A stretch of DNA of 64,000 nucleotides from Gemmatimonadota bacterium (lineage in GTDB: Bacteria; Gemmatimonadota; Gemmatimonadetes; Gemmatimonadales; Gemmatimonadaceae). This document shows, one piece after another, positions 1 through 64,000 of this stretch. Location of the stretch: NCBI GenBank assembly GCA_028287235.1, contig JAQBQB010000029.1, positions 1 through 64,000 of the forward strand, given 5' to 3'. The stretch's first letter is position 1. Every line of letters begins with the position of its first letter. The position numbers were made by a program, and so were the translations under genes. The notes below the pieces were generated by a model. The model saw nothing but the letters and a program-made list of their open reading frames with translations, was not told the DNA's origin and made no database searches.

Positions 1-162
1 GCGGTGGGGAACGTCGCCGACGGTGTGCGCGAAGAGGCGCGGCGGCATGTCGCGGATCTGGTTGTGATCGGGCGCGGGGTTTTGCATGAGGCGTTGGGCC
101 GGCTCCGCACGCATGCGTACGGGATTATTCGCCATTCGCCGTGTCCGGTGTTGAGCGTTTAG
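1..162 (+). CDS. Universal stress protein (UspA family), C-terminal fragment
   Basis: Only the last 53 codons and the stop are in the window; the start lies to the left. The visible part carries the UspA C-terminal nucleotide-binding loop: VVIGRG, then LGRLRTHAYGIIRHSPCPVL, ending SV. This matches the family pattern G-x2-G-x9-G(S/T) followed by a strand ending in CPVLxV, although the canonical Ser/Thr after the last Gly is replaced here (AYGII). Family members are small cytoplasmic proteins that bind ATP or AMP and help survival under starvation or redox stress. Whether this one is single-domain or tandem cannot be told from the fragment. An intrinsic terminator at 415-441 on the same strand may end its transcript. 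Confidence 0.8.
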   Translation, partial: AVGNVADGVREEARRHVADLVVIGRGVLHEALGRLRTHAYGIIRHSPCPVLSV

Positions 163-502
163 CCGTTGGCCACGAATGCACACGAATGAACGCCGTTTGC
201 ATGCGCTTCTCGCGTCGGATGCGTCCGTCGCCGTGGTGCTGCGCCGCGGGCCGGCGAACGCGGCCGTCATCTGATTTATTTCGCGCGCAACTCGCGATGG
301 CAATCCGAGACGAAGGGTTCCTACACCGCGATCTCGCGCGCACCTTGGCTGCATGCGATCGCGCTGTTCGGTAAAGGGGACACGTGCTCTGTGGCGCAGG
401 GACTCTTGCCTGCCGCGCCGAGACTCATCTCGGCGCCTTTTCGACGCGAAAGCGACCATGTGTCGAGACGAGCGCGCGCCACAATGACCGTCCACCAGCT
501 CC
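163..502. other. Gene-free spacer between the Usp end and the convergent cstA end
   Basis: No convincing gene was found in these 340 bases. The small open frames lack a ribosome site and any family resemblance. The left part has a short imperfect direct repeat, CACGAATGCACACGAATGAA, at about 171-190. The right part holds the hairpin listed separately at 415-441. Confidence 0.5.
415..441 (+). terminator. Intrinsic terminator, plus strand
   Basis: A perfect 9-bp stem GCGCCGAGA / TCTCGGCGC with loop CTCA is followed by CCTTTT. It lies downstream of the stress-protein gene and before the convergent end of cstA, so it probably ends the plus-strand transcript. There is no A-run on the left side, so it is unlikely to work for cstA. 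Confidence 0.6.
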
Positions 503-2539
<2,037 letters not shown>

Positions 2540-2660
2540 GTGGTGGGAGCTCCAGTGAGGGGACCGACGGGGGAGAAATTGCTGATCGGGGGAGAGGTGG
2601 ACAAGGGTTGACGCCGACATCGGTGCCACCAGTACACCCGTTCACCGCTTATTATTCCGC

Positions 2661-3296
2661 ATGCGCCTCTCGCTGAGCCTTCCGCTCCTCGCCGCCCTGG
2701 CGTGCCACAGCGCCTCGCCGGCGGCGGGCGCGCCCGATCCGACCGAGCATTCGCTCTCCGGATTGGCTGCCCAGCATGTGGTGGTCCTTCCCGCGTACAG
2801 CGTTCGGGTCATGCCCGAGCTCGACTGGGCACGGGCCATTGGCCGGACGGCCGATGTCGAGCGCGCGCTCGACGCCGACATTCTCGCGGCGCTGGACGAG
2901 CGCGGCCTTCGCCGGACGTGGATCTTTCCGGACCAGCTGCAGCAGAGCTACCGCCGCAACGCGGCCTACGCGGCCGATCCGTACACGCTGGCGGAGGAGC
3001 CGCTACGGTCGCCGCAGCTCGCCGTCGACACGCCGCTACCCGAGCCGCTCGCGTCGCAGTTGCGCACGCTCGTGGCGCTCCACGAGGACACGCGGCTCGT
3101 TCTCGCACCGGTCGAGCTGCGCTTCGAGAAGGCGGGCGCTGGCGGCCGCGGCGTGCTGAAGCTCGTGCTGATCGACCCTCGCTATTCGCGAGTGAGTTGG
3201 ATCGGCGAGCTGTCGAGCGACACCGTGCCGGCGTTCGGGCCCGTCATCTCGGCGGGCATCGCCGCGAAGCTCGCGAACGCGATTGCCACTCCATGA
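2661..3296 (+). CDS. Exported protein of unknown function
   Basis: 211 residues. The N-terminus (MRLSLSLPLLAALACHSAS) is a signal peptide. The Cys at residue 15 could be a lipoprotein site, but ALAC is a weak lipobox because Leu is not at -3. The mature part is mixed alpha/beta with no cofactor motif I recognise. It has segments such as WIFPDQLQQSYRRNAAY and a late block LVLIDPRYSRVSWIGELSSD that resembles secreted proteins binding a hydrophobic partner. Homologues are probably limited to related phyla. It lies 26 bp before the isocitrate dehydrogenase gene on the same strand and may share its transcript. Function unknown. Confidence 0.65.
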   Translation: MRLSLSLPLLAALACHSASPAAGAPDPTEHSLSGLAAQHVVVLPAYSVRVMPELDWARAIGRTADVERALDADILAALDERGLRRTWIFPDQLQQSYRRNAAYAADPYTLAEEPLRSPQLAVDTPLPEPLASQLRTLVALHEDTRLVLAPVELRFEKAGAGGRGVLKLVLIDPRYSRVSWIGELSSDTVPAFGPVISAGIAAKLANAIATP

Positions 3297-3322
3297 CCTC
3301 CCATTCCGCATATTCTCACTGA

Positions 3323-4336
3323 ATGTCTACGCAAGTCACGCTGATTCCTGGCGACGGCATTGGACCGTCGATCTCCGCCGCGACCGTTCGCATCGTCGAC
3401 GCCTCGGGCGCGGACATCACCTGGGACACCCAGCTCGCCGGCATGTCCGCCGTCGCGCGCTACGGCGACCCGATCCCCGACGCGACGCTCGATTCCATCA
3501 AGCGCACCAAACTCGCCCTCAAAGGACCGCTCGAGACGCCGGTTGGTGAAGGCTATCGCTCGATCAACGTCGCGCTCCGCAAGACCTTCGACCTGTACGC
3601 CAACGTGCGCCCCGCCCACACCATCGTGCCCGGCGGGCGGTACGAGAACGTGGACCTCGTGATGATTCGCGAGAACACCGAAGGATTGTACGTCGGGGTC
3701 GAGCACTACATTCGCGTGGGGGACGATCCGCGCGCCGCGGCGGAATCCGTCGCCATCATCACCCGGAGTGGATCGGAGCGCATCGTTCGCTACGCCTTCG
3801 AGTATGCGGTGAAGCACGGACGGAAGAAGGTCACGCTCGTCCACAAGGCGAACATCCTGAAGTTCTCGCAGGGGCTGTTCCTCGACACCGGCCGCATGGT
3901 CGCGCGCGACTACGCGGGCACGATCGAGTTCGAGGAGCGCATCGTCGACGCCATGGCGATGAACCTCGTGCTGCACCCCGAGCGGTTCGACGTCATCGTG
4001 ACGACGAACCTGTTCGGCGACATCCTCTCCGATCAAATCTCCGGTCTCGTCGGCGGCCTCGGGCTGGCGCCGGGCGCGAACATCGGCATCAACGGGGCGA
4101 TCTTCGAGGCGGTGCACGGTACGGCGCCCGACATCGCCGGCAAGGGCGTCGCGAATCCCGGAGCGGTCGTGCTCGCGGCGTGCATGTTGCTCGACCACAT
4201 CGGCGACCATGACCGGGCCAACCGCATTCGCAACGCGCTCGAGACCACGATTCGTGAAGGAAAGACCGTGACCCGCGACCTCGGTGGCACCGCGACCACC
4301 GACGAATTCACCGACGCCGTGATCGCCAAGCTGTGA
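3323..4336 (+). CDS. icd: Isocitrate dehydrogenase, NAD-type (isocitrate/isopropylmalate family)
   Basis: 337 residues, the size of the short NAD-dependent isocitrate dehydrogenases. It opens with TLIPGDGIGP. The substrate-binding segment YRSINVALRKTFDLYANVRP (about residues 79-97) has the Ser-Asn pair and arginines expected for isocitrate rather than isopropylmalate. RENTEGLYVGVEH, the metal-binding NLFGDILSD and the nucleotide loop HGTAPDIAGKGVANP follow. It would convert isocitrate to 2-oxoglutarate in the TCA cycle. NAD rather than NADP preference is inferred from length and loop. Its stop overlaps the GTG start of the next gene by 4 bp (GTGA), suggesting coupled translation. Confidence 0.9.
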   Translation: MSTQVTLIPGDGIGPSISAATVRIVDASGADITWDTQLAGMSAVARYGDPIPDATLDSIKRTKLALKGPLETPVGEGYRSINVALRKTFDLYANVRPAHTIVPGGRYENVDLVMIRENTEGLYVGVEHYIRVGDDPRAAAESVAIITRSGSERIVRYAFEYAVKHGRKKVTLVHKANILKFSQGLFLDTGRMVARDYAGTIEFEERIVDAMAMNLVLHPERFDVIVTTNLFGDILSDQISGLVGGLGLAPGANIGINGAIFEAVHGTAPDIAGKGVANPGAVVLAACMLLDHIGDHDRANRIRNALETTIREGKTVTRDLGGTATTDEFTDAVIAKL

Positions 4337-5160
4337 GCCTCACGACCCTGTTTCACTGTTCCGATCTCCACTTCGGGCACCCGGCGGTGCCCGAGCAGTA
4401 CGAGGCGATCGAAGCGTTGATTCAGCTGCGGAAGTACGACGTCGTCGCGATCTCCGGCGACGTCACGCAACGCGCTCGCTCCGGAGAGTTTCAGCGAGCG
4501 CGCGAGTTCATCAAGAAGGCCGAGCAAGCCAGCCAGGTGATCGTCGTGCCGGGAAATCACGACGTGGCCTGGTGGCTCGCGCCGCTCGGTTTGGGCGACC
4601 CGATGAAGATGTTCGAGAAGTACCGCGCCTACATCAGTCCCGATCTCGAGCCGGTGCTGCGGATCGCCGGCGCCACGATCGTGGGTCTCAACACGTCGCA
4701 GGGCGTCAACCTGCACACGCTCACGTGGAACGTGCGCGACATCTCGATCATCGGACACCTGACGCGCGCGCAGATCGAGCGCGCGCACGCGGAGTTCGAG
4801 CACTCGCGCGCCGGCGATGCACGCATCATCGTGATGCACCACAATCCGGTGAAGGGCGAGCTATCGCAGCGCCACGGGCTCAAGAACACGCAGCGCATCC
4901 TCGGCGCGTTCGCCGAGATCGGCGTGGAGCTCGTGCTGTGTGGACACGACCACCAGGAGGCCGTGCACTTCATCGAGCACACGAAGAAGGGCACGATCAT
5001 CTCCACGGCCGGCACGATGAGCAACCGCTCGCGCGGCGGCCGGCCGTCGTCGGTGAACAACATCCGGATCACCGAAGGCGAGATCGAAGTGTCGACGCTG
5101 CTCTGGTCGAACGAGGCACGCGATTTCGTCGCCGGTCCCGTGAAATGCTTTTCGCGCTGA
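4333..5160 (+). CDS. Calcineurin-like metallophosphoesterase
   Basis: 275 residues from a GTG start that overlaps the upstream stop. All five metal-site blocks of the calcineurin-like phosphoesterase fold are present in order: FHCSDLHFGH, AISGDVTQ, VVPGNHDV, VMHHNP and LCGHDHQE. Family members use two metal ions to hydrolyse phosphomono- or phosphodiesters; the CpdA and YfcE groups act on cyclic nucleotides or small diesters. The substrate here is not predictable. The gene lies in a tight chain (icd, this gene, the SprT-like gene) with overlapping ends, so the three are probably co-transcribed. Confidence 0.88.
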   Translation: MSLTTLFHCSDLHFGHPAVPEQYEAIEALIQLRKYDVVAISGDVTQRARSGEFQRAREFIKKAEQASQVIVVPGNHDVAWWLAPLGLGDPMKMFEKYRAYISPDLEPVLRIAGATIVGLNTSQGVNLHTLTWNVRDISIIGHLTRAQIERAHAEFEHSRAGDARIIVMHHNPVKGELSQRHGLKNTQRILGAFAEIGVELVLCGHDHQEAVHFIEHTKKGTIISTAGTMSNRSRGGRPSSVNNIRITEGEIEVSTLLWSNEARDFVAGPVKCFSR

Positions 5161-5873
5161 AGTCGGTCTTCGGGCGCCGCAAGGACCCGGCGCAGCTCAC
5201 GTTCGACCTCGATGCGGTCCCGCGCAGCGGAGACGAGCTGCTCGCGCGGCTGCGCGCCCTCGGGCTCAAACGCATCGAAGACTGCCGGCTGACGCGCAAT
5301 CGCAACGTCATGGTGAGCTTCCGCGGATCGGAGCTCCGCGTGCACGAGGGCTATCTCTCGGCGCCCGCCGAGGTCCATCGGGCGATCGTCGCCTTCGTCG
5401 AGGGACGGACGCGGGCCGACCGCCGGGCGGCCCAGCAGCGTATCGTATCGCACGGTGTCGAGACGCCGCGCGAACCGTCGCGCCGCGAGAAGACGCGTCC
5501 CGAAGACGAGCCGCTGGCCGCGAAGTTCGTCGAATGGCACCGGCGCCTCAACGCCGAGCATTTCGGCGGAACGCTCAAGGACGTTCCCGTTCGCGTGTCG
5601 CGCCGGATGCAGAGCCGCCTCGGGCACTATTCCGCCGCAAGCGCGACGGTCGGCGGCGAGATCGCCATCAGCTGGCGCCATCTCCGCCGCCACGGATGGG
5701 ACGAAGCACTCCACACCCTGCTGCACGAGATGGTGCACCAGTGGCAGGACGAGACGGGGCTGCCCCTCGATCACGGCCGCGGCTTTCGCGCCAAGGCACG
5801 CGCCGTCGGCATCGAGGCGGCGGCCAAGCGTGCGGTCCGTCGTCCCGGCGCACAGGCTGGCGGATTGTCATAG
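5145..5873 (+). CDS. SprT-like zinc metalloprotease domain protein
   Basis: 242 residues, starting at ATG 5145 inside the last codons of the upstream gene. The C-terminal half is a SprT-like domain. It has HEMVH (residues 194-198) inside HTLLHEMVHQWQ, then a third ligand at H210 in LDHGRGF, the usual HExxH...HGxxF layout. The first 120 residues are basic with a winged segment, GDELLARLRALGLKRIEDCR, and no known domain. Eukaryotic relatives (Spartan) cut DNA-protein crosslinks; bacterial SprT proteins are poorly characterised, so a DNA-repair role here is only a possibility. No C-terminal zinc ribbon is visible. Confidence 0.8.
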   Translation: MLFALKSVFGRRKDPAQLTFDLDAVPRSGDELLARLRALGLKRIEDCRLTRNRNVMVSFRGSELRVHEGYLSAPAEVHRAIVAFVEGRTRADRRAAQQRIVSHGVETPREPSRREKTRPEDEPLAAKFVEWHRRLNAEHFGGTLKDVPVRVSRRMQSRLGHYSAASATVGGEIAISWRHLRRHGWDEALHTLLHEMVHQWQDETGLPLDHGRGFRAKARAVGIEAAAKRAVRRPGAQAGGLS

Positions 5874-5906
5874 ATTCCGCTCCACCCTCTCCATTCCGAA
5901 CCGACA

Positions 5907-7079
5907 ATGCTCGACTTCTACAATATCGATTCGCTGCTCACCGAGGACGAGCGCGCGGTACGCGACAGCGTGCGCCGCTTCGTCGACGAGCGTGTGCTGC
6001 CCATCATCGGCAAGGCGTACGTCGAAGGCCGGTTTCCCAAGGAGCTCGTACCTGAGATGGCCGAGCTCGGCGTATTCGGTGCGAATCTCCCCGAGGAGTA
6101 CGGGTGCGCGGGGCTGAACAACGTGGCGTATGGACTGATCATGCAGGAGTTGGAGCGCGGTGATTCCGGCGTGCGGTCGTTCGCCTCGGTGCAGGGCGCG
6201 TTGGCGATGTACCCCATCTATGCGTTCGGCAGCGACGAGCAGAAGACGAAGCACCTGCCGCCCATGGCGAAGGGAGAGGTCATCGGCTGCTTCGGCCTGA
6301 CCGAGCCGGATTACGGCTCGAATCCGTCGGGCATGATCACGATGGCGAAGGAGCAGAAGGACGGCACGTGGGTGTTGAACGGCTCCAAGATGTGGATCAC
6401 CAACGGATCGGCCGCGAACATCGCCGTGGTCTGGGCAAAGACGAACGGCGACCCGAGCGACAAGTCGATTCGGGGCTTCGTGGTTCCCACCAACAGCAAG
6501 GGCTTCAAGGCAAAGGATCAGAAAGGCAAGCTCTCCCTGCGCGCGAGCGATACGAGTGAGCTCGTCTTCCAGGACGTCGAGCTGCCTGCCGACGCGATCC
6601 TGCCGAAATCGGGTGGCCTCAAGAGCCCGCTGATGTGCCTGACGCAGGCACGCTACGGAATTTCCTGGGGCGCGATCGGCGCCGCGATGGCCTGCTTCGA
6701 GGAAGCGGTGGAGTATGCGAAGAACCGCGTCATGTTCGACCGGCCCATCGGCGGCTTCCAGATCCAGCAGGTGCGCATCGCCGACATGCTCACGGAGATC
6801 GTCAAGGCGCAGCTGGTGTCGCTGCACCTCGGGCGCATGAAGGACGACGGTACCTTCACGCCGCAGCAGGTGTCGCTCGCCAAACGGAACAACGTGAGCA
6901 TCGCCACCGACATCGCGCGCGAGGCGCGCCGTCTGCTCGGCGCGAACGGCATTCTCGCCGAGTACTCGGCCATGCGTCACATGGCGAACCTGGAGAGCGT
7001 GTACACGTACGAAGGAACGCACGACGTGCACTCGTTGATCCTTGGCCAGGCGGTCACGGGGCTGAACGCGTTCAAATAG
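5907..7079 (+). CDS. gcdH: Acyl-CoA dehydrogenase, glutaryl-CoA dehydrogenase type
   Basis: 390 residues with the complete acyl-CoA dehydrogenase fold. Family marks are GCFGLTEPDYGSNP (flavin/substrate loop), KMWITNG, and the catalytic base E369 in TYEGTHDVH. R90 in GVRSFASVQ occupies the position that binds the distal carboxylate in glutaryl-CoA dehydrogenases, and the RYGISWGAIGAA block is also typical of that group. Such enzymes oxidise and decarboxylate glutaryl-CoA to crotonyl-CoA, or only oxidise it, in lysine and aromatic degradation. It heads the etfB-etfA-etfD chain, which would accept its electrons. The short pathway assignment is inferred. Confidence 0.88.
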   Translation: MLDFYNIDSLLTEDERAVRDSVRRFVDERVLPIIGKAYVEGRFPKELVPEMAELGVFGANLPEEYGCAGLNNVAYGLIMQELERGDSGVRSFASVQGALAMYPIYAFGSDEQKTKHLPPMAKGEVIGCFGLTEPDYGSNPSGMITMAKEQKDGTWVLNGSKMWITNGSAANIAVVWAKTNGDPSDKSIRGFVVPTNSKGFKAKDQKGKLSLRASDTSELVFQDVELPADAILPKSGGLKSPLMCLTQARYGISWGAIGAAMACFEEAVEYAKNRVMFDRPIGGFQIQQVRIADMLTEIVKAQLVSLHLGRMKDDGTFTPQQVSLAKRNNVSIATDIAREARRLLGANGILAEYSAMRHMANLESVYTYEGTHDVHSLILGQAVTGLNAFK

Positions 7080-7143
7080 GCTGACAACGCGGCCCTCTCG
7101 GGGTAACTTCCCCGGGAATCAACCATAGAGGGGAGGTCCGGCG

Positions 7144-7896
7144 GTGAAAATTGCCGTCTGCATCAAGCGCACTCCCGATTCGGAGTCGCGTTTCAGGATT
7201 GCCGCGTCCTCGACCGCGATCGACGAGACCGGCCTCAAATTCGACATCGACGACTTCGCCAGCTACGCGGTGGAAGTCGCGCTGCAGCTCAATGAGAAGC
7301 AGGGCCCTGGTGAAGTCGTGGTCTACGCCGTGGGTCCGGACGCCGTTCAGGAAACGCTGCGCAAGGCGATGAGCATGGGCGTCGACCGCGCCGTACAGCT
7401 CAAGACCGACAGCGTGCCCTACGACGGTCTGGCCGTCGCCAAGGCGCTCGCCGCGGAGCTCGCGGGCGGGGGCTACGATCTCGTGCTGTTCGGCAAGCAC
7501 GCGTTCGATACCTCGTCCGGCGTCGTCGGCACCGCGACCGCGGAGCTGCTCGGCATCGCGTGCGTCACCGCGGCCACGAAGCTCGACATCGCGAACGGCA
7601 AGGGGACCGCGCGCCGCGAGCTCGAAGGCGCGGCGGAGACGGTGGAATTCTCCCTGCCGGCGGCGGTGACGATCGACGAGGGCATCGCGCGTCCGCGCTA
7701 TCCGTCGCTCAAGGGAATCATGGCGGCGAAGAAAAAACCGCTCGAGACGAAGCCCGCGCAGCTCGGCGACGTGCGCATCACCGTGAAAGCACTTCAGCTG
7801 CCGCCGGACCGTCCCGCCGGCCGCATCATCGGCGAAGGCGCGGCTGCCGTGCCCGAGTTGATCCGTCTGTTGCAAACCGAGGCGAAAGTACTGTAA
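7144..7896 (+). CDS. etfB: Electron transfer flavoprotein beta subunit
   Basis: 250 residues from a GTG start with GGGGAGG about 8 nt upstream. The N-terminus KIAVCIKRTPDSESRF, the segment ALQLNEKQGPGEVVVYAVGP and the ADP/AMP-binding VGTATAELLGIACVTAATKL are standard EtfB features. With EtfA it forms a soluble heterodimer that takes electrons from acyl-CoA dehydrogenases. The gene follows the dehydrogenase by 64 bp. That gap contains a small CGGGG/CCCCG hairpin around 7098-7115, too weak to call a terminator. Its TAA stop shares a base with the etfA start (TAATG). Confidence 0.94.
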   Translation: MKIAVCIKRTPDSESRFRIAASSTAIDETGLKFDIDDFASYAVEVALQLNEKQGPGEVVVYAVGPDAVQETLRKAMSMGVDRAVQLKTDSVPYDGLAVAKALAAELAGGGYDLVLFGKHAFDTSSGVVGTATAELLGIACVTAATKLDIANGKGTARRELEGAAETVEFSLPAAVTIDEGIARPRYPSLKGIMAAKKKPLETKPAQLGDVRITVKALQLPPDRPAGRIIGEGAAAVPELIRLLQTEAKVL

Positions 7897-8888
7897 TGGC
7901 GAACGTTCTCGTATTTGCCGAAACGCGAGGCGTTGCGCTTCGCAAGGTTGCGCTCGAAGCCACGACCGCCGCGCGCGCACTCGCCGACGCGACGGGCGGC
8001 GGCGAAGTGCACGCGCTCGTCGCCGGTCCGCCGGGCGTCGGTGCCGTCGCCGAGCAGCTCGGAAAGCATGGCGCGGACGTCGTCGTCGTGGTCGAGCATG
8101 CGGGTCTCGCGAACTTCAACTGCGAAGTCGCCGCCGCCAGCGTAGCCGCCCGCGTCAAGGGCGCGAGCTATCGCGCCGTACTGCTCGGCTTCTCGGCGCA
8201 GGGGCGCGACGTTGGCCCACGCGTCGCCGTGAAGCTCGACGCGCCGATCGTCGCCGACGTGACGGCAATTCAGGCGGCAACGGGTGACTCGCTCATCGTG
8301 CAGCATCCCGGCTACGCGAACAAGGTCATCGCGACGCTCGAGGTGAAGAGCCCGCTCGCCGTGCTGTCGGTTCGCCCGAGTGCGATCACCGCGCAGGCCG
8401 CCGAGCGTACCGCGCGCGTCGATACGATGGCGCCGGCGGCCGACCCCGCCGCGTCACGCGTCATGGTCAAGGAAGTCGTCGAAGGCGGGAAGGGAAAAAT
8501 CGACCTCGGCGATGCGCCGGTGATCGTCGCGGGTGGGCGGGGCCTGAAGGCAGCGGAGAACTTCAAGATCGTCGAGGAGCTGGCCGCGGCATTCGGTAAC
8601 GCCGCGGTGGGCGCGACGCGCGCCGTCACCGACGACGGATGGCGCCCGCACAGCGACCAGATCGGACAGACCGGCCGCCAGGTGAGCCCGCAGCTCTATG
8701 TCGCGGTCGGCATCTCCGGCGCGATTCAGCATCTCGCCGGCATGCGCACGTCGAAGACGATCGTGGCGATCAACAAGGACAAAGAGGCGCCGATTTTCAA
8801 AGTGGCCGACTACGGAATCGTGGGCGACGTGATGGAAGTCGTTCCGGCGCTGACGAAGGCCGTGCACGAGGCCAAGGCCGGGCACTGA
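7896..8888 (+). CDS. etfA: Electron transfer flavoprotein alpha subunit
   Basis: 330 residues beginning at the ATG that overlaps the etfB stop by one base. The N-terminal domain starts MANVLVFAETRG. The C-terminal FAD-binding domain is complete: VIVAGGRGLK, GATRAVTDDGW, then DQIGQTGRQVSPQLYVAVGI and SGAIQHLAGM, ending in INKDKEAPIFKVADYGIVGD. These residues hold the FAD that passes electrons on to a quinone reductase. The stop again overlaps the following start (TGATG), so etfB, etfA and the membrane gene are translationally coupled and presumably work as one unit. Confidence 0.95.
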   Translation: MANVLVFAETRGVALRKVALEATTAARALADATGGGEVHALVAGPPGVGAVAEQLGKHGADVVVVVEHAGLANFNCEVAAASVAARVKGASYRAVLLGFSAQGRDVGPRVAVKLDAPIVADVTAIQAATGDSLIVQHPGYANKVIATLEVKSPLAVLSVRPSAITAQAAERTARVDTMAPAADPAASRVMVKEVVEGGKGKIDLGDAPVIVAGGRGLKAAENFKIVEELAAAFGNAAVGATRAVTDDGWRPHSDQIGQTGRQVSPQLYVAVGISGAIQHLAGMRTSKTIVAINKDKEAPIFKVADYGIVGDVMEVVPALTKAVHEAKAGH

Positions 8889-10954
8889 TGGGCACGTCCA
8901 ACTTGGTGTTCGCGTTCATCCTGACGTTGGGCGCGGGCTTCTTCGCGCTCAACGTCCAGCGGCTCGTCGGCTACATGCAGATCGGCAAGTCCGACGACCG
9001 CAGCGACCACCCGCTGGTACGTCTCAAGAACGTACTGACGATCGGCATCGGGCAGACGAAGATCTTCCGCGATCCGGTCGCCGGCGCGATGCACGCCACG
9101 ATCTTCTGGGGCTTCATGGTGCTGACCGCCGGCACCGTCGAGATCTTGATCCAGGGCGTATTTAGTAAATTCTCATACGCGCTGCTACTGCCGAAGCTTG
9201 TCTACCAGCTGTACGCCATGTCGCAGGACGGCTTCGCCGCGCTGGTGATCGCCGCCATCGCGTTTGCGTTCTATCGCCGGCTCGTCCTGCACCCGAAGCG
9301 ATTGGAAGGCGACAAGCTCGAGCACACCGACGCGCTGATCATCCTCGGCATGATCGGCGGCCTGATGGTCACGCTGCTGCTGACGAACGCCTGCCAGTAT
9401 CTCTTGGATCCGTCAGCGATCGGTCCCGAAAAATTCGTCTCCCGGCAACTGGCCGGGCTGATAGCGCCCCTCGATCCTGCGCCCACACGGCTGTTCACTG
9501 TCTTTTGGTGGTCGCACGCGCTCCTGATCCTCACGTTCCTCAACTACCTCCCGTACTCGAAGCATCTCCACGTCGCGACGTCGCTGATCAACGTCTACCT
9601 CTCGAACACGAGCGGTCCCGGGCAAAAGGGCGTCATGCGCCCCATGGACCTCGAGGCGGACGTCGACCATTTCGGCGCGGCCGACGTCGAAGACCTCACG
9701 TGGAAGAACCTGCTCGACGGCTACTCCTGCACGGAGTGCGGGCGGTGTACCGCCGCGTGTCCGGCGAACCTCACCGGCAAGCTCCTGAGCCCGCGCAAGA
9801 TCGTCATCAACTCGCGCCAGCGCCTCATGGAGAAGGCGCCGGTGGCGCTCGGCGATCACATGGAATTCATGCACCCGGCGCTCGTCCACGGCGAGGGAGA
9901 TGACGCCGGCGCGACGACCCTGACGGAGGTGCTCGAGCATCGCCTGCTCGACACCTACATCACCGAAGAGGAGCTCTGGGCGTGCACGAGCTGCCGCGCC
10001 TGCGTTCAGGAGTGTCCGGTGTCGATCGACCAGCTCGACATCATCAACGAGATGCGGCGCAATCTCGTCCTCACCGAGTCGCGCTTCCCGGAAGAGATTC
10101 AGCCGGCCTTCGAGTCGCTCGAGCGCAACGGCTCACCGTGGGCGTTCAATCCCGGCGACCGCGCGCTGTGGGCGGAAGGCCTCGAGATCAACACCATGGC
10201 CGAGCTCATGGAGCGCGGCGAGCGGCCGGACATCCTGTTCTGGGTGGGCTGCATGGGCTCGTTCGACGATCGCGCGAAGAAGATCGCCGTCGCCTTTGCG
10301 AGAATCCTCAAGGCGTGCAACGTCAACTTCGCCATCCTCGGGCAGGAAGAGCACTGTCACGGCGATCCGGCACGCCGCATGGGCAACGAGTATCTCTACC
10401 AGATGCTCGCCAAGGACACGATCGGCACGCTCGACCGCTACGAGGTGAAGACGATCGTCACGAGCTGCCCGCACTGCTTTCATCAGATGGGCAACGAGTT
10501 CCCGCAGCTCGGCGGCAACTACGAGGTCATCCACCACTCGACGTACATCGAGCGGTTGCTGCAGGAGAATCTCGTTCCGCTCCAGAGCGATCACGGCCAG
10601 CGTCTCACCGTGGCCTATCACGACTCGTGCTACCTCGGCCGCTACAACGACGTGTACGATGCGCCGCGCGAGACGCTCAAGCGCTCCTTGCCGGTGATCA
10701 ACCTCGTCGAGCCGCCGCGCACGAAGGATCGCGGGCTCTGCTGCGGCGCGGGTGGCGGCCGCATGTTCATGGAAGAGCGGGTGGGGAAGCGCATCAACGT
10801 CGAGCGCACCGAGGAGCTCTTGGCCACCGGCGCGGAAACGATCGCCGTGGCCTGCCCATTCTGCATGACCATGATCAGCGACGGTGTGAAGGCCGTGCAG
10901 TCCGACGTGCCGGTGTTGGACATCGCCGAGGTCGTGGCCGGTCAGCTCGCGTAG
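8888..10954 (+). CDS. etfD: EtfD-like membrane ETF:menaquinone oxidoreductase (iron-sulfur, heterodisulfide reductase-like)
   Basis: 688 residues. The first about 230 residues contain several transmembrane helices of the NarI/cytochrome-b-like type. Two [4Fe-4S] motifs follow, CTECGRCTAACP (about 281) and CTSCRACVQECP (about 365). Two cysteine-rich CCG-type domains come next, with SCPHCFHQMGNE and LCCGAGGGRMF (about 617) and a late ACPFCMTM. The same architecture is found in mycobacterial EtfD and in the EMO enzymes proposed to link EtfAB to menaquinone. The gene starts one base inside etfA. I infer that it passes electrons from EtfAB to the membrane quinone pool; the flavin-type ETF:ubiquinone oxidoreductase is not seen here. 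Confidence 0.85.
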   Translation: MGTSNLVFAFILTLGAGFFALNVQRLVGYMQIGKSDDRSDHPLVRLKNVLTIGIGQTKIFRDPVAGAMHATIFWGFMVLTAGTVEILIQGVFSKFSYALLLPKLVYQLYAMSQDGFAALVIAAIAFAFYRRLVLHPKRLEGDKLEHTDALIILGMIGGLMVTLLLTNACQYLLDPSAIGPEKFVSRQLAGLIAPLDPAPTRLFTVFWWSHALLILTFLNYLPYSKHLHVATSLINVYLSNTSGPGQKGVMRPMDLEADVDHFGAADVEDLTWKNLLDGYSCTECGRCTAACPANLTGKLLSPRKIVINSRQRLMEKAPVALGDHMEFMHPALVHGEGDDAGATTLTEVLEHRLLDTYITEEELWACTSCRACVQECPVSIDQLDIINEMRRNLVLTESRFPEEIQPAFESLERNGSPWAFNPGDRALWAEGLEINTMAELMERGERPDILFWVGCMGSFDDRAKKIAVAFARILKACNVNFAILGQEEHCHGDPARRMGNEYLYQMLAKDTIGTLDRYEVKTIVTSCPHCFHQMGNEFPQLGGNYEVIHHSTYIERLLQENLVPLQSDHGQRLTVAYHDSCYLGRYNDVYDAPRETLKRSLPVINLVEPPRTKDRGLCCGAGGGRMFMEERVGKRINVERTEELLATGAETIAVACPFCMTMISDGVKAVQSDVPVLDIAEVVAGQLA

Positions 10955-10966
10955 GCGAGGCTTCCT

Positions 10967-11213
10967 GCGCGGACGTTGTCATCCTGAGTGGCCGCTGTCA
11001 TCCTGAGTGAACGTTGTCATCCTGAGCGGACGTTGTCATCCTGAGTGAACGTTGTCATCCTGAGTGAACGTTGTCATCCTGAGCGAAGCGAAGGATCGCT
11101 CTCCTACGAGCGCGATCCTTCGTCGCTTCGCTCCTCAGGATGACACGGCGCCGCTCCTCACGATGACACGGCTTCGCTCCTCAGGATGACACGGCGTCGC
11201 TCCTCAGGATGAC
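10967..11213. repeat. Tandem and inverted TCATCCTGAG repeat array (family A)
   Basis: Six direct units begin at 10978, 10997, 11016, 11035, 11054 and 11073, an exact 19-bp period; the consensus is GTCATCCTGAGTGAACGTT. The sixth runs into GCGAAGCGAAGGATC. Then come four units in the opposite orientation with an exact 23-bp period, whose GGATGAC ends fall at 11144, 11167, 11190 and 11213. The two halves can pair as a long hairpin between the convergent etfD and methyltransferase genes. The last inverted unit supplies the final three codons and TGA stop of the methyltransferase gene. It may act as a bidirectional terminator. Confidence 0.85.
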
Positions 11214-11899
11214 GTGCTGTGTCCCCGCACGATCTCGAAGATCGTGATCGTCTGATGCACCTTCCCGTCGACGAACGGGCGCTCGATCCGCTTCCGTAGC
11301 ACCAAGCCCGCGCCGCCGAGCTGTGCCAAGAACTCGTCCCGTCCAATGCGCCCCGGATCGGCCAGATACGCCACGCCGTCGGACGCCAATGCGGCGGCGA
11401 TCGCGCCGGCCACGAGCGCGCCGTACGGCCGCTCGTACAGGACATCCGACGCAAGGACGACGTCGAACCGCGGGAGATCCGCTGGCAGCGCGCGCCAGTC
11501 GAGCAGCAGTCCTTGCGTCTCCGACGCTCCGTTACGTGCCGCGTTGACGCGCGCGAACCGGCACGCGTCCTCATAGTAGTCCGACGCGACGACGCTGAAC
11601 CCGGCCAGCGACGCGGAGGTCGTGACGAGTCCGGCGCCGCACCCCAGCTCGAGAAGCGAGCGGCCGCTTCCCGTCATGCGCCCCACGTACTCGGCAAGAA
11701 TGCGCGACGACGGCCAGAGCTCGGCCCAGTAGGGGAGCCGCTCGTCGCGCTCGAAGTCGATCTCGTCGATCAGCTCCTCGGCGCTCGCGGGATGCAAGAT
11801 CTCTAACGTCCGGCCCGCGATGGATACGGTCGTGTCCACGACCCGGAAGCGGCGGCGAAGCGAGGTCTCCACCGCCTGCACGGACTCGATGCCGCTCAC
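11204..11899 (-). CDS. Class I SAM-dependent methyltransferase, METTL21/EFM-like
   Basis: 231 residues. The SAM-binding glycine loop is LLELGCGAGLV (about residues 82-92), followed by an acidic strand end VVASDYYEDA and FDVVLASDVLYERP. The segment LPYWAELWPSSRILAEYV before the loop is characteristic of the METTL21/nicotinamide-N-methyltransferase-like group, which in eukaryotes methylates lysines of chaperones and elongation factors. Bacterial members are mostly uncharacterised, so a protein-lysine substrate is only suggested. The start overlaps the moeA stop by 4 bp (ATGA), so the two are co-translated. The last codons lie inside repeat family A, which also provides the stop. Confidence 0.8.
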   Translation of the reverse strand: MSGIESVQAVETSLRRRFRVVDTTVSIAGRTLEILHPASAEELIDEIDFERDERLPYWAELWPSSRILAEYVGRMTGSGRSLLELGCGAGLVTTSASLAGFSVVASDYYEDACRFARVNAARNGASETQGLLLDWRALPADLPRFDVVLASDVLYERPYGALVAGAIAAALASDGVAYLADPGRIGRDEFLAQLGGAGLVLRKRIERPFVDGKVHQTITIFEIVRGHSTSS

Positions 11900-13146
11900 A
11901 CGTCGAAGCTGGACGACATCAGCCCCTCGTCTCCCAGCAGCAGTGCGCTGAGCGTTTCACCGGCCTTCACGACCATTCGGTCCGGCGGCACGACGACGAG
12001 CGCGTTGGCCCGCGCCATCGACGTCAGCAACCCGGACCCCTGCGGTCCGGTCAGCCGCGCCCATGCACCGTCGCGCTCCCACTCGACCACCCCGCGCATG
12101 AAGTGCGTCAGCGGCGCGCCCAGTGTGATGTCCTCCCGAACGCGCACGTCGAGCGCGCCGCGGAAGATGTTCGCGGCGCCCAGCTGTTTTCGAATGAGCG
12201 GCCGCGCGAACAGCTCGAAGGTGACCATTGCCGAGACCGGATTGCCCGGCAGGCCGAGCCACGGCATGTCGCCGAGCATTCCGAAGCCGATCGGGGCGCC
12301 GGGACGCATGCGCACGCGCCAGAGCTGCAGCTCCGCACCGAGCGAGCGCAGCACGTCCTTCGTGAAATCGAACGCGCCGACGGAGACGCCGCCCGACGTG
12401 ATCAGCAGGTCGCAGCCGGACGCCTGCTGCACTCGCCGCGCGTACTCGGCGGGATCGTCCGCCACGATGCCGAGCTCCACGACGTCGGCGCCCGCCGCGC
12501 GCGCCGCGGCGGTGAGCGTGTAGCTGTTCGACGACACGATCCGGTCGCCGCTGCGCACCAGGTCGAACTGGTCGACGTCCACCAGCTCGTCGCCCGAGGC
12601 CAGCACCGCCACACGCGGCCGGCGATGAACAGCCACCGGCGCGCAGCCGACCGACGCCAGCACGCCGATATGCGCGGCCCCGAGCACCGTTCCACGCGCC
12701 ACGGCCAGACTCCCGACCTGCAGATCCTCTCCGCGCGGTCGAACGTTGCGTCCTGCATCGCGCGCGTCGCGAATCGTGACGCGATGCTCGCCGCCATCCG
12801 TGTCCTCGACGCGGATGACGGTGTCAGTTCCGTCGGGAACCGGCGCGCCCGTCATGACGCGGATGGCCGTGTTCGGCCCGAGCGCGCGCGTCGGGCGCTG
12901 TCCGGCGGCCACTGTCTCGAGCACGGGCAGCGTAACGGGCGCGCTGTCACTCGCGTGTGCGACGTCGGCCGCGCGAACGGCGTAGCCGTCCATCGACGAG
13001 TTGTCCCACGGCGGATGCTCGATGGGCGAGCGGACATCCTCGGCGAGCACGCGGCCGAGCGCTTCGCGCAATGGCACGTGCTCCGCCTCCAGCGCCCGTA
13101 CGCCGGCGAGGATCTGGTCGCTCGCTTCCTTGACGCTGACGGCCAT
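11896..13146 (-). CDS. moeA: Molybdopterin molybdotransferase
   Basis: 416 residues, the usual MoeA length. It has the N-terminal PPWDNSSMDGYAVRA block, DTVIRVEDTD, VRPRGEDLQVG, the MoaB/Mog-like core with LLITSGGVSVGAFDFTKDVL, PGAPIGFGM and GLPGNPVSAMVTFELFARP, and a C-terminal beta domain. It inserts molybdate into adenylylated molybdopterin, the last common step of molybdenum-cofactor synthesis. Its neighbours on the same strand include mobA and fdhE, which supports a molybdoenzyme maturation group. DacB lies between moeA and mobA and has no obvious link to it. Confidence 0.95.
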   Translation of the reverse strand: MAVSVKEASDQILAGVRALEAEHVPLREALGRVLAEDVRSPIEHPPWDNSSMDGYAVRAADVAHASDSAPVTLPVLETVAAGQRPTRALGPNTAIRVMTGAPVPDGTDTVIRVEDTDGGEHRVTIRDARDAGRNVRPRGEDLQVGSLAVARGTVLGAAHIGVLASVGCAPVAVHRRPRVAVLASGDELVDVDQFDLVRSGDRIVSSNSYTLTAAARAAGADVVELGIVADDPAEYARRVQQASGCDLLITSGGVSVGAFDFTKDVLRSLGAELQLWRVRMRPGAPIGFGMLGDMPWLGLPGNPVSAMVTFELFARPLIRKQLGAANIFRGALDVRVREDITLGAPLTHFMRGVVEWERDGAWARLTGPQGSGLLTSMARANALVVVPPDRMVVKAGETLSALLLGDEGLMSSSFDV

Positions 13147-13158
13147 CGGTCGTCGCGG

Positions 13159-14673
13159 CTAACGAAGCCGCATGCCGGCGAGACGCGCCGCGATCGCGTC
13201 CTGCACGTGCTCGACGGAGCGAACGCTCACCGTCCAGTTGTTCGCCAGGAAGCTGAAGATCAGCATGTGGCCGTCCGCCGTCGTCACGTAGCCCGACAGG
13301 GAGCGCGACAGCGCGACCGAGCCCGTCTTGGCATGCACGTTGTTCTCCGCCGGCGTGCCCTTCATCCGATTCCGAATGGAACCGTCGACGCCCGCGATCG
13401 GGAGCGCGTCGTAGTACACCACGAAGCTCGGCGACTTTTTCATCGCGTCGAGAATGCGAACGACCGTGCGCGGCGAGATGTAATCGTAGCGCGACAACCC
13501 GCTGCCGTCGCGCACGACTGCTTCGTTCGGCACGACTCCCCACGACGCGATGCGCCGCTGCACCACGGCGCTCGCGCTGTCAGCCCGACCGATTCCGGTG
13601 GCCTCGAGCGCGACGGTACGGAACAACATCTCGGCGATCTGGTTCTGCGACGGCTTCATCAAGGCCTTGAGAATGTCGCGCATCGGCGCCGACGACAGCG
13701 TCGCGAGCGGCTGGACGCGCGCCAGCGTATCGGTGGCGGCGTCGCCGACCGCAATGCCCCGGTCGTGCAGTGCTTCGCGGACGGCGGCGATGTAGGCGAC
13801 GTCGGGATCGTGGTGGGTGACTTCGATAGTCGCCGTATCGCCCGGGCTGATCTGCCCCGACAACGTCACTTCCCAGGTGACGCTATCCTTGCGCGCGGCG
13901 AGCGTGTTGGCGCGGCGGCGGGCGCTGTCCGGTGCCGCCGCGGGGCCGGTGACTGCATTGAGGTGAACGATAGGGTACGATCGCGCCGGCCGAACCTCGA
14001 CCTTCACCGGATCGCCAGGCCGGTCACCGCCGCGCACGTGCAGCTCGCTGAAGCCTTCGTTGAAGAGCAGCTCGTCGATCGGCGCCGAGTAGGAATCCTC
14101 GAAGTCGTCATACGACCAGCCATAGCCCAACACCGAGCCGGGGAACGCGTTCCCCGACGCGACGACTCGGCCGGCGATGCGCGTGATGCCGCGCGCGGCG
14201 AGGGAATCGGCGATGAGGCGGAGCGGCCCCATCGCGTCGTGCAGCATGTGGTCGCTCACCGACGGATCGCCGCGTCCCACGACGAGTAGGTCGCCCTGCA
14301 GCGTACCGTCCGTGACCGGTCCGCGCGCCGCGAACGTGGTGCGATAGCGGTAGTCCGGGCCGAGCTGCGCGAGCGCCGTGGCGCTCGTGAGGATCTTCAT
14401 GTTCGAGGCAGGCATGAAGAGCTTCCCGGCGTTCCGGGAATACAACGTGTCGCCCGTGACGGGGTCGACGATGAGTATTCCCAAATGAGCGTTCGAGAAT
14501 ACCGGCGCGTCGGCCAGCGAGTCGATCGCGGCGCGCAGAGCGGCTCGCGAGCCGAATGAGAGGCTCGCCGGGCTCGTGGGGCTGCTCGATGTCGCTCCGC
14601 TCGCCGGCCGGCACCCGGATAGGACGGCCAGCGTGGCGCAGAGGACCAGCGAAGTTGTTCCAATCAGTCGCAT
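13159..14673 (-). CDS. dacB: D-alanyl-D-alanine carboxypeptidase/endopeptidase (PBP4, peptidase S13), lipoprotein
   Basis: 504 residues. The signal peptide ends in a good lipobox, LSGC with Cys21, so the protein is probably lipid-anchored. The penicillin-binding core has the nucleophile motif S90-N-M-K in MPASNMKILTSATAL and the K-T-G box near residue 449 (HAKTGSVALS). The SxN region reads DGSGLSRYDYIS, where many relatives have Asn instead of Asp. Class C PBP4 enzymes trim or cut peptidoglycan cross-links in the periplasm. It lies 12 bp from moeA, so it may be co-transcribed with the cofactor genes without a shared function. Confidence 0.9.
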   Translation of the reverse strand: MRLIGTTSLVLCATLAVLSGCRPASGATSSSPTSPASLSFGSRAALRAAIDSLADAPVFSNAHLGILIVDPVTGDTLYSRNAGKLFMPASNMKILTSATALAQLGPDYRYRTTFAARGPVTDGTLQGDLLVVGRGDPSVSDHMLHDAMGPLRLIADSLAARGITRIAGRVVASGNAFPGSVLGYGWSYDDFEDSYSAPIDELLFNEGFSELHVRGGDRPGDPVKVEVRPARSYPIVHLNAVTGPAAAPDSARRRANTLAARKDSVTWEVTLSGQISPGDTATIEVTHHDPDVAYIAAVREALHDRGIAVGDAATDTLARVQPLATLSSAPMRDILKALMKPSQNQIAEMLFRTVALEATGIGRADSASAVVQRRIASWGVVPNEAVVRDGSGLSRYDYISPRTVVRILDAMKKSPSFVVYYDALPIAGVDGSIRNRMKGTPAENNVHAKTGSVALSRSLSGYVTTADGHMLIFSFLANNWTVSVRSVEHVQDAIAARLAGMRLR

Positions 14674-14754
14674 CCATTCTCCAGAGACGTGCGCGGGAAG
14701 GATACTGCATCGGGCTGCCGGTTGGCGAGCGCGTGTCGGTATGACAGGAGATCG

Positions 14755-15369
14755 CTACGCCCGGTCGGGACGATCCGAAACGAGAAGCTCCGCCGCCGCC
14801 AGGTCCGACGCGTCGTTCACGTTGAAAAAAAGCCGGTCCGGGTCGCCCACACGCGAGACGTCGGCTTCGGGCACGTACGTCACCCGCGGCAGCCGCGCGA
14901 GCAGGTTCGACATGCGGAGATCTCCCGCGTCGATCGCGGCTTCGACGTGCGGCAGACACGCCGGCGTATAGATCGCGCAGAACGGCTCGGGCCCATCCAT
15001 GCCGCACGGCACCGTGGCGAATTCAACGCCCGCGGCGCGATCGCGAATGAGCCGCACGAGCTCTCGGCTCACGAACGGCATGTCCCACGCGACGACGAAC
15101 ACGGTCGCTCGCGCCTGCGTCAGTGCTGTATGAATGCCCACCAGACTTCCGCGCTCCGGTCGTACATCCGCCACCGTGAGCACGTGAGGAAGCCAGCTCG
15201 CCGCGTCGGGCGAGTTGCCGATCAGCAGCAGGCCATCGGTCTCGCCGGCGAGAGCCGCCGCCACGCGATCGATGATCCGGACACCCCCGACTCGATGCAG
15301 CCCCTTCGGCTCACCGCCGAAGCGACTGTTCGCGCCGCCCGCGACGATCGCGCCGATCGCGCCGATCAG
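14755..15369 (-). CDS. mobA: Molybdenum cofactor guanylyltransferase
   Basis: 204 residues if translation begins at CTG 15369, which overlaps the fdhE stop as CTGA. MobA marks follow at once: IVAGGANSRFGGEPKGL (GTP-binding LAGGxSxRMGxxKG type), then DMPFVSRELVRLI and LFFNVNDASDL. No ATG, GTG or TTG lies in frame between here and GTG 15480. That GTG would add 37 basic residues reading antiparallel to family sense, inside the end of fdhE. CTG with GGGGA about 11 nt upstream is therefore preferred but unusual. The enzyme adds GMP to Mo-molybdopterin for bis-MGD enzymes such as formate dehydrogenase. Confidence 0.82.
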   Translation of the reverse strand: MIGAIGAIVAGGANSRFGGEPKGLHRVGGVRIIDRVAAALAGETDGLLLIGNSPDAASWLPHVLTVADVRPERGSLVGIHTALTQARATVFVVAWDMPFVSRELVRLIRDRAAGVEFATVPCGMDGPEPFCAIYTPACLPHVEAAIDAGDLRMSNLLARLPRVTYVPEADVSRVGDPDRLFFNVNDASDLAAAELLVSDRPDRA

Positions 15370-16130
15370 GCGCGAAGTCCCCGCTGCTGCGCGGCCTCGT
15401 CGAGCCCGGCGACGAGCGTACGCTCCACGAGCAACTCGTGCGTCAATGATCCACGGCGCTCCTTGAGATACCGGCCGCACGAATTACAGATCGCCAGCTC
15501 GTAGCCGAGATACGGAGATGCGACTCGCGCCAATGTCGGCGGTCCGTCGGCGCCGCAGCCCAAGCACCCGCGGTGATCCGTGCGCCACATCGTGTCGCAC
15601 CGCCAGCACACGAGCGTTCGCCTCGTGTCCGTCGCCAGCGCGAGATCGGGCGATGCGCCGCAGCACGGGCACTGCGTGCGCTTCCACGCCGACAACGGAA
15701 AGCCCATGAGGACATCCGCCGACGCGCGCGCCAACACGGCGTTCCCAACGATCGCCGCGACGCTGCGCGCCAGCCGCAGCGTGCCGTCGCGCGGCTGGGA
15801 TTCCGCATTCGCCCACGCGAGGACGAGCGTGGCCGCGTCGCGCGCCGTCTTCGCGACGGCCGCGATGCGCGGTGTCGACGCGATGCCCGTCAGCTCGAAC
15901 GCGGCCGCGGTGCGTTCGAATGCAGGCCGGAGGTCTCCAGCGGAGCGGAGCACTGTTGCCGCATCGAAGCCCGCGCGTCCCGCTTTGATTCGCGTGCGCG
16001 CCTGATCGACGTCGACGCGCGCGATGCTCTGCTCGCGCACGGCGTCGTGCACCTGAACGATCGGCTGAAGCTGCTCGGCGAGCGTGCGGCTCGCGGCGGA
16101 AGGACGGCGGGTGGGTGCCGACGGCGACAA
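15366..16130 (-). CDS. fdhE: FdhE-like formate dehydrogenase accessory protein
   Basis: 254 residues from TTG 16130, with GAGGGAC about 9 nt upstream. The C-terminal half carries the rubredoxin-like cysteine pairs of FdhE: CPCCGASPDLAL, CWRCDTMW, CLGCGADGPP and CNSCGRYLKERRG. FdhE binds iron and helps to assemble or release the molybdenum formate dehydrogenase. E. coli FdhE is about 309 aa, so this one is shorter at its N-terminus. Its coupling to mobA points to a bis-MGD formate dehydrogenase elsewhere in the genome; none is in this window. The start codon is the least certain part. Confidence 0.8.
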   Translation of the reverse strand: MSPSAPTRRPSAASRTLAEQLQPIVQVHDAVREQSIARVDVDQARTRIKAGRAGFDAATVLRSAGDLRPAFERTAAAFELTGIASTPRIAAVAKTARDAATLVLAWANAESQPRDGTLRLARSVAAIVGNAVLARASADVLMGFPLSAWKRTQCPCCGASPDLALATDTRRTLVCWRCDTMWRTDHRGCLGCGADGPPTLARVASPYLGYELAICNSCGRYLKERRGSLTHELLVERTLVAGLDEAAQQRGLRA

Positions 16131-16247
16131 CGGTAAGTCCCTCTGGGCAGCATCTCGGCGAGCTCCATCGGCTCGCCCTCCACGCCACCATGCAGTGGAA
16201 GGAAGAACGAGAGGCCATTCAGGTCACTAACGGCCTGAGCTAAACGG

Positions 16248-16667
16248 CTACTCCGCGCGGTAGCTCGCGCTCAACGTCGTATCTTCGGCGACCCGTACCT
16301 CGACGACGCGAGCGGCATCACCGAGTCCGCGCTGCACGCGCTCCCAGATGAAGCGCGCCAGCTCCTCACCGGTCGGCACGAGCTTGCCATCAGCGAACTC
16401 AGGCACGTCGAGATTGATGTTTCTGTGATCGAACCGCTCGCGCACTTCCGCCGCGAGCACACGGTCGACGAGCCCGAGGTCGACGACCATTCCAGTGACC
16501 GGATCGAGCTCGCCGGTCAGCGTGACGTCACAGATGTAGCTGTGCCCGTGAAAGCTCTCGCGGGCGCAGAGCCCGAACACGGCATTGTTCCGTTCGTCGG
16601 ACCACTCGGGGCGACGGTAGCGATGCGCGGCGGCGAACGAGACGCGGCGGGTCAGAAAAAAGGGCAC
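16248..16667 (-). CDS. queD: 6-carboxy-5,6,7,8-tetrahydropterin synthase (QueD/PTPS family)
   Basis: 139 residues from GTG 16667 (MPFFLTRRVSFAAAHRY). The zinc ligands are H15 in AAAHRY and H40/H42 in FHGHSY, and the catalytic Cys34 sits in FGLCARESFHGH, as in QueD. The late segment LVPTGEELARFIWERV is also typical of the family. It would convert 7,8-dihydroneopterin triphosphate to carboxytetrahydropterin for queuosine and other 7-deazaguanines; folate-type PTPS activity cannot be excluded. The frame stays open upstream through repeat family B, giving 54 unrelated residues, so the longer start at 16829 is rejected. No clear ribosome site precedes the GTG. Confidence 0.85.
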   Translation of the reverse strand: MPFFLTRRVSFAAAHRYRRPEWSDERNNAVFGLCARESFHGHSYICDVTLTGELDPVTGMVVDLGLVDRVLAAEVRERFDHRNINLDVPEFADGKLVPTGEELARFIWERVQRGLGDAARVVEVRVAEDTTLSASYRAE

Positions 16668-16670
16668 TGA

Positions 16671-16839
16671 GACAACAGGATTTAGGGTATTGGGTGTAGG
16701 GTCTAGGGAAGGTACGTCGCGCCTGCGGCGCGACTCAATGGATGGACTGAGCCGAGTCCTGACAAAAAAGCGGGCGCGCCCACGGCGCGCCCGCACACCT
16801 TCCCTGAACCCTAGACCCCAGACCCTCAACCCTGCTGTT
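16671..16839. repeat. Long imperfect inverted repeat with AGGGTCTAGGG arms (family B)
   Basis: The left arm 16684-16713 and right arm 16797-16826 pair over 30 positions with about five mismatches. Weaker pairing continues outward to 16671 and 16839. Each arm is a run of degenerate AGGGT/TAGGG words. The 83 bp between them hold two perfect hairpins: GTCGCGCC/GGCGCGAC (16716-16734) and an 11-bp stem (16770-16794). The element exactly fills the space between the queD start and the BON gene stop, with the stop codon at its right edge. Confidence 0.75.
16764..16794 (-). terminator. Intrinsic terminator of the BON gene, minus strand
   Basis: A perfect 11-bp stem, GCGGGCGCGCC / GGCGCGCCCGC with a CAC loop, lies at 16770-16794. 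On the minus strand it is followed directly by TTTTTT. It is 43 bp beyond the stop of the gene at 16838-17338 and inside repeat family B. Confidence 0.85.
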
Positions 16840-17338
16840 AGTGAGCCTCTCCCCCAAGCTCGTCGCTCAGTCCTTCCGGCGTCGGGCTCTCAGGAGGAAT
16901 CCACGCCGTACCTTCCTCGACCGCCTTTCGTACGTCCGTCGTGCCGTACAGCTCCGCGTCGAGATCGTCCGTCACTTCGTCGACTTCGGGGCTGAGCGGT
17001 ACCGCGCGATCGCCGAGCAGCAGGCCTTCGGTGCGATCGTCCTCCACGATGTCCTCGTCGACGGCTTCGGGGCTCGTGGCGCGCCGCGTCTGATCGACGA
17101 AGATGTTGTTCTCGTACTTCTCGATGCCGAGCGTGTCGGTCACCACGTGCTCGGCGATTTGACGCTCGCCGTCGGTGCCCACACGGCCTTCGAGAATCAC
17201 CGTTCCATCTTTGACCTGAATGGTGAGATCGTCGATGTCGAGCGCGTTGTGCGCGGCGAGATGCTCGCGCACGAGATCGCGCAGCTCGCGGTCGTCCAGA
17301 TCGTCGATGTCGTGAATGTCTTCGAAATCGCGCGCCAT
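16838..17338 (-). CDS. BON-domain protein
   Basis: 166 residues, strongly acidic, with no signal peptide or membrane helix. A BON domain occupies about residues 15-85: ELRDLVREHLAAHNALDIDD, then VKDGTVILEGRVGTDGERQ and the conserved GIEKYENNIFVDQ. BON domains occur in OsmY and in lipid- or channel-associated proteins, and this one appears cytoplasmic. The rest is a low-complexity acidic tail with PLSPEVDEVTDDLDAELYG. It is followed on its strand by a strong terminator at 16764-16794, so it probably ends a transcript. A stress-related role is plausible from the family but not shown. Confidence 0.8.
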   Translation of the reverse strand: MARDFEDIHDIDDLDDRELRDLVREHLAAHNALDIDDLTIQVKDGTVILEGRVGTDGERQIAEHVVTDTLGIEKYENNIFVDQTRRATSPEAVDEDIVEDDRTEGLLLGDRAVPLSPEVDEVTDDLDAELYGTTDVRKAVEEGTAWIPPESPTPEGLSDELGGEAH

Positions 17339-17377
17339 GAGTGCACCTGAGTCAGCGGTGGCACCCCGGCGACGCGA

Positions 17378-18070
17378 TCAGAACAAGCGCGAGATGCCGA
17401 GGGTGAAAGCCGGATTGTTCGTCCAGAAAGACTTCGCTTGCGTCGACGGTATGACCGACGTTCCGCCCGTTGGCGTCGTGTAATACGCCTCGGGATACCC
17501 GATCGTGTAGAGGCGGTCCGTGAGGTCGCCACGCACCTGCCAGCGTCCCCCCGGCACCCACCGAACTCCGCCGCCGAAATTAATTGCAAAGCGGGTGCCG
17601 AACTTGAACCCGCCAGAATCGGCCGCGCTGCGGAGATCGGACACGAAGCCCATGCCGCCCGCGAGCTCGGGCACGATGTGATGCCAGCTCTTCGCGCCGG
17701 TGAGCCCAAGCCCGAGGCCGAGGTTGGCGGCGTAGAGGGGACGGCTCGTCGTACCGAGCTCGCGCGCCGCGCCCGATCTGAGCGGATCGATCAATCGGCG
17801 ATCGGACGACACACGCGCCACCTCGGCGATGAGATGCGCCGGTCCGCCAGCGCGCCACTCGTAGTGCACGCCGAACAGCGGCCCGCTTTGCGGGCCCACG
17901 TTGGCCGGATCACGGTGTGCGTGATACTGGCCCACGAGGAACGTGAACTCCTGCGCATGTTCGAGATCGAGGTAGGGACTGGCCGTCGGCGGAAAACCAA
18001 CCTGCGCGCCCGCGACCGCGGTCGCCAGCATGAGCATTCCTGCAACGATCGGGGCGACCGTTTTCTTCAC
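17378..18070 (-). CDS. Probable outer-membrane or periplasmic beta-rich protein
   Basis: 230 residues from GTG 18070, with GGAG 8 nt upstream. A signal peptide VKKTVAPIVAGMLMLATAVA is cleaved near AGA-QV. The mature part alternates aromatic and glycine-rich strands (YAANLGLGLGLTG, FAINFGGGVRWVPGG, VRGDLTDRLYTIGYPEAYY) and ends in a terminal Phe (LGISRLF), the pattern of an eight-stranded outer-membrane barrel. No enzyme motif is visible. Its start overlaps the gpmI stop by 4 bp (GTGA), so it is translated with a glycolytic gene, which says little about its role. Confidence 0.72.
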   Translation of the reverse strand: MKKTVAPIVAGMLMLATAVAGAQVGFPPTASPYLDLEHAQEFTFLVGQYHAHRDPANVGPQSGPLFGVHYEWRAGGPAHLIAEVARVSSDRRLIDPLRSGAARELGTTSRPLYAANLGLGLGLTGAKSWHHIVPELAGGMGFVSDLRSAADSGGFKFGTRFAINFGGGVRWVPGGRWQVRGDLTDRLYTIGYPEAYYTTPTGGTSVIPSTQAKSFWTNNPAFTLGISRLF

Positions 18071-19617
18071 GCGCGTTCTCCTGGTGTCTTTGTGTTTCTC
18101 AGGTCGACCCCGGTCATCTCCGAGGGCTGCTCGAGTCCAAGCATCGTCAACAGTGTGGGCCCCACGTCGCACAGCGCGCCGCCCGACCGCAGCGGCATCT
18201 CGCCGCCTGGATCGACGACGATGAACGGGACCGGGTTGGTCGTGTGCGCGGTATGCGGACCGCCCGTGGCGGGATCGATCATCATCTCGCAGTTGCCATG
18301 GTCCGCCGTGATCAGCAAGCGTGCGCCGGCCCGCTCGGCCGCCTGCATCACGCGCGCGAGACATTCGTCCACGGTCTCCACGGCCTTGATCGTCGCCGGG
18401 ATGGACCCGGTGTGCCCGACCATGTCGCCGTTCGCGTAGTTGCAGAGAATGAAATCGTGCTCGCGCTTGGTGATCGCGTCCGTCAGCACGTCGGTCACAC
18501 CGGGCGCGCTCATCTCCGGCATCAGGTCGTACGTCGCGACCTTCTGGCTCGGCACGAGTCTGCGGTCCTCGCACGGGAACGGCGTCTCGACGCCCCCGTT
18601 GAAGAAGTAGGTGACGTGCGCGTACTTCTCGGTTTCGGCCGTGCGGAGCATAGTCATCCCTGCCTTTGACACCACTTCGCCCACGATGTTCGCCATCGAC
18701 TGGGCGGGAAAGGCGACGGGCAGGCGAACTCGCCGGTCGTAGTTGGTCATGGTCGCGACGGTGAGCTTCGGCCGCTTGCTCACGTCGAAGCCGTCGAAGT
18801 CCGGCTGCGTGAGCGCCGCGATGATCTGGCGCATGCGGTCCGCGCGAAAGTTGAAGCAGATCACCGAGTCGCCGTCGTGCATCGGCGCCACGGCCTTGCC
18901 GTCCTTCACGATCGCGGTGGGGATGATGAATTCGTCCGTCTCGTTTCGTTCGTAGGCGGCGCGGATCACCTCGAGGGGATCGGTGCCGGACGGGCCCACG
19001 CCGTCGACCGCCGACCGATACCACTTCTCGGTGCGGTCCCAGCGTTTGTCTCGGTCCATGCCGTAGTAGCGGCCGCCCACGCTGCCGATCACCGCGCGCT
19101 CGCCCGCGTAGTCGATCAGCTGGCCCATGTAGCCGAGTCCCGAGCGGGGCATCGTGTCGCGCCCGTCGAGCATGGCGTGGATCGCGATGCGCGGCACCTG
19201 CTGCTGCGCGCACAAATCGATCAGTGCAAACAAATGTTTGTCGATCGCGTGCACGCCGCCGTTCCCGATCAGCCCCACCAGGTGCACCGTGCCGCCGCTC
19301 TGTTTCGCCGAGGTGCAGGCATCCAGAAACACCGAATTCTTGAAGAACGAGCCGTCGCGAATCGACGTGTCGATCCGCACGAGATCCTGCATTACCACGC
19401 GGCCGGCGCCGAGGTTCAGGTGTCCCACCTCGCTGTTTCCCATCTGCCCCTCGGGCAAACCCACGGCGAGCCCGGAGGCGTGCAGCAGCGTTCTCGGATG
19501 ACGCGCGACGAGCGCGTCCCAAATGGGCGTGTTGGCGAGTGCGATGGCGTTTCCTTCGCGCTCCGGCCGGTATCCCCAACCATCGAGAACCACCAGCACG
19601 ACGGGACTTTTCGGCAC
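18067..19617 (-). CDS. gpmI: 2,3-bisphosphoglycerate-independent phosphoglycerate mutase
   Basis: 516 residues from a GTG start, the standard iPGM length. It begins PVVLVVLDGWGYRPE with the first metal aspartate. The catalytic serine sits in GQMGNSEVGHLNLGAGRVV. HAMLDGRDTMPRSG, GGRYYGMDRD, FFNGGVE and LITADHGNCE complete the two manganese sites of the alkaline-phosphatase superfamily fold. It interconverts 3- and 2-phosphoglycerate in glycolysis and gluconeogenesis. It is the first gene of a minus-strand pair with the outer-membrane protein. The 181-bp spacer to the divergent peptidase at 19799 should contain both promoters, but no hexamers stand out. Confidence 0.95.
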   Translation of the reverse strand: MPKSPVVLVVLDGWGYRPEREGNAIALANTPIWDALVARHPRTLLHASGLAVGLPEGQMGNSEVGHLNLGAGRVVMQDLVRIDTSIRDGSFFKNSVFLDACTSAKQSGGTVHLVGLIGNGGVHAIDKHLFALIDLCAQQQVPRIAIHAMLDGRDTMPRSGLGYMGQLIDYAGERAVIGSVGGRYYGMDRDKRWDRTEKWYRSAVDGVGPSGTDPLEVIRAAYERNETDEFIIPTAIVKDGKAVAPMHDGDSVICFNFRADRMRQIIAALTQPDFDGFDVSKRPKLTVATMTNYDRRVRLPVAFPAQSMANIVGEVVSKAGMTMLRTAETEKYAHVTYFFNGGVETPFPCEDRRLVPSQKVATYDLMPEMSAPGVTDVLTDAITKREHDFILCNYANGDMVGHTGSIPATIKAVETVDECLARVMQAAERAGARLLITADHGNCEMMIDPATGGPHTAHTTNPVPFIVVDPGGEMPLRSGGALCDVGPTLLTMLGLEQPSEMTGVDLRNTKTPGERA

Positions 19618-19798
19618 GTGTGAACGGTGTAGGTGAGAGCGGGAATCTAAGGGGACGATCGCCCGTACGTGGCGGGCTGGGCTGAAGCTTACCTAAATTG
19701 TGTTGCCTTCGGGGTTTACGATTCGTCGATTGAGGCTTATCATCGCTTCATCCTGCCGCGCCTTCCAGGCGCACTTTCCCTCCGCGCGTCCTCCCTGA

Positions 19799-20767
19799 AT
19801 GCTGGTCCTCTCCCGCCGCCGCCGAATCGGTTACGCGTTAGCGTTCGTTTTGCCGCTCGCGGCCCTCGTGGGCTCGACACGCGGCGCGGCCGCTTCCGCG
19901 CGTTCGACCGCGGGAGACAGCGTGTCCAGCACGGTGCATTTCGCCACGACGACGGACGTCATTCGCTTCGTCGACGATTCACTTCGTGGGCGCAGCGGAA
20001 AATTGTTCGTCCGATTCCTCGCGGCCGACGTGCGCACCAAAGCGTTGCCCGCGTTCCGGCAGCTGTTCGGCGACACCGCGCTGGCGCGCCCCGGCGTCTA
20101 TCCGGTGACCGATTCCAATCTCTCGCTGCCATTCGCCTTCATCGCGTTGCACGCGTTCGGCGAAAAGCAGAGCGGGCAGCTTGGCGGCTATCGCATCGGG
20201 TTCTGGCCCGGTGAGCGCGGTGCCGTGGCCGCGGCGTACGGCAACCCGGCGGGCTTCATCGAAGTCACGCGCGAGAACGCCGACCTGCACGTGTCCGAGC
20301 ACTTTCGCCTGCGCGATTTCCTCACGCACGATCAGGCGAATGTGTGGCCGAAGTATCTCGTGCTGCGCGAAGATCTCGTCGACAAGCTCGAGCTGGTCGT
20401 GCAGGAGCTCGAGCGCAGCGGCGTGCCGGTGCGCCACATGAGCGTCATGAGCGGATTCCGCACACCGCAGTACAACGCGACGGGCGGCATCACCTCGGGC
20501 CGCGCACAGTTGAGCCGCCACATGTACGGCGACGCCTCCGACGTCTTCGTCGACAACGATTACGACGGCCGCATGGATGACCTCAACCACGACGGCCGCG
20601 TCGACTATCGCGACGCGCAGGTCGTGGTCGCCGCATCCGAGCGCGTCGAGCGCGCGCACCCCGAGCTGTTGGGTGGCGGTGGCATCTACAAGGCGACGCG
20701 CGAGCATGGTCCGTTCGCCCACATCGACGTGCGCGGCAATCGCGCGCGTTGGGGACTGACGGAATGA
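19799..20767 (+). CDS. Exported M15-like (D-Ala-D-Ala type) peptidase with EF-hand-like loops
   Basis: 322 residues with an N-terminal signal segment (RRRRIGYALAFVLPLAALVG). The C-terminal part matches the M15A/DUF882 fold: VMSGFRTPQYN, the metal pair in SRHMYGDASDVFVD, and a last His in FAHIDVRGNRARW. Between them sit two overlapping acidic loops (residues 252-263 and 261-272). The second, DLNHDGRVDYRD, fits the EF-hand/dockerin calcium loop. Relatives cut or bind peptidoglycan stem peptides in the periplasm. The following gene is a paralogue starting in this gene's last codon (ATGA), so they arose by tandem duplication and probably act together. Confidence 0.78.
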   Translation: MLVLSRRRRIGYALAFVLPLAALVGSTRGAAASARSTAGDSVSSTVHFATTTDVIRFVDDSLRGRSGKLFVRFLAADVRTKALPAFRQLFGDTALARPGVYPVTDSNLSLPFAFIALHAFGEKQSGQLGGYRIGFWPGERGAVAAAYGNPAGFIEVTRENADLHVSEHFRLRDFLTHDQANVWPKYLVLREDLVDKLELVVQELERSGVPVRHMSVMSGFRTPQYNATGGITSGRAQLSRHMYGDASDVFVDNDYDGRMDDLNHDGRVDYRDAQVVVAASERVERAHPELLGGGGIYKATREHGPFAHIDVRGNRARWGLTE

Positions 20768-21771
20768 CGCGCGGCGCCGGAAAGGCCGCGTGGGGCACCC
20801 TGGCGGTCTTCGCGACCGCGGCGCTCGCCGTCATCCAGTTCTTCAAGCCGGCGGAGTCCGCGCCGATCGAACCGTTCGCCGCCGTCGCGCGATTGAGCGC
20901 CGCTCCGTCGCTCAACGCGTTTGGTGCGAGCCGCGAAGTTCGCCTGCGCTTCTCGCTGCCGGGCGACCAGCTCGAGTTCCCGCTCGAAGTCGGCGGCGAC
21001 CCCGCCACGCTCTCTTACGAGTGGGTTCGCGGCCGCGACTCGACGAGTGACGAGCTCGCGCGCCCCATCGCCGGCTCGACCTTCGTGGCTCCGTCCAAGC
21101 CGGGCTTCTACCACCTCGCCATCGTGCGCGGCACGGAGCGGCAGATCATCGCCGAGCCCACGCTCGCGGTGATGGTGCCGTTCACGCAGAAGGTGGGTAC
21201 GTCACTCAACGGCTATCGCATCGGCACCTACCTGGCCGAGCGCCTCGGTCGCCATACCGACCATCCGGCGGGCTTTCTCGAGGTCGCGGCGAACGACGTC
21301 AACCTCAAAGTGAGCACGCATCTCCGACTCGGCGACTTCATCACGCACGACGCGCAATCGGCGGTCTGGCCGAAGTACGTCGCGCTGAATCCGCGGCTGC
21401 TGGACAAGCTCGAGCTCGTTCTCGCGAAGATCGGCGCGGGCGCCCACTTCTCTCAGGCGGACGAAGCGCCGCAAGCAGTGGCATTTGACGTGCACAGCGG
21501 TTTCAGGACGCCGTCGCACAACGGCGGCGTTTGGCGCGCGGCGCGCGACAGCCGGCATCAGTATGGCGATGCGGCGGACGTAGCGATCGATGCGGATGGC
21601 GACGGACGTGTGACCCTCAAGGACGAGATCCTCGTCGCTCGGGCGGTGGAGCAGGTGGAAGCCGAGCATCCCGATCTCGTGGGAGGCCTTGGGCTCTACA
21701 CCAGCCGTCACTACCGTACGCCGTACGTGCACATCGACGCGCGGGGCAAACGCTCGCGCTGGACGGGCTGA
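20764..21771 (+). CDS. Second M15-like peptidase, paralogue of the upstream gene
   Basis: 335 residues, starting at ATG 20764 with a 4-bp overlap. An uncleaved or signal-type helix GTLAVFATAALAVIQFF anchors the N-terminus. The first part is a beta domain (about residues 45-135) ending YHLAIVRGTER. The peptidase core repeats the order of its neighbour: NGYRIGTYLAE, LRLGDFITHDAQ, VHSGFRTPSHN, SRHQYGDAADVAID and YVHIDARGKRSRW. One calcium-type loop, DADGDGRVTLKD (276-287), lies between the two metal motifs. A role in peptidoglycan hydrolysis or remodelling is inferred from the fold; the substrate is unknown. Confidence 0.78.
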   Translation: MTRGAGKAAWGTLAVFATAALAVIQFFKPAESAPIEPFAAVARLSAAPSLNAFGASREVRLRFSLPGDQLEFPLEVGGDPATLSYEWVRGRDSTSDELARPIAGSTFVAPSKPGFYHLAIVRGTERQIIAEPTLAVMVPFTQKVGTSLNGYRIGTYLAERLGRHTDHPAGFLEVAANDVNLKVSTHLRLGDFITHDAQSAVWPKYVALNPRLLDKLELVLAKIGAGAHFSQADEAPQAVAFDVHSGFRTPSHNGGVWRAARDSRHQYGDAADVAIDADGDGRVTLKDEILVARAVEQVEAEHPDLVGGLGLYTSRHYRTPYVHIDARGKRSRWTG

Positions 21772-21788
21772 CACAGAACGGAGACCCG

Positions 21789-22204
21789 ATGAACGAGCAC
21801 CTGCGCGACCGCATTCTCAGAAAGCTCGAGACACTGTCGGATGAGCGCGGGTACCAGGTGCTCGATTACGTCGAGTTTCTCGAGTCGCGCTACGCCGAGC
21901 GCCAGACTCCGAACGCCACGGCGTTCACCCGGTTCACCGAAGCGATCGAGGACAAGCTGCGCGCGGGGAAGGTCTCCGCGAGCGCGATCGCGGAAACCGT
22001 CGGTTTCATGAACCGCGCGGCGAACGTGTTGAACAGCGCGGTCGAGACGGGCAAGAACATGGCGAACGATCTCGTGAACACCTCGCGCACCGGTTCAACC
22101 GGCAGTCAGCCGTCCAGCCCACAGCCACCGCCGTCCACGCCGAACTCGGCGTCCTCACCGGCACACGACACCAAGGATCCTGGCGGACCAGGGGAGAAGC
22201 TTTA

Positions 22205-22205
<1 letters not shown>
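21789..22205 (+). CDS. Small coiled-coil-like protein, unknown function
   Basis: 138 residues beginning MNEHLRDRILRKLETLSDER, 15 bp after the paralogue pair. The N-terminal helix (ILRKLETLSDERGYQVLDYV then EFLESRY) resembles the short DUF2281-type motif in which a helix ends in DYVEFL. The middle is amphipathic helix (AIEDKLRAGKVSASAIAETV). The C-terminal 40 residues are Ser/Pro/Thr-rich and disordered. It shares its last base with the next start (TAATG). Function is unknown, and no signal peptide or membrane helix is seen. Confidence 0.65.
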
Positions 22206-24278
<2,073 letters not shown>

Positions 24279-24306
24279 CTGGTTGCGGTTGCAGGTCCTA
24301 CCGATG

Positions 24307-24334
24307 AATCCGCAGGCGGCCTGGGCTGCGGATT
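24307..24334 (+). terminator. Hairpin after guaB, terminator-like
   Basis: A perfect 9-bp stem AATCCGCAG / CTGCGGATT encloses a 10-nt GC-rich loop, 28 bp past the guaB stop. No T-run follows on the plus strand, so Rho-independent termination is doubtful; it may stabilise the 3' end. Confidence 0.4.
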
Positions 24335-24361
24335 GACATATTCCCGAAGTTGTTGGACATT
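24333..24361 (+). promoter_or_regulatory. Possible permease promoter
   Basis: A consensus TTGACA (24333-24338) lies 17 bp before GACATT, a poor -10 with three of six matches. It is 82 bp upstream of the permease GTG. A better -10-like TACAAT at 24366 has no -35 at proper distance. The call is tentative. Confidence 0.3.
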
Positions 24362-24442
24362 TGCATACAATCCCGTGCGAGCTCGGCTGCGCCTGAGACT
24401 GTACGGATCTTGGCGAATCAACGTGACATAAGGAGGAACGGC

Positions 24443-25924
24443 GTGGCTGGCTCACTGTTTCGAACCAAGTCGATCGACCGCCTGATGGCGCAGGGCGCAA
24501 GCAACGTCGAAGGAGGGCTCAAGCGAACGCTGGGCTCCTTCGCGCTCGTTGCACTCGGCATCGGAGCGATCATCGGCGCAGGTCTGTTCGTACGGACCGC
24601 AGCAGCCATCGCCGAACGCGCCGGACCGTCGGTGACGATCGCGTTCATCGTGGCGGGCGTGGGATGCGCATTCGCCGGCCTGTGCTACGCCGAGTTCGCG
24701 TCGATGATTCCGATCGCCGGCAGCGCGTACACGTATTCGTACGTGACGATGGGTGAGCTGGTCGCGTGGATCATCGGGTGGGATCTCGTGCTCGAGTACG
24801 CGGTCGGCGCCGCCACGGTCGCCATCGCGTGGAGTGAGTATTTCAACAAGGTGTTGGAGTACTTCGGACTTCACGTGCCGTACCAGTGGTGCCACTCGCC
24901 CTGGGAAACGATGCAGACCACGGGCGTTCACGGCATCATGAACGTTCCCGCCATCGCCATTCTGTTCCTGCTCTCGCTGCTGCTCGTCCGCGGAACGCAG
25001 GAATCGGCGTGGGTCAACAGCCTGATCGTCGTCACGAAAGTGTCGATCGTCATCCTGGTGATCGTGATCGGCTGGGGCTTCATCAATCCCGCGAACCACC
25101 ACCCGTTCATTCCCGCCGCCACGACGTACACCACGCCCGAGGGCGTGACGCATCCGTACGGCGGCATCATGGGCATCCTCGGCGCGGCCGGTGTCGTGTT
25201 CTTCGCGTTCATCGGATTCGACGCGGTCTCGACCGCGGCGCAAGAGGCGAAGAATCCCGAGCGCGACATGCCGATCGGCATTCTCGGCTCGCTGGTCATC
25301 TGCACGTTGCTCTACGTGCTGTTCTCCTACGTGTTGAGCGGCGTGGCGACGGTCGAGGACTTCCGCACGGCGGGCAAGGAAGCGTCGGTCACCTTCGCGA
25401 TCGCGAAGTACATGACCGGATACGCGTGGCTCGCGAAGTTCGTCACGGTCGCGATTCTCGCCGGCTTCTCGTCGGTCATCCTGGTGATGTTGCTCGGCCA
25501 GTCGCGCGTGTTCTACTCGATGAGCGTGGACGGCCTGGTGCCGAAGGTGTTCTCCGACGTCCACCCGAAGTTCAAGACGCCGTGGAAGTCGAACATGCTG
25601 TTCTTCCTCCTCACCGCGGTGTTCGCGGGATTCATCCCGGGCGACATCGTCGGCGAGATGACCAGCATCGGCACCTTGTTCGCGTTCATTCTGGTATGCG
25701 CGGGCGTTTGGATTCTCCGCGTACGCCGGCCCGAGCTGCCGCGCGCGTTCAGGGCCCCGATGGTTCCGGTCGTGTCGACGCTCGGCATCGTGGTCTGCGG
25801 CGCGATGATCTACGGCCTCGGTTGGACGAACTGGCTGCGCCTCATCGTCTGGCTCGCCATCGGGCTGGTCTTCTACTTCGGCTACGGCCGCTCACACTCG
25901 CTGCTGACGAAGGAAGGCGCCTAG
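24443..25924 (+). CDS. APC-family amino acid permease
   Basis: 493 residues from GTG 24443, preceded by AAGGAGG with 6-nt spacing, the best ribosome site in this part of the window. About 12-13 membrane helices are evident. The APC signature LVALGIGAIIGAGLFVRTA opens helix 1, followed by SMIPIAGSAYTYSYVTMGE, AAGVVFFAFIGFDAVSTAAQ and EAKNPERDMPIGI. The pattern is that of cationic-amino-acid/YfnA-type transporters, proton-coupled importers. Substrate cannot be read from sequence. The frame is open upstream to 24350, but that segment is not permease-like. A strong terminator follows at 25948-25981. Confidence 0.9.
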   Translation: MAGSLFRTKSIDRLMAQGASNVEGGLKRTLGSFALVALGIGAIIGAGLFVRTAAAIAERAGPSVTIAFIVAGVGCAFAGLCYAEFASMIPIAGSAYTYSYVTMGELVAWIIGWDLVLEYAVGAATVAIAWSEYFNKVLEYFGLHVPYQWCHSPWETMQTTGVHGIMNVPAIAILFLLSLLLVRGTQESAWVNSLIVVTKVSIVILVIVIGWGFINPANHHPFIPAATTYTTPEGVTHPYGGIMGILGAAGVVFFAFIGFDAVSTAAQEAKNPERDMPIGILGSLVICTLLYVLFSYVLSGVATVEDFRTAGKEASVTFAIAKYMTGYAWLAKFVTVAILAGFSSVILVMLLGQSRVFYSMSVDGLVPKVFSDVHPKFKTPWKSNMLFFLLTAVFAGFIPGDIVGEMTSIGTLFAFILVCAGVWILRVRRPELPRAFRAPMVPVVSTLGIVVCGAMIYGLGWTNWLRLIVWLAIGLVFYFGYGRSHSLLTKEGA

Positions 25925-25947
25925 CCTCCACCGGGTTAAGTTTGAAG

Positions 25948-25981
25948 CGGCGTCCGAATTCTCGGACGCCGTTTCGCTTTT
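25948..25981 (+). terminator. Intrinsic terminator after the permease gene
   Basis: The stem CGGCGTCCGA / TCGGACGCCG around loop ATTC is followed by TTTCGCTTTT. It ends two bases before the nrnA start codon, so nrnA must either be transcribed through it or start almost without a leader. Confidence 0.85.
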
Positions 25982-25982
25982 C

Positions 25983-27017
25983 ATGACGATGCATTCAGCC
26001 AAAGACTATCTCGCCATTCCGGAGCCGCGGCGCGCGGCCATCGCGCAGCTCGACCGTGAGCTCGTCGCCGGGCGGCGCGTGGCGCTCTCGACGCACATGA
26101 ACTCCGACGGCGACGGTTGCGGGTCCGAAGTCGCGCTCGCCCGCATGCTCGCGCAACGCGGACTCGACGTCCGCATCGTCAACCCAACGCCATGGCCGGA
26201 CCTGTTCGACTTCCTGCTCGGAAGCGACGTCAAGAACGAGACGGCGAAAGGCGCGCGCGCGCTCGAGAACATCGATCTACTCATCGTGCTCGACATCAGC
26301 GACGTGAAGCGTCTCGGCGGTCTCACCGACGCGGTGCGCGCCCTGACCGTTCCGAAGCTGGTGATCGACCACCACATCGCGTCGGACGATCCGGCGGGCA
26401 ACATCATCCTCACCGACGTCACCGCGTGCGCCACGGGCGAGCTGGTGTACGACCTTGGCTGCGTGCTCGGCTTCGACATCACGCCGGAGATTGCACAGGC
26501 GCTCTACGCCGCGATCCTCACCGACACGGGCAGCTTCCGGTTCAGCAACACCTCGCCACGCTGCCACGCCATGGCGGCGGATCTGCTCGCGGCCGGTGTG
26601 AATCCCGAAGAGATGTACGTGCGCATTTACGCGTCCGCTCCCGAGGGACGTGTCCGCCTCCTCGGCGACGTGCTCTCGACGCTTGGCGTGGATTCGGCGT
26701 ACGGATTGTCCTGGTTGTCGATGCCCGCCGGCATGCTCGAGCGGTACGACGTGCGCCAGGAAGATCTCGACGGCATCGTCGAGCACGCCCGGTCGATCTC
26801 GGGCACGCGCATGGCGCTGTTCTTCCGCGACCTTGGCTACGGCAAGGTGAAGCTGTCCTTCCGAAGCACCGGCGACGTCGACGTGAACGCGTTCGCGAAG
26901 CAGTTCGGCGGTGGCGGCCATGCCAAAGCCGCCGGCGCGTTGATCGTGGGATCGCTCGACGACGTGCGGGACCGCGTGATCACCGCGGCGCGGGCATTTC
27001 TTTCTCCGAAATCATAG
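25983..27017 (+). CDS. nrnA: DHH-family phosphoesterase (NrnA-like nanoRNase / pAp phosphatase)
   Basis: 344 residues. The DHH domain has LSTHMNSDGDGCGSEVAL (the usual THxNPDGDxxGS with Pro replaced by Ser), IVLDISDVKR, the name motif VIDHHIAS and a late AILTDTGSFRF. The DHHA1 domain ends QFGGGGHAKAAGAL. NrnA enzymes degrade 2-5-nt RNAs and hydrolyse 3'-phosphoadenosine 5'-phosphate with manganese. ATG 25983 is 2 bp after the terminator T-run and has no ribosome site; ATG 25989 is an alternative. The next gene follows after 2 bp. Confidence 0.88.
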   Translation: MTMHSAKDYLAIPEPRRAAIAQLDRELVAGRRVALSTHMNSDGDGCGSEVALARMLAQRGLDVRIVNPTPWPDLFDFLLGSDVKNETAKGARALENIDLLIVLDISDVKRLGGLTDAVRALTVPKLVIDHHIASDDPAGNIILTDVTACATGELVYDLGCVLGFDITPEIAQALYAAILTDTGSFRFSNTSPRCHAMAADLLAAGVNPEEMYVRIYASAPEGRVRLLGDVLSTLGVDSAYGLSWLSMPAGMLERYDVRQEDLDGIVEHARSISGTRMALFFRDLGYGKVKLSFRSTGDVDVNAFAKQFGGGGHAKAAGALIVGSLDDVRDRVITAARAFLSPKS

Positions 27018-27019
27018 CG

Positions 27020-28129
27020 ATGGCCTCTCCACTCACTGCGCGTGTCTCCGCCGCGCTCGAACGCATTCGTCACCCCCGCACCGGCAAGGATCTCGTCACG
27101 AGCGAAGCCGTTCGCGACGTGGCCACCACCACGTCGGGCAAGGTTCGCTTGACCCTGCTCCTCGCCGCCGGCGACGACCCGGTGATTGCTCGCACCATTC
27201 GACAATCGCTCGAGCAGGTCGAAGGTGTCACCGAAGTCACGATCGACGTCGCCGATGCCGCGGCGTTCGAAGCGAACAGAAAAACCGCGAGCCGCTCGCT
27301 GCCCGTGATGAATCAGGCCCCCGCCGCGCCACCGCGTGCCGCGGCGCCCACCCCAGTGGCGCAGCCCAACCTTGGCAAGATCATCGCGGTATCGAGCGGG
27401 AAAGGCGGCGTCGGGAAGTCCACGGTCGCCGTGAACCTCGCCGTCGCGTTGGCCAAACAGGGTGCGCGCGTGGGTCTCATGGACGCCGACATCCACGGCC
27501 CGAACTTGCCGCAGATGATGGGCGTCAACGAGCCGCCGATGGTCATCAAGGAGCGGATCATTCCGCTCGAGGCGCACGGCGTGAAGCTGATCAGCATCGG
27601 CTTCCTGATCGACCGCGACCAGCCGGCAATCTGGCGCGGTCCCATCGTGATGAAGATCATCACGCAGTTTCTGCGCGACGTTGCGTGGGGCGAGCTCGAT
27701 TACTTCATCGTCGACATGCCCCCAGGCACCGGCGACGCGCAACTCTCGCTCGTGCAAGCGACGCAGCTCAGCGGCGCGATCATCGTGACGACGCCGCAGG
27801 AAGTCTCCGTCGGCGACGCGCTGCGCGGCGTGAAGATGTTCGAGCGCGTCACCGTGCCCGTGCTCGGCATCGTCGAGAACATGAGCTGGTTCGAGTGTCC
27901 GCACTGCGGCAAGCCCACGCCGATCTTCGGCAGCGGCGGCGGCGAGCGATTGGCGACGGAGGTCGGGCTTCCGCTTCTCGCGCAGATTCCGCTCTATCCG
28001 CGCGTGCTCGAGGGCGGCGACACCGGAGCGCCGATCGTCGTGAGCGATCCCGAGTCCTCGGCCGCGCGCGCGCTGACGTCGATCGCGCAGAAGGTCGCCG
28101 AGCATTTCGGGGCGGCGGCCGTTCGCTGA
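27020..28129 (+). CDS. mrp: Mrp/NBP35-family iron-sulfur cluster carrier ATPase
   Basis: 369 residues. The N-terminal about 90 residues are a MIP18/DUF59-type domain (ERIRHPRTGKDLVTSEAVRD), followed by a Pro/Ala linker. The ATPase begins IIAVSSGKGGVGKSTVAVNL with the deviant Walker A at about 126-134, then GLMDADIHGPNLPQMMG and FIVDMPPGTGDAQLSL. The cluster-binding CPHC is in WFECPHCGKPTP near residue 293. Mrp proteins dimerise, carry a [4Fe-4S] cluster between subunits and deliver it to apoproteins. Many iron-sulfur proteins encoded nearby, such as the EtfD-like enzyme, could be clients. The gene starts 2 bp after nrnA. Confidence 0.93.
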   Translation: MASPLTARVSAALERIRHPRTGKDLVTSEAVRDVATTTSGKVRLTLLLAAGDDPVIARTIRQSLEQVEGVTEVTIDVADAAAFEANRKTASRSLPVMNQAPAAPPRAAAPTPVAQPNLGKIIAVSSGKGGVGKSTVAVNLAVALAKQGARVGLMDADIHGPNLPQMMGVNEPPMVIKERIIPLEAHGVKLISIGFLIDRDQPAIWRGPIVMKIITQFLRDVAWGELDYFIVDMPPGTGDAQLSLVQATQLSGAIIVTTPQEVSVGDALRGVKMFERVTVPVLGIVENMSWFECPHCGKPTPIFGSGGGERLATEVGLPLLAQIPLYPRVLEGGDTGAPIVVSDPESSAARALTSIAQKVAEHFGAAAVR

Positions 28130-28138
28130 GCTATCCGC

Positions 28139-29554
28139 GTGCTCGAGCCGACGAAGGGCCACGCCCACCCGCCGTCGCTTCCTCTCGAGACGCATGAAGG
28201 CATAGCGCCCGTCGCCGTCACGGGCGAATGGCTGGCGGCGCATCTCGTCTCCGATTCGCTGCGCGGAACGATTCTGCGCGTCGCGCTGCCCGCGGTGGCG
28301 TCGTCGTTGTTGATGACGTTGTTCTCATCCGTCGACGCCTTCTGGGTGGGCACGCGAATCGGCGCCGCTGGACTCGCCGCGGTGTCGACGTCGCTCTTCT
28401 GGATCTGGATGATCATCTCGCTCGCCGAGATGGTGGGCGTGGGGCTCACCGCGGTGGCGGCGCGGCGGCACGGCGAGCGCCGCGGCGAGGAAGCGTCGCG
28501 CCTCGCCGGCGACACGCTGATCTTCTCCGTCCTGCTCGGCACCGCGGTGGCCATCGTTGGAACGCACCAGCTTCACGCGCTGTTCGCGTTGATGCACACG
28601 CCGCCGGAAGTCACGGCGCTCGGCTCGACGTACCTCGTGACGTACCTGCTCGGCACACCGCTGATCTACGGGTTCTTCGCCGTCGACGCGGCATTCCGCG
28701 CGTCGGGCGACACGAAGACGCCGTTCGTGCTCCTCCTCGCGTCGGTGGCGGTGACGCTCGTGCTGGATCCGGCGTTGATGCTCGGGTTGGGACCGTTTCC
28801 GCGCCTCGGGATTGCCGGCGCGGCCATCGCCACCATCTCGACGCGCGGCGCCGCTTTTCTCATGGGCCTGGTGATCGCGTCGCGCCGAAAGATCGTGCGC
28901 TTCGGACGCTTGCAGCTCGGCGCGATCTGGTCGGTCTGCCGCGTGGGCCTCCCGACCGCGGTCACCGGGATCACCTTCAGCCTGATTTACATTTTCCTCA
29001 CGCGCACCACGACGCGCTTCGGCACGCCGGCGCTCGCCGCGCTGGGCATCGGCCATCGCGTGGAGAGCTGGCTGTTCATGATCGGCGTGGGCTTCGGCGC
29101 GGCGACGGCGGCGATCGTGGGGCAGAACCTCGGAGCGGGCCGCGCCGATCGCGCCGAGCGCGCGGGATGGATGGCGACGGGATTTTGTACGCTGCTCGGC
29201 GTCGTCGCGTTCGCGCTCGAGCTGACCTTCCCGCGCCAGTTCGCGTCGCTCTTCACGAACGACGCCGCCGTGATCGCGGAGTCGGTGAAGTACCTGCGCA
29301 TCGCGGCGATCTCGCAGCTGGCCGTATGCGCGGAGATCGTCCTCGAGGGTGCGCTGGGCGGCGCCGGAGACACCGTGCCGCCCATGCTGACGTCGACCGC
29401 GCTGACCGCGGCGCGCATACCGCTCGCCGGCTGGGCGGCGAACCGCTGGGGAAGTGCCGGGATCTGGTGGGTCATCTCGCTGACGGCAATGGGCCGCGGC
29501 CTGGCGATGGCCGCACTCTGGCGCCGCGGCGGTTGGAAGCGCAGATCAGTGTGA
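28139..29554 (+). CDS. MATE-family multidrug/sodium antiporter
   Basis: 471 residues with 12 predicted helices in two homologous halves. The first half has RVALPAVASSLLMTLFSSVD, AFWVGTRIGAAGLAAVS and VDAAFRASGDTKTPFVLLL. The second has RVGLPTAVTGITFSLIYIF, GHRVESWLFMIGVGFGAATA and VLEGALGGAGDTVPPML, both with the MATE repeat pattern. Such transporters export cationic drugs or dyes using sodium or protons; the substrate is unknown. It starts at GTG 28139, 10 bp after mrp. The next gene begins 2 bp after its stop, so the run nrnA-mrp-MATE-SAM hydrolase looks like one transcript. Confidence 0.9.
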   Translation: MLEPTKGHAHPPSLPLETHEGIAPVAVTGEWLAAHLVSDSLRGTILRVALPAVASSLLMTLFSSVDAFWVGTRIGAAGLAAVSTSLFWIWMIISLAEMVGVGLTAVAARRHGERRGEEASRLAGDTLIFSVLLGTAVAIVGTHQLHALFALMHTPPEVTALGSTYLVTYLLGTPLIYGFFAVDAAFRASGDTKTPFVLLLASVAVTLVLDPALMLGLGPFPRLGIAGAAIATISTRGAAFLMGLVIASRRKIVRFGRLQLGAIWSVCRVGLPTAVTGITFSLIYIFLTRTTTRFGTPALAALGIGHRVESWLFMIGVGFGAATAAIVGQNLGAGRADRAERAGWMATGFCTLLGVVAFALELTFPRQFASLFTNDAAVIAESVKYLRIAAISQLAVCAEIVLEGALGGAGDTVPPMLTSTALTAARIPLAGWAANRWGSAGIWWVISLTAMGRGLAMAALWRRGGWKRRSV

Positions 29555-29556
29555 CC

Positions 29557-30306
29557 ATGCGGCCGATCATCACGCTCCTCACCGATTTCGGTACCGCCGA
29601 CGGCTACGTCGGCGAGATGAAGGGCGTGCTGCTGTCGCAGGCGCCCGGCGCCGAGATCGTGGATGTCACGCACGACATTCCGCCGCAGGACGTGGAGACC
29701 GCGCGACTCACACTCGCGCGCGTTTGGCGGCGCTTTCCACACGGCACGGTGCACGTGGTCGTCGTCGATCCCGGAGTCGGCTCGTCGCGCGCCGCGTTGG
29801 CGGTGGCGAGCAACGGACGTTTCCTCGTCGGTCCGGACAACGGCGTCCTGTCGCCCGCGCTGCTGCTTGCCGACGCGCGGGTCGTGGAGCTCGCGATTCC
29901 GCGCGGTGCGTCCGCCACCTTTCACGGCCGCGACATCTTCTCTCCCGCCGCCGCGGCGCTGGCACGCGGCGAATCGATCGACGCGCTCGGCCGCACGATG
30001 GACGCGCCGCAGATTCGGCGTACGCCCGAGCCCACACGCCGCGCCGACGGCGCGCTCGACGGAGAGGTGATCGCCGTCGACCGCTTCGGTAACGCGATCA
30101 CGAATCTGATCGGGTTGCGAGGCGGTACGATCGAGGTCGGCGAACTGGTGATTCCGGTTCGCCACACGTATGCCGAGGTTGCATCGGGCACGCCGGTGGC
30201 CGTGGTCGGATCGACCGGCTTCATCGAGCTCGCGGTGCGCGACGGGCACGCGGCGACGACACTCGGCTTGTCGCGCGGAAGCCGCGTGGCGCTTCGCACT
30301 CTGTGA
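29557..30306 (+). CDS. SAM hydroxide adenosyltransferase (DUF62 family)
   Basis: 249 residues starting MRPIITLLTDFGTADGYVGE, the hallmark of the DUF62 family related to fluorinase and chlorinase. VDVTHDIPPQDVETARLTL, VVVVDPGVGSSRAAL, the conserved VGPDNGVLSPAL and VDRFGNAITNL follow. Characterised bacterial and archaeal members hydrolyse S-adenosylmethionine to adenosine and methionine using water or hydroxide, unlike the halogenases. The halogenase-specific loop insertion is not evident. Its physiological role is unknown in general. It is the last gene of the plus-strand run, facing yihY across 57 bp. Confidence 0.9.
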   Translation: MRPIITLLTDFGTADGYVGEMKGVLLSQAPGAEIVDVTHDIPPQDVETARLTLARVWRRFPHGTVHVVVVDPGVGSSRAALAVASNGRFLVGPDNGVLSPALLLADARVVELAIPRGASATFHGRDIFSPAAAALARGESIDALGRTMDAPQIRRTPEPTRRADGALDGEVIAVDRFGNAITNLIGLRGGTIEVGELVIPVRHTYAEVASGTPVAVVGSTGFIELAVRDGHAATTLGLSRGSRVALRTL

Positions 30307-30363
30307 TCGCGCGAGCCTCGCTGGCATCTGCTCGCTTCACCGCGTCATGCGGTCGCGCTGACG

Positions 30364-31287
30364 CTACACACCTCGCTCCACCGACGGGCTCCCCGGTCCA
30401 GCCCCGGTGACGATGCGACCCACGTAGATCGCACCTTTATCCGGCGCGATCGCGCCCGTGCCATGCTGGAGCTCCGAGGCGAGCTCTCCGCCGACGAGCA
30501 CCACGAACATCGTGTAGTACATCCATGTCAGCAGGATGATCACGCCGCCGATCAACCCGTACGCCGGGTTGGGAGGGAAGTGGCTCACGTAGAGACGAAA
30601 GAGCAGCGTCGCCAGGATCCAGAGGAACGTCGTGACGAGCGCGCCGACCAGCGCGTAGCCTTTGTGCTGCTTCACGTTCGGCAGCAGGTAGAAGATCATG
30701 AACGCCAGGCCGACGAGTCCCGCGATCGCGACCGGGTACTGCAAGAGTTTCCACGCGAGGATTGCGGCCGAGCCGAGGCCGAGCTGCCCGCCGATCCAGT
30801 TCGCGACGGCTTCGCCTTTGAGAAAAATGATCGTCGACAGCACCATGATGATGGCGCTGACGGCGAACGTCAGCAGCCGAATGAGCTGCTGCTTGATCCA
30901 CGATCGCGTCTCAGCAACGTCGTACGCGGTGTTCAACGCGCCCATCAGCGTTCCGAAGATGTTCGACCCCGACCAGGCCGCGAGCAGGAGCCCCACCGAC
31001 ATCAATCCAGGCGCGCTCGGCGCGAAGACGACCTTCTCCAGGACCGGGCGGAACGCCGTGACCTGGTCGCTTGGCATGATAGAGGTCAGCTGCTCCATGA
31101 GAAAGCCGACCATCTTCTGCTTGTTGCCGGCGAGACTCAGCAGCGGCGCGAGGAAGAGGAGTAGCGGAAAGAGCGAGAAGAAGAAGTTGTACGCGGCCGA
31201 CGCCGCGAGCGTGGAGATGTTGTCTTCGCCGATCTCGCGAAAGGTCTTCTTCAGCAGCGGTCCTACGCGATAGCCCTTGATCACCAT
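30364..31287 (-). CDS. YihY/BrkB-family membrane protein
   Basis: 307 residues from ATG 31287 (MVIKGYRVGPLLKK), with TTG 31296 as an alternative. Six helices are predicted. Family marks are the early DNISTLAASAAYNFFFSLFP, the SGSNIFGTLMGALNTAYDV block, and ANPAYGLIGGVIILLTWMYY-type sequence near the C-terminus (PNPAYGLIGGVIILLTWMYY). These proteins were once called ribonuclease BN; that activity belongs to another gene, and their transport or envelope role is unsettled. The start codon lies inside a perfect inverted repeat (31273-31300), which could occlude translation. Confidence 0.85.
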   Translation of the reverse strand: MVIKGYRVGPLLKKTFREIGEDNISTLAASAAYNFFFSLFPLLLFLAPLLSLAGNKQKMVGFLMEQLTSIMPSDQVTAFRPVLEKVVFAPSAPGLMSVGLLLAAWSGSNIFGTLMGALNTAYDVAETRSWIKQQLIRLLTFAVSAIIMVLSTIIFLKGEAVANWIGGQLGLGSAAILAWKLLQYPVAIAGLVGLAFMIFYLLPNVKQHKGYALVGALVTTFLWILATLLFRLYVSHFPPNPAYGLIGGVIILLTWMYYTMFVVLVGGELASELQHGTGAIAPDKGAIYVGRIVTGAGPGSPSVERGV

Positions 31288-31300
31288 GATGATCAAGGGC
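31273..31300. promoter_or_regulatory. Perfect inverted repeat over the yihY start codon
   Basis: Arms GCCCTTGATCA (31273-31283) and TGATCAAGGGC (31290-31300) pair perfectly with a 6-nt loop. The arms flank and the loop contains the ATG at 31287. As RNA it would hide the start region; as DNA it could be an operator. Confidence 0.5.
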
Positions 31301-31348
31301 GAGGCAAGCGGTGTTCCAGTGCAGTTGTTTTCAGTTGCTGGCCGCGAC

Positions 31349-32467
31349 CTACTTCATGGCGGCCACGCGTCTCGTTGCCGCGGCGACGCCCGCGACCGGC
31401 GTGGGAGTCTGCCAGGCGAATTCGTCGGTGGTCGAGCGTTCCCTCGAGCCGGCGCCCGGGCGGACCGTGCCGGCGCGCGACGTCAACGTGGCGCCAAGCC
31501 CGACGGTGGCCGCGACCCAGGTGATCGCGATCGCGATTGCGCGCAGAATTGCGCCGACCACCGGATTCCACGCGAAGAGCGCGGCGATCATCCAGATGCC
31601 GAGGTAGGCGACGAGTCCGAGGATGAGCGCGCGCAGATGAACGCCGCGCTTGGACGTGGTGCCGCGCTCCGATGCGAGTGCGCCGCCGGTGAGCCGCGCG
31701 ACCGCGAGAAACCCGAGTGTGACGAGCCCCGCGGCGGCGATGACGTACGCCACGATCGCGAACGGAATCAGCAACACGCCGATCACCGTGATCGCGAGGC
31801 CCACGACGAGCACCAGCAGCAACGGCAGCGCAACCACCTGTCCGAGAATTCCCAGCCAGAAGGAGCGGGCGAACCCGCGCTCGAGGGCCACGACCACGCC
31901 GTCGATGTTTCCCTCGGTGAAGATCATCACGCCGAGTCCGATGATCGTCAGCAGCGCGAACCATCCGATGACGAGCTTGACCGACTGCCAGGTGCTGAGC
32001 GGCTCGCGAGCGCGCGACGCCGGGAGGACCGGCTTCGAGATCGCGATGGCACGCTTGCGCCCTTCAACGGTGCCGCCATCGATCACCACGCTGCCGGCAG
32101 CAGCCCATGCGTCGCCCGTGACGCGGGCGCCCTTGTGGACGTGCACGTTGCCGTCGACCACGACCACGTCGCCGTTCACGGTGCCGTACACGTCGAGATC
32201 GCCGCGGGCGACGGCGACTGGTCCATCCACGGTGGTGTTCGGGGCGATGGTGCGGTTGCCGAAGGTGAAGTTGTCGGCGTCTGGGAGGTACTTGTCGCCC
32301 GCGGCGCGACCGTCCGCGATCTGTTTGGAAAGCGCCGCGCTATCCGGCGCCTTGGGCTGTGTCGAAGCGGGAGCGGGGGCGGGAGCGGCGGGAGTCTTGG
32401 ACGGCGCCTGCGCCGGCGACTGGAGACTTCCCAGCGCCAGGGCGGCCAGAGCGAACAGGGCGCGCAT
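31349..32467 (-). CDS. Exported bactofilin-like membrane protein
   Basis: 372 residues. A signal peptide (MRALFALAALALGSLQSPAQ) precedes an Ala/Pro-rich linker. Residues about 70-140 form short beta-helix rungs, TTVDGPVAVARGDLDVYGTV, then NGDVVVVDGNVHVHKGARVT, similar to the polymer-forming bactofilin fold. Three to four transmembrane helices follow (LVIGWFALLTIIGLGVMIF; LLLVLVVGLAITVIGVLLIP) before a charged tail. The rungs would face the outside of the cytoplasm, unlike classic bactofilins. The gene starts 2 bp after the anti-sigma gene, so it may be part of, or sensed by, the same regulatory unit. Function unknown. Confidence 0.7.
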   Translation of the reverse strand: MRALFALAALALGSLQSPAQAPSKTPAAPAPAPASTQPKAPDSAALSKQIADGRAAGDKYLPDADNFTFGNRTIAPNTTVDGPVAVARGDLDVYGTVNGDVVVVDGNVHVHKGARVTGDAWAAAGSVVIDGGTVEGRKRAIAISKPVLPASRAREPLSTWQSVKLVIGWFALLTIIGLGVMIFTEGNIDGVVVALERGFARSFWLGILGQVVALPLLLVLVVGLAITVIGVLLIPFAIVAYVIAAAGLVTLGFLAVARLTGGALASERGTTSKRGVHLRALILGLVAYLGIWMIAALFAWNPVVGAILRAIAIAITWVAATVGLGATLTSRAGTVRPGAGSRERSTTDEFAWQTPTPVAGVAAATRRVAAMK

Positions 32468-32469
32468 TG

Positions 32470-33060
32470 CTACGCCCGGCGGCGACTGGATGCGACGGCG
32501 AGGGCTCGAAGACCAGCGATCGAGCCACCAGCCGCGGCGGCGAGACCAAGCAGCGCGGCCGCGATGCCGAGCGTCCCCGTCTGCTGGATGATCGCAAACA
32601 TTTGATCACCAAAGACGGTCGTCAGCACGTCACGCCCTGCCTCGAAGACCACGCCTTTGGCCCGATCGCCGGCGACGCCGGTAGCGAGCTGAAGCACGTC
32701 GGTCTGCGTCGCGATCCAGAGAATCGCGATCGTGAACAGGGAAGCGACCGAGGCCGCCATTGCGCCAACGGCCACGCGAGCCGTTCGGGACTGGGGCAGC
32801 CATTTGAGCGCAGTCTCGCGAGCCTCGACGTGCCAGGGCACGAACACCGGCACTTGGGACATCACTCGGTCGGCGAACGTATGTGAGGGGGCGAAATGCG
32901 GTACGTCCTCGAGGACATCGACGACGAAGCGCGCTTGCTCGACCTGCGCCCGGCACTCGGCGCAGTCGCGTATATGGGCTTTCAGGGGGCTCACCCCGAA
33001 GCCTACCTCGTCATCGAGGAGGAGGTCGATCTCGTCTGGAAGCAGGTGCCTGTGGTTCAT
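32470..33060 (-). CDS. Anti-sigma factor with zinc-finger (zf-HC2) domain
   Basis: 196 residues. The N-terminal zinc-binding anti-sigma domain has H29-x3-C33-x2-C36 in HIRDCAECRAQV, the ZAS signature. One membrane helix near residues 95-117 (VAVGAMAASVASLFTIAILW) and a second hydrophobic stretch near the C-terminus suggest one or two membrane passes. Such proteins hold an ECF sigma factor inactive at the membrane until a signal releases it. The cognate sigma gene lies 73 bp upstream on the same strand, and the bactofilin-like gene follows. The signal cannot be deduced. Confidence 0.85.
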   Translation of the reverse strand: MNHRHLLPDEIDLLLDDEVGFGVSPLKAHIRDCAECRAQVEQARFVVDVLEDVPHFAPSHTFADRVMSQVPVFVPWHVEARETALKWLPQSRTARVAVGAMAASVASLFTIAILWIATQTDVLQLATGVAGDRAKGVVFEAGRDVLTTVFGDQMFAIIQQTGTLGIAAALLGLAAAAGGSIAGLRALAVASSRRRA

Positions 33061-33133
33061 TGAGTCTCCGGCAGAACGTACGGGTTGTATCCGGAATTGG
33101 TTTCATGACAAACGATGGGGCGGCTCGACTGAG

Positions 33134-33742
33134 TCATCCGCCCTCCTTCAAGTGCTCCAGCGCCTCGCGCAGCTCGTGCCGGGCGCGATGGATGTAGGTC
33201 TTCACGGTGCCCAAGGGCAGGTCGAGCGTGGCGGCGATCTCCTCGTACGACCGGCCCTCGACGTGGCGCAGCATTATGCAGGATCGGTACTCGGGGCGGA
33301 GGCCGGCGATCGCCTTTTCGATCGACGCGCCGAGCTCCCGCGCCTCCATCTCGTCGAGCGCCGATTCCTGTTGGTCGACCACGTCGAAACGCGTCGCCTC
33401 GACCGCGTCGGCCGTCTGCGCGTGCGGCGAGCCGTCGATGCTCACCGTGTCGAGCTGGCGGCGGCGGAGATGATCGATCGCCACGTTGTTGGCGATCTTG
33501 AAGAGCCAGCTCGAGAGCTTGAACTCCGGCCGGTACCGGTCGATGTGGTTCAGGACCTTGATGAAGGTGTCCTGCGCCAAGTCCTCGGCGAGCTCGCGGT
33601 CTCGCACCATCCGGTAGATCAACGAGAAGACCGGCCGCTCGTAGCGCCGAATCAGCTCGCGGAATGCCGAGTCTCGCCCTTGTTGGGCCAGCGCGACGAC
33701 ATCGGCGTCCGGAAGATTGAGGAGGTCGAGGGTTGCTGGCAT
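33134..33742 (-). CDS. ECF-type RNA polymerase sigma factor
   Basis: 202 residues from ATG 33742 (MPATLDLLNLPD); a start at 33793 would add 17 atypical residues. Region 2 covers about residues 20-95 (FRELIRRYERPVFSLIYRMV, then DRELAEDLAQDTFIKV and NNVAIDHLRRR). Region 4 covers about 140-195 with the helix-turn-helix SYEEIAATLDLPLGTVKTYI then HRARHELREAL. This is the sigma-E/RpoE-like ECF architecture. It is divergent from menG across about 127 bp, the likely place of its own promoter, and presumably activates that promoter. The anti-sigma gene lies directly downstream. Confidence 0.93.
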   Translation of the reverse strand: MPATLDLLNLPDADVVALAQQGRDSAFRELIRRYERPVFSLIYRMVRDRELAEDLAQDTFIKVLNHIDRYRPEFKLSSWLFKIANNVAIDHLRRRQLDTVSIDGSPHAQTADAVEATRFDVVDQQESALDEMEARELGASIEKAIAGLRPEYRSCIMLRHVEGRSYEEIAATLDLPLGTVKTYIHRARHELREALEHLKEGG

Positions 33743-33868
33743 CGGCCGGGTAGGGGCGCGAACACACGGCGAGGCGCCGCGCCGGGTCATCACAAACTAC
33801 CTGCGCGGAGTCCGGCAAACCAGCCGCGTCGGCTTGCTTCGCCCTCGCGCCATGTCCAACTTTCGCCG

Positions 33869-34624
33869 ATGTCAGTAAGCGAGTTGGAGACGGCGGAAGC
33901 GCAGGCTGCCGCCGCCGGTGGCGACGCGAAGCGCGCCTACGTGCAGCGCATCTTTTCGGAAATCGCGCCACGGTACGACCTCCTCAATCATCTCTTGAGT
34001 TTCAACGTGGATCGCGCGTGGCGGCGGAAAGCCATCGCGGCCCTCGGCTGGGAGCGCGCGCCCCGGGGTGTCTACGTTGACCTGTGCGCCGGCACCCTGG
34101 ACGTGTCCGCCGAGCTATCGCGCGTGTCGGGATTTTCGGGACGGATCGTCGGAGCGGACTTTGCCGAACCGATGTTGCGCGCAGGGGTGGGGAAGGCGCC
34201 GGCGGCGACCGTGTCGCCGGTCGTCGCCGACGCGGTCGATCTCCCGGTTGCCGACGCCAGCATGTCCGGAGCGATCGTGGCGTTCGGCATTCGGAACGTG
34301 GCCGATCTGGACCGTGGACTGCGCGAGGTGCACCGCGTGCTCGCGCCGGGCGCGCGCTTCGTGATCCTCGAGTTCACCACGCCGCGATCGGTCGCTGTCC
34401 GTGCAGCATATCATTTATACTTTCATCACGTGCTCCCGCAGATTGGCGCGCTCGTGAGCGGGCACGGCACGGCCTACAAGTATCTCCCTCGTTCCGTTGC
34501 CAACTTCCCAATCGAGGAAGCCCTCGCCGAGCGGATGCGCGGCGCCGGCTTCACCGACGTGAACTGGAAGACGCTGACCCTCGGCGTCGCCGCGATCCAC
34601 GTCGGAACGAAGCGTGGGGCGTGA
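33869..34624 (+). CDS. menG: Demethylmenaquinone methyltransferase (UbiE/MenG)
   Basis: 251 residues. After a variable N-terminus the UbiE signatures appear: VQRIFSEIAPRYDLLNHLLS and FNVDRAWRRKAI. The SAM site is VYVDLCAGTLDVSAELSRV. AIVAFGIRNVADLDRGLREV is the second UbiE signature, and GHGTAYKYLPRSVANFP lies near the end. It methylates demethylmenaquinone, the final step of menaquinone synthesis. The last four codons and stop fall within repeat family C. The next three genes complete late menaquinone steps, so this is the head of a quinone operon. ATG 33869 is used; no strong ribosome site is seen. Confidence 0.92.
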   Translation: MSVSELETAEAQAAAAGGDAKRAYVQRIFSEIAPRYDLLNHLLSFNVDRAWRRKAIAALGWERAPRGVYVDLCAGTLDVSAELSRVSGFSGRIVGADFAEPMLRAGVGKAPAATVSPVVADAVDLPVADASMSGAIVAFGIRNVADLDRGLREVHRVLAPGARFVILEFTTPRSVAVRAAYHLYFHHVLPQIGALVSGHGTAYKYLPRSVANFPIEEALAERMRGAGFTDVNWKTLTLGVAAIHVGTKRGA

Positions 34625-34667
34625 CTGCCCCGCGCCCGCGCCCCACGCCTTACGCCCCACGCCTTGT
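34612..34667. repeat. Inverted GCGTGGGGCGT repeat (family C), menG-mqnL spacer
   Basis: GCGTGGGGCGT (34612-34622) is repeated inverted as ACGCCCCACGC (34652-34662). The left arm carries the last codons and TGA of menG; the right arm continues into CTTGT, which contains the TTG start of mqnL. The 16-mer ACGCCCCACGCCTTGT (34652-34667) recurs exactly on the opposite strand at 59795-59810. Confidence 0.75.
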
Positions 34668-36175
34668 CCATAGACACTCTCTCTGATTTCATCGCCCAGC
34701 TCGAGCGCGCCGGCGAGCTGATTCGCGTCACGCATCCCGTTTCCGCGAATCTCGAGCTATGCGAGATCGCGGACCGCGTGATGAAGCAGCCCGGCGGTGG
34801 AAAGGCGCTGCTCTTCGAGCACGTCATCCTCATGGACGGCACGCGCTCGGCGTTCCCCGTCGCGATCAATCTCTTCGGCTCGATGCGCCGCATGAGCATG
34901 TCGCTCGGCGTCGAGTCGCTCGACGACGTGAGCGCGCGGATCACCGAGCTGCTCGAGATGAAAGTCCCCGAAGGGTTGCTGGGGAAGCTCTCGATGCTGC
35001 CGCGGCTGCTCGAGGTGGGGAAATTTCCGCCGCGCATGAAGCGGGGCAGCGCGCCGTCGCAGGAGGTCGTGTGGCAGGGCGACGACGTGAATCTCGACAA
35101 GCTGCCGCTCATCAAGTGTTGGCCCGAGGACGGCGGCGCGTACATCACCTTCCCCATGGTGATTACGCGCGACCCGAAGCGTGGCATTCGCAACGTCGGC
35201 ATGTATCGCATCATGCAGACGGGAAAGAAGACGCTCGCCATGCACTGGCAGCGCCACAAGGTCGGCGCGGCGCACTGGCGCGAGATGGCGGAGCGCGGCG
35301 AGAAGATGCCGGTGTGCATCGCGCTCGGCGCCGACCCACCGTCGATGTATTCGGCGAGCGCGCCGCTGCCGCCGACGATCGACGAATTCCTCTTCGCGGG
35401 CTTTCTGCGGAAGGCGCCGGTGTCGCTGACCAAGGCCGTCACCTGCGACCTCGAGGTGCCCGCCGAGGCGGACTTCGTGATCGAGGGGTACATCGACCCC
35501 GCGGACGCCCTGGTGATGGAGGGGCCGTTCGGCGACCACACCGGCTTCTACTCGCTAGCCGATCTCTATCCGCAGGTGCACGTCACGGCGATCACGATGC
35601 GGAAGAATCCCATTCTTCCCACGACCATCGTGGGCCGGCCGCCGATGGAGGACTTCTATCTCGGCCACGCCACCGAGCGGATCTTCCTGCCGTTGCTCAA
35701 GCTCACGATTCCCGAGATCGTGGACTACCACATGCCGGCGGAAGGTATCTTCCACAACCTCGTCTTCGTCTCCATCAAGAAGGAGTACCCGGGCCAGGCG
35801 TACAAGGTGATGAACGCGCTCTGGGGCCAGGGGCTGATGTCGCTGGCGAAAGTGCTGGTGATCGTCGACGCGTGGGTCAACGTGCGCGATCCGCAGGAGG
35901 CGTGGTGGGTGGCGCTCAACAACATCGATCCCGAGCGCGACGCGCGCTTCACGATGGGCCCCGTCGACGTGCTCGATCACTCGAGCCGGACATTCACGTA
36001 CGGATCCAAGATGGGTCTCGACGCGACGCGGAAATTTCCCGAGGAAGGGTTCACGCGCGAGTGGCCGGCGGTCATCGAGATGGATGACGCGACCAAGCGA
36101 AAGGTGGATGCGAAGTGGAACATGCTCGGATTGGGGGAAGCGGGACGAGGGAAGAGGGACGGGGGCAATCAGTAG
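34664..36175 (+). CDS. mqnL: UbiD-family decarboxylase, MqnL-like
   Basis: 503 residues, the size of UbiD enzymes, from TTG 34664. UbiD sequence is continuous: DFIAQLERAGELIRVTHPVS, GGGKALLFEHV, YITFPMVITRDP, IMQTGKKTLAMHWQRHK, GYIDPADALVMEGPFGDHTG and MPAEGIFHNLVFVSIKKEYP. These enzymes use prenylated FMN, supplied by the UbiX-type gene two positions downstream. With menG, a UbiA-type and a UbiX-type gene next to it, it fits MqnL of the futalosine pathway better than UbiD of ubiquinone synthesis. The last about 12 residues (GEAGRGKRDGGNQ) come from repeat family D. No ribosome site precedes the TTG. Confidence 0.86.
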   Translation: MSIDTLSDFIAQLERAGELIRVTHPVSANLELCEIADRVMKQPGGGKALLFEHVILMDGTRSAFPVAINLFGSMRRMSMSLGVESLDDVSARITELLEMKVPEGLLGKLSMLPRLLEVGKFPPRMKRGSAPSQEVVWQGDDVNLDKLPLIKCWPEDGGAYITFPMVITRDPKRGIRNVGMYRIMQTGKKTLAMHWQRHKVGAAHWREMAERGEKMPVCIALGADPPSMYSASAPLPPTIDEFLFAGFLRKAPVSLTKAVTCDLEVPAEADFVIEGYIDPADALVMEGPFGDHTGFYSLADLYPQVHVTAITMRKNPILPTTIVGRPPMEDFYLGHATERIFLPLLKLTIPEIVDYHMPAEGIFHNLVFVSIKKEYPGQAYKVMNALWGQGLMSLAKVLVIVDAWVNVRDPQEAWWVALNNIDPERDARFTMGPVDVLDHSSRTFTYGSKMGLDATRKFPEEGFTREWPAVIEMDDATKRKVDAKWNMLGLGEAGRGKRDGGNQ

Positions 36176-36213
36176 TGGCTCCTTCGTCTCCCATCCCCCT
36201 TCCCCCGTCCCTC
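36135..36213. repeat. G-rich/C-rich inverted repeat (family D), mqnL-mqnP junction
   Basis: A 31-bp G-rich block (36135-36165) lies in the last codons of mqnL. Its end GAGGGACGGGGG (36154-36165) pairs perfectly with CCCCCGTCCCTC (36202-36213) in the first codons of mqnP. The hairpin therefore spans the junction including both the stop and the GTG start. A related block (27 of 31 identical) lies on the other strand at 42873-42903. Confidence 0.75.
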
Positions 36214-37152
36214 GAAGGCCAGACGTTCGCGCACCGCGGCTCGCGCTGGCTCGTGTACGCCAACTTCGTCAAGCTGCCGCACACGCTGTTCGCGCTGCCC
36301 TTCGCGCTGGTGGGTGTCGTGCTCGCGTCGTACCGCGCGCCGGTGACCTGGCCAATGGTCGGGTGGATCGTGCTCGCCTTCACGTGCGCGCGCTTCGCGG
36401 CGATGGGGTTCAACCGGATCGTCGACCGCGAGATCGACGCGCGGAATCCGCGCACGAAGCAGCGGGAGATTCCGAGCGGCATGCTGCGCGTGACGGAGGC
36501 CGTGGTCGCCGTCGCGATCGCGTCGCTGTTGTTCGTGTACGCCGCATGGCGGTTGAATCCGCTCTGCGCGGTGCTCTCGCCCGTCGCGTTGGGGTGGGTC
36601 TTTTTCTACAGCTACACCAAGCGCTTCACGCGATGGTGTCATCTCGTGCTCGGCGTCGGCATGTCGATCGCTCCCGTGGGGGGATACCTGGCCGTCACGG
36701 GTGCGTGGAGCCGTCCGTGGTGGATGCTCGTGGCGCTCGCGTTGGCGGTGGCCACGTGGGGTGGGGGATTCGACGTGCTCTACGCGCTGCAAGACGTCGC
36801 CTTCGACAAGAGCCAGCGGCTCTATTCGCTGCCGGTGGCGTTCGGCGAGCGCCGGGCGTTGGGCATCGCGCGGCTGCTGCATCTCACCACGGTGATCTGT
36901 CTCACGCTCGTGGGCGCGGCGACGTTCGCCGGCACGCATGCCGGATCGTTCTACGCCCTGGGGGTGGCGATCGCCGCGGGCTTGCTGGTGTATGAACATT
37001 CGCTCGTGCGGGCCGACGACTTCTCCCGGCTCGACGCGGCGTTCTTCATGATGAACGGGATCATCAGCATCACCTTCTTCGTCTGTGTGTTGACCGAGCG
37101 GCTCATGCATCGCGCCATTGGGCTCTACGCCGTCTGGTCGTTTGGCGCATGA
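36175..37152 (+). CDS. mqnP: UbiA-family prenyltransferase, MqnP-like
   Basis: 325 residues from GTG 36175, which shares a base with the mqnL stop; the open frame back to 36115 is mqnL sequence. It is an intramembrane protein of about eight helices. The first aspartate motif is NRIVDREIDARNPRT and the second is DVLYALQDVAFDKSQRLYSL, both needed for magnesium-pyrophosphate binding in UbiA enzymes. It would attach the polyprenyl chain to the naphthoate-type ring. Position between UbiD-like and UbiX-like genes supports MqnP of the futalosine route. The first about 13 residues (APSSPIPLPPSLEG) derive from the right arm of repeat D and vary in relatives presumably. Confidence 0.87.
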   Translation: MAPSSPIPLPPSLEGQTFAHRGSRWLVYANFVKLPHTLFALPFALVGVVLASYRAPVTWPMVGWIVLAFTCARFAAMGFNRIVDREIDARNPRTKQREIPSGMLRVTEAVVAVAIASLLFVYAAWRLNPLCAVLSPVALGWVFFYSYTKRFTRWCHLVLGVGMSIAPVGGYLAVTGAWSRPWWMLVALALAVATWGGGFDVLYALQDVAFDKSQRLYSLPVAFGERRALGIARLLHLTTVICLTLVGAATFAGTHAGSFYALGVAIAAGLLVYEHSLVRADDFSRLDAAFFMMNGIISITFFVCVLTERLMHRAIGLYAVWSFGA

Positions 37153-37751
37153 GCGAGCGTCCCATCGTCGTCGCGATCACCGGTGCCTCGGGCGCGCCCT
37201 ACGCCGTGCGCTTGCTCGAGGCGCTCGTCGAGGCGCAACGGCCGGTGCAGCTCATCGTGTCCAGCCACGGCGTTCGGCTCTTGAGCACGGAGATGGACAT
37301 CGGCTCCGTGGAGGCGCTCCGCGCGCGCGTCGGCGCAGCGGCGTGGGACCGGTGGGTCACCACCTTCGACGACAACGATCGCGGCGCGGCGCCGGCCTCG
37401 GGGTCGGCGCTCAACGCCGGCATGGTGATCTGCCCGTGTTCCATGGGCACGCTGTCGGCGATCGCCGCGGGGTCGTCGCGCTCGCTCGTGGAGCGCGCGG
37501 CCGACGTGGCTCTCAAGGAGCGGCGGCCGCTGTTGCTCGTGCCGCGCGAGACGCCGCTCAGCGCGATCCATCTGGAGAACATGCTGCGCGTCGCGCGGGC
37601 CGGCGCCGTCGTGATGCCCGCCGCGCCGGGCTTCTACAATCGTCCTGGATCGATAGTCGACTTGGTCAACTTCATGGTTGCCAGAATCCTCGATCATCTC
37701 GGCGTGGCGCACGATCTCGTGAAACGGTGGGGGGGCGACGACGCGGAATGA
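37149..37751 (+). CDS. ubiX: Flavin prenyltransferase (UbiX/MqnM-like)
   Basis: 200 residues, with an ATGA overlap onto mqnP. It starts VVAITGASGAPYAVRLLEAL. The family blocks VICPCSMGTLSAIAAGSSRS, LVERAADVALKERRPLLLVP and RETPLSAIHLENML follow, then APGFYNRPGSIVDLVNFMV. UbiX joins dimethylallyl phosphate to FMN to form prenylated FMN, the cofactor of UbiD decarboxylases. Here the client is presumably the MqnL-like enzyme in the same operon, which is why MqnM is an equally fair name. The stop overlaps the next start by one codon register (ATGA). Confidence 0.93.
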   Translation: MSERPIVVAITGASGAPYAVRLLEALVEAQRPVQLIVSSHGVRLLSTEMDIGSVEALRARVGAAAWDRWVTTFDDNDRGAAPASGSALNAGMVICPCSMGTLSAIAAGSSRSLVERAADVALKERRPLLLVPRETPLSAIHLENMLRVARAGAVVMPAAPGFYNRPGSIVDLVNFMVARILDHLGVAHDLVKRWGGDDAE

Positions 37752-38227
37752 GCGCGGCGCACGTCATCGGTCTGATTGCCGACACTCACGGGCTGCTCCG
37801 TCCTGACGTGCACACCGCGCTCGCCGGCGTCGAGCTGATTCTCCATGCCGGCGACGTGGGCGGCGACAACATCCTGCACGAGCTCGAGCTGATCGCTCCG
37901 GTGCGCGCGGTGTATGGCAACACCGATCCGCCGGGGCATCCCCCGCTCACCGACGCAATCGACATGGAGATCGGCGGGCTGCGCGTACACGTGAGCCACG
38001 GCCACGAAGTTGGTGCGCCGACCGCGGACAAACTCCTCGCGCGCTACGACGCCGACGTCATCATCTACGGCCACACCCACCGCCAGCTCATCGTGCACGC
38101 CGCCGACCGCTGGGTCGTGAATCCTGGAGCCGCCGGTCCGCGCCGGTTCGAGCTGGTGCCGAGCGTGGCGCGGATGCGTGTCGAGGACGGCCAGCTGTCG
38201 ATCGAGCTGGTGGAGCTCGCGTACTGA
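37748..38227 (+). CDS. YfcE/MJ0936-type phosphodiesterase
   Basis: 159 residues with a compact calcineurin-like fold: GLIADTHG, LILHAGDVGGDN, AVYGNTDPP, VSHGHEVG, IYGHTHRQ. The final strand is DRWVVNPGAAGPRR, the NPGS-type motif of the YfcE group. Such enzymes hydrolyse phosphodiesters with manganese or nickel; their natural substrate is unclear. The start overlaps ubiX by 4 bp, making it the last gene of the menaquinone operon, but a quinone role is not known for this family. Confidence 0.88.
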   Translation: MSAAHVIGLIADTHGLLRPDVHTALAGVELILHAGDVGGDNILHELELIAPVRAVYGNTDPPGHPPLTDAIDMEIGGLRVHVSHGHEVGAPTADKLLARYDADVIIYGHTHRQLIVHAADRWVVNPGAAGPRRFELVPSVARMRVEDGQLSIELVELAY

Positions 38228-38258
38228 AATCAGCAGGGCGCGTGAACGCGAACTCTTC

Positions 38259-38477
38259 TCACACCATCTTGAAGTGCGACACCGGGTAGAGAAAATCCTC
38301 GCCGGAGTCGTCCACGATCCGGTAGAACGACCCTTTCCCCTCGACGCCGAGCATCTCGTAGATCTTGCCAAGCGTGAGGTCGTGGCAGCCGCCCGGCTCG
38401 TCGCAACCCGGATACTCGAGCCACGGCTTCGTGCTGATGCATTGGATCAGCGTCGTTGGTTGCCACGAAATCGTCAT
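38259..38477 (-). CDS. Small conserved-type protein with LGKIYEMLG...IVDDSGEDFLYP motif
   Basis: 72 residues from ATG 38477 (MTISWQPTTLIQ), chosen because GGAG lies 8 nt upstream; the longer frame to 38645 is not supported. The second half, LTLGKIYEMLGVEGKGSFYR, then IVDDSGEDFLYPVSHF, is a small beta-barrel-like module that recurs in many bacterial small proteins, in which a Tyr/Glu core precedes a D-x-SGE turn. The first half has three cysteines (ECIS... replaced here by QCIS, PGCDE, GGCHD) that could bind metal. Function unknown. It faces the phosphodiesterase gene end to end. Confidence 0.6.
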   Translation of the reverse strand: MTISWQPTTLIQCISTKPWLEYPGCDEPGGCHDLTLGKIYEMLGVEGKGSFYRIVDDSGEDFLYPVSHFKMV

Positions 38478-38604
38478 CTGCTGCGCTCCACGGTTGCCTC
38501 GTGCGCGCGATGTGCGCGCGACGGACATAGTGCAGAAGACGCGCCAAGCACACTCTGCGTGGACGATCGGGTACGGCGCACAGCTCAGAGCGTACGGCTC
38601 AGCG

Positions 38605-39738
38605 CTACGACGCGACGGCGAGCGGGGCAATACCCGCGGTAGCACTCGTTCGTTCCAGCTCGCCGGGGAAGCGACGGAACCACGACGAGAGGAGCAGCAG
38701 CTCGTCGATCTCGTGCGTGGGGATCTGACTCGACTCCCGCTCGATCGGCGCGTACACCTCGCCGATCAATCCCGCGAGATCCGCCGCGGCGGCCGGCGTC
38801 GTGGGGATCGGTGTTTCGGCGCGCACGCGTCCGCGCCGAATGAGATACACGCGGTCGTCGCCGCCGTGGCCGGGAACGGTGTAGGCGAACGACAACGTTT
38901 CGACGGCGAAGCGCAGCCGCGCGAACTGCCCGCGCAGCGCTTCGAGACGCTTGAGCTTGTCCCGCTGCACGGCGGCGCGCTCGTACTCGAGCCGTTCGCT
39001 CGACTCTTCCATCTCGCGGCGCAGATGCGAGAGCGGCCCGTCGTCGGTGCCGTCGAGGAACGCGCGAGCCAGCGACAAGCGTTCGTCGTACTGCTGCACC
39101 GAGCAGCCGCCGACGCACGGCCCGAGACACTTCTTGACCTCGTAGCGAATGCACCCGGGCGTGCGAGGAAAGCTGTCGAACAGCTCGGATTGATCGGCGA
39201 AGTGCATTCGCTGGTCGACCGAGCAGTCGCGGAGGCCCAGCACGTCGTTCAGCTCGCGCACCGACTCGCCCACGCCCGTGGCGCCCATGAACGGGCCGTA
39301 GTAGAGCGAGGAATCGTCCTCGCCCGGTCCGCGCACCACGACGAGCTTCGGCGCCGGCCCCCGAGTGAGCTTGATGAAACAGTAATTCCGGCCGTCGCGC
39401 TTCATCGTCACGTTGAACCGCGGACGGAAGCGCTTGATCAACCGCAGCTCCTGCAGCAGCGCGGCGAACTCGCTCGGCACGTACTCCCACTCGATCTGCT
39501 CGGCGCCCCGCAGGATGCGCGCACCCTTGTCCTCGGGAAAGGCGCAGCGGAAATAGCTGAGCAGGCGCGAGCGCAGGCGCTTGGACTTGCCGACGTAGAC
39601 GATCTCTCCGTCGCTCGAGATCATGCGGTAGACGGCGGGCCGATCGGTGGCGTTGTCGCGCACGTGGGCGCGCATCGTCGCGATCTGCTCGTCCGACGTC
39701 GGCGGACGAAGGAGCTTCAGTCTTGACAGCGGATGCAT
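38605..39738 (-). CDS. Cho-like nuclease: UvrC N-terminal GIY-YIG half without the RNase H domain
   Basis: 377 residues from ATG 39738, overlapping the mutM end by 22 bp. The GIY-YIG domain is at about 25-110 (RPAVYRMISSDGEIVYVGKS, then LRSRLLSYF). A cysteine cluster CLGPCVGGCS follows, then a UVR-like helix MEESSERLEYERAAVQRDKL. Full UvrC (about 600 aa) continues with an RNase H-like nuclease and helix-hairpin-helix pair; neither is here. The order matches E. coli Cho, which makes only the 3' incision in nucleotide excision repair. Co-location with mutM supports a DNA-repair role. A separate full uvrC should exist elsewhere. Confidence 0.8.
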   Translation of the reverse strand: MHPLSRLKLLRPPTSDEQIATMRAHVRDNATDRPAVYRMISSDGEIVYVGKSKRLRSRLLSYFRCAFPEDKGARILRGAEQIEWEYVPSEFAALLQELRLIKRFRPRFNVTMKRDGRNYCFIKLTRGPAPKLVVVRGPGEDDSSLYYGPFMGATGVGESVRELNDVLGLRDCSVDQRMHFADQSELFDSFPRTPGCIRYEVKKCLGPCVGGCSVQQYDERLSLARAFLDGTDDGPLSHLRREMEESSERLEYERAAVQRDKLKRLEALRGQFARLRFAVETLSFAYTVPGHGGDDRVYLIRRGRVRAETPIPTTPAAAADLAGLIGEVYAPIERESSQIPTHEIDELLLLSSWFRRFPGELERTSATAGIAPLAVAS

Positions 39739-40544
39739 AGCACCGTGGTGCGGCCGTCGATGGCGTGCGTCTCGACCAGGCGGCTGCCGCAGGCGAGGCA
39801 CGCTTCGCCGCCGCGCCCGTACACCGCGAGCTTGTCGACGAATCCGCCGCGCCCGCCGCTCGCGTCGCGGTAATCGCGGAAGCTCGTGCCGCGGAGCGCG
39901 ATGGACTCGGTGAGGACGTCGACGATGGCGTCGCGAAGATCCGAGGCCGCGTCAGGCGAGACGGTGTCGGCCGCGCGCGACGGATCGATACCCGCGCGCC
40001 AGAGCGCCTCGTTCGCGTAGATATTGCCGACGCCGGCCAGCGTGCGCTGATCCATCAACACCTTTTTGATAGCTTGGCGGGAACCCCGAAGAAGTACCGA
40101 TAGATGGTCTCCGGTAAACGCGGGGTCAAGTGGCTCGATGCCGAGTGGCGCGGTGTAATTCGCGAAACGCTCGGGCGACATCAGCGCCACCGTTCCCAGG
40201 CGACGAATGTCGCGATAGTGCAGCGACCGCCCGTCGCCGAGCACCAGCTCCACGGCGGAGTACCGACGCTCCTCATCCGGCAGCGCTCCGGTGTCGATCA
40301 GCAAAGCGCCGGTGAAGCGCGGCTGCACCACCAACCGGTCGCCCGTCGACAGGTCGATCACCACCAGCTTGGCGCGCCTCCAGCAGTGAACGATCGAGGC
40401 TCCGCCGATCCGCACGGCGAGGTCCGAGGCGTCAACCTCTCGGAGGACGTCAGGCCTCGTGACACGCACCGCGGTGATGCACGCGCCGGCAACCTCACGA
40501 TCGAGGTCGCGGGCGATCGTCTCGGTCTCAGGTAGCTCCGGCAC
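39717..40544 (-). CDS. mutM: Formamidopyrimidine-DNA glycosylase (Fpg/MutM)
   Basis: 275 residues from GTG 40544, giving the obligatory N-terminus (M)PELPETETIAR, whose Pro becomes the catalytic nucleophile after Met removal and whose Glu is the general acid. The helix-two-turn-helix has KKVLMDQRTLAGVGNIYANE then ALWRAGIDPSR. The zinc finger CLACGSRLVETHAIDGRT ends VLCIRC. It removes 8-oxoguanine and formamidopyrimidines. The start lies 17 bp inside the purD end, and the longer frame to 40772 is purD shadow. The lysine before the zinc finger (LAVYGRGGEAC) is in the usual place. Confidence 0.95.
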   Translation of the reverse strand: MPELPETETIARDLDREVAGACITAVRVTRPDVLREVDASDLAVRIGGASIVHCWRRAKLVVIDLSTGDRLVVQPRFTGALLIDTGALPDEERRYSAVELVLGDGRSLHYRDIRRLGTVALMSPERFANYTAPLGIEPLDPAFTGDHLSVLLRGSRQAIKKVLMDQRTLAGVGNIYANEALWRAGIDPSRAADTVSPDAASDLRDAIVDVLTESIALRGTSFRDYRDASGGRGGFVDKLAVYGRGGEACLACGSRLVETHAIDGRTTVLCIRCQD

Positions 40545-41823
40545 GGCGCGCCAGCTCGCGCCACCCGATGTCGGTGCGGAACTGCTTGTCGTCGAAGGTG
40601 ACCGCGGCGGCGAACTCCTGGCTTCGGCGCTGCGCCTCGTCCAGCGAATCGCCCAATCCCGTAACGGCGAGCACGCGGCCGCCCGCCGTGACGAGCGAGC
40701 CGTTTGGCGCGCGCTTGGTGCCGGCGTGGAATACCAGAACGTCGGCCGGCGGCTCGGGAATGTCGATCGCATCGCCGGTGCGCGGCCGCTCGGGATAGCC
40801 GGAGGCGGCGAGCACAGTGGTCACCGCGGCGCGCGTCGCGTCGAGGCGAACGCCGTCTGGAAGCCGTTCTCCGCGCGCGATGGTCGCCATCACGGCCGTG
40901 AGCGACACGTCGGCCGACAGCGCGGGCAACACCGCCTGCGTCTCCGGATCGCCGAACCGGCAATTGAACTCGATCACCCGAGGGCCATTGGCGGTGAGCA
41001 TCAAGCCGGCGTAGAGCAGCCCGGTGAACGGCGTGCCGCGCGCCCGCATCGCCGCGAGGGTGGGCGCTACGACTGTCGCCAGGACATCGTCGATCAGCCC
41101 CGGCTCGCGCTCGACGATCGACACGGGAGCGTAGGCGCCCATGCCGCCGGTGTTGGGGCCGCGGTCGCCGTCGAGCAGCCGCTTGTGATCCTGCGCGGCG
41201 GGCAACGGAATCATGCGCTCGCCGTCGGTGAGGACGAACACCGACAGCTCCTCACCCTCCATGAACTCCTCGACGAGGATGGTCGCGCCGGCGTCGCCGA
41301 AGGCATTTTCCTCGAGCATCGCGGCCGCGGCGGCGCGCGCCTCGTCCATGGTTTGGCAGACGATGACGCCCTTGCCGGCGGCGAGTCCCGAGGCCTTGAT
41401 CACGACCGGGGCGCCCAGCGCGTCGATCGCACGGATCGCGCTCGCGAGATCGGTGCACGTCACCGCGCGGCCGGTCGGAACGGACGCGTCGACCATGAGC
41501 GTTTTCGAAAATGCCTTCGACGTCTCGAGCTGGGCGGCGGCGCGCGTCGGTCCGAAGATGGGCAGGCCGGCGGCGCGAAATACGTCGGTAATGCCGGCGG
41601 CAAGCGCCGCTTCCGGACCCACGAGCGTCCAGTCGACCGACTGCTCCTGTGCGAAGCGCAGCAACGCGTCGACGTCGGTGACCCCGATGGGAACGCAGGT
41701 CGCCAACTCGGCGATGCCCGGGTTGCCCGGGGCCGCGAAGATCTGGACCGTTGGATCATCCTGCCGCAGGCGCCAGGCGAGCGCGTGTTCGCGCCCGCCT
41801 CCACCCACGAGCAGCACCTTCAT
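40528..41823 (-). CDS. purD: Phosphoribosylamine-glycine ligase
   Basis: 431 residues, the normal GARS length, starting MKVLLVGGGGREHALAWRL. ATP-grasp features are PVVIKASGLAAGKGVIVCQT, ILVEEFMEGEELSVFVLTDG, DGDRGPNTGGMGAYAP and VIEFNCRFGDPETQAVLP. It makes glycinamide ribonucleotide in purine synthesis. Its ATG overlaps the stop of the upstream M48 gene (ATGA). Its own 3' end overlaps the mutM start, so four genes (M48, purD, mutM, cho-like) form an overlapping minus-strand chain. The longer frame to 42102 is M48 sequence. Confidence 0.96.
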   Translation of the reverse strand: MKVLLVGGGGREHALAWRLRQDDPTVQIFAAPGNPGIAELATCVPIGVTDVDALLRFAQEQSVDWTLVGPEAALAAGITDVFRAAGLPIFGPTRAAAQLETSKAFSKTLMVDASVPTGRAVTCTDLASAIRAIDALGAPVVIKASGLAAGKGVIVCQTMDEARAAAAAMLEENAFGDAGATILVEEFMEGEELSVFVLTDGERMIPLPAAQDHKRLLDGDRGPNTGGMGAYAPVSIVEREPGLIDDVLATVVAPTLAAMRARGTPFTGLLYAGLMLTANGPRVIEFNCRFGDPETQAVLPALSADVSLTAVMATIARGERLPDGVRLDATRAAVTTVLAASGYPERPRTGDAIDIPEPPADVLVFHAGTKRAPNGSLVTAGGRVLAVTGLGDSLDEAQRRSQEFAAAVTFDDKQFRTDIGWRELARRAGAT

Positions 41824-42788
41824 CGGTTGCGCCACGCCGAGCTGACTGCGTCTCTGGCGCGGCTGAGGCCTTCCTTGAACTGATCGACCGTCTCGCGGGT
41901 CTTCTCGCCGTAGTAGCCGGCGGCCTCCGCATAGTCTTCGCTCAGTGGGCCGCCGTCGTTCGCGCCGCGGCGCAAATAGTCGCCCGCGAGGATCTTGTCG
42001 TAGCCGCCGCCGCGGTGCCAACGGAGCAGTTCGGCCGCGCGCACGGTGTGCATCGGATGCGTGCGCATCACCGTGTTGAGGATCTTGAGCACCGTGTCCC
42101 ACGCGTCGCCGCCGGTCTCATACTGCTCGGCCTGGTGAATGAACTCCTCCACGCGCAGCGTGTCGCCGTACTCCCTGCCGCCCGCCAACTTCATCTCTGT
42201 GCTCATCACCGTGTTGAGATCCTGCACGGTGAGCAGCCCAGCGCGGTCGGCGGAGAACTCGCTCTTGCGGTACCACTCGAGCAGCGCGAGCTGGAACGGG
42301 AAGATGGCCGCGGCGGCGAGGAAGGGCAGGTTGCTGACACCGAAGTACATGAGGATGATCGCGATCGTCGTGTACGTCGGATGCCCGCTCATGATGTGCC
42401 CGAGCTCGTGCCCCAACACGCTGCGCAGCTCTTCTTCGCTCAGTGTCTCGAGCATGCCCGAGTTCACGACGACGAACGGCTTGTCGAAGCCCACGGCCAT
42501 CGCGTTCACGAGCGGCGTCTGCGTGACGTAGAGCTCGGGCCGCTCCGGCCAGTCCAGAGTCTCGAGCACCTCGGTCCACATCGCGTTCAAGTTCGGACGC
42601 TGGCTCGCCGTCACCTTCACGGCATCGCCGAGGAACAGCTGGCGAATGCCGCGCTCGCCGAAGAAGCCCGCGATCTTGCGGACGATCTCGTCGAAGCCGG
42701 GAATGGCGCGCAGGGTGTTGAGCGCCGCGCGGTCAGCCGGATGCTCCCAGGAGCGCGACGATATCTGAACGAGAGGGACGCGGGGCAT
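41820..42788 (-). CDS. M48-family zinc metallopeptidase
   Basis: 322 residues. The catalytic motif is HELGH (127-131) in SVLGHELGHIMSGHPT, with the third ligand E177 in KSEFSADRAGL. Between them is a hydrophobic stretch (TTIAIILMYFGVSNLPFLAA) that may be a membrane hairpin, as in HtpX-like enzymes, though only one pass-length segment is clear. The N-terminal region MPRVPLVQISSRSWEHPADR lacks a signal peptide, so the active site is probably cytoplasmic. Family roles include membrane-protein quality control. It is the first gene of the minus-strand purD chain. Confidence 0.85.
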   Translation of the reverse strand: MPRVPLVQISSRSWEHPADRAALNTLRAIPGFDEIVRKIAGFFGERGIRQLFLGDAVKVTASQRPNLNAMWTEVLETLDWPERPELYVTQTPLVNAMAVGFDKPFVVVNSGMLETLSEEELRSVLGHELGHIMSGHPTYTTIAIILMYFGVSNLPFLAAAAIFPFQLALLEWYRKSEFSADRAGLLTVQDLNTVMSTEMKLAGGREYGDTLRVEEFIHQAEQYETGGDAWDTVLKILNTVMRTHPMHTVRAAELLRWHRGGGYDKILAGDYLRRGANDGGPLSEDYAEAAGYYGEKTRETVDQFKEGLSRARDAVSSAWRNR

Positions 42789-42903
42789 TGGCGGAATGGG
42801 GAAGGGGGAAGACGGAAGAGGAACTTCCTGGACCTACGCGCGACCGGCGGGAATTGTGTCGCGGGCGCTTTTCCCCCGTGCCCCTTGCCGCGTCCCGCTT
42901 CCC
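42789..42903. repeat. G-rich/C-rich repeat element (family D), second copy
   Basis: On the minus strand the G-rich block 42903-42873 matches the mqnL block at 27 of 31 positions. It codes for part of the C-terminal tail of the trans-sulfuration enzyme. Toward 42789 the same strand becomes C-rich (CTTCCCCCTTCCCC), giving the same G-arm/C-arm order as the mqnL-mqnP copy. Confidence 0.65.
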
Positions 42904-44075
42904 TCCGATAGTCCCTCAAACGCCTGCTCCAGATCGGCAAGCAGGTCGCCGACGTCCTCCACGCCACACGACAGCCGAATCAGCCCGTCCGTCAGTCCAA
43001 GCGCGGCACGGCGCTCGGGGGGGACGGAGGCGTGCGTCATACCGGCCGGCTGGCTGATCAGCGATTCGACGCCGCCGAGCGATTCGGCGAGCGCGAATAC
43101 GCGGACATGCTCCAGAACGTAGGCCGCCCGCTCCTTGCTGCCGAGCTCGACGCTGATCATGCCGCCGAAGCCCGACATCTGCCGCTTTGCCAGCTCGTGT
43201 TGCGGATGCGTGGCCAGCCCGATGTAATAGACGTTCTCGTGGCCGACTCGCTCGGCCAACCACTTCGCCACTTCGCGGCCATTGGCGTCGTGCTGGCGCA
43301 TGCGAAGGTGGAGCGTTTTCGTCCCGCGGAGGGCGAGCCACGAATCGAACGGACCAGCGACTCCGCCCGCGGCGTTATGAATGAACTGTAATCGTTCGGC
43401 GAGGCCGTCGTCGCGGACGATGACGCACCCCCCGATCATGTCGCTGTGGCCGTTGAGGTACTTGGTCGTCGAGTGGAAGACGATGTCGGCGCCCATTTCC
43501 AGCGGGCGCTGGAAGTACGGCGAAGCGAAGGTGTTGTCGACGATGAGCAGCGCACCGCCTCGATGCGCGATGTCGGCCGCGGCGGCGATGTCGGTGATCC
43601 GCATGAGCGGATTGCTCGGCGTCTCGAGAATGATCGCCCGCGTCGTTGGCGTCATCGCGTCAGCGATCCGCTGGGGATCGCGCGTATCGACGTAGGAGAA
43701 CGAGAGGCCGAAGTGCTGCAGGATCTTGTCGAACAACCGGAACGTGCCGCCGTAGACGTTTTCCGCGCAGACGATGTGGTCGCCGGCTCGAAAGAGCTTC
43801 ATGATCGAGTCGATCGCCGCCATGCCGCTTGCGAAAGCGAAGCCGTGCAGGCCGTTTTCTAGGGCAGCTACGTTTCGCTCGAATGCTTCACGCGTTGGGT
43901 TCTTTCCCCTGGCGTACTCGTACCCCTTATTCTGGCCGAGTCCGTCCTGCACGTAGGTCGAGGTGAGATAGACCGGCGTCATGATCGCGCCCGCGAGGGG
44001 CTCGGGGCGCTGGCCGGCGTGAATTGCCCGGGTGCCAAAACCCGCGGCGAGATCCTCATCAAAAACTCGCGTCAT
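42834..44075 (-). CDS. Cys/Met metabolism PLP enzyme (cystathionine gamma-synthase/lyase type)
   Basis: 413 residues. The PLP lysine is K205 in HSTTKYLNGHSD. Other family blocks are GTRAIHAGQRPEP, YEYARGKNPTREAFERNVAA, FASGMAAIDSIM, ETPSNPLMRITDI, LLIVDNTFASPYFQRPLEMG and GGVESLISQPAGMTHAS. The family contains cystathionine gamma-synthase, gamma-lyase, beta-lyase and sulfhydrylases, which cannot be separated here by eye. The core ends near residue 387. The last about 26 residues (EGSGTRQGARGKSARD then TIPAGRA) are encoded by repeat family D and are probably not functional. The gene is divergent from the HD-GYP regulator across 73 bp. Confidence 0.9.
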   Translation of the reverse strand: MTRVFDEDLAAGFGTRAIHAGQRPEPLAGAIMTPVYLTSTYVQDGLGQNKGYEYARGKNPTREAFERNVAALENGLHGFAFASGMAAIDSIMKLFRAGDHIVCAENVYGGTFRLFDKILQHFGLSFSYVDTRDPQRIADAMTPTTRAIILETPSNPLMRITDIAAAADIAHRGGALLIVDNTFASPYFQRPLEMGADIVFHSTTKYLNGHSDMIGGCVIVRDDGLAERLQFIHNAAGGVAGPFDSWLALRGTKTLHLRMRQHDANGREVAKWLAERVGHENVYYIGLATHPQHELAKRQMSGFGGMISVELGSKERAAYVLEHVRVFALAESLGGVESLISQPAGMTHASVPPERRAALGLTDGLIRLSCGVEDVGDLLADLEQAFEGLSEGSGTRQGARGKSARDTIPAGRA

Positions 44076-44148
44076 GACGATACTCTTGTACTTGGAGGTG
44101 TGTGGAAGATAACCGCGCGCCCCACGAGCCGTAACTGAACTGAACTCA

Positions 44149-45219
44149 ATGAGTGCTCCCGACGCAGCGCCCTATTGTTTGATCGTCGACGACGAGCCGC
44201 GCCTCCGCCAGGTGATGGTCCACCTGATGCGCAGCGACGGCTTTCAGTGCATCGAGGCCGGCAACGGCGTCGAGGCGCTCGAGCAGTTGGAGAAGTACAC
44301 GGTCACGCTCGTGCTGAGCGATCTCCGCATGCCGAAGATGGACGGGTTCGAGCTGCTGCGGCAGATTCGCGACCGCTTCCCCGACGTCGCCGTGGTGATG
44401 ATCACGGCCGTGGCCGACGTCGAGATCGCCGTGAACTGCCTGGCGATCGGCGCAGCCGACTACGTCATCAAGCCGTACCAGCTCGAGGACGTGCGCGCCC
44501 GCGTGGCCCAGGCGCTGGAAAAGCGGCGCCTCATTCTCGAGAACCGCGCCTACCGCGAGAGCCTCGAGGAACGCGTGCAGCAGCAGGCTCGTCGCCTGGA
44601 GGAGCTGTTCCTGGCCAGCGTGCAATCGTTGGCCGAGGCGCTGGAGCTCAAGGATCCGTACACTCGCGGCCACTCGATCCGCGTGAGCCAGTACTCGAGC
44701 ATCATCGCCCGCTGCATGGGGCTCGAGGGAGAGATGCTCCGACAGATCGAGCTCGGCGGCCACGTACATGACATCGGCAAGATCGGCGTGCGCGAAACGG
44801 TGTTGAACAAGCCCGACCGGCTGACGCCCGAAGAGTACCAGCACATCATGACGCACCCCGTGCTGGGGTGGCGGATTCTCGCGCCGTTGTTGGGCGATAC
44901 GCCCAACGCCCTGAACATCGTGCGGTCGCACCACGAACGGTACGACGGACGCGGCATCCCGGACGGACTGAGCGGGGATTCGATCCCGCTCGAGGCCCGC
45001 ATCGCGGCGGCCGCCGACGCCTTTGACGCCATGACGAGCGATCGCCCCTATCGCGCGAGCGAGATGACGCTCGACCTCGCCGTCGCCGAGATCCGCCGGT
45101 GCAGCGGGTCGCAGTTCGACCCGTCCGTCGTCGAGGCACTCATCGCCTCGGCCGAGCGCGGCGAACTGCAGCTGCTGCCGCGCACGGGGATGCACCCCGT
45201 GGCGGCGGGCAAAGTTTAG
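44149..45219 (+). CDS. Response regulator with HD-GYP-type phosphodiesterase domain
   Basis: 356 residues. The receiver domain has the acidic pair DDE (14-16), phospho-acceptor D58 in VLSDLRMPKMDG and K109 in YVIKPYQ. A coiled coil (about 120-155) leads to the output domain with H207-D208 in GHVHDIGKIG. HHERYDGRGIP follows at 261-271. Active cyclic-di-GMP phosphodiesterases of this class read HHExxDGxGYP, so Tyr is replaced by Ile here. The partner histidine kinase is not adjacent. Its stop codon overlaps the converging ligase gene within TTAG. Probably it senses a phosphorelay and alters c-di-GMP or binds GGDEF partners. Confidence 0.9.
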   Translation: MSAPDAAPYCLIVDDEPRLRQVMVHLMRSDGFQCIEAGNGVEALEQLEKYTVTLVLSDLRMPKMDGFELLRQIRDRFPDVAVVMITAVADVEIAVNCLAIGAADYVIKPYQLEDVRARVAQALEKRRLILENRAYRESLEERVQQQARRLEELFLASVQSLAEALELKDPYTRGHSIRVSQYSSIIARCMGLEGEMLRQIELGGHVHDIGKIGVRETVLNKPDRLTPEEYQHIMTHPVLGWRILAPLLGDTPNALNIVRSHHERYDGRGIPDGLSGDSIPLEARIAAAADAFDAMTSDRPYRASEMTLDLAVAEIRRCSGSQFDPSVVEALIASAERGELQLLPRTGMHPVAAGKV

Positions 45220-46676
45220 AGAATCGTGATGACCGTTGGCTGCTTGTAGGCGCTGAGCCGCTCGCCGCACCACGCCTTGACCGCGCTTGCGGTCACCGCT
45301 CCACGCACGGCGAGCTCGATGTCCGGCTCCCGGCCGGCGGCGCGAGCTTCACTCGCCTCGGCTAGCTCGACGCCCGGCATCTCGCGCGCGACGCGCTCGA
45401 TCTCGCGCGGGTAGATGTTGAAGCCGTTGCGCGTGAACATCGGCTTGACGAGTCCGGCGAAGGCGATCGATCCATCCGGCATCCGGCGGCCCAGATCTCC
45501 GGTGTGTAGCCAGCCGTCGCGCACGGGCAGCCCGCCTTCGCCGGCGGAGACGTAGCCGATGAAGACGTTGTCGCCGCGCACGCAGATCTCGCCGTCAGCG
45601 TTCGAGTCGCCGACCAATCGATCTGCCTCGCTCGCGCGTCCGTTCGCGTCGTACGCGATCGGCGCGCGCAGCTCGACCTCGACGTTCGGCAGCGGCGTGC
45701 CGAGCGTTCCCCGCGCGTTGGGACGGTCGGCGCGGTTGAAGAGGCACACTGGACCTGCCTCGGTGAGTCCGTAGCCCTGGCGCAGCTCCGTGCGAGTCGC
45801 ATCGAACCAACGATCCTGGAGCTCGAGCGGCAGCGGTGCGCCGCCGCAGATGCACATGTTCAACGCGCCGGCCTGAGCCCCCGGGCCGCGGCGTTCCATG
45901 GCGCCGAGCAGCGCACGAAACACCGCCGGCACTCCGACCACCTCTGTGATCTCGCCGACGGCGATGAGCTCCGCGGCGCGCGACGGATTGAACCGCGGCA
46001 TCGTCACGATCTTGGCGCCGCTGAGCAGGGGAGCGCTCGCGGTGACGCTCAATCCGAAGAGATGCGAGAAGGGCAGAACCGCGAGCACCCGGTCGTCGCT
46101 CGTGTTGCCGATCGCGGCGATGCTCGATCGCGCGTTCGCCAACAGGTTCCGGTGCGACACCATCGCGCCGAGGGGCCGTCCGGCCATCGCCGACGTGTAG
46201 ACGATGACCGCCGCGTCGTCGCTGCCCGCCACGTCCGCGTCGCCCTCGATCGACAGCCCGTGATGGGAGCCCAGGTCGACGTCGCGACTGGCGCCGCCGA
46301 TGAGGACGCGCGCGGTCGCCGGCGCATCGTCGAGCAGCACGCGCGCGAATTCCGGTGGAAGGCCACCGGCGAGTGGACCGATCGTGAATACCGCGCCGAC
46401 GTTCGCATCCGCGAGCTGATATGAGATCTCGGATGGCGAGGCCAACGGGTTGATCAATACCGCGGCGCGCCCCTCCGACGCGGCGAGGGCGACGAAAAAC
46501 GCCGGACCGGTGGGCAGCAGGATGGCCGCGCGCTTGCCGCTCAACGCGCGCACGAGCGGCGCGCTGCGCTGGAGCAGCGTGAGGCCCGCGGCCACGAGCT
46601 GCTGCGCTTCGAAGTCGTCCACGCGTCCGCCGTGGGCGGCGATGGACAGGGGAAGAAGAGAAAGTGGGTCGAGCAT
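45216..46676 (-). CDS. AMP-dependent acyl-CoA synthetase/ligase-like protein
   Basis: 486 residues from ATG 46676 (MLDPLSLLPLSIAAHGG). The adenylate-forming fold is clear: LAVLPFSHLFGL, MCICGGAPLPLELQ, QGYGLTEAGPVCLFNRAD, GEICVRGDNVFIGY, DGWLHTGDLGR and a late lysine in LSAYKQPTVITI. The phosphate-binding loop normally reads YTSGTTGxPKG; here it is VYTSAMAGRPLGAMVSH, with the Lys replaced. Typical substrates are fatty or aromatic acids activated to acyl-CoA. The altered loop may lower ATP use or mark a divergent subgroup. It ends exactly on the HD-GYP stop, facing it, and is divergent from glmM. Confidence 0.85.
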   Translation of the reverse strand: MLDPLSLLPLSIAAHGGRVDDFEAQQLVAAGLTLLQRSAPLVRALSGKRAAILLPTGPAFFVALAASEGRAAVLINPLASPSEISYQLADANVGAVFTIGPLAGGLPPEFARVLLDDAPATARVLIGGASRDVDLGSHHGLSIEGDADVAGSDDAAVIVYTSAMAGRPLGAMVSHRNLLANARSSIAAIGNTSDDRVLAVLPFSHLFGLSVTASAPLLSGAKIVTMPRFNPSRAAELIAVGEITEVVGVPAVFRALLGAMERRGPGAQAGALNMCICGGAPLPLELQDRWFDATRTELRQGYGLTEAGPVCLFNRADRPNARGTLGTPLPNVEVELRAPIAYDANGRASEADRLVGDSNADGEICVRGDNVFIGYVSAGEGGLPVRDGWLHTGDLGRRMPDGSIAFAGLVKPMFTRNGFNIYPREIERVAREMPGVELAEASEARAAGREPDIELAVRGAVTASAVKAWCGERLSAYKQPTVITIL

Positions 46677-46705
46677 GGTACAACGTAATTGCTCGTGATC
46701 CGGAG

Positions 46706-46729
46706 CTGTCATCTCGCTCGGGATGACAG
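46706..46729. repeat. Short CTGTCATC/GATGACAG palindrome, possible family A relic
   Basis: A perfect 8-bp stem with loop TCGCTCGG lies between the divergent ligase and glmM genes. The arms share GTCATC/GATGAC with the array at 10967-11213. It could be an isolated copy, an operator or a hairpin in a leader. Confidence 0.5.
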
Positions 46730-46763
46730 ACTCATTACCTTTCCCCCACTCCGCGGAGGTGAA

Positions 46764-48134
46764 ATGTCGCACGACGGTTTGATGATCGGTGTGTCGGGAA
46801 TTCGTGGCCGGGTCGGCGAAGCGCTGACGCCGGAAGTCGTCGCGCGCTATGCGGCGGGATTCGGGGCGTGGGCCTCACGCCGCGGCGCGTCCAAGCAGGT
46901 AGTCGTCGGACGGGACAGCCGCGTGTCCGGGCCGCTCTTCCATCGCGTGGTGCTGTCGGCGTTGGAGTCGGTCGGCTGCACGATCATCGACATTGGGCTC
47001 ACGACGACGCCGACCTGCCAGCTGGCCGTCGAGCATCACCACGCCGCCGGCGGTCTCATGATCTCGGCGAGCCACAATCCCATCGAGTGGAACGCGCTCA
47101 AGTTCATTGGACCGACGGGGCTGTTCCTCGAGAACGCCGAGGGCATCGAGATGCGCGCGCTCGTCGAGAGCGGCATTCCGCGGGCCACGTGGGACAAGCT
47201 GGGTCACGTGGAGCTCGACGACAGTGCCGTTCAGCGACACATCGATCGTGTCCTTGCGATACCGTACGTCGACGTCGAGGGGATTCGGGCGCGCAAGTTC
47301 AACGTGGCGCTCGACTGCGTGCGCGGGGCCGGCGCGGTCATCATGCCGCAGCTGCTCGACCGTCTGGGCTGTCGAGTCACCGCGATCAATCTCGAGACGG
47401 ATGGCCGCTTTCCGCGCCCGCCGGAACCGGTCGCCGAGAATCTCGGGGACCTGGAACGGCTCGTGCTTCAGGCGGGTGCGGCCATTGGCTTCGCGGTCGA
47501 TCCTGACGTCGATCGGCTGGCGCTCGTGTCCGACGCCGGCAAGGCGATCGGCGAGGATTTCACGCTCGCGCTCGCCGCGCGGCTGGTGCTGCGGCATCGG
47601 CGCGGCCCGCTGGTGACGAACCTGTCGACCAGCCGGATCATGGAGGACGTTGCGGCGACGGCCGGCGTATCGGTCATTCGCGCGCCGGTGGGAGAGGTCA
47701 ACGTCGCGGTGCGCATGCGAGACGAGCGCGCACCGATCGGCGGGGAAGGGAATGGAGGGGTAATTCTCTCGGAGATGCACCTGGGCCGCGACGCACCCGT
47801 GGGCGCGGCCCTGCTGCTTCAGCTGTTGCACGAAGAGAACAGGCCGCTGTCGGAGATCGTCGCGGGGTTGCCGCGCTACGTGATCGTGAAGGACAAGCTC
47901 GACCGTCCGGACGCGAGTTTGGACACGGTGTACGACGCGTTGCGCACCGCTTTCCCGGATGCGACGGCGGACACGCAGGACGGGCTTCGCCTCTCGTGGC
48001 CCGACCGATGGGTGCACGTGCGCCCCTCGGGAACGGAACCAATCGTGCGAGTAATTGCCGAAGCGCCCACCGATCAGGAGGCGCTCGAGCTGGTCAGGCG
48101 CTCACGGGCGCCGCTGGACGCGCTCAGCGCGTAA
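46764..48134 (+). CDS. glmM: Phosphoglucosamine mutase (GlmM, phosphohexomutase family)
   Basis: 456 residues from ATG 46764, preceded by GGAGG. GVSGIRGRVGEALTPEVVAR opens the fold. The phosphoserine is S103 in MISASHNPIEWNAL. The magnesium loop is FAVDPDVDRLALV, the sugar-binding loop GGEGNGGVILSEMHLGRD, and the phosphate loop VRPSGTEPIVRVIAEA. GlmM makes glucosamine-1-phosphate for UDP-GlcNAc; phosphomannomutase is a family alternative. The immediate downstream position of glmS favours GlmM. The frame upstream to 46689 is not used. Confidence 0.9.
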   Translation: MSHDGLMIGVSGIRGRVGEALTPEVVARYAAGFGAWASRRGASKQVVVGRDSRVSGPLFHRVVLSALESVGCTIIDIGLTTTPTCQLAVEHHHAAGGLMISASHNPIEWNALKFIGPTGLFLENAEGIEMRALVESGIPRATWDKLGHVELDDSAVQRHIDRVLAIPYVDVEGIRARKFNVALDCVRGAGAVIMPQLLDRLGCRVTAINLETDGRFPRPPEPVAENLGDLERLVLQAGAAIGFAVDPDVDRLALVSDAGKAIGEDFTLALAARLVLRHRRGPLVTNLSTSRIMEDVAATAGVSVIRAPVGEVNVAVRMRDERAPIGGEGNGGVILSEMHLGRDAPVGAALLLQLLHEENRPLSEIVAGLPRYVIVKDKLDRPDASLDTVYDALRTAFPDATADTQDGLRLSWPDRWVHVRPSGTEPIVRVIAEAPTDQEALELVRRSRAPLDALSA

Positions 48135-48156
48135 CACTCACGGAAGGACCTGAACT

Positions 48157-49983
<1,827 letters not shown>

Positions 49984-50038
49984 CCGCGCGGCCGACAGCC
50001 ACGGCGGAGTCTGCCACACGGGGCGGCGAAGAAAAGGC

Positions 50039-50082
50039 TTGACGCGTTAGGCTATTGCATGTATTGTTCATTCATGAACAAT
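50039..50082 (+). promoter_or_regulatory. marR promoter with overlapping operator; leaderless start
   Basis: TTGACG (50039-50044) and TATTGT (50062-50067) are spaced by 17 bp. The perfect palindrome ATTGTTCAT-TC-ATGAACAAT (50063-50082) covers the -10 and the start codon. Transcription would start at about 50074, exactly the A of ATG, giving a leaderless mRNA. The operator position predicts autorepression. Confidence 0.7.
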
Positions 50083-50517
50083 GTGGGCGTAGTCACGGCG
50101 GCAGAGGCGAAATCGGGCGACACGACGATTTTTTCGCTGCTGCATGCTGCCCGGACGTTGGAGGAAAAGCTCGAGACGGCGCTCGGCACGGCGGGGCTGT
50201 CGGGGCCCAAGTTCGCGGTACTGAGCGAGCTGGTGTCGTCGGACGTGCCCCTGTCGCTGAGCGAGCTGGCGGCGCGACTGAGCTGCGTGCGGTCGAACAT
50301 GACCCAACTGGTCGACCGGCTCGAAAGCGACGCGCTGGTTCGACGGGTCGATTGTCCGAACGATCGCCGCGCCGTAAAGGCCGAGATCACCGAGGTGGGG
50401 CGCACTCGCCAGGCGGCCGGAGCAGAGGCTGTGGCGCGGCTCCACGAGGAGTTCTCTGCGAACGTCGCACCGGCCGATCGTGCGGCACTGGAGCGGCTGC
50501 TGTCGGTCCTCAAGTAG
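50074..50517 (+). CDS. MarR-family transcriptional regulator
   Basis: 147 residues from ATG 50074 (MNNVGVVTAAEAKSGD); ATG 50059 is rejected because it lies before the predicted transcription start. The winged helix-turn-helix is LSLSELAARLSCVRSNMTQL, then VDRLESDALVRRVDCPNDRR, with the wing Arg-Asp pair typical of MarR proteins. N- and C-terminal helices form the dimer interface. It probably represses itself and the yceI gene, since both promoters carry GTTCATnnATGAA. Family effectors are phenolics or oxidants; the Cys residues (SCVRSN, VDCPND) could allow redox control, which is only a guess. Confidence 0.9.
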   Translation: MNNVGVVTAAEAKSGDTTIFSLLHAARTLEEKLETALGTAGLSGPKFAVLSELVSSDVPLSLSELAARLSCVRSNMTQLVDRLESDALVRRVDCPNDRRAVKAEITEVGRTRQAAGAEAVARLHEEFSANVAPADRAALERLLSVLK

Positions 50518-50536
50518 AGTTTATTTGGGCCTGATG

Positions 50537-50548
50537 TTCATATATGAA
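50537..50548. promoter_or_regulatory. Candidate MarR operator upstream of yceI
   Basis: TTCATATATGAA is a perfect 12-bp palindrome inside GTTCATATATGAAT. It matches the marR operator GTTCATTCATGAAC at all fixed positions but the last. It lies 63 bp before the yceI ATG. A TTGATATCAA palindrome follows at 50553-50562 or adjacent bases. Confidence 0.65.
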
Positions 50549-50610
50549 TTTTTGATATCAAAACAGTACACAACTAACAAATTCACCGTTCAACCGCCTT
50601 GGAGCCAACA

Positions 50611-51186
50611 ATGACCAGCACGCAGACCGCCCCCACGACGTCCACCTGGAACGTCGACGCCACGCACGCGGAGCTCGGCTTCGCCGTGCGCCACCTCATG
50701 ATCTCGACGGTTCGCGGACGCTTCGGCGCCGTCACCGGTTCGGTAACGCTCGACGAGGAGAAGCCCGAAGCGTCGAAGATCGACGTGACGATCGACGTCA
50801 GCTCGATCGACACCCGTCAGGAGATGCGCGACAACCACCTTCGTTCGGCCGATTTCTTCGACGTCGAAAATCATCCGAGCATCCGCTTCGTCAGCACCAA
50901 GGTCGAGGGCGACGTGAACGCTGACTTCCGCGTGACGGGCGACCTGACGATCCGTGGCACGACCCACTCCGTGAAGCTCGACGTCACCAACGAGGGCCGC
51001 GGTATGGACCCGTGGGGCAACGAGCGCGTGGGCATCAACGCGACGGGCAAGATCAAGCGCAGCGACTTCGGCCTGACCTGGAATCAGGCGCTCGAGGCGG
51101 GCGGCGTGGCCGTGGGCGACGAGGTCAAGCTGTCGCTCGACGTGGAGCTGGTTCGCCAGGCCGCGCCGGCAACGGCCGCCGAGTAA
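50611..51186 (+). CDS. YceI-family (polyisoprenoid-binding-like) protein
   Basis: 191 residues with GGAG 7 nt before ATG 50611. The YceI lipocalin-like barrel is continuous: STWNVDATHAELGFAVRHLM, VRGRFGAVTGSVTLD, VSSIDTRQEMRDNHLRSADF, FDVENHPSIRFVSTKV, GDLTIRGTTHSVKLDVTNEG and a final IKRSDFGLTWNQ. The best-studied relatives bind polyisoprenoid pyrophosphates or quinone-like lipids. There is no signal peptide, so this one is cytoplasmic, unlike E. coli YceI. It is likely controlled by the adjacent MarR protein through a shared operator. A strong terminator follows. Confidence 0.92.
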   Translation: MTSTQTAPTTSTWNVDATHAELGFAVRHLMISTVRGRFGAVTGSVTLDEEKPEASKIDVTIDVSSIDTRQEMRDNHLRSADFFDVENHPSIRFVSTKVEGDVNADFRVTGDLTIRGTTHSVKLDVTNEGRGMDPWGNERVGINATGKIKRSDFGLTWNQALEAGGVAVGDEVKLSLDVELVRQAAPATAAE

Positions 51187-51229
51187 TGCGCCGGGCTCCG
51201 ACGCTCTGAAGGCTCGAAGGCTCGAAGGA

Positions 51230-51264
51230 AAAGCGCGCCGTCCCACACGGGGACGGCGCGCTTT
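51230..51264. terminator. Bidirectional intrinsic terminator between yceI and the PilZ gene
   Basis: A perfect 15-bp stem, AAAGCGCGCCGTCCC with its complement, encloses loop ACACG. The arms end in AAA and TTT, and plus-strand GATTTT follows, so it can serve both convergent genes. Just left of it is the short tandem GGCTCGAA repeat, and a run of nine G's lies at 51273-51281. Confidence 0.88.
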
Positions 51265-51293
51265 GATTTTCCGGGGGGGGGTGGAGCCCGCGC

Positions 51294-51632
51294 TCACTCG
51301 CGAAGCGTGTATCCCTTGGAGCGCAAATAGCGCTGCTCGCCGAGGATGCCGGAGAACGTGATGCCCGGCGGGTCGAGAACGAGGACGACCATACCGTTCT
51401 GCGAGCGCAGCACCTGGCCTGTCACCTCGATCGACGCGCCGCGGCGGAACTGCACCATGCCGCCGATCTGTGTGCCGAGCGTGGGCATCCGCTTGTCCTT
51501 GATCTCGTAGCGCAGCCCGAGCTCCGAACAGTCGATGACCTCATAGACGTAGCGTCCGACCTCGAAGCTCGGACGCTCGACCAGCGGGTAGACGATCCGG
51601 AAATGTGCGCGTCGCGACGCGAAATCGTTCAT
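51294..51632 (-). CDS. PilZ-domain protein
   Basis: 112 residues from ATG 51632 ([20 protein letters not shown]). The two c-di-GMP motifs of PilZ are present: RxxxR as RRAHFR near the start and D-x-S-x-x-G as [12 protein letters not shown]. The remaining strands ([40 protein letters not shown]) complete the barrel. A single PilZ domain usually acts as a c-di-GMP receptor that binds another protein. The HD-GYP-type gene at 44149 could be in the same signalling network. The frame to 51710 is not supported. Confidence 0.85.
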
Positions 51633-51768
51633 GATCCAGCGGAAGCGGGGAATGGCACACGATGCATTACGACGCCGGGCGTCGCAAGCGGTAACGACAC
51701 CGGCGCGCACACAACGGCCCGCCGTTAGGTTACGGCGTCTTCGAACCTACTCTAGGAGCATCGGTCGC

Positions 51769-52206
51769 ATGAGAGTCCTGCTGCAGCGCGTCACGCGCGC
51801 CGACGTCCGAATCGGTGAGCGGGTGGCCGGCCGGATCGGCGTGGGATTTCTGCTCCTCGTGGGCCTCACCCACACCGACACCGACGAACAGCTGGTCTGG
51901 ATGGCGGACAAGGTCGTGGGGTTGCGGGTCTTTCCCGATGACGACGACAAGATGAACCGGTCCATCGCCGACGTGGGCGGGGCCGTGCTTGTCGTCTCCC
52001 AGTTCACGCTCTACGGAGACGCCGCCAAAGGCCGCCGGCCGAGCTTCATCGACGCCGCGCGTCCCGAGGTGGCGGTGCCCCTCTATGAACGATTCGTCGC
52101 CCTCCTGCGCGAGCGTGGTGTCCCAGTCGAAACCGGAGAATTTGGCGCCATGATGCAGGTCGAGCTGGTGAACGACGGGCCGGTCACGCTTTGGCTCGAG
52201 CGATGA
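51769..52206 (+). CDS. dtd: D-aminoacyl-tRNA deacylase
   Basis: 145 residues, the exact DTD size, starting [20 protein letters not shown]. The two active-site blocks are [19 protein letters not shown] and [15 protein letters not shown], where Gly-Pro is the cross-subunit cis dipeptide that excludes L-amino acids. It recycles D-aminoacyl-tRNAs and Gly-tRNA(Ala). AGGAG lies 12 nt before the ATG. The stop overlaps the maf start (ATGA). Confidence 0.95.
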
Positions 52207-52793
52207 CGGAGCCTCTGGTCGTCCTGGCCTCCGCGTCGCCGCGGCGCCGCGAGCTGCTGACGTTGGCCGGCATTCGGCACGAGGTGCGTCCGGCGAACAT
52301 CGACGAGTCGTATCTCGCGGGCGAGACGCCGCAGCAGCACGCCGAGCGGCTCGCTCGCGAGAAGGCGAGCGCGATCGACGTGCCGGGCGCAGTGATCGTC
52401 GGCAGCGACACGATCGTGGTGGTGGACGGGGACGTGCTAGGCAAGCCGCGTGACCGCGCTCACGCCGCCGAGATGCTCCGCCGGCTGAGTGGGCGCTCGC
52501 ACGTCGTCATGACCGGGGTCGCGGTCCGCTACGACGGCCGGCTGGTGTCGGAGCTCGTCGAGGTGGGCGTGACCTTTCGCGTGCTGAGCGAAGGCGACGT
52601 GCAGCGGTACATCGACACCGGCGAGCCGATGGACAAGGCGGGCGCGTACGGCATCCAGGGCTTTGGTGCCACGATCGTCGATCGCGTGGACGGCGACTAC
52701 TTCGCCGTGATGGGGCTTTCGCTCGCCCGGCTCGTTCGGCTCTTCGGCCAGCTCGGGCTGGGCTACGCTTTCGGTCCGATCACGAGCGGCTGA
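52203..52793 (+). CDS. maf: Maf-like nucleoside triphosphate pyrophosphatase
   Basis: 196 residues from ATG 52203. Maf motifs are [39 protein letters not shown], the catalytic-base region [16 protein letters not shown] and the late [21 protein letters not shown]. Maf proteins hydrolyse dTTP, UTP or modified nucleotides; the YhdE and YceF subgroups are not separated here. It is coupled to dtd, a common pair of housekeeping quality-control functions. Its end overlaps the converging glycosyltransferase gene by 14 bp. Confidence 0.93.
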
Positions 52794-53823
52794 TGCGCGG
52801 TGCGTACGCGGTACGCCACCGTTCCACCCGATCCAGCACGTCGCGCACCGTGATGCGCTGCATGCGGTCGAGGCGGTTCTCCATGCTGATCGGATAGTCC
52901 TCGCCCGGCTCACCGTAGGCGTCCACGATGAGGTCGTGAAATTTCCGATACGGACCGGTGCGCCGGGGGTTCGTGTAGCCCATCAGGCTGAGCGTGGGCC
53001 GGTCCAGCGCGACGCTCATGTGGAGCGGCCCCGTGTCGGGTGCGAGCACGAGCGACGATCCGTCGAGAATGCCCACGAGGTTGCGCAGACCGCTGCCGAG
53101 CGCGGAATGAGGCGCGTGTCGTGCGCGCTCCATGATCGCCTGTTCGGCGTGCACTTCGCGCGGCGACTTGCCGCCGACGAGCACGGGCTGCAGTCCAAAG
53201 TCGTGATACAGCGCGTCGACCACCTCGGCCCACCGCTCGGGAAGCCAGTCTTTCTGTGGCTTGCTCGTCGCCACCACGATCGATGCGAGCGGCCGCTCGA
53301 AGCGCGCGAGAAATTCGTCCTGCCAGGCGCGCTCGTTCGGCCACGGGCCGAGGTCCCACGTCACCGGCTCGTGCGGCACGTTGAGCGCGGTGAGGAACTC
53401 GAAGTACTGGTCTTGCACGTGCTGCACGGCGTGCGGCGGGATGCGATGTGTGGTGAACAGCCAGTTGAAATCGCGCGCTCGGGCGCGATCGAAGCCGAGC
53501 TTCACGCGCGCCTGCGTGAATTTCGTGACGATGCCCGCCTTGAAGTACACCTGCAGGTTGATCACGAGGTCGAACTCGCGTCCGGCGAGCGCTCGGCGAA
53601 TGTCGGCGAAGGCGCTCCATCCCTTCGCGCGGTCGAAGAGCAGAATCTCGTCGACGGAGCGGTGGCCGCGCACGAGCGTGGCCGGCCCGGGCTGCAGTAC
53701 CCAGGTGATGTGAACGTGTGGCGAATGTCGCTTGAGCGCGTTGACGACGGGCAGCACGTGCACCGCATCGCCCACCGCGCTCATCATGACGATGCAGACG
53801 CGGCGTAGAGGAACGTCGATCAT
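52780..53823 (-). CDS. Glycosyltransferase family 9 (heptosyltransferase-like), copy 1
   Basis: 347 residues from ATG 53823. GT9 features are VCIVMMSAVGDAVHVLPVVN, AGIVTKFTQARVKLGFDRAR, IVVATSKPQKDWLPERWAEV and the nucleotide-binding VLAPDTGPLHMSVALDRPTL then SLMGYTNPRRTGPY. Classic members (WaaC/WaaF) add heptose to the LPS inner core; other sugars are possible. The start overlaps the stop of the next GT9 gene by 4 bp. With a second GT9, a GT4 and a Kdo-kinase-like gene nearby this looks like a lipopolysaccharide or lipo-oligosaccharide core cluster. Confidence 0.9.
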   Translation of the reverse strand: MIDVPLRRVCIVMMSAVGDAVHVLPVVNALKRHSPHVHITWVLQPGPATLVRGHRSVDEILLFDRAKGWSAFADIRRALAGREFDLVINLQVYFKAGIVTKFTQARVKLGFDRARARDFNWLFTTHRIPPHAVQHVQDQYFEFLTALNVPHEPVTWDLGPWPNERAWQDEFLARFERPLASIVVATSKPQKDWLPERWAEVVDALYHDFGLQPVLVGGKSPREVHAEQAIMERARHAPHSALGSGLRNLVGILDGSSLVLAPDTGPLHMSVALDRPTLSLMGYTNPRRTGPYRKFHDLIVDAYGEPGEDYPISMENRLDRMQRITVRDVLDRVERWRTAYAPRISRS

Positions 53824-54821
53824 GCAGTGGAAAATAGACCGAGTTCCTCGATCTCGCGCATGATGGTGTCGGAGGTGATTCCGGCCGGCGTGGGACGGTG
53901 GATGACGATCGACGGACCGGCCCCCTGCGGGAACGTGCGGTCCGGTTGGCCTGGGGCGAATACGCCTATCACGGGCACGCCGAAGGCTGCCGCGATGTGG
54001 AGCGGGCCGGAGTCGTGCCCCACGAACAGCGCGGCCAGCGAGAGCGCGGCCGCGGTGGCCGTGAGCGAGCCGTCTCCGATCTGGTCGACGTAGTAGCCGG
54101 AGGGATGGGCGTACGAGCCGCGGAGTTCCCGAAGCTCGGACGGCGTACCGACCCACAGCACATCCAAGCCGTGACTTTGGAGCTCGAAGGCGATCTGCGT
54201 CCATTCGGCGAGCGGCACGCATCGGTTTCGCCGGCTGGCGAACGCGTGCAGGGCCGCGAAGCGAGGCGGAAGCTGGTCGATCACTTCCGGCAGCGCGGTG
54301 CCGAGCCGCGCGACATCGAGCGCGTAGCAGGGGTCGACGGACTGGATGCCAAGCGGCGTGAGCAACCGAGCCTGCTCGCTCACGACGGGTTTGTGAGGAT
54401 CTTCAGGCGGCAGGGTGTGCGTGAGAAAGTGCGCGTTGTGATTGCGCGCCGGACCAATGCGCACGGGAATGCGCGTCGTCGCCACGGCGGCGGCGGTGCG
54501 CCATGGGGCTTCGCTCAGCACGGCGAGGTCGTAGCGATTTGCCCTGACCTGGCGCGCACTGCGAAGGAACGCGCGCGTCGACGGCGGGTCGATGTGGCGC
54601 TGCACGGCCCAAAATGGATCGGCGGCGATGACGGTGGTGACGTGCGGAATGAGCGCGGCGACGGGCGCGGTGTAGGCCCTGCACCAGACGTCGATCGTCG
54701 CATTGGGGAACGCCTCGCGCAGCGCCGGCGTGAGGGCCGACGTGAACACCAAGTCACCGAGATTGTCGAGCGCGACGAGAAGAATGCGCTCGGGCGGCGT
54801 GTCGAAGTCGATCACGGGCAT
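53820..54821 (-). CDS. Glycosyltransferase family 9 (heptosyltransferase-like), copy 2
   Basis: 333 residues from ATG 54821 (MPVIDFDTPPERILLVALDN). Family signals are LGDLVFTSALTPALREAFPN, RIGPARNHNAHFLTHTLPPE and LFVGHDSGPLHIAAAFGVPV, then IGVFAPGQPDRTFP. It is only distantly similar to its neighbour, so the two likely add different residues. It is divergent from the GT4 gene across 65 bp, where both promoters should lie. The upstream frame to 55148 is antisense to GT4 and ignored. Confidence 0.9.
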   Translation of the reverse strand: MPVIDFDTPPERILLVALDNLGDLVFTSALTPALREAFPNATIDVWCRAYTAPVAALIPHVTTVIAADPFWAVQRHIDPPSTRAFLRSARQVRANRYDLAVLSEAPWRTAAAVATTRIPVRIGPARNHNAHFLTHTLPPEDPHKPVVSEQARLLTPLGIQSVDPCYALDVARLGTALPEVIDQLPPRFAALHAFASRRNRCVPLAEWTQIAFELQSHGLDVLWVGTPSELRELRGSYAHPSGYYVDQIGDGSLTATAAALSLAALFVGHDSGPLHIAAAFGVPVIGVFAPGQPDRTFPQGAGPSIVIHRPTPAGITSDTIMREIEELGLFSTA

Positions 54822-54886
54822 CGGTCTGCGCGGCAATCGGCGGCCGAGGCTTGCGGCGCGCGAGGTGACAGCGGAAGTTGCGCGCC

Positions 54887-55972
54887 GTGAGCCTTCGAGT
54901 GTTGCACGTCGATACGGAGCGCGGCTGGCGCGGCGGCGAGCGCCAGGCGCTTTGGCTGGCGCAGGAGCTGGCGCGGCGCGGTCATGGGTCCATCGTGGCG
55001 GCGCGCGGCGGCGAGCCGTTGGAGGCGCGGGCTCGCGCGGCCGGCCTCGAGACGGTTGCGTGTGGACCGGCCAACGAGCTCGATCCGCTTGCGGCCTGGC
55101 GGTTGCGCCGCGTGATCCGCGCGGAGCGCATCGACGTCGTGCACGCACACACCGCGCATGCCGTGGCCGTTGGCGGGCTCGCGACGTTCGGCAGCGGCGT
55201 GCCGCTGGTCGTGTCGCGCCGCGTGGACTTTCCGTTGCGGCGCAACGCCGGCACTCGTGTGAAGTACTCGCGCGCCGCGGTGCTCGTCGCCGTTTCGCGC
55301 GCCGTTGCGCGAATACTGGAGCAGAGCGGCATTGGCCCCGATCGCATTCGGGTCGTGCCGGACGGCGTCGACATCCGCCGCACGGTCGCGCCGGCGAGCG
55401 CGGACGTGCTCGCGTCGCTTGGCATCGCGCGTGGAGCGCCGCTGGTGGTGCAGGTCGCGCAGCTGGTCGGTCATAAGGATCCGCTCAACTTCGTGCGCGC
55501 CATTGCGGTCACTCGCGAGCGTGCGCCGGCGGTGCAGGCCTTGATGGTCGGCGACGGACCACTGCGCGCCGACGTCGAGCGAGAGATCGAGTCGCTCGGG
55601 CTCGACGGCGTCGTCCACCTCGCCGGATATCGAACCGACGCCGATTCGCTGCTGCGGGCGGCGAGCGTCGCGACGCTCAGCTCGAGCGAGGAAGGGATGG
55701 GATCGGTGCTGCTCGATTCGCTCGCCTTCGCGCTGCCCGTTGCCGCGACGCGCGCGGGCGGCATTCCGGAGGTGATCGTCGACGGTACGTCGGGACTGCT
55801 CGTGCCGGTGAGCGATCCGCGCGCGCTCGGCGACGCGATCGCGAGACTCGTGCTCGACGACGCGCTCCGCGAGCGCCTGAGTGCCAACGCGCGAGTCCGT
55901 GCCGCTGAATTCTCTGTCGAGCGCATGACCGACCGAACGATCGAAGTCTATGAAGAGGTGCTGAACCGCTAG
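54887..55972 (+). CDS. Glycosyltransferase family 4 (GT-B)
   Basis: 361 residues from GTG 54887, with GGAAG about 10 nt upstream; TTG 54878 is a near alternative. The acceptor half has LHVDTERGWRGGERQALWLA then QELARRGHGS and DVVHAHTAHAVAVGGLA. The donor half has RVVPDGVDIRR, ALMVGDGPLRADVEREI, LLRAASVATLSSSEEGMGSV with the E-x7-E pair, and AGGIPEVIVDGTSGLLVP. It transfers an activated sugar with retention. The end is shared with the converging kinase gene within CTAG, which holds a TAG stop on both strands. Confidence 0.9.
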   Translation: MSLRVLHVDTERGWRGGERQALWLAQELARRGHGSIVAARGGEPLEARARAAGLETVACGPANELDPLAAWRLRRVIRAERIDVVHAHTAHAVAVGGLATFGSGVPLVVSRRVDFPLRRNAGTRVKYSRAAVLVAVSRAVARILEQSGIGPDRIRVVPDGVDIRRTVAPASADVLASLGIARGAPLVVQVAQLVGHKDPLNFVRAIAVTRERAPAVQALMVGDGPLRADVEREIESLGLDGVVHLAGYRTDADSLLRAASVATLSSSEEGMGSVLLDSLAFALPVAATRAGGIPEVIVDGTSGLLVPVSDPRALGDAIARLVLDDALRERLSANARVRAAEFSVERMTDRTIEVYEEVLNR

Positions 55973-56732
55973 AGACGTCGCCCGCGGACGAGCGCCGCGA
56001 ACTCCGCCAGCTCGGGCTCCGTGACCCGCGCGCCGTGCTGCTGCTGCCACTTTCGCGCCGAACGAAGCAAACGCGCAAGATTCTGCTCGAGCACGTCGAC
56101 GCTGCCGGTGGGGAATGTGACACGGTCGACGTCGAGCACCATGACGCGCGGCGTCAAGTCTTCTATGCCGAGCAGGACATTCTTGACGTTGAGGTCACGA
56201 TGTCGGGCTCCCATGTTACTGAGCGCGGTCACGAGCTGCGCCGTGCCGGCCAGCGCGCGGATTCGCTCGGCGGCATCGGGCGACTGAAGCGGAGTGGAGA
56301 GGTCGACGGCGTTGGCGACTTCGCGAGTCATCACATCGGCGCGGAGCAGCCCCGCCGGCGCGTCGTACAGCACGTACCCGAGCATCTGCGGCGTGGGCAC
56401 ACCGTGGTGCCTGAGCCGTTCGGAAATGTTCAGCTCGCGCGGCGCGCGCGTCGGCGGCAGAAAGAGATCGCCGCGGATCTGCCCGAGCAGACCGCCGTGC
56501 CTGTTGCGCCGAACGACCACGCGCTCATTGGTGTGCGGCAGCGAGAGCGCGTAGACGACGCCGCGTCCGGTGAGCGGCCGCGCGTCGGGTTGGCGCGCGG
56601 CGAACTCATACAGCGTGTCGGCACGGAGGATGTCGCGCAGCGCGTCGGCGACGGAAACGACGCAGGTGACCTCCGAGCGGCTCACCCGGAATCGAACGAA
56701 TCCGGGCGGCGGCTCGGGGGAAGGCGGGCGCA

Positions 56733-56733
<1 letters not shown>
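55969..56733 (-). CDS. Kdo/LPS kinase-like protein (KdkA-type)
   Basis: 254 residues from ATG 56733 (MRPPSPEPPPGFVRF), sharing one base with the upstream stop. A small protein-kinase-like fold is visible: VVVRRNRHGGLLGQIRGDLF with the ATP Lys/Arg region, ELNISERLRHHGVPTPQMLG, MTREVANAVDLST, and the catalytic loop GARHRDLNVKNVLLG with Asp and Asn. The metal site reads MVLDVDRVTF, where DxD replaces DFG, as in Kdo kinases. Family members phosphorylate Kdo or heptose of LPS. The neighbouring glycosyltransferases support this. Confidence 0.8.
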
Positions 56734-58328
<1,595 letters not shown>

Positions 58329-58344
58329 GGCGAAATAATAGCGG

Positions 58345-59889
58345 CTACCGTTTTGCCGGTCGAATCTGGCCGATCGCCGTCAGCAGCGCGCGCGCCTTGT
58401 TCTGATGCTCGAGAAACTCGCGCTCCGGCACGGAATCGTAGACCACACCCGCCGCCGACTGTATCGACGCGACGCCGTTGGCGATCACGCAGGTGCGGAT
58501 CGTGATGGCGAGGTCCATGCGCCTCACGCCCGCGCTGATGTAGCCCACCGCACCACCGTACGGGCCGCGGCGCTCGGGCTCCATTTCGTCGATGATCTCC
58601 ATGGCGCGGACCTTCGGCGCGCCGGTGAGCGTACCGGCCGGGAAGCCGGCGCGAAACGCGTCCATCGCCGTGAGGTCGTCGCGCAGCTCGCCGTCGACCT
58701 GGCTCACGAGGTGAAGCACGTGCGAGTAGCGCTCCACGACCATCAACTCGCTCACGCGCACGGAGCCGTACTTGGCGACGCGGCCCACGTCGTTGCGTCC
58801 GAGGTCGACGAGCATGAGGTGCTCCGCGCGCTCCTTCTCGTCGGCGATGAGCTCGGCGGTCATCGCCGCGTCGTCGGCTTCGGTGCGGCCGCGGCGACGC
58901 GTGCCGGCGATCGGACGCAACGTCACCGTGCCTTGCGCACTCACGCGCACGAGAAGCTCGGGCGAGCTCCCGACGATCTCGACGCCGTCGAGGACGAGAT
59001 GATACATGTAGGGCGACGGGTTGATCACCCGCAGGGCGCGATACAGGTCGGTCGACGAGAAATCGAACGGCACGTCGATCCGGCGGGCGATCTGCACCTG
59101 AAACGCGTCCCCGGCAATGATGTATTCGCGCACGCGCTCCACGTCGACGAGAAACTTCGCTTTGTCGTAGCGCGACTCGCCTTCGGCGGGTGCGGCCTTG
59201 GTATCGAGCTCCAGGGGCGCGAGCACGGACGGCCCGCGCAAGCGCGCGACGGTCGCGTCGATCGTCCGCAGGGCGGCGTCGTAGGCGGTTTGGAGCTCCG
59301 CATCGGATGCCGAGTCGCTCACGCGTGCCGTGGCCACGACGCGCGCCTGCGAGCGCAGGTTGTCGAAGATGACGAGCGCGTCGGTGAAGACGAACAGCGC
59401 GTCGGGCACATCGACGCCGCGGGCCGGCGGGGCGGGGAGCCGCTCGATGATGCGGGCCACGTCGTAGCCAAAGTAGCCGACGGCCCCGCTCCAGAATTCG
59501 CCGATCTCCGGGACTTCAACGGGCTCGCAGTCGCGCAGCAATGCTTCGAGGTCGACGAGGGGATCGTCGGGGCGCCGGTCGTTGTGCCAGCCGCGGTCGG
59601 CCGTCCAGTCCTGCACCGTGCCGTCCACGAGCTTCCAGGCGGCACGCGGCGCGGTTCCCATGAACGTATACCGCGCCCACGTCTCGCCTCCGGCAGGCGC
59701 GGACTCGAGCAGGAAGGCGAACGGACCGTTTCGCAGCTTGGCGAACGCGGCCACAGGAGTTTCGGCATCGAGCAGGACGTCGCGCCACACGGGAACAAGG
59801 CGTGGGGCGTGGACCGTGGGGCGTGGACCGTGTGAGGCGGGCCGTGGGGCATGGCTCCGCGCGCGGGCGCGGAAATCTTCAACACTCAT
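58345..59889 (-). CDS. trpE: Anthranilate synthase component I
   Basis: 514 residues from ATG 59889. The tryptophan feedback site is FAFLLESAPAG with LLES at 60-63. The chorismate site has GDAFQVQIARRIDVPF, INPSPYMYHLVLDGVEIVGS, SPELLVRV, RPIAGTRRRGRTEADD, MLVDLGRNDVGRVA and FPAGTLTGAPKVRAMEIIDE. It makes anthranilate from chorismate with a TrpG partner not seen in this window. LLES favours TrpE over PabB. Residues about 12-31 (SHAPRPASHGPRPTVHAPR) are encoded by repeat family C and are unlike TrpE. The huge open frame to 61845 is antisense to the next gene and not coding. Confidence 0.92.
   Translation of the reverse strand: MSVEDFRARARSHAPRPASHGPRPTVHAPRLVPVWRDVLLDAETPVAAFAKLRNGPFAFLLESAPAGGETWARYTFMGTAPRAAWKLVDGTVQDWTADRGWHNDRRPDDPLVDLEALLRDCEPVEVPEIGEFWSGAVGYFGYDVARIIERLPAPPARGVDVPDALFVFTDALVIFDNLRSQARVVATARVSDSASDAELQTAYDAALRTIDATVARLRGPSVLAPLELDTKAAPAEGESRYDKAKFLVDVERVREYIIAGDAFQVQIARRIDVPFDFSSTDLYRALRVINPSPYMYHLVLDGVEIVGSSPELLVRVSAQGTVTLRPIAGTRRRGRTEADDAAMTAELIADEKERAEHLMLVDLGRNDVGRVAKYGSVRVSELMVVERYSHVLHLVSQVDGELRDDLTAMDAFRAGFPAGTLTGAPKVRAMEIIDEMEPERRGPYGGAVGYISAGVRRMDLAITIRTCVIANGVASIQSAAGVVYDSVPEREFLEHQNKARALLTAIGQIRPAKR
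59795..59850. repeat. GTGGGGCGTGGACC tandem repeat (family C) inside the trpE 5' end
   Basis: On the plus strand CGTGGGGCGTGGAC is repeated in tandem, then GCCGTGGGGCATGG. On the minus strand it encodes His-Ala-Pro-Arg/His-Gly-Pro-Arg repeats near the TrpE N-terminus. The 16-mer at 59795-59810 (minus strand) is identical to 34652-34667 in the menG-mqnL spacer. Confidence 0.75.
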
Positions 59890-59934
59890 CGAGCGGGTTG
59901 CTCCGGTCGGGACAGCCCGCGATATTCGCCAATC

Positions 59935-62028
59935 ATGCGTCGATTCCTCGCGGCGGGCCGCGCCGCGTGCTGGTTGTTCGTTTTCGCGATTTCTGCGCGC
60001 GGGGCCGGCGCACAAAAGTGGAACGACTCGCTCAGCCTCGATCTCGTCAATCGGGCCACCGCGCGCCGAGTACGACAGCTCGCCGACACGGAGCTCACCG
60101 ACTACCAAGCCACCGCGCACGGGTACGTCACCTTTCTGGCGCAGCTTGGCGAGGGACTCCGCACGCCGCCCAAGATCATCAAGGCGGACGAGCTCCAGCT
60201 GGAAGTCTACTGGCACGCTCCCAACCTGAGCAAGCAGCGAATCGTGGGGCGGCGCGACACGCTCCTGTTGCCGACTGACATCGCGTATCACGCCGATCAC
60301 CTGGGGATCGTCCAGAACAATTTTCCCAGCGTGATTCGGATCGGCGACGGCGACGAAGTGCGCGACGTGCCGCATCCGCTGTCGCCCGCCGGGTTGCTCG
60401 ACTACGACTTCGCGCTCACCGACAGCTTCGCGATCGGCTCCGGTCCGCAGCGCATTCGCGTACACGAGATCAAGGTGCGTCCCAAGGACGACCGGCAGCC
60501 GCGCGTGGTGGGCGCGGTCTACGTCGACGCGTCGGGAGGGGAGGTGGTGCGCATGAATCTGAGCTTCACGCGCGCCGCCTTCGTCGACCAGGCGCTCGAG
60601 GAGCTGTCGATCATCCTGGAGAACCGCCTCGTGGGCGGGAAGTTCTGGCTTCCCAATCGCCAGCTGATCGAGATCAAGCGGTCGGGCACGTGGATGGATT
60701 TTCCCGCGCGCGGCATCATTCGCGGCCGGTGGGAGATCGGCGACTACCGCTTCAATCTCAAGTTGCCGATGACGGTGTACACCGGTCCCGAGATCGTCCA
60801 AGTCTCGCCGCAGCAGCTCAAGGCATATCCGTGGACCGGACGCGTTCTGGATTCGCTTCCCCCCGACGTGCGTGCCGTCACCGAGGAGGACGTGAAGCGG
60901 GTGCAGGACGAAGCGCGTGCATTGGTGCGGGCGCAGGCGTTGGCGCGCGCGCAACACGCGACGCTGTCGGCGCGAAACGTGTCGGATCTGGTGCACGTGA
61001 ACCGGGTGGAAGGCCTCGCGCTCGGCAGCGGCGTGTCGAAGGTGCTCGGCTCCGGTGTGACCGGGACGGCGCGCGCGCGGTACGGCATCGACGACCACGA
61101 CGTGCTCGGAGCGGCATCGGTCGCCTGGCTGCATCCGTCGGGGTTCGGCGTACGGCTCTTCGGGCTGCGAGACTTCCGCGACGCCGGTGACGTGCAGGAG
61201 CGATCGTCGGCGTTGAACAGCCTCGCGGCGCAGGAGTTCGGGAGCGATTACACCGATCCGTATCTCGTGCGCGGCGGCGGTGCGGGGCTCGACTTTCCGA
61301 CGTTCCTCTCGTTCCACTGGCAGCTCGACGGGTCGGTGGAGCGGCAGGATTCGCTGGAGGTGCACGCGCATCCGGTGGTCCGGAAGTTCGCTCCCACGGT
61401 TCCGGCCATGGCAAGGCGGCTCTTCCGGTTGTCGCTCGGTGCGGATCGGCCGCCCTCGCTCTGGCTGTTCGGCACCGAGCTCGCGATGCGCGGGGAGCTT
61501 CGCGGCACGTGGGATCTGCGGCCGACGATCGTTCCGGGCGGCACGAGCACGGCGCGGACCTTCCGCGGTGCGGTGAGCGCGGAGCTCGAGCGCCCGTACG
61601 GGTCGAATCGGCTGGTGTCGCGCACCACGGCGGCCGGCCTCTCGACGCTTGGCTTCGAGCCGAGGCAGGAGCTGGTCTACCTCGGCGGTCCGATCAGCGC
61701 GCCGGGCTATGATTATCATTCTCTCATAGCGCGCGCCGCGGTGAGCCAGCATCTGGAGTGGCAGTTCCCGGTACCGTTCCCCGCGTTCTCGCTCGGACGC
61801 TTCGGGCGGGTGCCGGCCACGGCGTCGCTCGCGCCGTTCGTGCACGCGGCGTTCGTCTCACGGCCGACGAGCGGCGCGGGCGCGAGCGACGGCGTCTATC
61901 CGGCGGTCGGAACCGGATTCCTCACCCCCTTCAATCTCCTGCGCTTCGACGTGGCGCGGGGAGTCGGTCGCGGCGGGCGGTGGACGTTTGCCGTGGACGT
62001 GTCGCGGGAGTTCTGGAGCATCTTTTGA
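59935..62028 (+). CDS. Large outer-membrane beta-barrel protein with N-terminal periplasmic domain
   Basis: 697 residues from ATG 59935 (MRRFLAAGRAACWLFVFAIS), a signal peptide cleaved near AGA-QK. Residues about 40-330 are a periplasmic domain (YQATAHGYVTFLAQLGEGLR; LENRLVGGKFWLPNRQLIEI) reminiscent of DUF5686-type proteins. The rest is strand-rich with a BamA/TamA-like YLGGPISAPGYDYHSL turn, and it ends VSREFWSIF with the C-terminal Phe that marks outer-membrane barrels. Substrate or secretion role unknown. It is divergent from trpE across 45 bp. No known enzyme motif. Confidence 0.75.
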   Translation: MRRFLAAGRAACWLFVFAISARGAGAQKWNDSLSLDLVNRATARRVRQLADTELTDYQATAHGYVTFLAQLGEGLRTPPKIIKADELQLEVYWHAPNLSKQRIVGRRDTLLLPTDIAYHADHLGIVQNNFPSVIRIGDGDEVRDVPHPLSPAGLLDYDFALTDSFAIGSGPQRIRVHEIKVRPKDDRQPRVVGAVYVDASGGEVVRMNLSFTRAAFVDQALEELSIILENRLVGGKFWLPNRQLIEIKRSGTWMDFPARGIIRGRWEIGDYRFNLKLPMTVYTGPEIVQVSPQQLKAYPWTGRVLDSLPPDVRAVTEEDVKRVQDEARALVRAQALARAQHATLSARNVSDLVHVNRVEGLALGSGVSKVLGSGVTGTARARYGIDDHDVLGAASVAWLHPSGFGVRLFGLRDFRDAGDVQERSSALNSLAAQEFGSDYTDPYLVRGGGAGLDFPTFLSFHWQLDGSVERQDSLEVHAHPVVRKFAPTVPAMARRLFRLSLGADRPPSLWLFGTELAMRGELRGTWDLRPTIVPGGTSTARTFRGAVSAELERPYGSNRLVSRTTAAGLSTLGFEPRQELVYLGGPISAPGYDYHSLIARAAVSQHLEWQFPVPFPAFSLGRFGRVPATASLAPFVHAAFVSRPTSGAGASDGVYPAVGTGFLTPFNLLRFDVARGVGRGGRWTFAVDVSREFWSIF

Positions 62029-62119
62029 ACTGGCCAACGCGACGCTACAGGGAAGCATTTCGCACCGGCGTGCAATAGCGCAGTGATGCAGGTCGCGCGA
62101 TCGGGCGCAACTTGCCGGC

Positions 62120-64000
62120 ATGGCATCCCGTGCCCCACTTCCAGTTCCAATTTCCGTCGCCGTCGACGCGCTCGCGCGGCGATACCGGCTCCCCGTTGCC
62201 GACCTCTCGCGCGCCACGGCGCAGGCCGTCGCCCTGGTGCCCGAACGCTGGGCGCGACGATTCCACATCGTGCCGCTTTCTGCGACCGAGCAAGAGCTCT
62301 TGATCGCGACGGCTGATCCGCTCGATGTGGACTGCGAGCGAACGCTCGGCTTCGCGACGGGCCGTCACGTCAAGCTGGCGATCGCCGACAGCGAGGAGAT
62401 CGCGCGGCGGATCGAAGAAGTCTATCGCGGCGACACCGGCCCGCGCGAGCACGACGCGCTGCTCGAGGTCCAGCATCTCGACGACGACGAAGAGGGCGCG
62501 CCGCCGTCGCCCCTCGAGGAAACCGGCTCGTCGATCACGATGCTCGTCGACGAGCTGCTCGCGGCGGGGATCGCACTGCGGGCGAGCGACATTCACATCG
62601 AGCCGGAGGAGCAGGGGATCGCGGTTCGGCACCGAATCGATGGCATGCTCGCGTTGGCCCGCACGCTTCCCCGCGCCGTGGGGCCGGCGCTCGTGTCGCG
62701 GATCAAGATCATCTCGGGCCTCGACATCGCCGACCGGCTGCGGCCACAGGACGGGCGCGCACGCGTCGCGATCAACGGCGTCGCTGTCGATCTTCGCGTC
62801 TCGACGCTGCCCGCCTCGCATGGAGAGAAGGTCGTCGTGCGCGTGCTCGATGGGCGTTCGGCCGTGCACACGCTCGACGGAATGGGATTCCACGCCGACG
62901 AGCTCGATCGGCTGGGGCGGCTCCTCGGGTCGCGCGAAGGGCTCATCCTCGTGACCGGGCCGACCGGATCCGGCAAGACGACGACGTTGTATGCCGCGCT
63001 GCGGCAGCTCAAAGAGCGCGGCGTCAACATCGTGACGGTCGAAGATCCGATCGAATATCGGCTGCCGGGAATCGTTCAGGTGCAGGTGAACGAGAAGGCG
63101 GGGCTGACATTCGCAACCGCGCTGCGGTCGATCATGCGCCAGGATCCCGACGTCGTGCTGATCGGCGAGATCCGAGACCGCGAGACCGCGGAGATCGCGA
63201 TCCAGGCGTCGCTCACGGGCCATCTCGTGCTGTCGACGCTGCACACGAACGACGCGCCAAGCGCGGTTACGCGGCTGATCGACATCGGCGTGGCGAGCTA
63301 CAAGATCGCGACGGCCGTGAAGGGCGTGCTGGCGCAGCGACTCGTGCGCCGCGCATGCACTGCGTGTGCGGCGTACACGGCGATCCGCGGAGCGGAGCAT
63401 GGCGAGTGCGCGGAGCGTGTGGACTGCGCGGAGTGCGGCGGCACGGGGTTTCACGGACGGCTCGCGCTTGTCGAGGTGCTGGTCGGCTCACCGGAGTTCG
63501 AGCGTCGCGTCGCGGCAGGCGAGTCGACGGAGCGGATCGCCGAAGCGGCGCGCGCGAACGGCATGCGATCGCTTTGGAAGTCGGGCATGGCGCACGCCGC
63601 GGCGGGCCGCACGTCGGTGGAGGAGGTGCTCCGCGTCGCGACACCGGACGACGACACGCGTGTGTCGGAGGGTGCGCCCGCCCCGGCTGCCATCACGTCG
63701 CTCGACGGCGCCGCGTTTCGTCTGCGCGACGATCTCGACGACACCCTGGCGCGCGCGTCGCGGCGGCGCCGTAACTTTCAGGACATGGCTCAGGTTCAGG
63801 TAGGCACCGTGGACGTCCTCGTCATTCGCCCGCTCCCCGACGGGTGGCGTGTTCTCGCGCTCCAACGGGCGATGGAAACACGCTGCCCCGGCTCCTGGGA
63901 GACCGTGCACGGCCACATCGACCCGGGCGAGGAGCCGGAGGACGCCGCGGTCCGGGAGACGCGCGAGGAAGCCGGCCTGACGGTCGAGCGGCTGTACAAC
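62120..64000 (+). CDS. GspE/PilB-type secretion ATPase fused in frame to a Nudix domain (C-terminus cut by window end)
   Basis: 627 codons without a stop from ATG 62120 to the last base. Residues about 10-110 are an MshEN-like N-terminal domain. The ATPase has the Walker A GPTGSGKTTTLYAAL, the Asp box VTVEDPIEYRLPG, the Walker B LIGEIRDRETAEIA and the His box TGHLVLSTLHTND. CTAC and CAEC form the zinc tetracysteine. GspE homology ends at SVEEVLRVA. After a linker of about 50 acidic residues the same frame reads VDVLVIRPLPDGWRVLALQR and the Nudix box GHIDPGEEPEDAAVRETREE. So either a genuine fusion or a lost stop. Such ATPases drive type IV pilus or type II secretion. Confidence 0.85.
   Translation, partial: MASRAPLPVPISVAVDALARRYRLPVADLSRATAQAVALVPERWARRFHIVPLSATEQELLIATADPLDVDCERTLGFATGRHVKLAIADSEEIARRIEEVYRGDTGPREHDALLEVQHLDDDEEGAPPSPLEETGSSITMLVDELLAAGIALRASDIHIEPEEQGIAVRHRIDGMLALARTLPRAVGPALVSRIKIISGLDIADRLRPQDGRARVAINGVAVDLRVSTLPASHGEKVVVRVLDGRSAVHTLDGMGFHADELDRLGRLLGSREGLILVTGPTGSGKTTTLYAALRQLKERGVNIVTVEDPIEYRLPGIVQVQVNEKAGLTFATALRSIMRQDPDVVLIGEIRDRETAEIAIQASLTGHLVLSTLHTNDAPSAVTRLIDIGVASYKIATAVKGVLAQRLVRRACTACAAYTAIRGAEHGECAERVDCAECGGTGFHGRLALVEVLVGSPEFERRVAAGESTERIAEAARANGMRSLWKSGMAHAAAGRTSVEEVLRVATPDDDTRVSEGAPAPAAITSLDGAAFRLRDDLDDTLARASRRRRNFQDMAQVQVGTVDVLVIRPLPDGWRVLALQRAMETRCPGSWETVHGHIDPGEEPEDAAVRETREEAGLTVERLYN

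Follow-up and report, generated by a model that had tools for sequence, protein, structure and literature searches.

Inverted REP dimers in high copy number, as well as tandem REPIN clusters that include flanking DNA, have already been described (PMC3116915, PMC3733652; both in the portions available to us). RAYT genes are described in the accessible part of PMC2817692 as always flanked by inverted REPs. CGTC-tagged REPs are, like the element reported here, presented without an associated transposase in the available text of Di Nocera et al. (PMC3733652). Literature searches, with most subscription journals outside their coverage, did not return the present palindrome family by sequence. The author of the earlier note on this DNA knew of no described mechanism for such an array. 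The dimers and flank-including clusters just mentioned qualify this statement; arms built of half palindromes ending at the loop were not found in the available portions of PMC3116915 and PMC3733652.

The array examined here occupies positions 10967-11213 of a 64-kb window, that is, the whole stretch of DNA analysed (64,000 nucleotides), from the genome designated G000. It is one of about 57 loci in this genome at which copies of a mobile palindrome face each other. We regard it as probably a non-autonomous mobile REP dimer with arms enlarged by tandem duplication, for which breaks may have occurred at the apex of the hairpin.

The array and its central dimer

Six exact copies of the core GTCATCCTGAG were identified on the plus strand, at 10978, 10997, 11016, 11035, 11054, and 11073 (period 19), and four on the minus strand, at 11134, 11157, 11180, and 11203 (period 23), the copy at 11157 with one mismatch. 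The cores of the left block span 10978-11083 and those of the inverted right block 11134-11213. Apart from the single mismatched core, this agrees with the earlier description of six 19-bp direct units facing four 23-bp inverted units, and the genes on both sides of the array are indeed convergent (Table 1). With one mismatch allowed, the core matches the window 11 times, including 10 matches inside the array, versus 1.29 expected; this number was reached in none of 100 dinucleotide shuffles of the window. The two blocks can pair as one hairpin, as had been proposed: the 247-nt array folds with -80.3 kcal/mol versus a shuffle mean of -43.1 (z -10; 0 of 200 shuffles). The right flank of the array gave no clear match to its own spacer.

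Table 1. Features of the array and of the adjoining genes in the 64-kb window.
Feature	Position	Strand	Remarks
Left neighbour, an open frame encoding CCG cysteine-rich and 4Fe-4S domains	8639..10954	+	Ends 23 bp before the first core; coordinates are those of the open frame rather than of a called start codon
Outer left flank CGGACGTT	10970..10977	+	Repeated letter for letter as one of the left-arm spacers
Left arm, five 19-bp units	10978..11072	+	Each with the 11-nt 5' end GTCATCCTGAG and an 8-nt flank-like spacer
Whole short-loop palindrome GTCATCCTGAGCGAAGCGAAGGATC	11073..11097	+	Tag GTC, stem ATCCT/AGGAT, centre GA-GC-GAA-GC-GA
Central spacer, 16 bp	11098..11113		Self-complementary in part; 16 bp in 36 of 51 dimers of this genome
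Whole long-loop palindrome GTCATCCTGAGGAGCGAAGCGACGAAGGATC	11114..11144	-	Forms a 72-bp hairpin dimer with 11073-11097
Right arm, three 23-bp units	11145..11213	-	One core with a mismatch
Right neighbour, methyltransferase-like gene	11204..11899	-	TGA stop inside the outermost core

At the centre of the array, two related palindromes lie in inverted orientation (25 + 16 + 31 bp) and fold together as one hairpin. The innermost plus-strand copy is read as GTC-ATCCT-GA-GC-GAA-GC-GA-AGGAT-C, and the innermost minus-strand copy, separated from it by 16 bp, is the long-loop form. The short form thus has a 5-bp stem starting with AT, two GA mismatches, 2 bp, and a 3-nt loop. On the GTC strand, GA pairs of the sheared type and a GNA loop, which is a stable one, may form in the centre. 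The 72-bp dimer folds with -30.7 and -32.2 kcal/mol on the two strands (z -8.3 and -9.6, respectively). A lone palindrome folds weakly when DNA parameters are used (-2.7 kcal/mol, z -0.9) and does not beat its shuffles.

The same anatomy recurs in the 51 distinct dimers of this genome that were parsed. A short-loop partner (loop of 6) is present in all of them, and 44 are heterodimers. All five stem pairs are formed in 71 of 77 elements of this genome and in 188 of 203 foreign elements, as counted with a pattern that fixed the tag, the centre, and the last base and was blind to pairing, at loci which had themselves been fetched with the common stem. Six alternative stems are kept by paired changes, namely ATTCT/AGAAT, ATGTT/AACAT, ATGCT/AGCAT, ATCCC/GGGAT, ACTCT/AGAGT, and ACCCT/AGGGT. 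All four bases were seen at loop position N, with an uneven distribution in the elements of this genome. T or C stands directly before GTC in 116 of 124 elements of this genome and in 189 of 195 foreign ones. GGATC is followed by three nucleotides that read mostly GCT or GCC in this genome and TTT or TTA at foreign loci.

Copies in this genome, in relatives, and in other phyla

The survey of G000 revealed 356 cores (179 on the plus and 177 on the minus strand) versus 2 for the reversed control. This rules out a chance origin of the cores, as well as the single occurrence that had been named as counter-evidence in the earlier note. Facing core pairs 20-60 bp apart occur at 57 loci. These 57 pairs are dimers with the tags outside, in a classification that covered part of the 356 cores. 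Among the fetched loci, 52 facing pairs were available, a set which allows one mismatch in the core and is not identical to the 57 pairs; 23 of these have no multiplied arm, 13 have one, and 16 have both. Array loci are strongly clustered in contig C3 (18-55 kb) and contig C9 (138-178 kb), with one locus every few kilobases. At two loci, L209 (contig C19, 43117-43442) and L215 (contig C23, about 497.8-498.0 kb), the whole dimer is repeated in tandem with periods of 84 and 89 bp, respectively. These two resemble the described REPIN clusters, whereas other loci repeat half palindromes only.

The count was also extended to relatives, as had been proposed. The core is abundant in 8 of 198 genomes of the class: G000 (356), G010 (213), G153 (125), G102 (84), G150 (46), G020 (39), G130 (36), and G110 (34). 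In most others, the counts are near the reversed control. Within the genus, facing pairs number 57 in G000, nine in G201, and none in four other congeners, although many short matches to the element were present in one of the latter, G199.

Variation was compared between congeneric species, not strains. The site of the window's array is empty in two of them: the aligned flanks lie 5 bp apart in G198 and adjoin directly in G199. In G202 and G200, the site holds other DNA, about 0.8 and 2.7 kb long, respectively. In G201, a simple dimer without tandem arms follows the stop codon directly. This armless dimer at the same site favours the earlier suggestion that the palindrome came first and the arms later, but its spacer is different and it may be a separate insertion. 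Eight further loci were queried by their joined flanks, and five of these gave 14 fetched orthologous sites, counted for clearly syntenic pairs only. Up to 55 bp separate the aligned flanks at seven of these sites, and 83-360 bp of other sequence at the remaining seven, among them the L210 site in G201, where a one-mismatch core is present.

Orthologous gene ends in congeners were also seen to carry, in place of GTCATCCTGAG, facing repeats of unrelated sequence around a hairpin, for example copies of GCGTATGG opposite CCATACGC-like copies. Such sites are L281 (G201, contig C9, about 191.3 kb), L283 (G200, contig C37, about 18.05 kb), L284 (G201, contig C9, about 94.9 kb), and L291 (G202, contig C42). 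A strict automatic scan, which looked for facing tandem arms regardless of their sequence, retained L283 as the sole convincing congener case. Since these arms are unrelated in sequence and lie at similar gene ends, hairpins at gene ends might in general tend to grow outward in this way.

The same scan found one other candidate in the window, the GC-rich segment 54854-55304. At 16672-16838, inverted arms of 42 nt, which are 81% complementary and consist of GGGT-rich repeats (TAGGGTCTAGGG opposite CCCTAGACCC), surround a GC-rich terminator-like hairpin. At two places far apart in the window, 34613-34665 and 59799-59854, GCGTGGGGCGTG / CGCCCCACGCC is present as short repeats that are either facing or direct.

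A string composed of the tandem half and the whole palindrome (35 defined bases) was detected in at least 116 stretches from many phyla; several of these share a genome, so that the stretches are not all independent. Lachnospiraceae, Bacteroidales, Bifidobacterium, Pirellulales, Cyanobacteria, Chloroflexi, Acidobacteria, Acholeplasmataceae, Fibrobacter, and others are among the matches listed (80 titles). The likeness of the core to palindromes in spacers of soil bacteria, mentioned in the earlier note, was therefore drawn too narrowly: bacteria from many phyla possess the string, gut and rumen inhabitants included. An assembly artefact was rejected, since the pattern is also present in records whose titles name strains rather than MAGs, such as Bifidobacterium vespertilionis, Granulicella rosea, and Taibaiella chishuiensis. 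The pattern used to search for foreign loci demanded the 11-nt core and units of up to 35 bp.

Mobility and gene-end setting

The core unit is an inverted dimer of two imperfect palindromes that carry a (T/C)GTC tag; one of them has a short loop and the other usually a long one. The mobility of this dimer and its landing just past gene ends are shown by the copy number, the anatomy, and the empty sites.

The element is probably non-autonomous, and no RAYT was linked to it in the genomes searched. PF01797 (Y1_Tnp) was detected in 50 of the 198 class genomes and in 22 of 40 further genomes (38 in which tandem arms are present, together with G199 and G201). It gave no match in G000, in the core-rich genomes G020, G150, and G110, or in 17 of the 38 other genomes holding tandem arms. 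No palindrome was found around any of the 50 Y1_Tnp loci (within 1.5 kb on either side where the contig allows); loose pattern matches occurred at four of them, none with a palindrome. These results, together with a tag that is not GTAG, make it unlikely that a RAYT-type Y1 transposase spread the dimer as a REPIN, cut near the palindrome to build the arms, and was later lost. Such a history would agree with the resemblance of the dimer to a REPIN and with a mild excess of Y1_Tnp in class genomes possessing at least 34 cores (4 of 8, namely G010, G153, G102, and G130, versus 46 of 190 others). Loss of the REPtron is, moreover, reported for E. coli strains in the available part of PMC3733652.

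An all-against-all comparison of 4,656 open frames from the collected loci gave no candidate for a gene carried by the element. The widest recurrent neighbour cluster, of which one member was scanned, is an ABC transporter ATPase and not a mobiliser candidate. An equally wide cluster was dropped as consisting, judging from coordinates, mainly of frames that read through the repeats. A plasmid or phage vector was rejected: no match was obtained in 72,556 plasmid records, and two short matches (E 0.6) in 50,697 phage records. The exact palindrome is present in 62 stretches of 2.9 million viral contigs.

A crude home-made gene caller placed the 57 clusters of G000 in tandem (28), convergent (16), and divergent (4) settings, inside a frame (5), or in an undecided context (4). 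The clusters often lie within 30 bp of a gene end. An intrinsic terminator was rejected: no T run follows the palindrome in this genome, and the next base is G in 91 of 124 cases. The preponderance of tandem and convergent settings and the strong fold of the 247 nt would suit a selected gene-end device, in which the hairpin stabilises mRNA or blocks transcription from both sides and the arms are kept for the strength they add. This reading is, however, decidedly improbable in view of the orthologous sites that are empty or otherwise filled in congeners, which make the element dispensable, the lack of a T run, and the 23 of 52 facing pairs without a multiplied arm.

Growth of the arms and comparison with known systems

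Outside the dimer, each unit consists of the 5' part of the palindrome and a spacer resembling the adjoining flank. Arms ending in a palindrome number 127 in this genome, including 54 with at least two copies, and 245 at foreign loci, including 160 with at least two copies; arms starting less than 40 nt from the end of a locus, duplicates, and 19 own and 66 foreign arms lacking a recognised terminal palindrome were left out of these counts. The period is constant within 1 bp in 34 of 40 own arms with three or more copies, and exactly so in 27. Identity between the outer flank and the first spacer is 0.547 in this genome (shuffled-flank mean 0.332, best of 200 shuffles 0.387) and 0.537 at foreign loci (mean 0.316, best of 200 0.354). 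Judged from the sequence, the repeat unit includes local flank, and the periods of the two arms therefore differ. Of the 16 loci at which both arms are multiplied, not one has equal innermost periods. These periods and the likeness of each spacer to its own outer flank uphold the earlier proposal of separate amplification of the arms.

It is highly improbable that the array was assembled from protein-binding sites, with GTCATCCTGAG bound by a protein and copies gained by repeated insertion of half-elements: the 11-nt core is the best-kept part of the unit, foreign phyla included, but the spacers match the local flank instead of being unrelated, and periods that are fixed within an arm and differ between arms indicate local duplication.

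In 119 of 154 arms at foreign loci, and in 26 of 51 arms of this genome, the palindrome-derived part of the innermost unit ends between -1 and +4 nt from the start of the loop. The commonest foreign breakpoint is exactly the loop start (55 of 154), and the peak is broader in this genome. Breakpoints 6 nt or more beyond the loop start were found in 13 of the 51 arms of this genome and in 14 of the 154 at foreign loci. Six foreign and three own arms without a recognised loop were set aside from these counts, in which breaks more than about one nucleotide before the loop are largely invisible because the search required the core. Some arms repeat the whole palindrome instead of the half. Microhomology at the junction was readable at 23 arms (6 of 43 own, 17 of 139 foreign), with lengths of 0 in nine, 2-5 in nine, and 6-9 nt in five; the last group probably represents decayed outer copies. 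Microhomology was dropped as a driver, given the few readable junctions.

According to our reading of a mobile dimer with growing arms, each end grew independently after insertion. The outer flank and the 5' half of the palindrome were duplicated in tandem, and the array then expanded at a fixed period; the sequence shows both steps. The duplication usually ends at the hairpin loop. At the apex, the DNA might be broken or the polymerase released; a hairpin nuclease of the SbcCD type, cutting 5' of the loop, is one example. Synthesis would then be primed anew in the flank, with little or no homology needed, and ordinary slippage would follow. The weak fold of a lone palindrome, the broader breakpoint peak in this genome, the lack of a mobilising gene among those searched, and the unclear match of the array's right flank to its spacer speak against the reading. 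We infer this origin of the duplications only tentatively, and a hairpin-cutting nuclease is a possible cause. In the available portions of the respective papers, SbcCD is reported to cut hairpins 5' of the loop (PMC6265447) and to cleave a palindrome in E. coli in a replication-dependent manner (PMC4245961).

More speculatively, a bacteria-wide palindrome might be moved by an enzyme other than a RAYT, and its loop-opened hairpin might recopy the flank and half of the palindrome, giving outward growth in unrelated phyla. If so, the mobilisation of REP families that lack a RAYT and the origin of tandem arrays beside palindromes would become linked questions. The fixed breakpoint at the hairpin loop, observed in unrelated phyla, leads to a direct and testable prediction, and the locus-specific periods would serve as strain markers.

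The CGTC/TGTC REP superfamily (Di Nocera et al., 2013, PMC3733652) was compared by the part of the text available to us and not by consensus figures, so that the exact family may or may not be included in it. Shared with this superfamily, which has an unpaired CGTC, TGTC, or CCTC at one end, are the terminal (T/C)GTC, the stem beginning with AT, the frequent heterodimers, the gene-end location, and the lack of a link to RAYTs or other transposases. Dimers with the tags outside predominate in the superfamily and may do so here, where 57 of them were counted. By contrast, the superfamily has a stem of 8-9 bp, a loop of 4-5 nt, a 3' CCA tail, and rare clusters, whereas the present element has a stem broken by GA/GA, a 3-nt loop, no CCA tail, and frequent clusters. 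Neisseria dRS3 (CGTC-1 in the same partial source) has the superfamily tag in common and forms large clusters, a likeness by description only.

With the Pseudomonas REPINs (Bertels and Rainey, 2011, PMC3116915, as represented in the available portion) the element shares the inverted REP doublet, which forms one hairpin and is the replicating unit there, the high copy number, and the extragenic location; some REPIN clusters are also tandem repeats that include flanking sequence. The GTAG tag, in place of which TGTC/CGTC is found, and a palindrome-flanked RAYT are absent here, as searched in the own genome and at the 50 Y1 loci. REPINs, according to the same portion, adjoin RAYTs, and their tandem unit is the whole REPIN, whereas here it is mostly the 5' half of one palindrome, repeated in each arm separately. 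The element works like a REPIN and carries the CGTC/TGTC tag, but departs from the superfamily in its stem, loop, and tail and from the REPINs in the RAYT link.

Follow-up and report, generated by a model that had tools for sequence, protein, structure and literature searches.

Traffic ATPases of the GspE/PilB/MshE type combine an N-terminal MshEN domain (PF05157) with a T2SSE ATPase domain (PF00437). The MshEN ATPases bind a nucleotide signal, and MshEN also occurs joined to a receiver domain, REC (PMC5013675). The c-di-GMP-binding form of MshEN is defined by two RLGxx...LxxQ motifs (PMC5013675). How second messengers and partner proteins control PilB has been reviewed in a text where the word Nudix is absent (PMC11656802). 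In the literature searched, which left out most subscription journals, no GspE-Nudix protein is described.

Here we study such a protein, encoded at the end of a 64,000-nucleotide stretch of a Gemmatimonadota genome, hereafter the window (positions 1-64000 of contig C31; the draft genome has 5.73 Mb in 31 contigs). The protein shares the domain order, the Walker A and B motifs, the Asp and His boxes and the tetracysteine motif with the known traffic ATPases, but differs from them by a C-terminal linker and Nudix domain, by NCBIfam scores below the cut-offs and by the lack of a T2SSF gene on its contig. Another close system is that of the GspE-REC proteins of Gemmatimonadota, a case of the MshEN-REC arrangement (PMC5013675). 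Their ATPase part is directly orthologous and their gene neighbourhood is the same, but in the window protein a Nudix domain replaces REC within the same chain. The ATPase family is thus a known one, and the domain architecture is new. Our main reading, to which we assign a probability of about 0.85, is that this is a genuine and long-established fusion, in which REC was lost and the ATPase became joined to the Nudix hydrolase of its operon neighbour, and that the tethered hydrolase is most likely active.

The joined frame and its domains

The reading frame is open from the ATG at 62120 on the forward strand through the window end at 64000, and no stop codon separates the GspE-type ATPase from the Nudix domain. 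Beyond the window it stays open to a TAA at contig positions 64247-64249, giving a product of 709 amino acids. The original prediction had a single stop-free frame from a Walker A box near 62970 to a Nudix box near 63910. Both the ORF and the reading of the contig agree with this, and the two motifs lie at 62957-62983 and 63911-63979. The observation of a stop-free GspE-Nudix frame is thus confirmed.

The MshEN domain covers residues 22-106 (62183-62437; Pfam E 8.8e-18) and the T2SSE domain residues 137-505 (62528-63634; E 8.3e-123). In the latter, the Walker A motif GPTGSGKTT (residues 280-288), the Asp box EDP (residues 308-310, 63041-63049) and the residues G349, E350, I351, R352 and D353 of the Walker B region, which ends in GEIRD (residues 346-353, 63155-63178), are identical in all of the 34 aligned fusion proteins. 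The fusions also have a His box, of the form TGHxVxxTLHT, while the tetracysteine (zinc) motif CxxC...CxxC (residues 413-439, 63356-63436) is missing from some fused relatives. Both domains and all four boxes (Walker A, Asp, Walker B and His) of a GspE/PilB-type ATPase are thus found in the window protein. The NCBIfam equivalog scores are below the cut-offs for GspE (507.5 against 630.25 bits) and PilB (483.8 against 675.65 bits), so we assign the ATPase to the superfamily and not to GspE or PilB proper. By analogy with other GspE proteins it would be hexameric. Its N-terminus is shorter than in the relatives, and no RLGxx...LxxQ motif was noticed when residues 1-106 were read by eye. T2SSF has 12 matches in the genome, none of them on contig C31. 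In contrast, the other five high-scoring T2SSE ATPases are all on contigs with T2SSF genes, and by gene content the window ATPase is therefore classed as an orphan GspE-type motor.

The linker (residues 507-555, 63638-63784) is predicted to be mostly disordered, with AlphaFold pLDDT below 50 at residues 512-539 and 544-555. It had been described as acidic and about 50 residues long; the length and the acidic first half hold, but its end is basic. The Nudix part follows at residues 556-709 (63785-64000 in the window, ending at contig position 64246), and the Pfam NUDIX match (PF00293, E 5.8e-19) covers residues 565-678. It begins with an in-frame ATG that corresponds to the ancestral start codon of a free Nudix gene. 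This ATG, expected at 63784, exists but is located at 63785-63787, with no Shine-Dalgarno-like match 3-12 nucleotides upstream. The Nudix box GX5EX7REX2EEXGL (GHIDPGEEPEDAAVRETREEAGL, residues 598-620) is intact as predicted, except for a Thr at the first U position of GX5EX7REUXEEXGU.

The Nudix fold is also predicted with confidence by AlphaFold, with pLDDT mostly above 90 at residues 558-690. For the whole protein the pTM is 0.49, with low confidence in the linker and no fixed orientation of the domains. The solved structures nearest to the Nudix domain, all of them of low similarity, include Ap4A hydrolase and MutT-like enzymes. It shares the intact box, the confidently predicted domain and a weak similarity to several enzymes with the range from MutT and Ap4A hydrolase to dihydroneopterin triphosphate diphosphatase, but differs from these in being fused to an ATPase and in scoring below every NCBIfam cut-off; the best equivalog score for a named substrate is 46.9 bits, against a cut-off of 245. 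Another Nudix match in the same genome (G000:C9:91601-91990, L001) lies inside an open frame of 648 codons.

Upstream of the ATPase, at 59851-62028 on the forward strand, is the gene of a predicted exported protein with a weak DUF5686 match, below the Pfam cut-off; it has the same position in most relatives. The order of the genes is common to many relatives (58345-62028 in the window; 8310-15998 in L008): a PabB/TrpE-like gene, the DUF5686-like exported protein, the ATPase and the Nudix gene, followed on the opposite strand by Lon, ClpX and ClpP. The PabB, Lon, ClpX and ClpP names were assigned by reading the sequences, not by search.

Fused and unfused relatives

The locus was compared across the genus, family and order, then in 179 genomes of the family, and 60 more loci were fetched. 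A one-frame GspE-Nudix gene without REC is found at 38 loci, the window and 37 others, all in Gemmatimonadaceae and spread over nine genera (g1, g2, g5, g7, g10, g11, g14, g20 and g30). Two of these have caveats, as G185 contains a run of N and G195 a stop inside the ATPase. Those fused relatives that carry names are metagenome-assembled genomes. The prediction of a genuine GspE-Nudix protein, and the search for the same fusion at orthologous loci that was to check it, are both borne out. Judged from these genomes, the fusion occurs in many soil and water Gemmatimonadaceae. Among 395 genomes of the phylum none was detected outside this family at E 1e-180, a cut-off that diverged fusions could escape.

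Of the six genomes in the window's own genus, five have an intact fusion frame, and in the sixth (G003) the locus is rearranged. There, a full-length ATPase copy stops before a broken Nudix remnant and is followed by two further 3' partial copies (L072, 4441-6102, 8274-8993 and 12320-13507). The partial copies both begin near codon 311, with 14-21% DNA divergence, and the last one is a truncated ATPase that is still fused to an intact Nudix. Copies two and three have about 270 bp of upstream flank in common. A different duplication is seen in G018, where pieces of the ATPase and Nudix genes (L083, 1544-2076 and 3874-5009) recur with 97.5% identity some 5 kb downstream from the complete copies; between the two lies a DDE_3 transposase that is broken into two ORFs.

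The unfused state, an ATPase with a C-terminal REC, is seen in families of the order besides Gemmatimonadaceae and, within Gemmatimonadaceae, in many genera. In the only unfused orthologue put through Pfam (G030), Response_reg matches with E 3.9e-30, while the window protein has no Pfam match to it. At the REC-bearing loci a separate Nudix gene usually lies just downstream, and in some 2 to 7 kb away. The two genes overlap by four bases in G007, G035, G050 and G054. In three of these (G035, G050 and G054; L093, L103 and L107) the Nudix gene seems to begin within the stop of gspE-REC in a CTGA overlap, possibly with a CTG start. The expectation that GspE ends just after EEVLRV does not hold for this orthologous group, as its unfused members carry a C-terminal REC and the Nudix domain took its place. 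There are also a few genomes where an intact REC is missing yet the Nudix gene is separate: G019, G020, G070, G091, G130 and most of genus g14.

A stop-free linker is in itself weak evidence for a coding fusion, because 47% of nucleotide shuffles of the window linker stay open, and on average 44% for the fused linkers. It is its conservation across relatives that lifts the open linker above chance, as judged by sequence comparison. Among the fused relatives the linker is 19 to 62 residues long, and the tree requires no fewer than 19 changes of its length, each by whole codons. The Nudix gene of unfused relatives, in contrast, occurs in every one of the three phases relative to gspE. Further, summed pN/pS (19 pairs, several of which share a genome) amounts to 0.16 in GspE and 0.23 in Nudix but 0.64 in the linker, pointing to purifying selection on both domains and a loose linker. 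The Nudix box pattern is intact in all 38 fused loci and in all unfused relatives checked. Taken together, the alignments show the fusion and its conservation, the intact motifs, the selection on both domains and the ancestral order.

At the old Nudix start, an ATG or GTG is kept in 29 of the 38 fused loci and the start codon is absent in nine, which include all four loci of genus g2, and G186, where the ATG has become ACG. A candidate start within a few codons of the old one is present in 36 of the 38. Ribosome sites are weak at both fused and unfused Nudix starts. As the old start is kept in most fused loci, a free Nudix could still be made by internal initiation.

Origin and number of the fusions

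A single origin of all fusions was rejected on the tree of the ATPase part (AU p 5e-6), because the fused G067 nests within genus g14, whose other members keep separate genes. The tree, together with a probable degenerate receiver in genus g14, instead implies that fusion happened independently several times, three times or more on the best tree; this number rests on forks whose supports are 80 to 91. Clade A (g5, g7 and g30) forms one group with support 97. One loss of the intact REC may have preceded all fusions (support 87).

How the events are read depends on genus g14, in which the ATPase carries a tail of about 140 residues (L256:3087-3521, L258:2663-3088 and other loci). AlphaFold models it as a (beta-alpha)5 fold with a mean pLDDT of 80.6, and the PDB structures that it matches best are, with few exceptions, receivers. 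None of these passes E 0.001 and the profile comparison with REC is not significant, so the model makes the tail only a probable degenerate receiver. If it is one, the fusions of clade A, of G067 and of the g1/g20/g2 group are separate events, as a REC once deleted would be hard to regain. G014 and G015 are perhaps also separate fusions.

In the linker of the window protein, the segment FRLRDDL (63716-63736) is the counterpart of the FELLDDL and FELVDD segments just before REC in unfused orthologues. By this comparison FRLRDDL (FxLxDDL) is likely a scar of the REC deletion, and it fits a deletion that extended up to the Nudix start rather than a mutated stop codon. On this reading the ancestral unit had two genes: one for an orphan ATPase of the GspE/PilB type that ended in REC, and, close behind or overlapping it, a separate Nudix gene. 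REC would have been deleted or have decayed, and the ATPase frame would have joined the Nudix gene in frame several times within Gemmatimonadaceae. The product would be a single polypeptide of an MshEN-like domain, the T2SSE ATPase, a flexible linker of 19 to 62 residues and the Nudix domain, with the old REC site serving as a permissive place for an extra domain.

Function of the tethered Nudix

The fusion is most likely an ATPase that bears a catalytically active Nudix hydrolase tethered to its C-terminus, and both activities probably persist. A search at E 1e-25 gives a single match to this Nudix subfamily per fused genome, and the activity must therefore come from the fused form or from a product of internal initiation. 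Some genera retain the Nudix but not the ATPase, and some genomes the ATPase but not this Nudix, so the functional tie between them is loose. In the large genus g22 (L273-L275) the Nudix is a free gene and no close ATPase orthologue was found at a cut-off of E 1e-125.

An assembly error or a recent loss of the GspE stop in this genome, raised in the original prediction, has next to nothing in its favour beyond the draft state of a genome in 31 contigs. The same architecture in independent assemblies of nine genera speaks against such a private accident, and the explanation was rejected on this conservation. A functional free Nudix made from the internal ATG at 63785, with the long frame read through only incidentally, is improbable. 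It agrees with the 29 loci that keep the old start, but nine have lost it, the window start has no Shine-Dalgarno-like site, and a ribosome that finishes GspE meets no stop, so that full translation of GspE always yields the fusion. We infer that the free Nudix is neither made nor needed. A different matter is why the fusion exists. In a neutral account, which is compatible with the main reading, random deletions after the decay of REC joined the frames in some lineages, and the domains work independently with no benefit from being joined. This could well be so, at odds slightly below even. REC loss was followed by fusion in some lineages and by separate genes in others, as a chance frame would give; the linker evolves loosely (pN/pS 0.64); and in G003 a truncated ATPase C-terminus stays fused to the Nudix, while the full-length copy is without it. 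Against neutrality, the linker was kept in frame through its at least 19 length changes. On the sequence evidence, this indicates that the joined product is made and that its Nudix part is needed, not that joining is of benefit.

Another account makes the Nudix domain the successor of REC in the regulation of the motor: it would bind or hydrolyse a nucleotide signal and thereby alter ATPase activity or docking. The motor would then repeatedly have given up phosphorylation control through REC in exchange for a covalently bound Nudix, and its activity would be set by nucleotide metabolism, perhaps of an alarmone or dinucleotide. Both the replacement and this wider scenario seem unlikely to us, though less so than a free Nudix. 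The domain does occupy the ancestral site of a phosphorylation-controlled domain, the fusion arose repeatedly and was kept over long divergence, and MshEN ATPases with a bound nucleotide signal or a joined REC are known (PMC5013675). However, the Nudix already existed as a separate downstream gene when the ATPase still had REC; it persists by itself where there is no ATPase; several lineages lost REC and did not become fused (G019, G020, G070, G091 and G130); and the linker is poorly conserved and, by prediction, disordered, and the domains have no fixed orientation in the model. That the Nudix controls the motor directly is possible but unsupported, because the two proteins persist apart and REC loss gave a fusion in some lineages only. 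More probably the tethered hydrolase serves metabolism and does not control the motor.

The fusion indicates that a traffic ATPase can lose its signalling domain and take up a neighbour from the operon in its place. Further, the separate, the probable degenerate-receiver and the fused states are all found within one bacterial family, which offers natural pairs for asking if the motor is affected by the fused enzyme at all.
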